Shown here: positions 1-64,000 of the stretch, piece by piece
How positions within the stretch are numbered: the first letter of the stretch is position 1
Layout of the letters: each line of letters opens with the position of its first letter
Source of the DNA: Antedon mediterranea
Taxonomy: Eukaryota; Echinodermata; Crinoidea; Comatulida; Antedonidae
Reading direction: 5' to 3'
Length of the DNA: 64,000 nucleotides
Assembly (NCBI RefSeq): GCF_964355755.1
Contig: NC_092679.1
Span: 22,320,432 to 22,384,431 of the forward strand
The notes under the pieces: generated by a model
Told to the model about the DNA's origin: nothing
The model's database searches: none
The model's input: only the letters and a program-made list of their open reading frames with translations
Position numbers and translations under genes: made by a program

Positions 1-1720
1 TCTGTCTTTAACCATTGGGGTTTTTCCTTGACTTGGCAGAAGTCCACCAACACAGGAAGTTAATTCCATTCGTCCAGTATTTTCTCCTGCACCAAATACA
101 GTTGTTGTCTCTGAAAGTGACGTTCTGCCTCCTTTAACCATTGGGGTTTTTCCTTGACTTGGCAGAAGTCCACCAAAACAGGAAGTTAATTCCATTCGTC
201 CAGTATTTTCTCCTGCACCAAATACAGTTGTTGTCTCTGAAAGTGACGTTCTGCCTCCTTTAACCATTGGTGTTTTTCCTTGACTCGGCAGAAGTCCACC
301 AACACAAGAAGTTAATTCCATTCGTCCAGTATTTTCTCCTGCACCAAATACAGTTGTCTCTGAAAGTGAGGTTCTGCCTTTAATCATTGGGGTTTTTCCT
401 TGACTTGGCAGAAGTCCACCAACACAAGAAGTTAATTCCATTCGTCCAGTATTTTCTCCTGCACCAAATACAGTTGTTGTCTCTGAAAGTGACGTTCTGC
501 CTTTAACCATTGGTGTTTTTCCTTGACTTGGCCGAAGTCCACCAACACAAGAAGTTAATTCCATTCTTCCAGTATTTTCTCCTGCACCAAATACAGTTGT
601 CTCTGAAAGTGAGGTTCTGCCTTTAATCATTGGTGTTTTTCCTTGACTTGGCAGAAGTCCACCAACACAAGAAGTTAATTCCATTCGTCCAGTATTTTCT
701 CCTGCACCAAATACAGTTGTCTCTGAAAGTGAGGTTCTGTCTTTAACCATTGGGGTTTTTCCTTGACTTGGCAGAAGTCCACCAACACAGGAAGTTAATT
801 CCATTCGTCCAGTATTTTCTCCTGCACCAAATACAGTTTTTGTCTCTGAAAGTGAGGTTCTGCCTTTAACCATTGGTGTTTTTCCTTGACTTGGCAGAAG
901 TCCACCAACACAGGAAGTTAATTCCATTCTTCCAGTATTTTCTCCTGCACCAAATACAGTTGTTGTTTCTGAAAGTGAGGTTCTGCCTTTAATCATTGGG
1001 GTTTTTCCTTGACTTGGCAGAAGTCCACCAACACAAGAAGTTAATTCCATTCGTCCAGTATTTTCTCCTGCACCAAATACAGTTGTTGTCTCTGAAAGTG
1101 ACGTTCTGCCTTTAACCATTGGTGTTTTTCCTTGACTTGGCCGAAGTCCACCAACACAAGAAGTTAATTCCATTCTTCCAGTATTTTCTCCTGCACCAAA
1201 TACAGTTGTCTCTGAAAGTGAGGTTCTGCCTTTAATCATTGGTGTTTTTCCTTGACTTGGCAGAAGTCCACCAACACAAGAAGTTAATTCCATTCGTCCA
1301 GTATTTTCTCCTGCACCAAATACAGTTGTCTCTGAAAGTGAGGTTCTGTCTTTAACCATTGGGGTTTTTCCTTGACTTGGCAGAAGTCCACCAACACAGG
1401 AAGTTAATTCCATTCGTCCAGTATTTTCTCCTGCACCAAATACAGTTGTTGTCTCTGAAAGTGAGGTTCTGCCTTTAACCATTGGTGTTTTTCCTTGACT
1501 TGGCAGAAGTCCACCAACACAGGAAGTTAATTCCATTCTTCCAGTATTTTCTCCTGCACCAAATACAGTTGTTGTTTCTGAAAGTGAGGTTCTGCCTTTA
1601 ATCATTGGTGTTTTTCCTTGACTTGGCAGAAGTCCACCAACACAAGAAGTTAATTCCATGCGTCCCGTATTTTCTCCCGCACCAAACACAGTTTGTTCTT
1701 CTGATTTAGACACACACGTT
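1..1720 (-). repeat. Tandem MELT-coding repeats of KNL1
   Basis: About 14 units of 117-123 bp, all in frame with the KNL1 exon. Each encodes TxxF, then RMELTSCVGGLLPSQGKTPM, then K-G-R-x-S-L-S-E. The window opens inside a unit, so the array continues to the left. Variant markers recur about 609 bp apart (GGCCGAAG at about 531 and 1140; the CTGTCTTTAACC variant at about 736 and 1347), which shows a five-unit higher-order repeat. The last unit (1630-1700) is the most diverged and marks the array edge. Confidence 0.9.
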
Positions 1721-4700
1721 TCCCGACCGGATACGGAATCCGGAAGATTTGGGCAAAAACTGTTCTGCACAGAAGGTTGAAACGGAGTACTAGTATACTT
1801 CGGTCTAATAACCTGGCCAACATTAGCTGTGAAGTCAACACCTAAAGTAAAGTTGTGAGCAGGTGCTACATGTGTACCATTTAAGTCTTTTTTACCGTCT
1901 ACATCCATTGTGGAATAATTAACACTCTGTCTACTCATGTTCTCATCATCAGCTTCTTGGATTATGCTTAAAGACTTATTCTGGAATGACACTTTATTGC
2001 CTTGAACGAAATGGTTTGGCAACTGTATCTGTCCAAGAGGTGCCGTCTCATCCATGTCTGTATCTCCATCAAACATGACTGTCTGATTACCCACAGTGTC
2101 TCTTGGTTCCAAATCTTTACAAAGCGTCTCCTTTACATTTCCGATACATTCAGTCATATCCATCAGTTCAGCATTGTCTGTTGTAAAGAGTTGCGTTTGG
2201 TCTTCTGGCAGATTATTTTTAAATGTTTGCACAGAAGCACCACATGGCACGCACTCAGTGATGTCCATATCAGCTTGGGCCTCGTCGCAGAAAACTTTAG
2301 TCACTTCAACTGTGAAATAACGATAAACATAATAAGTCTTAAATTTCTATCAACAATTTCACATAGAAGCTTTCTAGTTGAACCTAAAAAACATGGAATG
2401 GATATTGAGCATTAATTAATTAAATGCAGTACTGTATTATAACTTATAAGTACCCACATTTTGCATGAAAATTTTGCATATAAGCAAACTCAAATACAAT
2501 GTTAGTAGCTGCATTGCTTGTTATCCTTTAGGTAAGAAACTTATGTTTGACTCTCTCCACCCAAACGTACAAATGGGTTCCCAGAAAGGTCAAAACTTAA
2601 TTGCGCTGATTACTACTTGCATGGGAGTATGGCTCCGTACGTGTGATCCAAAAATGACCGGGGTAATAATATAAAGCGCTTAGAGGCTTTTTGTGCAATA
2701 CGCACTATAAGATGTATTATTATATTTAAATGTGTTACCTTCTAGTTCTAGATCACTTCTTTTAGCTGCAAACAATTGAGAATGAGCTTCATTCTCTTTG
2801 TCGATACCAGTGTTTGACATCAATTCCATATCTGTCCTGTATTTGATTAACTGGCTAACTTTGGTTTTGGAAGGATCACTGCAGACAAAGCTTACATTAG
2901 AATTATTAGAATTGTTATGGTAAGAGTCAACGGCAGACGCTAGTTCAGATAAACCTTCAGATTGAGGATCATTTATTGTAGGCTTTGAAGTCATCAAGCT
3001 TCTAAGAAAGTCACCAGCATTGGTCTTCTGACTTTTCTGCTCTGTTGTTGAAGAATCCATCAAACCGCCATAACAAGTGGTGATCTCCATGAATCCTGTA
3101 GTGTCATCGCTTCCAAAGACTCGTGTCTGATCCATGGCATCAGCTCTTTGCGCGATGTCACCTGGTTCTGTAGCAGAACTGCTGTTAAAAGATGCTGGCA
3201 TTAGGCAAGAGTAGGTCGGGCCGACAAATGTCGGGTTTGGTATGTCAATCTCATGTTGCATGGAGCCATCGCTGCTGTCAGACGACGTACTCCTAAACCT
3301 CTGTCGTGTCTGGTTAGTCTCCATCTCAGTCAGAATGGCACCATGTGTTTGAGTGAAGTCCATTGTCATTGTCAGTTCTTTAGGTGGACTTTCTTGTTGC
3401 ATAATGAAGTCATCTGGTGTAGTCTGTGCTGGCTGTGTTTTAATTGGCGCCGACAGTAAAGAATCAAGGCCTATGCAGAAAGATAAAAAAATTGTTTAAT
3501 CAAAGATGTTATATAATAATATATTTTAGAATATTTTTTGAAGGACACTATAAAGTTACAATTTTTTTTTTTTAGATAAATCTATCTCTTCTACCTTGAA
3601 TTGTATGGCCAACTTCTTCATCACTGAAAAAAAAAATTTAATTTAAGATGTGTTATTTTATATGAGCTTAAATTAAATAGTTAATCATTTTGTTTTTTAT
3701 TAAACAACAATGGATTTATTTATGTATTAAATCATTAGGAAAATATTTTGGGCTAGCCCTAGCACAGTTCAAACTAGTAAAAGTCTTACAACACTGTATT
3801 GAAATATTTTCTTACCATATTTCTGAGGATGTTTGTTTAGCCTGATTATTACATGGAGAGTTCAACAACCCAAGAGTATGTGCATCTTTATCATTTAAAA
3901 ACTCGCTGTAAAATTAAATATTTAACTAGAATATTATTTTAATATTTTTGATATAACATTACAAGAGTATGAACAAGTACAGGAAAAATCGATGACGCTT
4001 ATTAATTGGTGTTTTTCTTTTCTAAATCCCTGTGATGATAGGTACTGTACCTGATTGATAAAAAGCATACAGTAGTCGGCTTGTTTTATGTTTTTTTGTA
4101 TTATTTATTTATACTGGGTGACTTCTTCAGTTAAAAGACTGGTCTCCCAGAGGGCCCAGTTATGATCAGAGACTGTGTGTGTGTATTGTACACCATGGTA
4201 ACCCACTACTTATCTCGAAAGATGTAATAGGTTCTTTAAAGTGCACATGGGCTAGATGTGTGGACAATTATTATTCATTCATTCATTTCCTTATATTTTG
4301 GATAGGATATCCATATAACAATACATACAGAACAAAAAAAAATGTTTAAATTATAATTTAAAAAATAATAAAATCTTACCGAACAGACATGGTATCAGCA
4401 AAACTGACTCTCTTTGATAAACGCTTTGCTTTCGCCTCTCTAAAGAAAGAATTGACAAAATATGACATTATTACACTGTAATTATTATTACACTACATTA
4501 TTTTGCTGTTGGTTGGGTTTGGAAATAAAATTAAAAAAAACAAAAAACTAACAAATCCAGGTTAAAGGTGTTTTCACATTGCGTCTGAATTCAGTCAGAC
4601 CAATCAACAGTGAGCATTAATAAACTAGTTTGACACCGGATAACCAAATTGTGAAATCACGCTCAATGCTTGCGAAATTGTTCTCAGGCTTCCAGACCGA

Positions 4701-5659
4701 ATTTTGTCGCGATGTGAAAGCCGCTTAAGCAGGCACACGTCCAGTTTTAAGCCCTTATTTTATACTTATAAACATATTAAGATTAATTAAATGTTAAAAT
4801 CATCTAATATACATACCTAGCAGTTTCATTAACATGGTTAGGATCTAAATCTCCAAGGGCTGTACGAACAGGAGACATACTAATCTTCAAAATCTGTAAA
4901 AGACACAATTTTACATTAAATACGTCAATCATTATCATAGGACACCAGGAAGGTACAGGGTTGATAATGTTTATACCTGTTTACTATGTGTATACAAATA
5001 TACTTCAAAAGCTCTCTTAAGCTCTGTCCGCACTATCAAACTTTATGTGACAAAAAAATGCGATGTGGCCATATGGACATGATGATGTCATATCACTACC
5101 ATATTTGGGCACACTTTTTTGTCAAACTAGTTTGGTAGGTAATATAAATAATATATGAATTAATGTAGTATGTATATTCAATTTAAATATAATAGTATGT
5201 ATTCAATGAGTTTTACTGTATGATATCTTTTCACAAAAAAAAAACATGCTCAGTGGGAACTATAGCTTGCTTACATCAGGAGTTGTATGTGTTAGGTTAA
5301 ACAGCCTGAATAATAGTGATCAGATTTACATAACTTTGAATCTAGTTAAGAGTGACAACAACTTTTACTCACAGATGATCGGCGACTTCTCTTCTTTCTG
5401 TTATTTCTGCTGATAAAGGAAAAAAATATGCAAATTGGACTTCCTTGTTGATATAACATAATAAATATGGTGCATTAAAATCAATAATTTTATAATAAAT
5501 TAGGCCCTCTCTAGGACTAGCCTAGCCTCTAGGTGTATCTAATTAAGTATAAATTATAATATAAATGACAGAGTTTAAATACGATGTATTCATTATTAAT
5601 ATTAATTACTATTAGTTTACACACCTATTCTTTGATGTAGTTGTATTTTCCCCTTCCAT
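1..5659 (-). CDS. KNL1: Kinetochore scaffold KNL1, N-terminal 1123 codons (partial, runs off left edge)
   Basis: KNL1 is the kinetochore scaffold that recruits PP1 and, through Mps1-phosphorylated MELT motifs, BUB3/BUB1. Exons by splice sites and phase: 5625-5659 (ATG at 5659), 5373-5409 (or 5406; NAGNAG acceptor), 4817-4893, 4380-4439, 3816-3905, 3595-3623, 2739-3470, 1-2309. The frame is open to position 1. Seen: basic run then SSILK (about residues 23-27), KRVSFADT (RVSF about 60-63), the two PP1-docking motifs in the order and spacing of vertebrate KNL1; LLSAPI segment after the 29-nt exon; MELT-like motifs MDFT, MEIT, MDIT, MDMT; then 14 MELT repeats of 39-41 residues. The coiled-coil and RWD C-terminus lie outside the window. 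The identification rests on the combination of SILK, RVSF and MELT and is firm. Confidence 0.93.
2480..2715 (+). repeat. Dispersed-repeat remnant in KNL1 intron
   Basis: Lies in the intron between the two large KNL1 exons. It ends with AAAGCGCTTAGAGGC followed by GCAATACGCACTATAA, a 3'-end style common in animal SINE/LINE tails. No coding content was found. Family not assigned. Confidence 0.35.
4105..4270 (+). repeat. SINE-body fragment
   Basis: Contains GGTAACCCACTACTTATCTC, AAAGATGTAATAGGTTCTTT and GTGCACATG, which matches segments at 27127-27180 and 61620-61690 in the same window. Three copies of the same core mark it as a dispersed repeat. It lies in a KNL1 intron. Confidence 0.55.
4562..4728. 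mobile_element. TTAA-flanked MITE (TIR GGYKTTTTCACATYGCG)
   Basis: Left end TTAAAGGTGTTTTCACATTG and right end CGATGTGAAAGCCGCTTAA form terminal inverted repeats with TTAA on both sides. At 167 bp it has no ORF, so it looks like a non-autonomous DNA transposon in a KNL1 intron. Confidence 0.55.
5017..5136. mobile_element. MITE-1 copy (KNL1 intron)
   Basis: Left arm TTAAGCTCTGTCCGCACTAT, central GATGATGTCATATCACTACC and right arm GTCAAACTAGTTTGGTAGG. This is a member of the TTAA-flanked MITE family repeated across the window; the right terminus is eroded. Confidence 0.7.
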
Positions 5660-7854
5660 TTTCTGAAAAATAAAATGTGAAACAATTCATTTTTATTTTA
5701 ATTTTGATGAAACTTTATTTTAAATTCAGGAACAGCTCTTCTTCTTATACCATAATAATTAATAAATACAGGCTACTACAGCAATACATTCAAGAGACCT
5801 CTACAAAAAATATAAAATAGTTATACAGTAGAACATCCACAGTGTTGGTGGGTAGGCCTCGTTACACACTATAGCCTAGGCTGGCTACCTAGCTAGGACC
5901 CGTGGCCGTGGGTCGCCCGTAGGTGGTGGATGGGCGCGCCCTTTATATAGTAAGTAGGCCTAGCTAGGCCCTACTACTAGACTAGGGCTAGGCTAGGCCT
6001 ACTACTAGCCTTTTTAGTAGCTAGGCCTAGCTAGGCTAGCCTAGCCTATAGTTAATCTAGCCCAACTGGCAGCTAGTAAAGAGACGAATATTTAAAACTA
6101 GTGATTGCAAATTATACAAAATATAAAACAAACTTTGTTTATATTTCAAAATCTGTATAGAGGCCTAGAGTTCTGCTGTAATCCGCAATATTTCATAGAT
6201 TCTTTTTTGTTGTCACTTCTCGAAATTCAAACTTCCTGCCTTTTTTCAATTGCATGATGGGAATTGTTAAGTACAGTGACGTCATAAATTGATGGACGAG
6301 AGAGTCAGAGAGAGAGAGAAGAGCGCGAGTATAGTCTTTTGTATTGAGAGTGACGTATTACGCGCGTTACCGAAAAAGATTTTAACAATTAATTGTTGTT
6401 CACACAGGGTGTTCAATGTTTAGAAACAAAAAGGCGAGGATAAAACATGATTCGGTAACAAATATACTTAGGCTTAAAATAAAACGACTGTGACTCACGG
6501 ACAGGCGGTCAAAGATTTTTTTTTTTTTTCAAAAACGCACCATCACCCCCCACCCCCCCCCCGTCCGCTTCTACAGAGAAAAACACTTACTTCTTTTCTT
6601 TGTCACACCTAAATACTATAAATAAAGAATATTTCGTTACTGTATTTAATTTGAAATCATAAATAGGCCTACTGTACCACCTTTATTAACAAATATTTAG
6701 GTATACCTTCCCAATCCCAGTAGTACAAATGGTTCGAACATAGAGCAGCTATTTTATAAATAGCTCCATGGTTCGAATAAGAAAATGTGATTATTAAAAA
6801 AAGTTATGATTTTCCCTCAAACCATAAACAATTAAAGGTCAAACTTAGTATGATGCTTTTTATGCCATTTTTATAGGAAAAATCGCATTACCACTATACA
6901 ACCAAACAAAAATATAATTCACCAAAATAAACAAGTTTAGCCTTGAATTTCCGTTCCTATTACGTTCCAGGTATAATGTTCCGATTCAATGTGACAAAAT
7001 GGACATTGGTATTTTTTTTCCAGTTTCTAGAATTTCTGTATTCACTGCCTCCGGAGTAGGATAAAGAGAAACTGTTCTTAACTACATTTCCCGTAAACTT
7101 AGTATAAAAAAAGCGGGGAAAAAAGGACAATATCTTTAGGACTACATTATTTTACAGTTACACTAATATTTATACAAACAAAATATTAATTGGTCTTTTC
7201 GGGCCGGCGGCCTCCATAGTTTCTATCGGTACCAGACATTAACGCTTCTCTAGTTTGGCCTATGCAGTGGCCTAATAGGAGGTCGAAAGAATTACACACA
7301 TGACGAGCCACAACCATGAACTTTTAAACAATCATGGTAGAAAAGACAAAAGAAATTAATACACCTTTTATCATCAGTCACCACAACTATCCATGTTCTT
7401 TTCACGTGCTCTAAACGTGTGTATTAAGAAAATGGACTATTCCAAGTTGTAACATGGAATAATTATCTGTGGTTAATATAAACAAGTTGCAACTATTTAA
7501 ATAGACAAAATCATCAGTTTTATTATGTAATTAAATATAATTTTAGATTAAATATTTGTAAATAAAATATAATTTTCCATACCTAGAGATAACTTATATC
7601 AGACACATTATTTGATAATAACAAAATCAACCCTTAACTAAATGATACACTCCAGAGAGAAGCAGATCGATTAAGTTTTACCGCTCTTGGTTTTATCACC
7701 CGGGAAAAGACAAATAAAATCGTTCAATAGAAGCGAAAGTATGATTGTTTGACAAAAAACTCGTTATTTGTATACGTTTTCAATATATTTGTAAAGTTTA
7801 TCACCGAAAAATTACAGAAAAGTGTTTATTTCGTTGTATTTTTATCGACGAAAG
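5660..7854. other. Intergenic region between head-to-head KNL1 and MTHFD1-like genes
   Basis: Holds the KNL1 5' UTR acceptor (5662), a CTAGG/TAGGCCTA-rich patch (about 5870-6065), promoter motifs at 6251-6284, a GA-rich run (6299-6325), a poly-T and C-rich stretch (6514-6565) and AT-rich sequence to the MTHFD1-like start. A CACGTG E-box is at 7403-7408. No ORF of substance was found. Confidence 0.6.
6251..6284 (-). promoter_or_regulatory. KNL1 promoter motifs: ZNF143/THAP11-like site and CRE
   Basis: The minus strand reads AACAATTCCCATCATGCA at 6251-6268. This closely resembles the ZNF143/THAP11 SBS element ACTACAATTCCCANNNTGC. A perfect CRE, TGACGTCA, sits at 6277-6284. Both are about 600 bp upstream of the KNL1 ATG and about 590 bp upstream of the first coding exon's acceptor, where a transcription start would be expected. 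The assignment is by motif only. Confidence 0.45.
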
Positions 7855-14704
<6,850 letters not shown>

Positions 14705-16102
14705 TCCATAAAAATGATTTAAAATAAGTGGAGTACAAATGGGTTGATACAGTACCTGGTGATATAGCATAGTACTACTATAATATATAATATATTTGAT
14801 TTCTGTAATATTCACAGAACGTGGTCAAATGCTGTATTCAAAGAAATGTCTTTCTAAAGAAATTTAAAAGAGAACAATTTGTGTTTTCAGTCATTAATTT
14901 AAAGATTATTCATATAAAATACAGTATTTATCCTAAAATGATAGTACTATTTAACTAATTAGGCATCTTTTGATGAAATTTATCATCCATTATTGCGTAA
15001 TTGGAATGATTGTCTAAATAAAAGAAATATAAAATACAATTATTGTTCTGGTTATTATTTCATTCAGTCATTATTGCAGTAAAAAATGTAGGTACTGCAG
15101 TACAATCATTTCGACATGATCCCTAATCCCTATTACAAACTTGTGATTAAAATTCTGCAGTTGAGCCAGATTACGTTGTCTATGGCCATCAACAAAAACC
15201 CAAAAATATTATAATCACCAAAATAATCTCTTCCACAAAAAGCATGTGGCAAATATTGCTGGCATAGGAGTGTAACAATTTATCCAAGGTTAAATTAAAG
15301 AGTTACAAAAAATAGAAGATAAGATAACTTTATTTTGTCCACAGAACAAGTGGAAATAATGGTGCTTGTCTCATACAAGGATAAAATGGAAATACAACCA
15401 AAGTTGATTGAATTAATAAATAATAAACCACATTCTACAATTACCAAATATGGTAAAACATTATTTCTAATTTATTGCAGTAAAATAAGTAAGTAACACG
15501 ACCATTTATTTTTTTATTAAAGTCCTTTAAAAGGTAATCCCTAAATATTACATTACATTGGTCACGGTTAGAAAATAAATTACGATACATTATTTAGAGT
15601 AGTAAATCAAGCCACTAAAGATATTGTGTATTGTCGCCCTGAATATGCCATTCCTATATTAAACTAATAAATATTATTCACCTGATTAATTTACCTGTAA
15701 TTAAAAAAAAAAACAAAAACAACAGGTTTTTGGTTAACTGTTTGTCTGTTTATTGAATTGTTGTCTCTTTGAAGTAAAATCATTATTTTTATTTCGGTTT
15801 TGTCTGTGAAAGTAAAATGGCTTATTCAAAGTTTGATTTTTTTTAAATCTTTATCATGTTTTGAGGACAATACATTTTAAAATGCATTTAGATCTATAAA
15901 GCAAAAACAAACAATTAAAATATAACAATTATACATATTTAAAACAATTAACCACATTTTGTAAAGTTGTCTACATAAACTATTAAAACTAAATCTGTAT
16001 TGCAATTATATATTGGACAAAATCTGTATTATGTAAGTAGCTACAGCTGCATTTCAGTGATTAATGCAGGAAAGTGTGATAATTCTGCAGTAACTTGCTT
16101 TT
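14705..16102. other. Tail-to-tail intergenic region
   Basis: Contains the MTHFD1-like 3' UTR with an AATAAA at 15017-15022 and a short remnant at about 15318-15350 (GATAACTTTATTTTGTCCAC) also seen at 46717-46738, probably a LINE 3' end. The rest is AT-rich without coding signals. The dioxygenase 3' UTR must also lie here; AATAAA candidates on the minus strand are too common in this AT-rich stretch to choose one. Confidence 0.5.
15017..15022 (+). terminator. Poly(A) signal candidate of MTHFD1-like gene
   Basis: AATAAA about 310 nt after the stop codon, the first clear plus-strand hexamer downstream of the gene. Confidence 0.45.
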
Positions 16103-19100
16103 CTATATCCTTCCAGCATCTTTAAGTTCCTCCATCAACTTTTTTTGATAGTTTTTATGCTTCTCCTTCAGCTCTTCATCATCACGGCAACTCTTTGCCC
16201 AGTATGTCAACCCAAGAGCTGGGCGCCATCTAGTGCTTGATCTGAAACGAAAGTGAACTCTACTAAAGCTCTGTCTACACTATCAAACTTTATGTAACAT
16301 ACCATATACAGTATGGACATGATGACATCATATCCCTACAATTTTTGGTCATACTTCACATACACACATCATACTTTTTTTGTCAAACTAGTTTGATAGT
16401 GTAGATAGCACTAATCACTAAACCCACACACAAAAGTGTGAACGTTACATTGCATACAGAACCGCGAGTTTGAATTAACAGAATTAACTGAAGCTAACTG
16501 TAAGGTCTATGATAATAGGATTTTTTGTGAAATGTTCAAATATATTATATATTTTAAATACAGTAGTTACTCACTTGTTTTTTCCAGCAACATGAACTGT
16601 ATATGGATGATGACCCAGCAGTGTGCCTACAAAAATGAAGAACAACTTCTAAATAACAATAAAAAAACACAAAATCCATAGCATGAAAAACAAGCAGCCG
16701 TTGTTTCACAAAACCAATTACAAAAAAAATTAGCAATAGGTGATAAAAAAAATGTACAGTAAATGCCTGAGGTACTAATTTAAATTGTCTCCACTGAAGA
16801 TACATTTATAGGCAAGTGTAGCATTGTCAAATGCTACACAAACTGACAATACCTGGCTATCATTTATCAAATAGTATAGCCAAAAATTTAGATTAGTTGA
16901 CATGTTTCCTATATATTATTGTTAAGCTGTACGTCACCTTTTTTAGCTGGCATTAACACAGCGTCTTTTTGCATTGTCTCAGTATAATCCACAAGAGCTT
17001 TGCTGAAACCAAGCTGATCAGTTCGTTTATGTTTCAGTTCGCCAAGCTTGTAGGTCTGCGGTACGTACGACATGGCCCCATTTTCTTCATCAGCGTCATC
17101 AAGTGCCAACCAAAATGTAATTCCTAAAAATTGGAACAAGTACATCACACAAGATGGAGTTCTTAAAAGAAGGATAAAGGTAGCTCTGTCTACACTATCA
17201 AACTAGTTTCACAAAAAAGTGTGATGTTTCCATATGGTAGTGGTATGCTTAAATGGTAGTGATATGACATCATCATGTCCATATATGGTAGTGATATGCT
17301 TAAATATGGTAGTGATATGACATCATCATGTCCATATATGGGCACATCACATTTTTTTTGTCACATAAAGTTTGATAGTGTAGACAAGGCTTTAGAGTTT
17401 GTTTCATATGAAAGTGTCCCCTTAATAGAGGTGTCTTCTGAGTAGAGTGTCACAAAAAGAGAGGTTCTGCACTCTACTCAGAAGACAAACCTAGTGAAGG
17501 AACATTTCCCCATGAATTGAACAAAGGACAATACTGTATGTCTTGTCACAATGGCCAACCCCCTTTTCAGAGGATACCTTTATTAAAGAGATACTTTCTT
17601 GGGTTCCAAAGGTGTCCCCTTAATAGTGGTTCTACTGTAAGTGTATACCTCTCTAATTAAGATACTCTTTTTAGCTTACCCTTATCATGCATAAAATAGA
17701 TACCATCTTGATGAGGGGGCGTGTCCTTAGCACCAGGTGGTTTGGAAAAGAACTGAACATTATTAGGTTCACAATCGACTCCCAATAGAAGGTCTGCTAA
17801 GCCATTGAATGCAGGAGATTCACTCAGATCCTAAAAAAATAGTATTTTGTAACTATTTTGACTATAGAGCTGGAAATGACTGCATTAATTCTGTTGGTGT
17901 CTTTAACTTAGAGCTGTCGTGCTGAAAAAATGCCAGTAAATACCTGCTTTTTCTGACAGACACCCTTATTGGCATGGTAGGCCTAAAGCTCTATCTACAC
18001 TATCAAACTGATGTGCCCATATATGGACATGACACATATGAACATCATACCAATACCATATTTGGGCATATCATACCATATTTGGGCACATCCGACTTTT
18101 TTTGTCAAACTATTTGATAGTGTTGACAGAGGTAATAGAATATTCCTGGCACACAGTTGTGTGTGAAAAGGGAATGGTCATGGGGTGATTACAACAATAT
18201 GCCACTGTCAATTTTGAATTCATAATTATTTACATTAGACTGAGCACATTAAATTATATTTTGTATTATTACTATAGTAAATAACATTTACTTGAAAGAA
18301 GTGATCGAAATCAGCCATTCTTTCCAGGCGTATAATAGTACTTGCATCATCCTTCTTCTCAAAGAACGCCCTCTTTGGTGGAAGTTCAGGAACGACATCT
18401 TTTCGATACCTATCCAGTTCGGAATTGATGCCAGCTACTTCCTTTTCTGACAAGAAGTCTGACAGCTTGTATTTTAAAATAAATTATAACCAAAATATTA
18501 AAAACAAAAATGAAACCAGCTTTTCTATTCTACATTAAAGTCACTGTTGTAGGCATACTATTATTTAATTACTAATACTTTTTTATTTCAATTTTCTAAA
18601 TTCTTATATAAATAATAAAACAAAACAAATAGAATAGGTCTAATTTAAGTGTATTTTATGATATGTTTATGTTTCAAAATGCTTTTTTTTAATGTGGCTA
18701 TGTAAACAGAGTATTCTAATTCACTGGCTTATCTGTAGAGGAAATATATGAACCTCCATGGTTTATCTAAGCCTAGGCCTATTTATAGTTTATACAGTAT
18801 TGTTGTAGTAAACAATAATAGGCCGATTTGATCTACTTCGGGTAGTTAGTTATAAACTCAGTACCAACGCAAGCCTAGACATTCAATCGGAAATCAGGTA
18901 TGTAGTGAACATAACGAACAACAGTTTACCTTTACATAACCTTCATCTAAAAAGAATTTTCTTTCTTTCTTTTCATCTATTCTTTCTGAGAATTTAGGCC
19001 ATTCCGAAACCAAACCCTCTCCAGTTTTTATTTTCTTTGCCTTTGGCTCCATTGTACACTGTGCATTTGGACTTTTGTTGTTTATCAATTCAACCATGCG

Positions 19101-19118
19101 TGACTTTGTGATTAACAT
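16103..19118 (-). CDS. Phytanoyl-CoA dioxygenase (PhyH) family 2OG/Fe(II) oxygenase
   Basis: Non-haem iron oxygenase that would hydroxylate an acyl or other small substrate using 2-oxoglutarate; the substrate cannot be read from sequence. Exons: 18930-19118, 18292-18465, 17680-17830, 16938-17123, 16575-16626, 16103-16241; 891 nt, 296 aa. Opening FLDEGYVK-LSDFLSEKEV is typical of the PhyH N-terminus. Iron ligands are seen as HQD (H161, D163) and a distal His in VHVAGKNKSSTR (H245), with Arg255 ten residues later as the 2OG-binding Arg. A LALDDADEENGAMSYVP segment lies between them, as in the family. No signal peptide or PTS2 was evident. An alternative start is the ATG at 19097. The model agrees with PF05721 architecture; orthology to PHYH or PHYHD1 is not claimed. 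Confidence 0.85.
16265..16411. mobile_element. MITE-1 copy (dioxygenase intron 5)
   Basis: AAGCTCTGTCTACACTATCA at the left, AGTTTGATAGTGTAGATAGC at the right. Confidence 0.75.
17181..17392. mobile_element. MITE-1 copy with expanded internal subrepeat (dioxygenase intron 3)
   Basis: Full TIRs; the internal TATGGTAGTGATATG module is present about three times, making this copy about 212 bp instead of about 140. Confidence 0.75.
17398..17641. mobile_element. MITE-2 copy (dioxygenase intron 3)
   Basis: AAGTGTCCCCTTAATAGAGG at the left and AGGTGTCCCCTTAATAGTGG then TTCTACTGTAA at the right, directly next to a MITE-1 copy. Also carries an internal inverted pair around CTCTACTCAGAAGAC. Confidence 0.5.
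17984..18132. mobile_element. MITE-1 copy (dioxygenase intron 2)
   Basis: AAAGCTCTATCTACACTATC at the left, TTTGATAGTGTTGACAGAGG at the right. Confidence 0.7.
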
Positions 19119-19192
19119 AAATCTATTACGTCACTCTTCACCGGTCACATCAAAGTAATCTGATACGTGTTGATCACATTATGATCGTCCAG

Positions 19193-19200
19193 TTTATATA
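19193..19200 (-). promoter_or_regulatory. TATA-box candidate of dioxygenase gene
   Basis: Minus strand TATATAAA, 75-82 nt upstream of the ATG at 19118, a suitable distance for a short 5' UTR. In AT-rich sequence such a match can occur by chance. Confidence 0.4.
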
Positions 19201-19375
19201 ACTTTGAGAATGATAATATGGTCTATATATTTTGTCTCATCATAGAAAAATCTTCTATGATTCAGCTACATCGTTCAACCGCTACACTGTAAAATTCGCG
19301 AGATAGGCCTATAAAATTGTAGGGAAATCCCCTAGCTAGTAGGCCTACTACGTAGCGCGTGATCATAAGGTGTTA

Positions 19376-21064
19376 ATGTTATGCGCGATTTGAACGATTT
19401 GCGCAATTTGAAATTGCGCAAAAAAATCCTTGCGCAATTTGAAATTGCGCAAAGAATTCTTGCGCAATTTAAAATTGTGCAAGGATTTTTTTGCGCAATT
19501 TCAAATTGCGCAATCAACTTGCGCAATTTCAAATTGCGCAAGAAAATCTTTGCGCAATTTTAAATTGCGCTGCACAATTTGTAAATTGCGCAAGATAGTT
19601 CTTGCGCAATATGACACCTTTGCGCAATTTGAAAACGAACTGTAAATTTTCAAATTGCGCAACAAAATTCTACCAGACAATCGGTATTTATTATAATAAT
19701 TTATTGGAAACTAAATAGGCCTAACTCAAAATAAAACATAATAAATGCGAAGATGTGTGTAATAAATACATAACATTTATTATTACAATTAAATAATATT
19801 ATCACTGTAACTTGAAATAAATCAAAATAAATGTAAAAATTAAGTTTTTAATATTAGTTTAAGCTAACCCTAGTCAGTATCAGTAGTCCAGACCCTAGCT
19901 AGGCTAGAGTAGTATAGCCGGCCGCCCGCGCCGCGCCCGCCTGGTGGAACACCACCGCTTCGTTTTCCTTCGTCGGTTGTTCGACGGTATGCTAACTTAT
20001 AACAATATTTGTGTTATGCGCGATTTGAACGATTTGCGCGATTTGAAATTGCGCAAAAAAATCCTTGCGCAATTTGAAATTGCGCAAAGAATTCTTGCGC
20101 AATTTTAAATTGCGCAAGGATTTTCTTGCGCAATTTCAAATTGCGCAATCAACTTGCGCAATTTCAAATTGCGCAAGAAAATCTTTGCGCAATTTTAAAT
20201 TGCGCTGCACAATTTGTAAATTGCGCAAGATAGTTCTTGCGCAATATGACACCTTTGCGCAATTTGAAAACGAACTGTAAATTTTCCCATACATGGCTAG
20301 GCTAGGCCTAGGCAGAGGAGTTTAAAATTTAGTATTTTATTATATAAATAAGACCATTTCAATGAAGATAATGTTTAATACTCACTTTTTAAGTTTTTAA
20401 TTTTTAATATTAGTTTAGGCTAGGCCATGTAACCTAGTCAGTATCAGTAGTCCAGACCCTAGCTAGGCTAGAGTAGTATAGCCGGCCGCCCGCGCCGCGC
20501 CCGCCTGGTGGAACACCACCGCTTCGTTTTCCTTCGTCGGTTCTTCGACGGTATGCTAACTTATAACAATATTTGCACTACTAAAATAAGGAAATGCGAT
20601 ATTTATCTTTAATTTTGAATCATTCTTAGAAATTACTATAAAAATATGGGTGTGCATGATTTCACAATCTGTCGAAAAACCTTGCGCAATTTGCAGATTA
20701 CTTGCGCAATTTAATACGTTGCTTGCGCAATTTGAAACACATGTTTCAATTCAAATTGCGCAAGGATTTTTTTTGCGCAATTTCAAATTGCGCAAATCGT
20801 TCAAATCGCGCATAACATTTGCACTACTAAAATAAGGAAATGCGATATTTATCTTTAATTTTGAATCATTCTTAGAAATTACTATAAAAATATGGGTATG
20901 CATGATTTCACAATCTGTCGAAAAACCTTGCGCAATTTGCAGATTACTTGCGCAATTTAATACGTTGCTTGCGCAATTTGAAACACATGTTTCAATTCAA
21001 ATTGCGCAAGGATTTTTTTTGCGCAATTTCAAATTGCGCAAATCGTTCAAATCGCGCATAACAT
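19376..21064. repeat. Palindromic array of TTGCGCAA dyads in duplicated blocks
   Basis: Four blocks (about 19376-19665, 20011-20285, 20680-20819, 20925-21062) are built from TTGCGCAATTT-x-AAATTGCGCAA palindromes with short spacers. I count about 14 perfect TTGCGCAA octamers in the first block and about 39 overall. Blocks 1 and 2 begin with TGTTATGCGCGATTTGAACG; blocks 3 and 4 end with its reverse complement, so the set has the form of a transposon with long subdivided TIRs. Flanking sequence is also duplicated (19845-20010 with 20396-20570; 20575-20819 with 20820-21062). ORFs across it are by-products of the repeat. Confidence 0.85.
19910..19990. repeat. GC-rich hairpin segment, duplicated at 20475-20550
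   Basis: A GC-rich island (GCCGGCCGCCCGCGCCGCGC) is followed by hairpins GGTG-gaa-CACC and CGTCG-gttgtt-CGACG. A near-identical copy lies about 560 bp downstream. It stands out sharply from the AT-rich surroundings. No function assigned. Confidence 0.6.
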
Positions 21065-21380
21065 CAATATATAATATATGCGCACTATTGGTAAAGACCG
21101 ACAATGATAATAAATAGATTATTTCATACGCGTACTTAGTTTCTTTGTTGCAAAATGTCTGCAGCGGCTCCGAACGAAGCCTTTTTTATTGAGTGTGGGC
21201 CTATACTCATTTGACAACTCTACGCGACATAAAAACTGTGTACGTGGTCTGATGGCGTGACATATACCACTTATATTACACTCACCTCCTAAAGTGGTCC
21301 TATAAATACAATGTTCAGTTTATTGCAAGTCTTTGCTGCCGTTTTGAAAGCACAAACACTAAGCTATCTAGAGCTTAGAT

Positions 21381-21700
21381 ATGCAGGTGGTATTTATTGT
21401 AGATCCAGGTGTTATTAAAAAAGTTCATAGTAAATCGAAACACAGACAGAAATTCTTTTCAATATCTGCAGTAAATGATTGGAATAGTTTGCCATATCAT
21501 ATAGTAAATGCATCCTCTATAAATAATTTTAAAACCCATCTTGAAACACACTGGAAAACCCACAACCTAAAGTTTGAGCCATATAACCAAGATGTTCAAA
21601 GAGGGACTCACAAACCTTACAGGTTTATAGTCTAAAGGTCAAGGTAAATCAAGGTAAATAATATGCAAATAAAAAACGGCTGTGTATAAATCTAGGAAAG
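21381..21700 (+). mobile_element. LINE 3' fragment (reverse transcriptase C-terminus)
   Basis: An 84-codon frame ends at 21635 with SAVNDWNSLPYHIVNASSI then FKTHLETHW, a motif usual at the C-terminus of CR1/jockey-like RT polyproteins. It is followed by AAGGTAAATCAAGGTAAAT tail repeats. Severely 5'-truncated. Confidence 0.6.
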
Positions 21701-21779
21701 TCTTCGTTATAACTGTTTAAATCAAATCCAAAGGATGAAAATAATTATTTATACATAAATTTTGTAGGCATCTGTACGC

Positions 21780-23880
21780 TACAGACATTGAAATAGATAT
21801 TCTTCTTCTTCTTTCCCTTTTCAGGGAATTTATTGGTTCAAAGTATATTGGCCTTTGGCCCTAATACAAACAAATACAAATTAACTATAACTTAAGATAA
21901 TGGTTTCTTCTTTCAAAAGCAAAGTAGACGTATTTTCCTAAATTATAAGTAAAATTTGTGTTGGAAAGTAATAAACAAAGCTTATTAATAGAAGGAAAAA
22001 CACGAATAAATCTTGGAATAAAACTTTTTCTTAAATCATTGTAAAATGTGCATTGCAAAATAAAATGATATTCATCCTCAACAATGTTCTTTTTACATAA
22101 TTTACACGTTCTCTTATATCTTTCTACACCCTCCCATCTGCCCTTTTCAATTTCTAGCTCTAATATCCCTAAACGTAACTTAGTTAATAATCTTCTTTGT
22201 TTAAAATTAATGATGTTGGTCAAGTGATAACTTAAACATATTTCTTTTTTATAAAGAGAAAAGAGCCTTAACTTATTATGTGAACTAAATTTTTGAATGC
22301 ATTTTTGTTTTTCAATATCACATAAGCGCAACTTAAATTCTCTCAAAAATAAACCTTTACTATTAACATATTGTTGTAACCATATATAACCAAAACCAGT
22401 AGAAAAGAGTAAGTGTTTGACCTGTTGTGCCCAACAATTCTCATTACGGTTAACTTTTCTAAGTTGAAACTCATAACACTTAAAAATGAATCTGTCATGA
22501 TCTAAAGTAATAATATGTAACCAAAATCTTATAACTGTAACTAAACAATCCACAGAAAGTGGTAATCTACCTAACTCAGAAGTAACAGCGGCATTTGGTG
22601 CATTTTTTCCAACTTGCAATAAATATCTACAAAATTTAGTATGTGTTTTTTCTATAATGTTTGTGCTATCTGACATTCCCCAGATTTCGCTTCCATACGT
22701 TAAAATAGGAAGTATTTTCACATCAAAAATATTGTTCCATGTATTAATTGGAAGAAAAGATAAGTTACGATAAATGAATGATTTTAAGCAGAATAAACTT
22801 TGATTTGCTTTTTGTTGATTATGTTGCATTGAGTTGTTCCATGCACCATTTGAACTAAAAATAACACCAAGATAATTATACGAATTAACAATTTTTAATT
22901 GAATATTTTTATACTTCCATTTTTCAATGTTCCTTAAATTGCGGCCATTTTTAAAAACCATAATTTTGGATTTTGTAGTGTTTACAGTAAGTTTCCAAGT
23001 ATCACAATAAAGTTCAAGTTTATTTATTAATTTTTGGAGACCTTTCACCGTATCACTAACAAGCACTAAGTCATCTGCATAAAGAAGATGATTCATATGA
23101 CAATCTCCAATTTGAATGAAATCGTTTACCTGATTAAGTATACCACTCAAATCATTAATGTAAATATTAAAGAGTAAAGACGACAACGGAGAACCTTGTT
23201 GTACTCCAATTGAACAATTAAAAGATGGACTAAGTTTGTTGCCAATTTTAACATGAGCAGATAAGTTTTGGTATAAGGAATTTATTATGTGTAACATTCT
23301 GCCTGAAACACCGATACATTTCAACTTATGTAGTAAAAGTGTATGATTTATAGAGTCAAAGGCACGTTTAAGATCAACAAAACAAACAAAAATCCTACCC
23401 CACTTTTTATCTAAGTATTTAGAGATGAGGGTATCTAAAATGAATATATTATCTGTCGTTCTATATCCCTTACGAAAGCCTGCTTGTTCCTCATGAATTA
23501 ACTTTTTACTATTTGTAAATTGTGTTAACCTAGAATTAAGAATATTTAAAAATATTTTTCCTAGGATTGGAATTAAAGAAATACCTCTATAATTTTCAGG
23601 TTTGTTTTTATCTCCATTTTTAAAAATTGGAACGATTAAGCTTGTTGCCCATTGTTTGGGAAATTTTTCAACTAAAAATATGGCGTTAAAAAGAATTTTT
23701 AAAATATCAAAAATAATGTTGGGGGCGTTTAGCAAAAATTCAAAATTCATTCCATCAATGCCGGGAGCTTTTCCACTATTTTGAGAATTAAATGCTTTTT
23801 TTATTTCATCCAACGTTATGTCGTGGTCTAAATTATCATCGTCTTCATTCTGTTGGCATTCTGTGATTTTTGGCAACTCA
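21780..23880 (-). mobile_element. 5'-truncated non-LTR retrotransposon with intact 663-aa RT frame (21885-23876)
   Basis: Domains seen in order: KAPGIDGMNFEFL, ENYRGISLIP, EEQAGFRKGYRTTDNI, FVDLKRAFDSINH (catalytic Asp), GVQQGSPLSSLLFN, LLYADDLVLVS (YADD catalytic box), the K-ILPILTYGSEIW thumb region, and a C-terminal C-x2-C...H...C cluster (CKLCKKN...HFILQC). No endonuclease domain remains, so the copy is truncated at its 5' side near 23880. The 3' UTR ends about 21780-21830 in a (GAA)n tail. No stop interrupts the 663 codons, which suggests a young insertion. Clade not assigned. Confidence 0.9.
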
Positions 23881-24600
23881 TATTGCTATCCCAGAATTCT
23901 ACGTCTACGATAGTGATCGATTGATAAAGCACCTGTGCATCACAAAAGCAAATTTCTGGTTCAAATCTCAATCAATATTGTTTTTTTTTAAATCTGTTTG
24001 AGAATTTTAACTTTTATGAATCCTCCTGTATCTTTATGTTCAATTAAATGCCGTAAAATGTTGTATTTTCTTTTAAGAGGGCCTCTTCAAGTCAGCTGTA
24101 CTGCTGTAATACAGCTGTTAGAGCTACCCTCTTGTAAAACAAAGTTGAATAAATAATCATTTGAGCAACATCGCAAGGTAGTTTTATTATTTCTCAAAAC
24201 ACTTTATTTATACTACGAAATCATGGCGAAGAATGGAGTGTTGAATTAGAATAACATTAATTAGTAAATGAATATAAATATTACACTAATATAGACTGTT
24301 ACTAAATATAAAAATTAATATAAAAATTAAGTACAGCATTTTATGATTCTACTTTTTGGTTTTAGCTACTATAGAAAAATGTTATATATTTAGATTAAAT
24401 AAAAAACTGTATAATTTTAAATATATTTCATTAAAAATCACAAGTACATTCACTTACCGAATTGCACTTTATATAATATATTAAACAATTAAAAATATGT
24501 ACACATTTTATCTACATAAACGATGTATACACGATTATCGATTATAATTGATTATAAAATTACAGATATAAAAGAACAACAACAAACCCTGTATAATTAT
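23881..24600. other. Non-coding AT-rich interval
   Basis: Lies between the LINE and the 20-bp satellite. No gene, RNA or clear repeat was recognised. Confidence 0.4.
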
Positions 24601-24612
24601 ATACTATTATAA

Positions 24613-25380
24613 TGGTCAACTTAAGTATACTATTATAATGGTCAACTATACTATAGAATGGTCAACTATACTATAGAATGGTCAACTATACTATAGAATG
24701 GTCAACTATACTATAGAATGGTCAACTATACTATAGAATGGTCAACTATACAATGGAATGGTCAACTATACTATAGAATGGTCAACTATACTATAGAATG
24801 GTCAACTATACTATAGAATGGTCAACTATACTATAGAATGGTCAACTATACTATAGAATGGTCAACTATACAATGGAATGGTCAACTATACTATAGAATG
24901 GTCAACTATACTATAGAATGGTCAACTATACTATAGAATGGTCAACTATACTATAGAATGGTCAACTATACAATGGAATGGTCAACTATACTATAGAATG
25001 GTCAACTATACTATAGAATGGTCAACTATACTATAGAATGGTCAACTATACTATAGAATGGTCAACTATACTATAGAATGGTCAACTATACTATAGAATG
25101 GTCAACTATACTATAGAATGGTCAACTATACAATGGAATGGTCAACTATACTATAGAATGGTCAACTATACTATAGAATGGTCAACTATACTATAGAATG
25201 GTCAACTATACTATAGAATGGTCAACTATACTATAGAATGGTCAACTATACTATAGAATGGTCAACTATACAATGGAATGGTCAACTATACTATAGAATG
25301 GTCAACTATACTATAGAATGGTCAACTATACTATAGAATGGTCAACTATACTATAGAATGGTCAACTATACAATGGAATG
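24613..25380. repeat. 20-bp satellite (CTATAGAATGGTCAACTATA)
   Basis: About 38 tandem copies. A variant beginning CAATGGAATG replaces the unit at 24751, 24871, 24971, 25131, 25271 and 25371, that is every 5 to 8 units, giving a loose higher-order pattern. The units are nearly identical otherwise. Confidence 0.9.
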
Positions 25381-25392
25381 AATTTTAACAAT

Positions 25393-25992
25393 AATATATT
25401 AATATAATGAAATTAATGTAAATATGAATCGTCTTTAGTTCGCACTAATTGAAAGCGTCGGCTTATACGCATACATATCCATGTTTCCATCTTCCAAATC
25501 CCTCTCTGCGATAAATCCTTGAGTTTTTCAGTGAAATTGGTAGTTCGAATTGTTTCTACTTTTTGCGAAAACAAAAATTGCGCACCCAAATGAACTGACG
25601 CATTCATGACCACTTGTGCGAATCAAAAATCTTGGCAGGCACGAAACAAAACAAAAAAATTTAAGCTATTCGCTCTTTTTGTAGTGGAAAGGGTAGCGCA
25701 ATTTTGTTGTCTGCGTAACATTGGATTTGCGAAAACAAATTTGGAAATTTTGTGGTGTACACGGTCTAATGGATGTCCATCTTGAAAAATACCCGCACAC
25801 AATAATACGAGGAGGCTTCATATTTTCCTATCTCCTCCTACGATAATTTTAATTGCATTGGACTGGTCATGTTTTGGGGCCCTTAAGCTCTGTTACACCA
25901 CTGTGAGCTCTCTAAATTAGAAAATTTAAGTAACACACAGGTTGAATTCAGATTTTGTCTGATGGAGCCCTCGATTGACATCGGTAATCAGT
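25393..25992. other. Region 3' of the ABCA5-like gene
   Basis: Includes the presumed 3' UTR of the transporter gene. A 66-codon minus-strand frame at 25413-25613 has no recognisable domain and no supporting context, so it is not called a gene. Confidence 0.4.
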
Positions 25993-28900
25993 CTACAAGT
26001 TTGTATTGGTAGCTGATAGTGTTGAGAACTGTCTTTGAGGTTTGGGTTGGACACGTCTTGATCGATGAATTTCATTCTCAACTTCTGGCTCGTCTTCAAC
26101 TTCCAGTTCATCTTGGTGTTTTGCAAACTCAATGAATACCTTCAAAATAAATTCATAACAATTATCAAAATGTTGATTAAACCAAAGGTCTGTTTCAGTT
26201 CTTAAGCCTAGTTAAGTTGAAGAGACATGCCCTTTGGCGATAGCTCCTCAGTGCAGCTTTTTTATGTATCAGTGAAAGGAATAAATAAATAAAATAAACT
26301 CTGGGCTGGTGGCTATTTTGCTAGTGCATTATAAAACCAAATACCAACCTGTTCAAGTGTAGATTGACTAAAACTATATTCTTCAATTTCAAAGTTAGAT
26401 TTGCCTGCAAGAAATGTAACAATTTTTTATTTGCGAAGACCGACAACCAAACAAAGTCAAGTTAATTCATTGTGGCAAGGATCAGGCATGTTATAACTTA
26501 CCTTCTTGCATGATTTCAAACACTTTCGCCAACGAATTCACTTCGTCCTGCGGCACTTTTATAGTCACACGTTCCGAAAAACACTCAATGACTTCCGCTC
26601 CAGGAAAAAAAGTGCGGACATGCTGAATGAACGCTTTGAGTTTGTTTTCGAGGAGTGTAGTCGTGTCTCCTTCTTCTCGTACGAAAGCACTCATGTTGAG
26701 CTTGGCCTCTAACAGATATCCACCGCCATACTTGTCCTTGAGGTGCTGGGTAGTCCCCAAACATCTAAAAACATATTTTAAAGTTACTTAAGATATACTT
26801 AACACTAATAGATTCACAAACATCTAAAAACAGACATATTATTTGTCCTCAATTGAGGCGCCTATTATGAATAACAGGGGCTGAGATGGTCCAGTGGCTT
26901 GGTGGTTATGACGCTTGGCTACCAATCCAAGGGTTCAAGTCCTGTCCGTGACAGAATTTTTTCTAATGACAAATTATAACTCCACTCCCAAAGACTTGTA
27001 ATAAGACTTTGTTTATGTAGAGCATCTTGTGTATATGTTTGTCTTTTTAACAGGATTTCCACATTTAAGAAGGATAATGAATGAATTCGCTTATGGATAT
27101 ACTTGGCATTAAGCCTAAATTAATCAAAACAAAACACAATGGGGTAACCACCTACTCATCCGAAAGATGCACTGGGTTTAGAAAAGCGAACAAAATTGTT
27201 CAGTCCGAGAGAGACTTACTCTAGTTGTCCAGCTACCATGATTCCCACTCTGGAGCACACGGCATCGGCTTCCTCCATAGAATGAGTCGTCAAAACTCCA
27301 CCACGATTTTCTTGAAAACATGAAATTATGGTGTTCCTATAAATACAACAAATCACATCTTAAGCTCTGTCTACACTACCAACAAAATGTGATGTGCCTA
27401 AATATGGTAGTGATATGACATCACCATGTCCATATATGGGCACATCACATTTTGTTGTCACATAAAGATTGATAGTGTAGACAGAGCTTTATGATAAATT
27501 TATTAATAATTTTAAATAAAATTACAGACAAAAATAAGCTACTCAACATTTTTATGCTTTATTAAGAAACTGTGATGCTGCATTTGACTTACCATAAAAA
27601 TCGTTTCGAAGAAGGATCCATTCCAGTAGAGGGCTCATCCATCAGGATTATCTCAGGATTACCCAACATGCTCAGTGCAAAACAAAGCTAGAAATTAAAA
27701 ACATGATAACTGTTTATATTATAAGACATTGGACACATTTGGAGGAATCTGAACATAACATAATCAATTTAATGTTTGTTTAATATAATTTAGATGGGTT
27801 GGGAGACAGTGAATATTGGGTGTTAAGCTCTGTCTACACTATCAAACTTTATGTGACAAAAAAATGTGATGTGCCCATATATGGACATGATGATGTCATA
27901 TCAATACTATATTTGGGCATATCACTACTATATTTGGGAATATCACTACTATATTTGGGCACATCACATTTTATTATTGATATGCTGTACCTTCCTCTTT
28001 GTTCCTCCTGATATTTCTTTCGTCTTTTTATCAGCATGTTCTGTAATCTTCAGTCCATCCATGTAGCTAAAAAATAAGCAATGCAATACAACCATAAGTG
28101 ATTTGTGCTAAGTTTCACCAACAGAAATTGGGACATTTCGGCCCAGGTTGTCCAAGATGTTTCAGCTCATGTCGACGAAGACGTTTTGGCCCAGTTTGCC
28201 CAGAATGTTACCCCAACTAAAAAACACCATTATTATCTAGTATCTTTAAATAATACAGTATCATATTTATATAAAACTGCTCAAACTCACTGGCTACTGA
28301 TGGTAGTCGCATCATCTCTGCAAAGTCCTTTAATATGTCCGTACGTCATTAAGTGTTCACGCACTGTCAAGTCGGGCCATAGCGGGTTCACTTGAGGGCA
28401 GAATCCCATTGATTGGTAGGCTTCGCTCAAAGACGATGCAATATCATTCTTTCCAACTCTTACCTGAGGGGGAAAAAAAATATATTATTTATCACTACCC
28501 AATGAGCACATTTTTTTCAACATTCAGGATTTTCTAAATCTTACAAGCTTGTCTCTTTTTTTGAGTCTTCTTCGAGGTTCTCCCTACTCAGTTGTAAAAC
28601 TTCTTTTCTAAAGCTCTGTCTACACTATCAAAAAAAGTGTGATGTGCCCAAATATGGTAGTGACATGGCAAAATATGGTAGTGCTATGACATTACCTGGC
28701 CCTTGGTTGGCTCAATGTCTGCTGTGACTACGTTCATCAGGCTCGTCTTTCCCGCCCCATTTGGCCCCAGAAGACCAAGAACCTCACCCTTGCTCACAGC
28801 CATTGACACATTCCTTACGGCAACCTTGGTATTAGAATTATCAGCAACTTTGCTCTTTCTGTCTTTTCTTTTGACAAACTCTCGTCGAAGATCACTCACC

Positions 28901-31900
28901 ACCAACACAGAAGTCTGGAAAAACAACTATTTTTCTTAAGTAAAAAAAACCAAAGATAACCAATTCTTTATATTTTAACATACCCTTGTATTTGCATGTT
29001 TATGGTGCAACCAGTCCCATGTATGTTTTCATACACAGACACTCCTAATAAGGGGAACATTCTTGGGTCTCAATGGTGTCTCTTTCACACATCTTCTAAT
29101 ATATAATGTATTAGTATAACAATCTATAATAAATAAATATATTACAGTACCTTATCATTTTGTAGAATGTCTTTAACTCTCTTTCTTTCCTCTATGATGT
29201 CTTCATCTTCATCCGGTATTACGTCTTTATTTATCTTACTATACTTTTTTTCAGCTGAGCTGTGAAAATAACAAGGCATGGTTGATAAAGTAAAGTGCAT
29301 TCATTTTTTTATTTAAAAAAAAAAATTAAATGAAAGGAGGAATAACCTCAGCCTACTGTAACTGGGCTGAATTGTGTACAGGTGTGGAAAGGTTGTTTAG
29401 CTGCCACCAGAACTATGGTCGATGGTTGAACCTGTGCCAAGCTTAACCCACTAAGCAACTTAAGCAAACACCACTGAGCAAGATATATTAACATATGTAT
29501 TTACAACAGTTGAAAACTAGCTTAAAAACTTACATGCAAAAGAAGGCATCTCTCCAATCTCCACCAGTTTTTCTTATTTCACACCAGCGTAGAAAGAAAT
29601 ACAAAACCACAAAGTCCAAGATAAGCTGAAAAATAATTAATATCATATCATGTTGTAAATTGAGAGAAATGAAGACATAATTTTAATAATGAACAAATAA
29701 AATCAAACAAAAAGGACCACTAAAAGAAGAAAGAAATGTAATTTAAGCGGTAGCAATAACTTACCTACAAAGAAGCTTGCTAAATTACAGGTTAAAGAGT
29801 ACACAAAATATAGTTACTGCAGTAACTGCAGTAGAATCATTTTTACAAGATCCATAACCAAATAATCAATATTATATCTATCTTAACATCATAAAAATTA
29901 ATAACAAAAAAAAATGTTTTGATATGTACTTACAATTAGAATTGTTGGGACAATATATGCATCAAATTTGAGGTAATCCGCAAAATTAAGCTCATCTGTA
30001 GTTTGTGTAATATTTGCAAATTCATAAATCTGAGAAATATTAAGAATAATTGATGCTTACTCAGGCATGACCAGGAGTGAGTAGTAGAGCTTAAATAATA
30101 AATCTATACAATAACGGGATATTTTTTCTCCATATCCACAATGATTCGGGAGAAATTGCACCTTAGCAGAGGCTAATAGGATATGATGGTTCCACTGAAA
30201 AGACACTTTTGCTATTAGATTTTAAAAATATATACCAATAAACTCACCCTAACAATGTAATAGATTCCACCATAGATTGCATAGGGCGGGAATATGAAGC
30301 TGAAGAGAAGATGAAGTCCACCAGCAAGTGAATATGAACCAGTCAGGTCTAGCGCTATGACAGGGGCAGCTAAGGCTGTTGGAAACTAAACAACAAAATA
30401 TACACAATTAAGATTAAAAAAAAAAAAAAAATAGAAATTCTTAAAACAATTAAACTATAGTAGAACCCTTTCTTTCGGATACAACAATACAGGAGTAACC
30501 TTTATTAAGTGGACACTACCGTTTATGACCAAGTACAGTCTCAGAGGACATAGGTAAGAAATTTGGCTAAAAGACAGTGGTGGAATTATTATGCAATTAA
30601 TAGAGGATTTACAAGAGTCTTGTGTCTGAATCTAACCTAAGTTAGGGCATGAGATTATAGTTACTTATTCTATCTTTCTAATTGAAACTTACTAATGAAT
30701 ATATTGACGGAAGAACAGCCTGACACGACTCAAAACTATCAAACAAAAACGAGACACAAAAAGCGACAATCGTGGAAACGGGCAGGTACACGATAAGTAA
30801 CACTATAAACGTAACAATAGCACCAGCTCGTAAAAAGGCATCCACTTGAAAGGCGAGAATCACGATGAAACCGATGACGCACGCTATAGCGTAGAATGCA
30901 ACGTCAACGGCCAGCCAGGCAAACCAGTATGTGTTCACCGTTATCCCGGACACACGGATCTGCGATCTTATCTTCAACTACAACGAAATAGAAAATGTTG
31001 GAAACATTGAATTCAATCTCAATTCAATCAATAGGAATAATATTACAAACAAATTATTTATTTCATGCATGCAAGAAATCAACAGAGGTCCCAACTTGGA
31101 ATATGAAGATGCTTTACAAATCGGGACCAAACCGTACAGGGCACTATACTTTTTAAATACAGAGGGCGCTATTAAAAAAAATCTCAGAAGACATGGGAGG
31201 TTTGTGTTTGAATTGCAAAGTTACCTCACGTTCTTTAACTTTATCGACGGCAAAATATGGTGGGATTAAATTGAGCGACAGGGCAAAGAAAATCGCGAGA
31301 AAGACAGTTCCATTGAACGTATAGTCGTCTGAGCCGGTGGACGGGAAGTCCTGCGTAGACACACTGATGTCCTCGCTGCTAATGTCCAGCATACTGTAGA
31401 GGGAGTTCATAAGAATGTTGATGAGGATTGGTAACGAGTGAATGGCCGTGTCGTTGTAATGCACTACGAACGAATTGCTCTAAAATAGAAATAAAAGATG
31501 ACAGTAAAAATGGTTATGTTTCAGTGATTTAAGTGGAGAATCCACAACTTATAATATTTTATACTAAAAATTATATAAAAAAGAAGGGTGGAGAGGGGAG
31601 GCGGGAGGGGGTTATATTACAAAACATAAGTTGTTTTTACAGGCCTTTAGTCCTCTCTTCGGCCCTTGATGAATTACAAAAAATATCCCTCATGGTAAAC
31701 AGGAAGATGATGAGTAAAGCCCAGATGTAGTGTCTTTTTGTTTTGGTACAACATGAATATGTACGTATAACAGAAAAACTTTTCTTATACAGCCGCAATG
31801 AGTCGTTTATTTATTATTCAAATTTTCGTACAGCTCCTGTAAGTAGCCATGAGTCACATATTTATTATTCAAATGAGAATTAGATTCTTACAATGTTGTT

Positions 31901-34900
31901 GACATTGACAGCCTGGTGATGTGGGGCATCGGCCATCAACGTGTCCAAGCTTTCTGTCCATGCGCTCCTGATATTCAATTGGTCAAACTGCGACAGCAGG
32001 TCATTAATATTATGACCTATAAAAGTAGAATTTGGACAACAATTTGTATATAGAAAAATTGACATAATTTCATTTATTTGCTGGCCGTAGAGGGCTTTCA
32101 ATTTCAACCGACATGAATAGCACTTTGCTCATTAAAAAAATTGCCGCAAACTCAATCGAACGCATACTAAACGCCTTCAGTACGCAAGTGCTTTCAAACA
32201 ATCTGATTGGATTACTTACTACTTATGGCGCGTGTTTACTATTAGAACATACTGTACATATGCGTAGATATGTACTAAAATTACAACCAACCTGTAGAGT
32301 TTTGATACAGCAATTCTGTTTTGGATTCTGGTAAGCCTGTGAGATTTTGCAAATACAGATCAGCTGGTAGATTAATCTTTACCGGATTCTGGTCATTATT
32401 GGTACTAGATGGGAGCACCAGAACCATGACAACACCGATCACCATGTAAATGTTTGGCATAATAAATCGCACAAAGTAAGTCTAAAGATAAGTAACTTGG
32501 GTTAAGTATATTTGCAAATTTATGTTTTAAATTATCATGAGCAAGGATAGCAACCAACTTAGAAAAGATACGCAGAGTTGTTTTCACATTCTACATAACA
32601 ACCCAGGTGGTTCAGAAATCTGAGTAACATTTTAATTACATTGGTCATCATTGTGTCTCATATTTTCTGGCCGTAGAGAGCTTTGATTTGCGAAGATCGA
32701 TGACAACGACTAAAGTACATCTAGTTAATCCATTGTGCACATGCAGAGATATTGGAGTGTATTTCTTAGCTCAACACAGTGTCGACAACCGATGACCATC
32801 AATTTACCTGACCTATGTAGGTCATCGGCCGTTGCAAATCGAAAACTCCCTAATGTAAAAGGTGTAATTTATACAGTAGGGTTATATGGGAGACTTATAG
32901 AAATAGATTATAAAACAAAATGTTCTATTTGTTCACAATTTCTTAGGATTACATACCGACGGATTTCGTATAACAAGGGTCCTAAAGACCCAAACAAGGG
33001 TTTTAAACTGTTCCTTGAATGTTGGTTTGATAGGATGCTTTGCCAATGTTGTCGAGTCAAGAACGACGTCTTCTTGAAGATCGATGACAGTGTCATTTGC
33101 ATGAACCTCACCAATTAATTCATGTCCACCTGAACGGTCTAGTTAAAAAAAAAATTTACACACTCCATTTAATATGCTATGATTTGTAAGTATAAATGCT
33201 AGTTGGTTTTTCTTTCTATAAAAGTGAATAACTGCAAAATGGCCTATTTAAAGTATTTTATTAATCTTCACTTTTCTTTTTCTTTTATGGGGGACAATAC
33301 ATATTTAATCAAATTTACCATCTGCAACAATCCCGTCGTTCACCAATCCTCCATCTGCACGCTCTTTCTCTAAATCTGCTTCCTCGCCAATTTTCAGAAA
33401 CACTTCCTCAAGTGTTGTCATGGAGACGCCATAACTTTGGATGCCGAGCATTTTGGATTTTTCTTCACCATTTTCATTTTTCGATTCAAGCTCTTTGAAG
33501 AGCTCTGATCAATTAATTAAAAATAAAAGCAGTATTTTAATTTGGTTGTTTTTTGTGTTACAAAACAAATAATTAATGTTTTTCTCATCGAACACAAAAA
33601 ATATTTCAAAATACCTGTAAAAAAGTTCATATCTTTCAGAGGCAACTGAAATGTTAGCTCCATACCATGTGACCTTATGACCTTTGCATCACTGACCTTT
33701 GACACAATAAGGTCCTTCACAGCATCATGATTACAACTCAATTCTGTCACCATGCTGGGTAAGAAAATGAAAAATGACTATTCATTATTATAATTCCTAT
33801 TTTAACGCTTACAACAAGTATTTAATTATTAGTGATCACGTAAACATTCTTTCCCAAGGCGCTCTCGTACGTAGAATAGTAATTATAGACAATGAATAAA
33901 AAAGTACAATTACCCGAGCTTGTAACCAATGCCAAATCGATTCTTGAGGAAGAGGGAAGAGCCAAAACAACGTAGTTTACCATTACTGATAATAGCTTTC
34001 CGATCTGTAAGAAAAGAAGAAAAAAATATTATAAATAATAAATATCTACTGATAAATAAAAAAAAATTAATATAAATAAAATAAATATAAATAAAATAAA
34101 TGTAAAATTTGTATAAATTTTTTTAATTTGTTTTTTTTATTGTATATATAAATAATTTTTTACAAATTAAAAATTGTCTGTACTTTTCTATTCTTTTAAA
34201 AATGTTCCATGTATTTTTAACTTCAGTGTATTAACAAAGATTTTCTGATTTTTATTTTTATATGAACTAGACTTAATAAAAGATGAATTGAATTGAATGA
34301 ATTGTTAACTCATAAGCTGACAAACTTAAGCTCTGTCTACACTATCAAACTTTTTGTGACAAAAAACGTGATGTGCTCATATATGGACATGATGATGTCA
34401 TATCCTATGATTGCTGACTGACCTGCTAATATATCAGCTTCATCCATAAAATGCGTGGTCAATAGAATGATACGCCCTTCTCGCTTATTCTTCAAAAGCG
34501 TCCAAATACAACGTCGCGAGTACGGGTCCATTCCGCTTGTCGGCTCATCCAGAATAACCACCTGTAACAGATATGTTGATATTAATTAATTATAAAGAAA
34601 AAGCAAAAAATTAACTAATAATTTAAGTTTAATATTAAATTGAATAATGCAATATGCAAAGTGTTATTATTTATTTTCAGCTTTTAGATCCAGAACATTC
34701 TTTCATTATTTAGTCACTCACAGTCACAGTTGGCGAGGATTTAAAATGAATTTAAAATCGCTGTAGTTGACATAAAGGCTAGCTATTAGGTGGACACAAA
34801 TCAAGCCCACTCCACACATTTTATGGTATTTTCCTAAAATAATTTAAATCTTAAACAATTTGGCATGTATTGATTCAATTACTAAAATTTAAATTATTAT

Positions 34901-37900
34901 TAAAATGATTTACCTTAGGGTCTCCGATGAGTGCAATTCCCATGCATAATTTGCGTTTTTGTCCGCCACTCAAATCCTTGGCGTGTGTGGCGCCTTGCTT
35001 ATGTAAATCAACATCTTTTAATATTTGATCAACCTAAAAATAAAGCAAAGTTAAAAATCAAAAGATTTTCAAAAAGCACTCAACTAAATTAGTAGTTACA
35101 TATCATCAAAAGAAAAAAAAAATTTAACAGATATATTTTATTTGTTCTTGATAAGAGGGGGTGGGGAGACATCATCATCAAAAATATAATAAAACACAAC
35201 ACTCTCACCAACACCTTACGTGTAAAGCTCTGTCTACACTATCAAACTAGTTTGACAAAAAAAGTGTGACGTACTGTCCAAATATGGTAGTGATATGCCA
35301 AAATATGGTAGTGATATGACATCATCATGTCTATATATGGGCGCATCACATTTTTTCACTGCTATAACAAAATAAGTGGGGTTTAATGTTGTTGCAGAGG
35401 TTTATATTTTATCAATAGAACATTTTTCATACTATTTTCTCAATATCTTCTTTCGGCACGCCCTTCAAACCGGCATAAATCGATAGATGCTCTCGTGGGG
35501 ACAAATAATCAAACAGTGTGTCCTCCTGAAGACACACGCCCGTCATCGTACGAATAGTATCCATCTCCAGCGGGTTCGTAACATCGTATCCGTAAATTGT
35601 AGCGGATCCAGACGTTGATGGCATCATTCCGGTTAAGCAGTTGACGAGGGTAGTTTTTCCGGCACCGTTGTGTCCAAGAAGGCAAGTTATTTGACCTTCG
35701 TAGATCTCCAACGATAAGCCTGTGAAATCAAGAAAACGTGACGGTGCTAAAAAATTGAATGAAAAGAGGTGTCCCGAATGAGAGGTTCTTGTGTTATATA
35801 CATTAAAAATTATTGTATTGGTTTATATACATTTTAGGTGACCATGTCAAAGGTCAAGCACCTGTCTCACCACGTTTCATATTCTATAATTCATAATTTT
35901 ACCATTAACAGCTCTAACTGGTGGTTTCTTCTTTTTCCCAGGAAATTCTTTAACAATATTGTTGACCCTGATACACTGGCGACCTTTGACATCTGGCGGG
36001 ACTTCCTCCACGTCGTCTTCATGATCGTTTTGAGCAACGGATGCAGTTGAATTATGCCTAACTTGTCTGTACTGTTCTTTGCTGCTCCAAAACGACGGCC
36101 TGAAGCAAAAAAATGGGTCTTTTGTTTGGCCATACTCAGCTTTTGATCGAAAAAAGAGAGAAAACAAGTTAAAATTAAATTTAATAATTTTTTTCTATTT
36201 TTGGAACGCAACGCAATGACAGTCCACTGTAAGTAATAAGCAATTACAAGGCGATGGCTCATCCTAACTTTCGCTTATGTGTTCTGTCTACATTGCTGTG
36301 TTTGAACTAAGCTTGTGAGGGGATATTAAAACATTCACTATTCCACACATAGTATTGATTAATATAACAACTGTTAAGCTCTGTTTACACTATCAAACTA
36401 GTTTGACAAAAAAAGTGTGATGTGCCTAAATATGGTAGTGGTATGCCAAAATATGGTAGTGATATGACATCATCATGTCTATATATGGGCACATCACATT
36501 TTTTTGTCACATAAAGTTTGATAGAGCTTTAAACTTACATGGGATAACATTATCAAAATAAACAGCAAGAAGAAAATACAAGAGAGCGTCCACACTGAGC
36601 ATGATAAAACATGCGTACATTGGGAATTCCCCGTCATTCAAACTGTCAAAGGTCAAACCATCTTGTTCTATCTCAAGCAGTACAGCCTGTTAAATTCAAG
36701 AAAAAAAATTCAATGAATTTATATTAATTGTGTATTCTATTGGATTTAAAGCAAAATATGTAATTATTAAATAATACAAATTACACAATTAGAACTTCAA
36801 AACAAAGTATTGTATTGTCCCTCAAAACATGAAAAATGAGACTTGAATAGGCAATTTTGCAATTTTAATAAATTGATTCACTTTTGTAAAAAAAAACAAC
36901 AAAATTAATTATTTCACTTATAAAAAGTATTTTTTGCTTTACATTACATTTTTTTTCAGGTAAATAATTTTGTTTCTATTCAGTATTTGATAAAATTGAA
37001 TAACTATTATGAAACTTTAAAATGACATATTCAACAAAAAATACACAACAATTTTTTTTAGGATGATGAGAAAACTTACCATATCCAGAGCAAGTGAAAC
37101 CGCAATAGGGGAAAACAGAGATAGAACCCATTTAACTGCTACTGGGATTCCAGAAATCAAACCGATTGGTACGTATATAATAGCCATTAAGAAGACCATG
37201 AAGCCGCCAAAGGCACCGGCTGCCGTGGCTTTGTTAAAGAACGGTGTTAGCATAAAAGCCAGGTTTACAGCTAAAAGAGTGACAAGAAAATTAGTAAAGT
37301 AACTTTTGCAGTACAAATTGTATAAAGCTCTGTACACACTTTCAAACTAGTTTGACAAAAAAAGTGTGATATGCCCAAATATGGTAATGATATGCCCAAA
37401 TATGGTAGTGATATGATACCATTGTGTCCATTATATGGTCACATCACATTTTTTTGTCACATAAAGTTTGATAGTGTAGACAGAGCTTAAATCAATTAGG
37501 TTGAGAATATCTTTGCAGTTGTCTTTTTTTAATGTGGTGAGATAATGAAGCAGATAACATAATATATAACAGTTATTTTTATTTCAATTAAAACATCAAA
37601 AACATTCAATATATATTTGGCGTAAATAATTATTTGTAAATGTACCCATGACCTGGGGGTCATATAGTGGGTCATACCAGGGAGTTAACAACTCCCTGGT
37701 CATACAATTGACAAGTGCATTAGCATTGAAAACAACATCTGTGTCTTATTTTGTGTCCGTGAATACATTGATTTGATGGAAAACTCACTTGAAATACCGT
37801 ATAGCATTAGCAAGAGCCATAGAAGGAAGAAGTTTCCGTCCGGAAAAACTGTAATAGCCTTGCCGAAGCCAATGCCAAATATGGACACAAAGGCAATCAT

Positions 37901-40900
37901 AATGCAGTACACAATGAACCAGGCCGTCCTAAAATAAGAAAAACAAGTTAAACTAAACAAAAAATAGCTGAGCTTGAAATTAAAGGTAGAAACTTTTCAA
38001 AAGAACTTTCATTGCATTACCATCTTTAATCAATCAATCCATCAACAAATAAAAAATTTATTTCATTTTTCAATTACAAAGCTTTTATTTTTTCAGTAAT
38101 TACAAATTTTGGAAAAACAAATGGGAAAAATCCAAGAAAGCCAAAGCCTCCCCAAAAATGAATACTCTTCTTTTTATTTATTTTTTTATTTTTAAATTCA
38201 TACTCACCAAAATGGACCTGTTCTCATCCCCATCATTTGTAGTGACTGGGTCAATTTCTTCTCCTTCTCATTCACAATTTTAGCCAAAAGTGCGACGATA
38301 AAAGGAGAATAAGACAGAACAAAATAGACAGCCGTGGTGGTTTGCAAGGCTGATGGGGATCCTGGGTATTCACCTTTTGGGAACATTTGCGTAAATATTT
38401 TTGGCAACGGCACTTCTGTAACAGTTTTGTTAGATTTCATCTACAAACATAACAATAACAAAATTTAAATTCATAGCTTTTATAATAGAATTATTTATTG
38501 GAGCTTCCAAATATGGATGTTAAAAAAAGGACGCCTAAAGTATGATGAAAGACCACCTAAGCTGGTAAAATTGATATGATACCCCCCAACTCCCTCAATT
38601 TATGATACAACTGGGACCTGATATATCAGAATTTAAAAACTTACCAGAATTATGGCATGGTCAAGAATGACCTGAAGTGCGGAAAACCCAGAATAGAGAT
38701 ATCCAGTAGCAGGACAATTTACCATTGGTGGTTGGTCAAGTGCTAAAATGCGACAAGTTCCTGAAAAATAATGAGAAATTTGGAAATCAAAACACATAGC
38801 AATACAGTATACATGGTTTATAATTTGAGTAAAAAGATATCCAAGATGGTGACCAAAATGGGGTCAAACAATGGCCTCCAATTGGAATGAATTCTACAAT
38901 AGTCTTAAGGATTCCTAATCTACCAACAACTCAATTTAAATCTTTAAACCAACATTTGAAGAAAGAAAGGTGAACTATGGCGCTAAAAACCATAAATAAT
39001 GGGTTAAACAGACTTTAATATGCAAAAAGGATTACATACCTTCATTGGTGAAACCATCAGCAGTCGATGGAACGCTGTTTTTATCTGTTCGTATGGTGTA
39101 ACTTAAATTACTTAGAAAATTGTCGGCAAACACGATACCATGTCCTGTTAAATTTGAATCTTCCTTCGCCTTCAGGAGTTGTGTTTCATTTTCGTAATAA
39201 ATGAAATTCAGATACGGTGCTAATTCTGTAGCTTTTGTCAACAGGGCCTCGATTTCTGGAGAGTTGGGAGCAACGCCGATTGGTTGCAAAAATGGCCCCA
39301 TAAAGGAGTTGGAAAACAAGTCATATTGTTGGAATTCTGGGATAGCTGGTTGTGTGTCTGGTTGGGTGGAGTACCGGATCGTTGCAAGGTTACACAAGAG
39401 TAACATTGGTAGAAACACTTCCTATGTAACAAAATTATTAATTTTTAAAATTAAATGTTAAAATTGTAACACTACTCCATTTATTTTAATTCCTCTATTA
39501 AAAATACAATACAACAGCCAAGACAATATAAATAGTAAAATGAGTAAAGAACTATAGTGAACTGTTAAAATGGTTCCCATACAAGAAAAATAAATCTGGG
39601 ATTACAATGTGTAGGAAGTGAAACAAAGGGCACTGCAAGCTCCAGTGTTTTAGAGCAAATTATCAATTTACAGCTGTAGTTAAAACTAAATTATTTCCTA
39701 TGCATACTGTATGATAACTTAAGTTTGGTTCCCACTAAAATAGGACACAACGCAAGAACATAGACGCAAACGCAAGCCATTTGAACAATGACAAGCGTTA
39801 CTTAGAATAATCCATCATTGGTCAAATCACTTGCATTGCGCTGTACATCCTTGCGTTGCATCCTAGTGGAAAACCAGCTTTATACAGCATACAGCAAATT
39901 GTAACTATTCTATAGTATTTTTCAACAATGGAACTGAAAATTATTATGATAGCTCCATGGTTGAACTTTGCTCACAATAATAAACAGGGAAGAGTGAAAA
40001 CACCCTGATAATAATCACCATCTGCCATATAACTTAATTGAACAATAAATTACTGGACACTGATCAAATTATATGGCATCTATATTGCAATTAAAGTGCG
40101 TGGTATGATGTATAAAGTGAACGCATGAAAATGCAATTAATTGCAAAAGAAAAAAAATCCAAAACTCTCAAACTTTATACAGAGTATTTATCAAATATCT
40201 AACGTCAGGATTTGAAAAAGTTCACTTATTCCGGTTTTTAAAACATACAGTAGTCAAATGGTCAAATTTTCCACAAAAAAAAAATCAAATTTTCCCAAAT
40301 TTTAATATTCTCATTTTGGTCACTGAACATTATTGTTCCTTTGGTGACAAAAATGGGATACAGGGTGTACACAAAAGTTAGTGGTGGGTGACAGAATTGT
40401 TCTTCAATCTTTTTATTTGAGACCGAGAGTGCTAACTAGTAATAATTGTAAAATTTTAGTGGAAATGAGAAAGTTAGACTTGACAAACTCTACCCAGCAC
40501 TTCTACTGTGTACTAAGAACAGCTTTTTTCTTAAACCAGGCCTTGTCTTTTGAGGCTTAGGAGTTCTATCACTAGCTTAATAACACTGTCCTAAAAATGT
40601 CCTTGAGGTGCGTGATTTACATACAGCCCACTTGGTAAATTTCTGTACATTAAGATACCAACAGCACACCTACAGTATAGCACAGAATGTGTTGAGTTGA
40701 GGAGTGTAATGTATTAATGTATTCAAAAGCCCGGCCAAACTAAAAATTAAGATACTATAAAACTGAAGAGAATATACTGTATATCATAGTAGGTTTCAGT
40801 AATAAAAATATAATAGTAAAACGATTTAATTTATTAGTAAACAAATTGAAAGCCAACAGCACTCTTAATCTGACCTTTTGAACTATTACGTTCAAGTTTT

Positions 40901-42467
40901 GTTTGTTTAAACTCCTAGGCCTATACAATCATAAAATGTAAATTGACTATAATCACACACTACATCGACGATCGTAAACTTGGGAGTGTCAATCTGCTAT
41001 TTTTATGCTAAGTTTCAATACATACAAAGCGAATTACCAAGGTTGGACTAATTATAGTAGGGCTGTCACGATAAATATGGTCCGGGGCCAAAATCGGTCC
41101 GGCCGGACCAGTTTTGGCTCTAAAATTGTGGCCAAAAGCAGTCCGCCACTGCCAAAATCGGTCCGGGCTTTTCTTCTGTCGATTTTAATTGAATTACTAG
41201 GCCTATGATGCTGTTTTAAATTGTTTATGGCTATAAAAATATCCCATGATATATATTAGTAAGTTATCTTGTCGGATAAATACTATAAATAAATGTATTT
41301 TATCTAAAAACATGACTTAGGTGTTCACTCATATTTCGGCCTGCCACACACTCACATGAACGGGTATGAGACGCTGATATTGCCAGCTAGATTTGATTTA
41401 TGATTGAGGCCTTTTTCCTTTTCCTCAGCCTAATCAATATTGGATAATTTTTTTCTAATAATTGTATTGAATTGATATATTGATTGATTAACCATACATT
41501 TAATTAATAAATTAAATTGTTTTTAACATCATGGGGAAACGAAGATGTTAAAAAAGAACAAAATGGATTAAAAACAGGCAGAGATACATATTGTATACAA
41601 AAAGCCTAACAATTAGTACTAATTATTGATGAGTTACTACTAATAATGATAATAAAAAACAGGCTTAATTTATAATATTAAAATAACAAATAAAACCCAT
41701 AGTTTTCAATATAATGACTAATCATGGCCTTTTTTTTAAATGATATATACATTATGACTCATATTGCGCACCATATATTTGTAAGACCGGACCATATTTG
41801 GCGGCCAAAAACAGTCCTACTGCCCGGACCGATTTTATCCAGGCCGGACCAGTTTTGGCGGCCAAAATTGGTCCGGCCGGACAGGTTTTGGCAGCCATAA
41901 ATGGTCCCCCGGACTGATTTTGGCAGCCAAAACTGGTCCGCCGGACCGATTTTGGCCCGGACTGATTTTGGCGTGACAGGGCCTATACCTCCATGTGTAG
42001 ACTGCGTAAATTCAATTTGATTTTTCTAGACTAGACCCTGCCAGGGTTCCTGGGCCTACCTTTTTAATTAATAAGCATCTCTTTTAAAATGCAGTGTCGA
42101 GAACTTTAAAAAAATATATAGGCCTAATGAACCGTTGAAGTGTCTTTCTGTATATTTTACAATTATATTCAGGTCTTAGGCCTATAACTCTATAACAGTG
42201 GTTTAATGCACTAGTGAGTAGGCCTAGCTAGGGCTACACATAGGCCTAGCTAGATGACAGCGACGACCGCCTACTACTAGCGCTATGCACACACATGTGA
42301 CATCTCGATGCGACGATGAGGGCCTAGCCTAGCATATAGGCCTAGATTTATTCAAATTAGGTAATTTGTCTGAAAAAACTCACCTGAAACAACTCTCTCT
42401 TGTTTCTCCATTTCGTTAGAAAGTTTCGGTATACGAGATAACGTGTCTGTGTCCAAAATCGGGTCAT
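25993..42467 (-). CDS. ABCA5: ABCA5-type full ABC transporter (31 exons, about 1703 aa)
   Basis: ABCA-subfamily lipid/sterol transporter; human ABCA5 is lysosomal/endosomal. Exons (minus order): 42384-42467, 39040-39421, 38645-38760, 38208-38440, 37789-37928, 37080-37270, 36539-36686, 35903-36139, 35433-35719, 34914-35033, 34423-34561, 33914-34004, 33615-33754, 33319-33504, 32957-33138, 32292-32481, 31892-32016, 31225-31479, 30693-30977, 30248-30385, 29934-30029, 29534-29625, 29151-29259, 28696-28914, 28291-28463, 27991-28066, 27593-27687, 27220-27336, 26502-26764, 26349-26404, 25993-26139; 5112 nt. The 28-aa first exon ([17 protein letters not shown]...) supplies the N-terminal helix. NBD1: GHNGAGKTT about 526, LSGGQ 627, ILDEP 649. 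NBD2: GPNGAGKTS about 1372, ISGGT 1471, ILMDEP 1492. Two TM domains with large luminal loops are present. ABCA5-type signatures include [29 protein letters not shown] and [16 protein letters not shown]. Human ABCA5 is slightly shorter (1642 aa). Confidence 0.92.
26880..26962 (+). repeat. tRNA-like SINE head (ABCA5 intron 28)
   Basis: A-box-like TGGCTTGGTGG and a perfect B-box GGTTCAAGTCC at the expected spacing, followed by a T-run. The anticodon arm is imperfect, so a tRNA-derived SINE or pseudogene is more likely than a working tRNA. Confidence 0.5.
27127..27185 (+). repeat. SINE-body fragment (ABCA5 intron 28)
   Basis: GGGGTAACCACCTACTCATC then CGAAAGATGCACTGGGTT matches the core shared with 4105-4270 and 61620-61690. 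Confidence 0.5.
27360..27490. mobile_element. MITE-1 copy (ABCA5 intron 27)
   Basis: TTAAGCTCTGTCTACACTAC at the left, TTGATAGTGTAGACAGAGCT at the right; short, near-complete copy. Confidence 0.75.
27823..27985. mobile_element. MITE-1 copy at the 5' splice site of ABCA5 intron 26
   Basis: Begins TTAAGCTCTGTCTACACTAT. The central TTTGGGCATATCACTACTAT module is repeated. The distal TIR is missing and the element stops a few nucleotides from the exon 26 donor (27990). Confidence 0.7.
28608..28692. mobile_element. Half MITE-1 fused to the 5' splice site of ABCA5 intron 24
   Basis: Left arm AAAGCTCTGTCTACACTATC plus two TATGGTAGTG modules, cut at the element centre (GCTATGACAT). The exon 24 donor on the minus strand reads GTAATGTCATAGCACTACC, where ATGTCATA...CACTACC is element sequence. 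Confidence 0.65.
34325..34412. mobile_element. Half MITE-1 close to the 5' splice site of ABCA5 intron 11
   Basis: Starts TTAAGCTCTGTCTACACTAT and stops at the element centre (GATGATGTCATATCC), about 10 nt from the exon 11 donor (34422). Confidence 0.65.
35223..35360. mobile_element. MITE-1 copy (ABCA5 intron 9)
   Basis: AAAGCTCTGTCTACACTATC at the left; two TATGGTAGTGATATG modules; right end eroded after CATCACATTTTTTCAC. Confidence 0.7.
36374..36533. mobile_element. MITE-1 copy at the 5' splice site of ABCA5 intron 7
   Basis: TTAAGCTCTGTTTACACTAT at the left and TTTGATAGAGCTTTAA at the right. It ends 5 nt from the exon 7 donor (36538). Confidence 0.75.
37324..37490. mobile_element. MITE-1 copy (ABCA5 intron 5)
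   Basis: AAGCTCTGTACACACTTTCA at the left, GATAGTGTAGACAGAGCTTAA at the right, with the TTAA flank kept at one side. Confidence 0.75.
39719..39882. mobile_element. MITE-3 element
   Basis: Begins TTAAGTTTGGTTCCCACTAA and ends CCTAGTGGAAAACCAGCTTTA, an imperfect inverted pair. The interior has ACGCAAG/CTTGCGT pairs. A related copy is at 51803-51889. Confidence 0.55.
41056..41990. mobile_element. TIR element with GGTCCGG/GGCCAAAAT subterminal repeats
   Basis: Left end TAGGGCTGTCACG and the reverse complement of the right end, TAGGCCCTGTCACG, form TIRs. Both subterminal regions (41080-41170, 41785-41965) hold many GGTCCGG, CCGGACC and GGCCAAAAT words in both orientations. The AT-rich interior has no transposase frame, so it is probably a non-autonomous DNA transposon. 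Confidence 0.6.
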
Positions 42468-44781
42468 TTGTATTTTTTTAAATGTTTTTTCAAAAATACG
42501 CGAATGTTTCTCCGCCGCACACACACCCCCCCTTCTTGTTGTTGTGTCGTCAGCACATCACATCATCGCTTTTTATACACGAGGTATGGAACGCAAACGG
42601 AAAATGTTCGTCATACTAGAAACCATGTGACTATTATTGGTAGCTTATAGATACATTATTATGTATTGATCGAACCAAATTAATGAGCAGGAACTCCTAC
42701 GCACGTTTTTTTTACAATAATATTTTATTAGAAATTCAATCAATTAAATTCTATTTTAATTAGAATAATAAAAATAAATAAATAAAAAAAAATTGGCCTA
42801 AATTAAAAACAAAATGAAACATCTCATTTTTATGTGTAATTTTTAATGTTTTCCTCTAAATATAGAAATTGTAATTTAGATTCTAATTTGTAACTTTATA
42901 AATTGTACATTCTTTTTTCAAATGTGTCCTGCATTTTTTTTGGTAGTCCCAAAGCATGGAGGTATCCCAAAGCATCCTGCGATAAACAGTATTACATATT
43001 ATTTGTTATATTTATCATTTTGTATGAATAAAGAATTTTAAGTGAAACTCAGGGGGGGGGGGGGGTGTGTAGAAAGCGACGACCTCGAATTGGACGACCC
43101 CAACGACCCGGGCGACCTCGAATTGGACGACCTAGAATTGGACGACCCATAACACGAAACCGACGACCCCTAGCCTATAGCCTAGCCTAGGCCTAAGTGT
43201 GGTATAACATCCCGAAGCCGAACATAGCCAAAGATCTTTAAACCATACCTTATATAATACTCGCAAGCAAGCAATTGACTGAAAAAATACAGAAATATCG
43301 CCATTTGATACTGAATGTGTCGACACGAACAAACGAACAGATATGGAACGCCAAGAGTGCATCATTAAAACTGCATTCGACTCGATTAGCACACGAAATA
43401 TCATAAACATGGCAAACCAGGTCAAAACGGCCCCTTTTTCAGCGGCGGGTAAGGTGATTTGATTATTTGGGTTAACAATGACCAATCGCCCGGGTCGTCC
43501 AATTCGAGGTCGTCGCTTTCTACACACCCGAAACTCAGGAGACTCTGTGAAACAAACAATTAGTGGAATTTAATACATGTTTCAAAACAATGGCTCCAAT
43601 CCCCTTTTAAGTGATCAGACACACTTAATTGGGTCCAAACTACTATAAAACAAACTGTGTATGTACACAATAATAATCATCTTCTTTTGTTTCGTTTTTT
43701 TTTCTACAATTCATGTTTAAAAAAAAAATTTAAAAAGATAGCATAGTATACAGAGTGGATTGAGCTCACAATAAGTTCTTTGAACTTTAAGTCAAAAGAA
43801 ACTCTGTCACTTTCATCATCAAATTCTTTTATTGACTAAATGTAAATAATGACGGTACCAACCGGATATTGACAATTAGTATTTTACTACATACATTGTT
43901 TGTGGAAACTATTTGGTATATCTGAATCATACAATAACTTCCTCTTTTTATAGAATATTTTATGGAATTTTATGCAATACAGCTACTTCTAATAACATTT
44001 TCACATGTATTGTGTTTCTGTACTATTAAAAACACTTTATTTTTTATGTACAGTACATGCCAAAATCAGAAGTTGATAAATTGTTGATTTTAGATGGTTC
44101 TTTTTATATTGAGACCAGCTGAGGAGCACATTAGCGGTGGAGGCTATGTGAGGGGAACAATAAAAAAAAAAACAACACATTATAATGACCATATATGGGG
44201 CATAAACGTAGCAAATTAGCTTGTTTTTTTACTTTTTTTGTAGGATTTTATCACAGAACACTATGCATAAATATATATTTTTATTAGATTAGTAACCGAA
44301 GAGAAAATGTGAAAAATCAGTAGCACGGCCCTGTTAGACCAGGAAAGAAGGAGTCATGGCATTATTTTATAACAAGTCTGGAAAACAATTTCAAAATACT
44401 GTACAACAAACATAGATAACCACTAAACCTTAATAGAGGGCGCTATATAAAAATTTCCCATATTATTGTGATAAAAGATAGCAGTTTCAAAGTAAACAAT
44501 GGATATACCAGGTTTAATTAAAGACCTTTTTTGGGAGGTTAAGGTGACCACAAAGGACTCCTGGGACTTTCCAGATATCTGTGCCCACCATGGCTTTCTG
44601 TCGTCGGAGTTCCTTAAGTACCTATTCTAATTATCATAACAATAATCAACTTGATTGTGCAATTTTATTTTTATGATTACCATTTAATACTGTATCTATA
44701 ACTAAAACGTTATTTTCGTATTAAAATATTATAAAACTATTGGAATTTTTAAGAGACAAAGAATGCAATTAGTTAAAAACA
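42468..44781. other. Intergenic region upstream of the ABCA5-like gene
   Basis: Contains the presumed ABCA5 promoter (a more GC-rich patch near 42470-42620), a TIR element at 43063-43529, and AT-rich sequence. No gene recognised. Confidence 0.5.
43063..43529. mobile_element. TIR element with 10-bp target duplication (Mutator-like MITE)
   Basis: Left end GGGTGTGTAGAAAGCGACGA and right end CGTCGCTTTCTACACACCC are perfect inverted repeats that continue through CCTCGAATTGGACGACC. The direct repeat GAAACTCAGG flanks both sides (43044-43053, 43530-43539), with a G-run next to the left one. A 9-10 bp duplication fits Mutator-like elements. The 131-codon minus frame inside (43132-43527) has no recognisable domain. 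Confidence 0.65.
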
Positions 44782-47700
44782 TCAACCCTTGTTTGCTTCT
44801 ATCTTTTGTCCAGGATCTAGTCCATAGCAAACCCTACCGTCTTGCATAGATGCCCAAGCCATTCTTATAGTTGTAAATGACATTCCAATATCACCTTGGT
44901 TACTGACAACAATTACTCCTCCTGACCCTTGAACTTTTGTGGTCATGTATGATAGTGCTTTTTCAGCTGCATCTTGAGGACTCAAACCTACGGAGTACAA
45001 ATTTAGTATTTTTATAATGTAAAAATAGGATTTAATATTGAGTAGGTCACTCTAGACGGTAATTATAAAAATATTTTGACACACATGGTGTGTCATACTT
45101 ATACTTGAGCTGAAATTCAGGCTTAAACATAATGACAAATCACAGCCATGTTACAAATCCTGGCCATGTGTCAAATCCATGTGCCAAATCCCGGCCATGT
45201 GACAAATCCTGGCCATGTGACAAATCCTGGTCATGTGACAAATCCTGGCCATGTGACAAATCGTAATCATGTGACAAATCCTTACCTTGTTCCATGTGTG
45301 CAATGATAGTTCTACAAAGCGTCACTCGGCTGATAGACTCCCCATGTCCAGTTGATGATACTGCACCAAAGTTATTGTCACAGTATGCCCCACATCCTGA
45401 CAAAAAATAATGTATTCGCATCATTTTTAAATACAGTCAACACTGGCAGAGCATGGGTAAATACTAGTGTACCTGATCTACACTATCAAACTTTAATGTG
45501 ACAAAAAAATGTTATGTGCCCATGAACATGATGATGTCATATCACTACCATACAGTATTTGGGCAAATCACACCTTTTTTGTCAAACTAGTTTGATAGTG
45601 TAGACAGAGCTTTAATAATTGCAATTAAATCATAATTTCTTTTTCAAAAATCTATTAATAATACAGTACCTATCAATGGACTATCTCCAACTCGTCCCAC
45701 TCGCTTTCCCGTGATGCCGCCGGTTGACGTTGCACAAGCAACGTTTCCTGACGCATCAACTGCTACAGCTCCAACAGTGTCATGACATTTCCTAACAAAT
45801 TACCAAAATTAAATTATTTTCCACAATAATTATAAAGTTTGTGGTACACTATGCATTCCTTAAAAGGAAGTAAGAAAAACAAAAAAATATCTCCTAATAT
45901 TCTATAAGTTTCTTTTATCTTACACCTACACACAAAAACCATGATTGGCCATCAAAATGGACAATTATACACTCTACTCTACATACCATTCTCTAAAAAA
46001 GATGTTCCTATTGACTCAGGATATTGTTACAAGGTGTTGTCCCCTAATTAGAGGTTTCACTTACCCTTGTCTAAACTGGTCACTGACTGTTACGCTATAT
46101 TTGTTATATTTCCTTGACATTTCCAGTGATTTTTCACAAACTAGCTCATCTGTGTTCACTTGTTCGATCCCTTGTTCCGTAGCAAATTGATTGGCACCTT
46201 TAGCGGCAAGTAACGTATGATCCGTCTGTAAAAGAAAGCGTGATAAGAAAGTGAGAAACTGGAAAGAGATCATAAAAAAATATCTAGTTTGATAGTGTAG
46301 ACAGAGCTATAACAGGTGTTTATTTGTGTTTCAATAGATAAAGAGCATGTGAACATAGCTTATACCTTTTCCATAACTAATCTTGCTAATGATACTGGGT
46401 TTTTTATGTTTTGTACACACGTCACTGCTCCTGATTGTAGGTTTTTCCCTTCCATAATAATGGCATCCATTTCAACATCACCTTCAATATTCAAAGCAGA
46501 CCCAGTGCCTGTAAAAAAGATTAACACGTTATTTTATGTGTAAAGCTCAAATTTTATGCCTATGTGCCTATATATGGGCATATCACTACCATATTTTGGC
46601 ATATCCCTACCATATTTAGGCACACCACTCTTTTTTGTCAGACTAGTTTGATAGTGTACAGCCAGTATTCAAATTTAAACTGTTGACAGTGTGCCTATAC
46701 TGATATGATATGATATGATAACTTTATTTCGTCCACATAGGAAAATATTTTGAGTGCTTTTCACAAAATTGTACAAAAATATATAAAAACGTTTCATATA
46801 AAAAATAATTAATTACAATATTTAAAAACACTATATATTATTTAACAATGTACAAGTATGAACATAAGAACATATTCTGTAATTGTCTATAGACACATAC
46901 TGTAGAACTAGTCGCATGGATGAAAACATTACATAAGACACAGTCAACTGTACAGATAGATAGTAGTCAACTGTACCAATAGCTAGTAGTCAACTGTACA
47001 GATAGATAGTAGTCAACTGTACAGATAGATAGTAGTCAACTGTACAGATAGATAGGTCAGTCAACTGTACAGATAGATAGGTTAGTCAACTGTACAGATA
47101 GATAGTAGTCAACGGTACAGATAGATAGGTTAGTCAACTGTACAGATAGATAGGTCAGTCAACTGTACAGATAGATAGTAGTCAACGGTACAGATAGATA
47201 GGTTAGTCAACTGTACAGATAGATAGGTCAGTCAACTGTACAGATAGATAGGTTAGTCAACTGTACAGATAGATAGTAGTCAACGGTACAGATAGATAGG
47301 TTAGTCAACTGTACAGATAGATAGATTAGTTGTCAACTGTACAGATAGATAGTTAGTAGTCAACTGCATAGATAGATAGGTTAGTCAACTGTACAGATAT
47401 AGTAGTCAACGATACAGATAGATAGTAGTCAACTGCATAGATAGATAGTAGTCAACGATACAGATAGATAGGTTAGTCAACTGCATAGATAGATAGGTTA
47501 GTCAACTGTACAGATAGATAGTAGTCAACTGTACAGATAGATAGTAGTCAACTGTACAGATAGATAGTAGTCAACGGTACAGATAGATAGGTTAGTCAAC
47601 TGCATAGATAGATAGGTCAGTCAACGGTACAGATAGATAGTAGTCAACTGTACAGATAGATAGTAGTCAACGATACAGATAGATAGTAGTCAACTGCATA

Positions 47701-48895
47701 GATAGATAGTAGTCAACTGTGCAGATTGATAGTAGTCAACTGTACAGATAGATAGGTCAGTCAACTGCATAGATAGATAGGTCAGTCAACTGCATAGATA
47801 GATAGGTCAGTCAACGGTACAGATAGATAGGTCAGTCAACTGTACAGATAGATAGGTTAGTCAACGATACAGATAGATAGGTTAGTCAACGATACAGATA
47901 GATAGGTTAGTCAACGATACAGATAGATAGTAGTCAACTGTACAGATAGATAGTAGTCAACTGTACAGATAGATAGTAGTCAATGGTACAGATAGATAGG
48001 TTAGTCAACTGTACAGATAGATAGATTAGTCGTCAACTGTACAGATAGATAGTTAGTAGTCAACTGTACAGATAGATAGGTTAGTCAACTGTACATGATA
48101 GACAGTAGTCAACTGTACAGATAGATAGTAGTCAACGGTACAGATAGATAGATTAGTCAACTGTACAGATAGATAGTTAGTAGTCAACTGTACAGATAGA
48201 TAGTAGTCAACGGTACAGATAGATAGGTTAGTCAACTGTACAGATAGATAGTAGTCAACTGTACAGATAGATAGTAGTCAACTGTACAGATAGATAGTAG
48301 TCAACTGTACAGATAGATAGATTAGTCGTCAACTGTACAGATAGATAGTTAGTAGTCAACTGTACAGATAGATAGATAGTAGTCAATTGTACAGATAGAA
48401 GTAGTGAACTGTACAGATAGATAGTTAGTAGTCAACTGTACAGATAGATAGTTAGTAGTCAATTGTACAGATAGAAGTAGTCAACTGTACAGATAGATAG
48501 TTAGTAGTCAACTGTACAGATAGATAGTTAGTAGTCAATTGTACAGATAGAAATGAATAAATTACATGTTCAGTTGACTGTTGTTCACAACATAAAGACA
48601 GTTAATTTATGAAAATAAAAAAATAAAGAACCTAAAATTAAACTGTGATTATATACCGTATATTAATTAATTTACCTGCATTGAACGTTGGATCATTTTC
48701 CAAGTAACGGACCGCTTCCTCGACGGCATCAACGGCAGATTCATTGCGACAGAGAACCTCATAACCTTTCTTTACAGCTTCCTGTACTCCATTGACGTAA
48801 GGCTTGCTTACACTATCAGGAATTGTCCATGCTCCTCCATGTACCAATACAGTAGGCTGAATCCGTTTGCATTTCTTTGTACATGTCTCTGTCAT
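44782..48895 (-). CDS. ASRGL1: Isoaspartyl peptidase/L-asparaginase (ASRGL1-like), Ntn hydrolase
   Basis: Type III asparaginase that removes isoaspartyl residues from peptides and hydrolyses asparagine; made as a precursor that self-cleaves before a Thr. Exons: 48676-48895, 46366-46508, 46065-46225, 45670-45791, 45286-45396, 44782-44987; 963 nt, 320 aa. Seen: VLVHGGAW near the N-terminus, [29 protein letters not shown], the autocleavage site [10 protein letters not shown] with nucleophile Thr180, [22 protein letters not shown] and STGHGES. All catalytic-loop motifs are kept, so activity is expected. Length is close to human ASRGL1 (308 aa). The acceptor of the first coding exon (48908) lies 13 nt before the ATG, so a non-coding or separate upstream exon must exist. 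Confidence 0.92.
45148..45282. repeat. 18-bp minisatellite at the 5' splice site of ASRGL1 intron 5
   Basis: Minus-strand unit GATTTGTCACATGGCCAG, about 7 copies, starting at the donor itself (exon 5 ends 45286; intron begins GTAAGGATTTGTCACATG). Confidence 0.75.
45473..45613. mobile_element. MITE-1 copy (ASRGL1 intron 4)
   Basis: CTACACTATCAAACTTTAAT at the left, TTTGATAGTGTAGACAGAGC at the right. Confidence 0.7.
46541..46662. mobile_element. MITE-1 copy (ASRGL1 intron 1)
   Basis: Internal GGGCATATCACTACCATATT modules and right arm AGACTAGTTTGATAGTGTAC; left arm decayed. A separate right-arm scrap lies at 46286-46312. Confidence 0.6.
46880..48550. repeat. Large satellite (TCAACTGTACAGATAGATAG) in ASRGL1 intron 1
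   Basis: About 1.67 kb of 20-27 bp units with the core GTCAACTGTACAGATAGATAG and linkers TAG, GTTA, GTCA or TTAGTAG. Core variants are ACGGTACAG, ACGATACAG and ACTGCATAG. It fills most of the intron; frames through it are repeat artefacts. Confidence 0.9.
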
Positions 48896-48908
48896 ATTGT
48901 GGCTTTAA

Positions 48909-49750
48909 CTGCAACAGTTATTTGTAAACAAAATTAAATAATTTATATAAATTATGCTGAAGCTCATAATACAGTAGTAAGGTGGCAAGCATGTAATAAC
49001 ATAGTTACCAACCAGAGAGATTTGAAATTTGTGACTCAACCATCCATGTATGTAAGGCTACAGCAGATTAATTAGGCACTTTGTTGAACGTATATATCTG
49101 GAGTGTTGATTGCCAATACCAGGTCTTTAAAATTGCAACACGGCTGATTTTCTCCCATAATTTTTGGTTAACACAAGTTTACATGCACATCACACTTCAT
49201 GCCTTGCTATATCTACTGTACTAGAGAGAGCAGCCTGGTCAGATTTGCATGGCCGCTGCACCAATTAAGTTTAATTATGTATTAATAACAGTGAGCTAGT
49301 TCCGCTTCGCACCAGTCTTTTATTTCAACTTCAATATTACTCCATGATACAACTCATGTGCGAAACAGAACCAACTACGCCTAGACCTATCCTATATAGG
49401 CCTAGGCTTATTTATATTAAACATAATATTAAATAATAATTAATATTAATAATGAATAGGCTTGGACTTGCGGAACCTTTTTAATATTATTAATTTAATT
49501 TGAATGCATTTTTTAATTGATTTCTCTTAAAAAATAAATTATTAATTAGTGCTAAAAAATGATCACGCATAATATAGATAGATCATGAATATGTTTGAGT
49601 TTAGGGTAGGCCCTACCGCGTGTATACAAGCCTAGGCCTACTTTACTCTACTCTGTAGTTTCACCGTCAAGTCACACAGCCCGGGGTTTTCCCAACTTAT
49701 GCAGTTCGCTTGGCCTAGCAGCCATATAGGTAGCCTACTTACGTCTGACT
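48909..49750. other. Interval between MTLN-like ORF and ASRGL1 first coding exon
   Basis: AT-rich, with TAGGCCTA patches. Bounded by a consensus donor at 49738 (CAGAC|GTAAGT on the minus strand) and the ASRGL1 acceptor at 48909-48910, so it may be an intron. A minus-strand AATAAA at 49319-49324 would allow an independent MTLN transcript instead. Confidence 0.5.
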
Positions 49751-49933
49751 TTATAGTGAATCAATTTGATTGCTAACGCCTTTAATTTGTTTTGATAATT
49801 CAAATCGCTTGTTTTGTAATCTCTTCTTTCTCCAACTGAATATCTTGTATCCCAATACTGTTCCGACTCCAACTCCAATACTAAAACTTAAAATAACAAC
49901 AATGGACAGCCGTTTACCAGAAACTTCGGCCAT
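49751..49933 (-). CDS. MTLN: Mitoregulin-like micropeptide (60 aa)
   Basis: Single-pass mitochondrial micropeptide; in vertebrates it sits in mitochondrial membranes and supports fatty-acid oxidation and respiratory-complex assembly. The frame starts MAEVSGKRLSIVV, has one hydrophobic helix with small residues (about 9-29), then SWRKKRLQNK and a polar helix ending QIDSL. Human mitoregulin (56 aa) likewise starts MADVS, has one helix and then WRKRRLQDK. The ATG at 49933 has an excellent context (AACATGG). The frame stays open upstream to 49981, but the MAEVS start fits the family. The assignment rests on motif order and matching length in a very short protein. A donor 13 nt after the stop (49739/49738) points to splicing toward ASRGL1. 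Confidence 0.8.
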   Translation of the reverse strand: MAEVSGKRLSIVVILSFSIGVGVGTVLGYKIFSWRKKRLQNKRFELSKQIKGVSNQIDSL

Positions 49934-51114
49934 GTTTCGTGAATTTTGCGAAAGGCCTGGTATGGAACGCCAAAACCGCATTTAGAAAAGTGATAATGAA
50001 TACAAAAGGGGAGTACACTAGATATTTAATGTACTCCCAATGTGCAGTTTCAATAAAGTAAACAACGTTGCTTGTTAACAACATCACCAATCATACTGAT
50101 ACACTGTCGTCGACAACATATATCCAAAAAAATATTAGTCTTATTTGCTTTCACCATTTTTTTTATTCCAATATGCTGGGTTATACAGACCATTGATGCA
50201 TAAATTACTTATACATACATGTGCATTTGTAAAGTTAATTATCTTAGCGAATAGTTATCTAACCTTTTACGGAAAATAGAAGTACATTTTTAGTAAATAC
50301 ATATATTATCATTTTACTCAAAAGCAGAGGAAACAACAATATGTAGCCATGTGCACAAATTATTGTGTTTTTACAATTTCAATGTTATGCAAATGCTCAA
50401 TAAGGTTCGTTTCCTCAGCTTATAAAAAACTTGAAATATTGTGCAGCCTGGAAAGGAATTTATGTTCCTTTTAACTCCTGCGAATTGCAATTTGGCAAAC
50501 TTGACTTTACGGTATATAACAAATTTTCCTCATTTTCAGAAAACCAAATTATCATTCTTTTTAAGGAGAAACATAACAGTTTATAATAGCTAGAGTGAGC
50601 ATGCTCCCTATCTATATTTCGCGTGCCGATTTTCGGGGCCTCAACACAAACTCGTTTAAAAATTAATCTTGTATAATTTTCAACAACTTATTTCTGACAA
50701 GAATATTTTCGATTGTGTATTTTAACAAAGTTTTTTAACACGATGATTTATTATTCACCTTTGACCTTTGTTGCTCACTCTAATACTTTTATTATAATTA
50801 GGCACAAACATAATTATTGAATTCTCAAAACATTTTGAGCTTAATGTAATACTATACAACAATGGCACAGTACCATTGAGACAAAGCTCAATGAGAATGT
50901 ATGCATGCTGCAGAGTACCCTCATAAAATATGTACACTCTCTGTATACAAAACAGTGCCCCCGTGGTATTCTGTCGCATGAGGACGTATTAGGATACCAT
51001 CGTCATGTCAAATCCAGTAATATTTCTGGTAAACATGCGAAATTTGACAGCAGACAGCAAAATATCGTAGAAACGGGCACTAACATGACTGAGACACGTT
51101 GGTGCACGTAGATA

Positions 51115-51700
51115 CTAAATCAACAACATCGTTCACTTAACACCAATTAACAACATCGTTCACTTAACACCAATTAACAACATCGTTTCAGTTAACTAAT
51201 CACAGTGTGGAGAGCGTAGACACCAATTAACAATATGGTTTCAGTTAACTTCTAAGGCTCTCATCACAGTGGTGCAGTTAGACACCAACATTATGGTTTC
51301 AGTTAACTTCTAAGGCGCTCATCACTTGGTGAGCGTAGACACCAATTACGACATCATTTCAGTAAACTTTTAAGGCGCTCATCACAGTGGTGCAGTTAGA
51401 AACCAACTTTATGGTTTCAGTTAACTTGTAAGGCGCTCATCACAGTGGTGCAGTTAGAAACCAACTTTATGGTTTCAGTTAACTTTTAAGGCGCTCATCA
51501 CAGTGGTGCAGTTAGAAACCAACTTTATGGTTTCAGTTAACTTGTAAGGCGCTCATCACAGTGGTGCAGTTAGAAACCAAATTTATGGTTTCAGTTAACT
51601 TGTAAGGCGCTCATCACAGTGGTGCAGTTAGAAACCAACTTTATGGTTCAGTTAACTTCTAAGGCGCTCATCACAGTGGCGCAATTAGACACCAACACCT
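51115..51700. repeat. 59-bp tandem repeat
   Basis: Roughly 8-9 units with the core AAGGCGCTCATCACAGTGG and ATGGTTTCAGTTAACTT. The left units are shorter and more diverged (CAATTAACAACATCGTT), so the array shows a gradient of homogenisation toward the right. Confidence 0.8.
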
Positions 51701-51802
51701 TTTCAAGATAATTATCTCCATTAAGATATCAAATTATGTAGTTACTTTCAAACTCTTCTTAATAATCTTAAACATTAAAAGGCATACAATAGCAATACCA
51801 TC

Positions 51803-51889
51803 AAAGCTTGGTTCTCACTAGGACTCAACTGTAATGTGATTGGTCAAATTACATGTACATCGTTGCGTTGCGTGTGAACCAAGCTTAAA
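51803..51889. mobile_element. MITE-3 element (short, near-palindromic)
   Basis: AAAGCTTGGTTCTCACTAGG at the left and GCGTGTGAACCAAGCTTAA at the right. Confidence 0.55.
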
Positions 51890-53282
51890 GTTGTGCAGTA
51901 TAGTGTGCACCTTTCTAAACAAGCTTTTGAAATCTGGCATTGCCATTACAAACTTATTACAACTAAATGTATTTATATATCATGCTCAAATGATTTGTTA
52001 CTCTTTTTCCTGGTTGACCTTTGACCTTGTACAGGTGACAATTTGTGTGAACTTTGTATCTACATTTTTTGTGATTACCGTTCCATATGTTTTGTCTGTT
52101 TTCCGCCAAACCAAGGACAAAGTTTTTTTAAAAATTATTTACACAATATACATTGTATATAGAAGAAAGTTATTTACAATAAATTTTACAGTTTCAAAAA
52201 CAATCTATCAAGTTAGAATTTTGTATTTACAAAAGAGGGGTAATAATCAATTGGATTCTTTGACTGGTATTTATCAATATTTTCACTTAAGTCAAATTAG
52301 TTAATCTGTGCTTAAGTGAAATACTGAGGCTTATTTTAAGGAATGGACTTTTAATCGATTTATATACAATAATATGCCCAAATATTTACGTAGGTTATTT
52401 TGAAAACTGACTAATAAGCAAAATCTTTTACTTGAAATCATATTTTCCTGCGGACCCTTTTCCTGGTAATTTAGGATGTGAACTTTTTGAATTTAGCATA
52501 AAAATAAGCATGCTGGTACATTTGACAGAAGACAATTTTTCGATTACAATTTCGGGTCTCAAGAAAATTAAGAAAGTTGCATGCCGTATGTTTTGTATCC
52601 ATTTAAGACTTTAATTATTGGCCAAATAAAATAAAAAAATAAAAAACAGAAATGTTTGAATTTTTGGTTTAGGCATGCATGAATGAATTTCTCAAAAAGG
52701 TTTATGAAATTTTAAATCTATCAATAAACTATTTACAATTACCATAGCAAAATTATGTACAATATTTAAACTGCTATACCAACATCAATATAAGTAAAAA
52801 GTGAACATTTCTTTTATATTTACTTAATAATCTCTACAAAATTCCTTTAAAAATTGTTCAATTTACATGTATTTTAAAATTTTCAATATCATCAATAAGT
52901 TTTCTCTAAAAAATGTCCACTTTTTAAACTATGTATTTACAATATATATAAAGCAATGACGTATCCAGAACCAAAACCAAAAAATTAAAATTTCTCGAGC
53001 ATAATTTCATTTTAAAAACAATAAAAAAAGCTTATGTGGTTTTGGATCAGCGTAAGTTTAGCCTAACTTATTCTAGACTTTTTTTAAAAGATGCTCGAGA
53101 AATGACTGGACACGTCACAAAATGGTGAAAGCATTTTTTTTGTTTTCCAAATATGAGTTGTACATTTATACAGTTTTACTAATGTATATCAAATTTGTAC
53201 AATAGTAAAAATATTGTTTAAAAAATACCATAAAATAAATTGTATTTTTTTGGAGATCAATTTTCATCACATTATTTCAGCA

Positions 53283-53480
53283 TTATCGTTGGGCGGTTGG
53301 GGGTGGAGAGGGAAGGGTTAGAGGGGGAAATGGGAGAGGTATGTGAGGGTATGGAAAAGAGAGGAAGGAGGGTGGGAAGAATTGGGGAGGTGAGGGAAAG
53401 GGAAGACAGAAAGTAAGGGGGAATAGGAAACGATGGAGGAAGAAAAGCATGACATTTGAGGAAAAGAGACAAGAAAGAGG
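53283..53480 (+). repeat. Polypurine tract (polypyrimidine in the Rel 3' UTR)
   Basis: About 190 nt almost only G and A on the plus strand, with many GGGAGG/GGGAAG runs. It starts about 140 nt 3' of the Rel stop, so the Rel mRNA would carry a C/U-rich tract. Confidence 0.7.
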
Positions 53481-53622
53481 TTGCTTGTCATAGAAAAGGG
53501 ACTACAATAGATAACTCTTATATCAACCTATCACAGCGTTACGACTTTCTCCTCCACTGCCTCTCTCTTTGCTCCTCTCCACCCAATCCAACCACCATGG
53601 GCCTGATGTAGATGGTCAAGCT

Positions 53623-56600
53623 CTACATAGTGGCACCACTATTGCTTTGGATGTCTTGTACTTGACCAATATCAATGCTATTAAACACTGGAATATTCAG
53701 AGAGTCATGAACATCCTCCATGATATAATCATCTCCCACTCTATTCTCATCGACCGCAGGTAGCTGCCTTTCTTGGGACTGCAGGATTTGTTGCTGCAGA
53801 AGAGCAATATCAGCTTCATTCATAAAAGTGGATAGACTTGGAAGGGCATCACTTTCAGCTATGACGTCAACGTCGCCCCCATTCAAAATCTGCTGCATGG
53901 CTGCCTCGATGTCAGAAGCGTTTCCAACAGCCATATTGCTGCTTGGTACTTCCTCAACAACAACATTTTGGTATCCATCCGACATCGGGCCAAGAATATC
54001 AAACACTCCTTTAACTGTATCCATAGGACTTGCAACGGACACTGGGGTTACAAAACTACTGCTAGCGGCTAGATTGTATGGGGAACACATATCCAAATTC
54101 ATAGTAACTCCCGACTCGTCTATCGGATTCGAAGGTTCCCCTCCTAAGTTGAATTGAACATCGGCATCGTCAATTCCCTTGCCGGGCGACTGAAAATTGA
54201 AGATTCCGCTTGAAGAATCAATAGTTGACAACGATCCCTGTTCGATTACTTTGCCTGTGTTACCACTGGCACTGGAGTAAAACTTTTCGGTAGGCAGCAT
54301 GTTCGGAACTGCTTCTGCAGGCGCTTTTCCTTGCGATGACGAAGCTGTAGATCGTCGTGCAACTGTGAAAAAAATAATTTATAATTTACCCAAATTCTTT
54401 TATATTGTATTAAAACATAAACACTCATTTACCAGAGTCAACCCAATAGTATATTCAAAGGGGAATTACTGCTTTAAAATTAAAATTTTGAATATAAAAT
54501 ATAATTGGCGATCACATTAATACTATTTTCCCGATGAGGGCACTGAAGCAGAACAAACGACAATCTCGTACTACAAGAAATCGAAGGCGTGAAGCCGAAA
54601 GCAAAAAGCTAGCAACCACACAGTGAGTTAACTACGCATTGGTTAAGCGAGATACCAACCCGATTTTCGAACACCGTGTTCGAAGGTGGGCAGTACTTCG
54701 CTTAATCGATGCCTATTTTAACCAACTGTGCCAAACTAGCGTTTTGCAATCAACCTACCATGTCTTTTCAATTTTTCTTTCACGTTCATTGTGGCTTTTT
54801 CACGACTTGTTGGTCCAGGTTTTGAAAAACGACAAGATGAAATTTTGAAATTTTCAGCTATTAATAAATAAAAATAAGAAATGCGATAGGTATAAATTTA
54901 ATTCACATTAAAATGGTTTGCCGTGCGCCATGTAATTCCTAAAAAAGGAAGTACGTAAAGTTGAGACTGCCTCATTGTTTTTGCCGTGGTACAAGAACCG
55001 AAACGTCAAACATTATCAACTTTACTTACTTAGTTCAGAGGAATTAAATGCTGTACTTTCCTAGTGTTTATAAGTTCTACAAAACCTGTAAAGCTCTGTC
55101 CACACTATCAAACTTTATGTGACAAAAAGAATGTGATGTGGTCATATATGGACATGATGATGTCATATCACTACCATATTAGGGAATATCACTACCACAT
55201 TTGGGCACATCACACTTTTTTTAACATGCAATTTCACGAAATAGTTTGATAGTGTAGACAGAGCTTAAAACATACCCCTAGCCAAAAAGTTACACATGAC
55301 CTGCAGTGGAATGACCATTATGTATACAAGGCAGAAATAGAGGTCAAAATGTAGCGCCCTCACTTGCCTTTCACAGCTCCATAAGCTTACCATGACTATG
55401 GTGAATCATTGTATTTTCCTATGCCTTACCACGCCCCTTAAGTCTTTGTTTAGGGAAGTATGCAAGTGCCCTAGGACTATATTGTCTAATATTTTAGTGT
55501 GCAAAAACAAACCTAGTACTCTCCGAGTAGTCACGGAGTCACACAATCGTATGGGAACAATAGTAAAATTCTGTCTTGGTAAGACCGAAATGAGGTTTAA
55601 AAATATTCTTATCTAAGGTTATTAATAATATAGCTATAATATAGATATAGCTTTAATTTTTATATTTTACTGTATAAAGAATAGACAAAACAATCTTACC
55701 TTTTGGCTGCATGCCATCTTGATGCATATAGCTCTCATAACAAGGTTGATTCCGTTTTCGCTTCTGACCAATTTTATGAGGATCTAGAAAAAAAAATTTA
55801 ATGAAAGCAAGTTATGTTAAATAATTCATTAACAGATATGATACGTTTGTTATGATGTCTCATAAAACATTCATCAAACATTTATGGACAAAATACTAGT
55901 TCTGTCAACTTTATGCCCTCTTAAGCCCAGTCTACGCTATCAAACTTTATGTGAAACAAAATGTGATGTGCCCATATATGGACATGATGATGTCATATCA
56001 CTACCATATTTGGGTATATCACTACCATTTTCGGACCCATCACACTTTTTTTGTCAAACTAGTTTGATAGTGTAGACAGAGCTTTACTCCTGACAAGACT
56101 GAGGCGTATTGATCAATACGTCGACATAGATTGTCGATGGTATACTAACCTGGTTCTTCTGGGGTGTAAATAAGGTCCATTTCCTGGCTTTCCTCTTTAT
56201 CAGAGGGCCTAATCAACTTGAACCTAACTTTCTTTGGTTGTTGAATGTTCAAGTCCTTGTATGCTGGTATTTTACATACTATCGCTACCTACATGGAGAC
56301 AAAAAAGAAATAATATTAATAATGGATTGAACTTGACTAAGGGTCTGTCTACACTATGGAACTAGTTTGCCAAAAAGTGTGATGTGTCCAAATATGGTAG
56401 TGAAATGCCCAAATATGGTAGTGAAATGACATAGTCATGTCCATATATGGACACATTACAATTTGTTGTCATCTAAAGTATTATAGTGCAAGACAGAGAT
56501 TTATATTCAGGCCTAAACACAACATTTTTAAACAACTACACTAGTTTTCAAGTGTGCGCTAAATAAAACAATTAGCCGACATTTGCCTTGACTAAGAGAG

Positions 56601-59410
56601 CAGTTAATTTTTTACTCAAAATCAACAAACTTCTTTAGGCCAGAAAAAATAAAAATCCACCTACCTGGCGATGAATGTCAGTGGGGCCAAAGTCTCCATA
56701 GTCGATCCAACCTTGGTCGTCCATAAACATCACTTTGATGTCATCTAAATACCAAATAACAAAATTAAAAATGCTACTAGAAAAATTAATTTACACAACA
56801 TAAAAAACAACATTTTTACAATAAATAAAAACCTTTTAATATATAAGAGAAACAAGGAATATTACCTCGCTGAACTTTATCACACAAGATAAATAGTTCT
56901 TCATCACCTCTGACAGAGCAAGTTTTACGATCCACTCGGGCAATTTGCAATGTGGCGCCCTCTGTGGAAAAAAAACCCATTGATTTATGAATATAAACCA
57001 TGATAAGGCATCATATTAACCTAAGCCACAGTTAGTTGTGGCTGCCTTGGATTTGTAGAAAAACTATATGAGAGTTTCCTCAACTGATGATCAATAAAGA
57101 AATACTCACTTTTGTCAAAAACCGGTTGCGTTATGACTGGTTCCAACGGAATATTAGGTTGGTTCGGTGCATCATTATTGGCAATGTAAACTTGAAAACA
57201 AAGGCAGACGACGGTCAGGTCATATTCTGCCACAAGTTTCTTGGCGTCTTTGGTTGTCAGTGTAAAATTATTATAAGGGTCAATACCATTTCTTCCACGC
57301 TCCTCTAAAGCTGTAACAATTTCTTTCTTCTTGATGCACTGGACACCAAGGTTCTCAAACCTAAAAATAAAATTGTTTGAATAATTTTAAGGGTCGCTGA
57401 TAGATAGAATTTTTAGATACTATAGAAAACTTTTGGTTTTGTCTCTGTAGTACTGCATTTAACTCCTTTTTTGAGTTAAATTTGACCTGTGAAAACTGTG
57501 TTAGGGGAGAGATGAATCAACTTGTAGTCTTAAGCTCTGTCCAAACTTTATGTGACAACAAAATGTGATGTGCCCATATATGGACACAGTGTTGTCATAT
57601 CACTACCATATTTGAGCACATCACATTTTTTTTTGTCAAACTAGTTTGATAGTGTAGACAAAGCTTTATACGCTTTAATGGAGTGAACTCCTTATATCTG
57701 ATAGACATTCAACCCAGAATCATGAGAGAGCAACATGTATGAGTTCAAGATTTGTCTGTGCCCTCTTGTTTGTGTTCTTACACTAGCCAAATTTCATTAC
57801 TTCATCCTTAGGATGGGATGTTAAGCGGTTGATTCCATTTACATAAATATTAAGGATAAACAATTATTTTCTAAAAGATTAGGGGGTTGTCTTCCACACT
57901 TGTGGTACTCATGGTAGAGTGCCTGTTGCACTGTTACATTGCAACAGGCTCAAATATGGTAGTGATATGACATCACCATGTCCATTAAAAAAAATCTGAT
58001 TAGGTCATCTACAGTAGATGACCTAATCAGATTTTTTTTCATTTAATTGAGAACCATTAAAGACTGTATAAAGATTTATGTACATAGCTACATAGAAAAA
58101 GAATGGAGTAAATCAATTACTTCTGGGGTTTCTCTCCCTTTGTCCAGCTCTTCTTGCATATCCCATCTTTACAGTCTTTTCCAACGAGGCCGTGTGGATG
58201 TGGCCGAGGCTTGGACTGACCTTTCTCTCTCGTGACACAAGACACAACTACTCTTGCTGGTCCTTTATAATTCTTTATCTGTGAAAGAAAATAGTTTACA
58301 GAAAAGTAGTAAATGTTCAAAATACCGTAAAACTTTTGGGGCACCTCTATTAAGGAACACTTTCATGTCGAACAAACAAGGCAATATGTTTCTAAAATAT
58401 GACCAACCACTATATTAAGAGGACACCTTTGTCCTAAAAGTGTCCCCATAATAGGGGTTCTAATGTAATATAATATACTAGAAATTATCTCTCAATATTC
58501 GCACAAGCTCCGCCACCTTTGTAAATATGCAAATGAATAAATTTAAAATTAAATTATCTTCCATGAAGTCTGTGTAAATTGAGTTATCAAACTTGATGTG
58601 ACAAAAAAATGTGATATGCCCATATATGGACATGATGTCATATCACTACCATATTTGGGCATATCACTACCATATTTGGGCATATCACTACCATATTTGG
58701 GCATATCACACTTTTTCTTTGAACTAGTTTGATAGTGTAGACAGAGCTTCAAAATAATCATATAGTTGGAAGTAAGGAATTTTGTCTTCTTAATTTCGTG
58801 ATGAAAAAAAAATTGTTTAAAGAACTAACCTGAATCGTCGGGTAGGTTTTCTTATCTGATGATGAATTTTCACCAGGAATACTTCCAGCGGACCTTCCTT
58901 CACATTCATAACGGAATCTTAGTTCCTTCTGCTTCGGTTGTTCTACGATTTCGACATAGGGAGTATCTGGTTGAGGCGTACTTAGCCAAGTGTCTGAAAA
59001 TAGATGAAATAATACTATGGTATTTATTGAAATACTGTATTATTTAAACAAATATATGCACTGTATAATGTGGCAAATAATGACCTATTGTTTTAATTTC
59101 AAGTAGGTTTGACTTGCCACACAGGAGTGGAAATGGACACTGCTGGACAATAAAGAGAAACAAAAAACAGTGCTAATGAAAAATACCAATAGAAACCATG
59201 CAGTATTGCATACCTAGAGGGCAGCAAATAGAGTTCCCGCAAGCTAAAGGCCTAGCTAACAAAATTAGCCTAACTACTAGCCTACTACTACCACACTCTC
59301 TAGCTAGAGGCCTAGCCTAGCTAGGCTTGATCAGGACTGTGATCACACCAAGCAATACAGTACTAACCTTTATTAATAAACGTCCTTGATTTAAATTGAG
59401 AAGAACTCAT
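53623..59410 (-). CDS. REL: Class II Rel/NF-kB transcription factor (584 aa)
   Basis: Dimeric transcription factor of innate immune and developmental signalling. Exons: 59368-59410, 58830-58993, 58121-58278, 57110-57360, 56866-56961, 56665-56744, 56150-56288, 55700-55783, 53623-54362; 1755 nt. Rel homology N-domain starts at [20 protein letters not shown]; the DNA-contact loop [17 protein letters not shown] holds R40, R42, Y43, C45, E46. [13 protein letters not shown] and [11 protein letters not shown] follow. The IPT/dimerisation domain has [20 protein letters not shown] and DKVQRGDDIKV. RPSD, the position equivalent to the RelA PKA site, precedes the NLS KRKR (about 318-321). There are no ankyrin repeats; the C-terminal 246-codon exon is acidic and Ser-rich, as in a transactivation domain. 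This makes it RelA/c-Rel/Dorsal type rather than p100/p105. One-to-one orthology is not decided. Confidence 0.93.
54641..54703. repeat. Nested hairpin in Rel intron 8
   Basis: Outer arms TTAAGCGA and TCGCTTAA enclose an inner perfect hairpin CGAACAC-C-GTGTTCG. The TTAA ends hint at a very short MITE. Function unknown. Confidence 0.45.
55089..55267. mobile_element. MITE-1 copy (Rel intron 8)
   Basis: AAAGCTCTGTCCACACTATC at the left, TTTGATAGTGTAGACAGAGC then TTAA at the right. Confidence 0.75.
55921..56085. mobile_element. MITE-1 copy (Rel intron 7)
   Basis: TTAAGCCCAGTCTACGCTAT at the left, TTTGATAGTGTAGACAGAGC at the right. Confidence 0.75.
56341..56505. mobile_element. MITE-1 copy (Rel intron 6)
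   Basis: GTCTGTCTACACTATGGAAC at the left, two AAATATGGTAGTGAAATG modules, decayed right arm. Confidence 0.65.
57530..57668. mobile_element. MITE-1 copy (Rel intron 3)
   Basis: TTAAGCTCTGTCCAAACTTT at the left, TTTGATAGTGTAGACAAAGC then TTTA at the right. A further central fragment (AATATGGTAGTGATATGACA) lies at 57953-57985. Confidence 0.7.
57987..58039. repeat. Perfect 53-bp palindrome in Rel intron 3
   Basis: Two identical 26-nt arms in inverse orientation (arm core ATCTGATTAGGTCATCTAC) around a single A at 58013. It directly follows a MITE-1 central fragment and would form a 26-bp hairpin in the transcript, about 80 nt from the exon 3 donor. Confidence 0.85.
58330..58470. mobile_element. 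MITE-2 copy (Rel intron 2)
   Basis: GGGGCACCTCTATTAAGGAAC at the left region and AAAGTGTCCCCATAATAGGG then GTTCTAATGTAA at the right. Confidence 0.5.
58580..58750. mobile_element. MITE-1 copy with three internal modules (Rel intron 2)
   Basis: The 21-bp module ATATTTGGGCATATCACTACC occurs three times in tandem. Right arm TTTGATAGTGTAGACAGAGC is intact. Confidence 0.75.
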
Positions 59411-59538
59411 TCTTTGGGTGAATTGAACAACCATGAAGGCATTCTAATAATCTAATGCTGTCTTTTTACTACACAATTACTGCACAAACCAAAATCTATT
59501 CAGGAAATCATGACAACATATACTAAAAATAATTTTCA

Positions 59539-59548
59539 TGGAAATTCC
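59539..59548. promoter_or_regulatory. Rel-type kB site candidate upstream of the Rel gene
   Basis: TGGAAATTCC fits the c-Rel consensus HGGARNYYCC and lies 129 bp upstream of the Rel start codon. A match of this degeneracy is expected several times per 64 kb, so position is the only support. Confidence 0.3.
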
Positions 59549-60334
59549 AGCTAATGGACAGTTCCATTTTGAAATAGGGGTGTTCAACATAAATGTCTAT
59601 AAGTGCAAAATTAACAACAAAATTGTAATATTATTGATAAATTATACATTTGAAATGTAGTGTTATAAAGTATATCACACAAATCTAAAATGTTGAATGG
59701 TATCATTAATCTCTGATAGAACGCCTCAAACACACCACACTTGACATCAAACTGATAATGAAAACTACCATTATCATTTTAACCAATCACAGAAGTGATT
59801 GATGACATCATAATGTAAATAAACAAAAAGCAGGAAGTTATTACACAAAATACCATTTACCGGTACTCCATGAAAATACTATTACTGCATAATTATACAT
59901 TATCTTTAGCCAGCTATAGAGAAAAAGAACTCTATTTTAATTAACTTTAGCTAAAAATATTCCATTATTTCATACAAAATTACCGCAATGCAGTATTTAT
60001 CATAACTGCTATAGCTTTATGTAGGATTCAGATGCAATTATTATTAAACATCTTTTTTCTCAAAAGAAAATTAAGCTCAGTATTACTATATAATAAAAGC
60101 ATTAATATTATAATATAGTACATGGGAAGGTGTAATAGAAAAAAATAATAACACACAAAACCTATTTGCATCTATATTATAGAAGTTGGGAAAAATAATT
60201 AAAAACATTCATAAAATAATATTTATTTATGTTACAACTATTATTGCCAATGACTTATATTTTTATTTTCTTGCTTGTCACTTTTATTATATTAAAAAAA
60301 AAAAAAAAAAACAGCAAACATATTATTCACTTTA

Positions 60335-60590
60335 TGGTAACACTGCCCTCTATCATTCCTAGTAGCTTATTGCAATATTCAGTTTTGTTTTCGGATTATG
60401 AATGAAATCTTTGGATTTGATATTTGTTATTGCGCAATCTTTGCTTTTCCTTTTTATTCAATATTATATTTTAGAAAACAGCAATGATAATACCCCCCTC
60501 TATTATTCCTAGTTGCTGATTGCAATATTCAGTTTTGTTTTCGATGTATGAATGAAATCTTTGGATTTGATATTTGCTATTGCGCAATAC
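60335..60590 (+). repeat. Local direct duplication carrying ATTGCGCAAT
   Basis: The segments near 60345-60440 and 60490-60590 share CAATATTCAGTTTTGTTTTC and AATGAAATCTTTGGATTTGA. Each ends with ATTGCGCAAT (60429-60438, 60579-60588), the full C/EBP consensus palindrome. A related segment with TTGCGCAATACC lies at 63904-63915. Confidence 0.75.
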
Positions 60591-60796
60591 CGCATTGCCG
60601 TCTTTTGAGATTGCTTCATGTATGATAGTTAAACGGAAAGATTTTGACAGTGTGCATTGTACATGCAGGATATTGACACTGAATGGAATTAGAGTGTTCC
60701 TCAATCGAAAACCAATTGTACTTCAATTTTTTTATAGCTAAAAATAAAATGCTTTTTTTTGTAACTAAAATGTAATTATTCCTTTTACATGTGTTA

Positions 60797-60910
60797 TTGG
60801 ATTTAGCTCTTGAACAATCTGCCTTTACATAATAGAAAATCGACATCCTTGGACAGTTTTAAGTCACTTCTAAAAACTGATTTTTCTTTTTGGAAACGCT
60901 GTGAGCAATG
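60797..60910 (+). mobile_element. LINE C-terminal remnant
   Basis: The frame reads NLPLHNRKSTSLDSFKSLLK then TDFSFWKRCEQ and a stop, a typical non-LTR retrotransposon C-terminus. Severely truncated. Confidence 0.5.
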
Positions 60911-61599
60911 ATCGTTGTAATGGCGCTTTAAAAATGGAACAATTGTTGATTTAATAGAAAATAAACACATAAATAATGCAGTAAATAAAATGAAAATGTT
61001 CTATTTTTACACAAGAAGCCGGTAAAAATTTGAGTGAGAAATCACGTCCAAATATCCCACGTACAGTATATGCACAATGAGTTAATTATACTGTAGGTCA
61101 TTGTAGGTCATTGTAGGTCATTGTAAATCGAAAGCTCTGTATAGTATCTTTTATTTAAAAAACTTATTTCTAATAGGTTTTAAATTTTAAAAAGATAACC
61201 ATTCTATTTAACACCTATATAAAGGCACACAATAATAACAATCCACTTGAAAATGCCATTCAGAAAATAGTAAACAAAGTATTTCAGATAAACACCCACT
61301 CAACTCAACTATTTGCAATATTAAGTACAAACTAATTTATATTCACTTGGTAAATTGAATGTTACACACAGTTTGTTTAGTTATTTCAGTTCATTATTCA
61401 TAGCCATTTGTTTGTATAGCTATAGACAGAATATACCTTAATGTTGCAGAGGGAGAGAGCTACATTAATGAATAAATTTGTTATTATTTATTTATTTACT
61501 TCCTCACTACCTCTGTTAGTGAAGGATCTGGACCAACAGGTGGTAAACACCTCTAAAACAGTTCAGTCCCAATTGAATAGTAGCTGTGTGTGACATCAG

Positions 61600-61830
61600 C
61601 GGCTGTGTTTGTGTGGACTAGTACACCGGGGTAACCCTCTACTCGTCTCAAAAGATGTACTAGGTTCTTTAGTGCACATGAACTATGTGTACACTGGACC
61701 TACGGTTTATAGTCCTTATCCGAGAAGACTCATTCTACTACCAGAACCATGGAGCGAGTGAGCCTCAAACCCTTGCCAATGTTATGGCTACGTAATTACG
61801 GTTCCACTGTCTTACTGCTCGGCCACTCAC
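61600..61830 (-). mobile_element. tRNA-derived SINE
   Basis: The minus strand starts GTGAGTGGCCGAGCAGTAAG, a class II (Leu/Ser-like) tRNA head with A-box TGGCCGAGCAG and a B-box-like GGGTTTGAGGCTC. The body contains AGTCTTCTCGGATAAGGACT and the core shared with 4105-4270. Confidence 0.6.
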
Positions 61831-62129
61831 TAAATTACAACCAGACAATGAAAAAACAGTTAAAGAAATTGATGAAGACAGTTTACTTTTTTTTTTATTA
61901 AAAAAAAACAAGTGGGGTGTATATCATTATATTGGTACGTGACATGGGTCCCTGTTTCTGCTGTAAAATACTAACTGATTACTATTAACCATGTGAATAC
62001 ATTAATCCTAATTTCTTGGCAGCAGAAACAGGAAACATTTTCAATAACTAGTTGATTGGTGGGTGTTTCCATTCTATCATTTACTGTCGCATCTTGGACG
62101 GTTTGACCGCATGAGGACATTGCAATTTG

Positions 62130-62315
62130 GGTAATTAAAACCTTGGGACACTCCAATTCAGGAGACACCCTTATTTGGGGACAATAATTCATGAAATTAA
62201 AGAAGAAGAATATATACAGTAGCAACAGAGCCAACCTATTCAGAAGGGAACACTTTTTGGGGGGGGGGGGGGGGGGGTGTGTCCTGAAAGTGTCCCCTTA
62301 ATAGGAGTTATGCTG
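62130..62315. mobile_element. MITE-2 copy with a long G-run
   Basis: Right end AAGTGTCCCCTTAATAGGAG next to a run of about 18 G at 62259-62277. Confidence 0.45.
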
Positions 62316-62597
62316 TGAGAAGTGAGCATGGAGAAATATTTGAAGAAAAAAAAAACAGAAATTGTTCCCAAATGGAAAGACAAAATAAAAGTAAATGACA
62401 AATACTAATGTCACATTTTAATGTTTTTTTATTTTCAGTAACTGCAGTAACTGCAGTAAAATAATTTTAACATGATCTCACAGGAAGAAGAAAGAGGAAG
62501 GAACCATGATTATAGACAACATAACAAAGATCTATGCTGATATCAAGGAAACAACATGACATAGGAACATGGAAAGAATTAAATACACGCACGCAAT

Positions 62598-62654
62598 ATG
62601 CATATCACATTTTTTGTCACATAAAGTTTCATAGTGTAAACAGAGCTTTAAAGT
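62598..62654. repeat. MITE-1 right-arm fragment
   Basis: CATATCACATTTTTTGTCAC then TTTCATAGTGTAAACAGAGC. Confidence 0.55.
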
Positions 62655-64000
62655 AATTGTTGTAATGGTAAGTTGTATTATAGGTCTCTACTGTATGATG
62701 TTGCTTTTACTTATGATTTTTTTTAAATGTTTTATTTATGGATCTTATGACACTGGTATTTTTACTTCAAATTTGATTCCTAAAAAAGTAGTCTGTATTA
62801 TTTGTGTTATTTATCGTTTAAATTTAACATTTTCTGTTTTGAAGACTTTCTTAAAGTAAATGCTATTGGTATCAAATGGTATAAAGGTACACTGTGTGTG
62901 AACCCCAAAAAAGTTCCCTAAAATAGTATGTCCCAAAGGAGGATTTTAAGGCTTCCAAAACTTTTCATTTTATTTCTGTCTTCTGTATCATATTTATACT
63001 AATAAATTGATGGTAACAAAACCTGTAATTTAAAATCATTATATCAACAATCAATATCATTATACAATATATTAAATGATGCTAATTTAGTCACTGGCCA
63101 AACAATTTCAATCTCAACAGCGAATTTTATCTTCTGTCAGCTAGGCCACAGCAATAACAAATATCTCCCAACCAATCATAAAGATGCACATCACCAACGT
63201 ATCATTTGATTGGTCATAATTTCTATTGCAATTAAATGTCTAGCGTTGTAGACAGAATCAAATGGAATGACCTTCGACCTATAAGCCCCTGCAATTCTGA
63301 GTAGGAACTGTTTACATATATTACTATGAATTCATTGATTTATGACAATATAACAAGTCCCAGGAAATCACTGAGTTCTAGGGAAAACGGATTACAACTC
63401 CTTTTATGGTGATAAGGGTCCATTGAGCCAATACACAAATATTTAATAATGATGCAATCTATATTTTGTTTGCAATTCAACAATGACAGACATTAAGTTG
63501 GAACTAATAATCTTTCATTTTTATACATAAACTTATAAAGTTATTCAAAAAGTCAAAATATTCATAATTCTAAATCAAAAAATTGATAATTGTTACTAGA
63601 TTACAGGGAATAATTCAAAATGAAATTTTTCCCTGGATTACAGTATAAAAATTAATGTCATTTGTTACTCAAATTTAAGGATATAAAACAAAAAAAAGCT
63701 TTGTATATTAATTGGTTTCAATTGATTTTTTGGTTCTGTAATGTTGTAGTAGTCTTTTAATTAAGAAATTTCTTCAAAATGTTAAATGTCTTTACTCAAC
63801 TACATACAATAATTAACTTAATTATCCTATTGGCTCGCTTATCTTACAAAATGTTGTTTCGTATTAGATTCTGGAATGAAATCTCGACCTCTGCTATGAA
63901 CTGTTGCGCAATACCATGTTGGCCTTCTTTGTATTTCTTCATGTTTTTCAACGGATATATTTGACAGCATTGAAGTATACAGGATGTTGACGACGCTAAT

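Follow-up and report, generated by a model that had tools for sequence, protein, structure and literature searches.

The window analysed in this work, a stretch of 64,000 nucleotides with a GC content of 34.4%, contains a small open reading frame (ORF) on the minus strand at positions 49751-49933, made up of 60 codons and a TAA stop codon (49753-49751). This frame is termed mitoregulin-like on the basis of its translation, a Pfam match to the mitoregulin (MTLN) family and a BLASTP comparison with human MTLN, the reference sequence in all the pairwise comparisons presented here. On the same strand lies an ASRGL1/asparaginase-like gene at positions 44782-48895, identified through a match to Pfam Asparaginase_2 (E-value of 8.7e-17 for the frame at 48638-48904) and in part by eye, as is the case of the segment at 44782-45051; its first listed ATG (48895) is located 855 nt downstream of the ORF stop. 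A gene of the Rel-homology (NF-kB) type was also found on the minus strand at 53623-59039, with a Pfam RHD_DNA_bind match (E-value of 3.1e-20) in the frame at 58758-59039.

Repeats and other open frames were noted as well, in the window and in other loci. Positions 1-2346 of the window (minus strand) are occupied by a long coding tandem repeat that runs on into locus L011 (8285-10000); its units resemble TVFGAGENTGRMELTSCVGGLLPSQGKTPMVKGRTSLSET, MELT-like motifs are numerous in it, and by eye it has the appearance of a KNL1 kinetochore gene that has expanded. Several reading frames of either strand are open across a tandem array in locus L012 (8658-9998), which contains repeated peptides such as NELVIRLNGLLIRSN and is probably a minisatellite. 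A 666-codon open frame with reverse-transcriptase features at 21885-23885 (minus strand) of the window was judged by eye to be probably a LINE. Finally, a dispersed repeat recurs at positions 55064-55249, 55884-56075 and 58549-58824 of the window, and also in loci L003, L009, L011 and L014; it was recognised by its similar translations and may be a mobile element that carries short tandem units within it.

The first-pass annotation of this DNA had placed a mitoregulin frame at 49751-49933. These coordinates proved to be exact, and the minus strand had been left unstated: reading of the plus strand from 49751 meets 6 stops. Analysis of the frame revealed that the 60 codons are the 3′ part of a 76-codon open frame with a first ATG at 49981 and a second ATG at 49933. 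The second ATG, with A at −3 and G at +4, lies in a better start context than the first, which has T at −3 and C at +4, and the 16-codon in-frame extension that starts from the weaker ATG (49934-49981, minus strand) has a codon score of −0.31 per codon; this extension is more likely 5′ UTR. Since the BLASTP alignment with human MTLN begins at the second ATG, we infer that this is the start codon of the frame. An overlapping frame of 71 codons from a TTG is present on the plus strand at 49770-49985.

The layout previously claimed for the peptide was confirmed in the minus-strand frame, in which a MAEVS start, a hydrophobic stretch, the sequence WRKKRLQNK and a polar tail predicted to be helical were recognised in this order. 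The best 19-residue window of Kyte-Doolittle hydropathy reached 2.34, starting at residue 9, and hydropathy and a single-sequence structure model place a predicted membrane helix at about residues 9-31 (49841-49909, minus strand). In this model, a single continuous helix covers residues 3-59 (mean pLDDT of 90.0, pTM of 0.49). The tail after residue 28 carries a net charge of +7, as compared with +8 in human MTLN. The predicted protein agrees with mitoregulin in size (60 residues vs about 56) and, like it, combines a single hydrophobic helix at the N-terminus with a basic tail at the C-terminus.

A detailed comparison with mitoregulin (MTLN, also LINC00116 or MOXI; Pfam PF22002) showed that both proteins share the MA[D/E]VS start and an ungapped alignment of the first 24 residues, with L9, V13, F17, G20, V21 and G24 in common, as well as the WRK[K/R]RLQ[N/D]K sequence and the basic tail. 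The WRKKRLQNK motif (49808-49834, minus strand), located through a degenerate DNA pattern search, is the most mitoregulin-like part of this tail. On the other hand, the ORF product differs from mitoregulin in a 3-residue gap before the WRK motif, a longer C-terminus and a helix richer in Gly, Ile and Val.

Local alignment of the ORF product with human MTLN resulted in a score of 77, with 19 identical and 32 positive columns (identities included) out of 53. In BLASTP, 18 of 45 residues were identical, with an E-value of 6e-10 for the single comparison; human proteins number about 20,000, and the pairwise E-value rises to near 0.004 when multiplied by this figure and by the 352 ORFs of our control set. 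This set comprised the ORFs, read from the first ATG to the stop, with 40-150 residues in 144 kb (the window and 80 kb of flanking DNA), and its other 351 members reached at most 36 against human MTLN. The score of 77 was not attained in any of 20,000 shuffles of the ORF product in which Met1 stayed in place and each of three further segments retained its composition (maximum of 58), nor in the same number of shuffles with the tail split in two (maximum of 68) or of free shuffles (maximum of 49). When the tail alone was shuffled, 5 of 20,000 sequences reached the observed score, and 2 of 20,000 did so when only the N-terminus and the helix were shuffled, indicating that there is signal in both halves of the peptide. 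As judged from these sequence comparisons, the similarity to vertebrate mitoregulin is statistically significant, covers almost the full length and goes beyond composition.

The motif WRK[KR]RLQ[ND]K was also searched as degenerate DNA in the genome (354 Mb, 18 contigs), with a single match for the motif and none for a reversed control pattern. The window contains this one occurrence, and no occurrence was found in 100 shuffles. The pattern was picked after the sequence was seen and omits some arginine codons, so this search is illustrative.

The mitoregulin family PF22002 was created among 119 microprotein families (PMC11701544). It was the top Pfam match of the ORF, with 21.3 bits and an E-value of 2.5e-4 that becomes about 0.09 when multiplied by the 352 ORFs. 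This match was nearly full-length (ORF residues 1-58 aligned to positions 1-54 of the 56 in the profile) and fell under the curated cut-off of 27 bits, which is a database convention and not a property of the protein. The human MTLN sequence used here scored 106.8 bits against the same model, which confirms it as mitoregulin. A second match corresponded to LapA_dom (PF06305, lipopolysaccharide assembly protein A domain), with 21.1 bits over residues 8-57, under its own cut-off of 28. Human MTLN likewise gives a LapA_dom match (23.6 bits), and we therefore consider the match of the ORF a side effect common to real mitoregulin. In the Pfam scan of segment shuffles, none of 40 matched MTLN or LapA_dom at E-values up to 10, under HMMER's usual filters, which drop most matches above an E-value of 0.1. 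As regards homology, the pairwise, profile and shuffle tests lend good support to the identification as MTLN made in the first-pass annotation, with the reservation that the top profile match does not reach the Pfam cut-off.

The near-equality of the two profile scores and the position of the ORF under the MTLN cut-off would also fit convergence, in which the ORF encodes a genuine small membrane protein of unrelated origin, since a hydrophobic helix with a basic one after it is a simple and common design. This explanation is improbable in our view: shuffling within segments, with their composition preserved, reproduces neither the pairwise score nor the Pfam matches, the likeness covers specific residues in the MA-VS start and in W-R-K-x-R-L-Q-x-K, and the LapA_dom side match is shared with human MTLN.

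In a six-frame search of the whole genome with the MTLN profile, the ORF was the second of 4 matches at E-values up to 10 (18.4 bits, E-value of 0.73), and this search alone is insufficient to single it out. The top match, with 22.7 bits and an E-value of 0.035, was a partial one on contig C7 (L001). It lies in a 43-residue open frame preceded by a stop, without methionine or hydrophobic helix, at a locus whose frames resemble by eye an ADAMTS metalloprotease, and for these reasons it was rejected as MTLN and treated as a chance match. The two remaining matches were found in L003 (minus strand, profile positions 21-41) and in L004 (profile positions 15-44, with one stop inside). When the ORF protein was used as query against its own genome, the only match was the ORF itself. 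Searches in other collections did not provide relatives: among solved structures, 6 distinct sequences were found up to an E-value of 10 (best, 0.21), none of them informative, and no relatives of the ORF at an E-value of 1e-3 were present among 52 pattern stretches from viral contigs or among 394 from bacterial and archaeal genome contigs.

Determination of codon usage gave a score of −0.02 bits per codon for the ORF, lower than that of any of the 24 segments assumed to be coding, which scored from 0.02 to 0.31. The 233 control ORFs had a mean of −0.18, with 34 of them scoring at least as high as the ORF, and the overlapping antisense frame had a score of −0.09. Codon usage is indecisive as to the coding status of the ORF, a result compatible with an intergenic frame that is open by chance and corresponds to no gene. 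Frames of this length are indeed common (352 in 144 kb), and a higher, chance-looking profile match exists elsewhere in the genome, on C7. Against these observations stand the wide separation of the ORF from the other 351 in pairwise score, the occurrence of the motif only once in 354 Mb, and an alignment that extends from the Met to near the end of both proteins, and we regard a chance frame as very improbable.

Candidate splice signals were scored with a generic weight matrix. A weak candidate acceptor (7.5 bits) was found just 5′ of the start codon at 49956-49958 (minus strand; exon from 49956), and a weak candidate donor, GAC/GTAAGT (7.2 bits), 8 nt past the stop codon at 49741-49743 (minus strand; exon to 49743). 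The latter ranks 91 of the 3,672 minus-strand GT scanned. This donor, an AG located 13 nt before the ASRGL1 ATG, and the distance of 855 nt between two frames on one strand speak for an alternative in which the frame is no gene of its own and is instead an upstream ORF, within an exon of the 5′ leader, in the message of the ASRGL1-like gene, which would then encode two proteins; this arrangement is compatible with MTLN homology. The ASRGL1-side acceptor, however, scores only 1.5 bits (rank 1,306 of 3,288 AG), the donor of the ORF is outscored by two others further downstream (8.8 and 7.6 vs 7.2 bits), and an AATAAA at 49324-49319 would permit a separate transcript. We consider a leader position of the ORF rather unlikely. 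It is also doubtful that both things hold together, namely that MTLN is as old as the echinoderm-vertebrate ancestor and that it is made here from the ASRGL1 mRNA leader, as the first of two proteins.

The genomic surroundings of the ORF were compared with the vertebrate MTLN locus. In human, BUB1 is located near MTLN, and POLR1B and SLC20A1 are further genes of 2q13-q14; vertebrates possess both BUB1 and BUB1B. Two BUB1-family matches were found side by side at one place of the contig that carries the ORF (C10), at about 20.8 Mb from it. The chance of finding BUB1 on the same contig as the ORF is about 7%, as calculated from the size of C10. The POLR1B relative was found on C1 and the SLC20A/PHO4 relatives on C1 and C2, not on C10, so that 1 of the 3 genes found agrees with the vertebrate neighbourhood, a mixed picture. 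A search of the genome with the ANAPC1 model gave no match, which does not show absence of the gene. In addition, the genome contains a match to the bindin family (107.2 bits) in a frame which we take to be the conserved bindin core, bindin being an echinoderm sperm protein. This match, along with the BUB1-family matches at one place, bears out the earlier suggestion that the host is an invertebrate deuterostome, and we take the animal to be an echinoderm and not a vertebrate. The COX1 family had no match in the genome, and neither had the GFP family; the latter result is no proof of absence but, with the GC content of 34.4%, made amphioxus less likely. Mammalian LINC00116 is named together with NPHP1 and MALL in two reports (PMC6458154, PMC7997802). 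The ORF described here differs in its echinoderm host and in its neighbours, which are ASRGL1-like and Rel-type genes instead of NPHP1 and MALL.

Altogether, the comparisons make it likely that the ORF represents a nuclear gene, present in one copy, for an echinoderm mitoregulin homologue. If the ORF is a true homologue, the gene already existed in the ancestor that echinoderms share with vertebrates, and mitoregulin is probably older than vertebrates. To our knowledge, this tiny mitochondrial membrane protein has so far been considered vertebrate-only. Among the open-licence papers listed in our literature searches, none describes, by title and start of abstract, a mitoregulin copy in an invertebrate; in PMC13303939, mitoregulin was met only among the references.

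By homology with the mammalian protein, the ORF would be transcribed and translated into a peptide anchored in a mitochondrial membrane through its N-terminal single-pass helix, and the basic helical tail from WRKKRLQNK, which would be exposed, may contact lipid and partner proteins. Mammalian Mtln has been associated with lipid homeostasis and energy metabolism in a review (PMC11920140), and the echinoderm peptide might have the same role. The same review summarises split-GFP experiments that place Mtln in the outer membrane with its N-terminus in the intermembrane space, whereas earlier studies had assigned it to the inner membrane (PMC11920140).

If the proposed homology is correct, the echinoderm copy would put the origin of mitoregulin before chordates and would imply either loss or oversight of the gene in other invertebrates. 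So distant a sequence would show which residues matter, in both halves of the peptide, and the function of mitoregulin would become testable in sea urchins or starfish. Furthermore, the finding would suggest that other micropeptides regarded as vertebrate-specific may simply be too short for standard searches.
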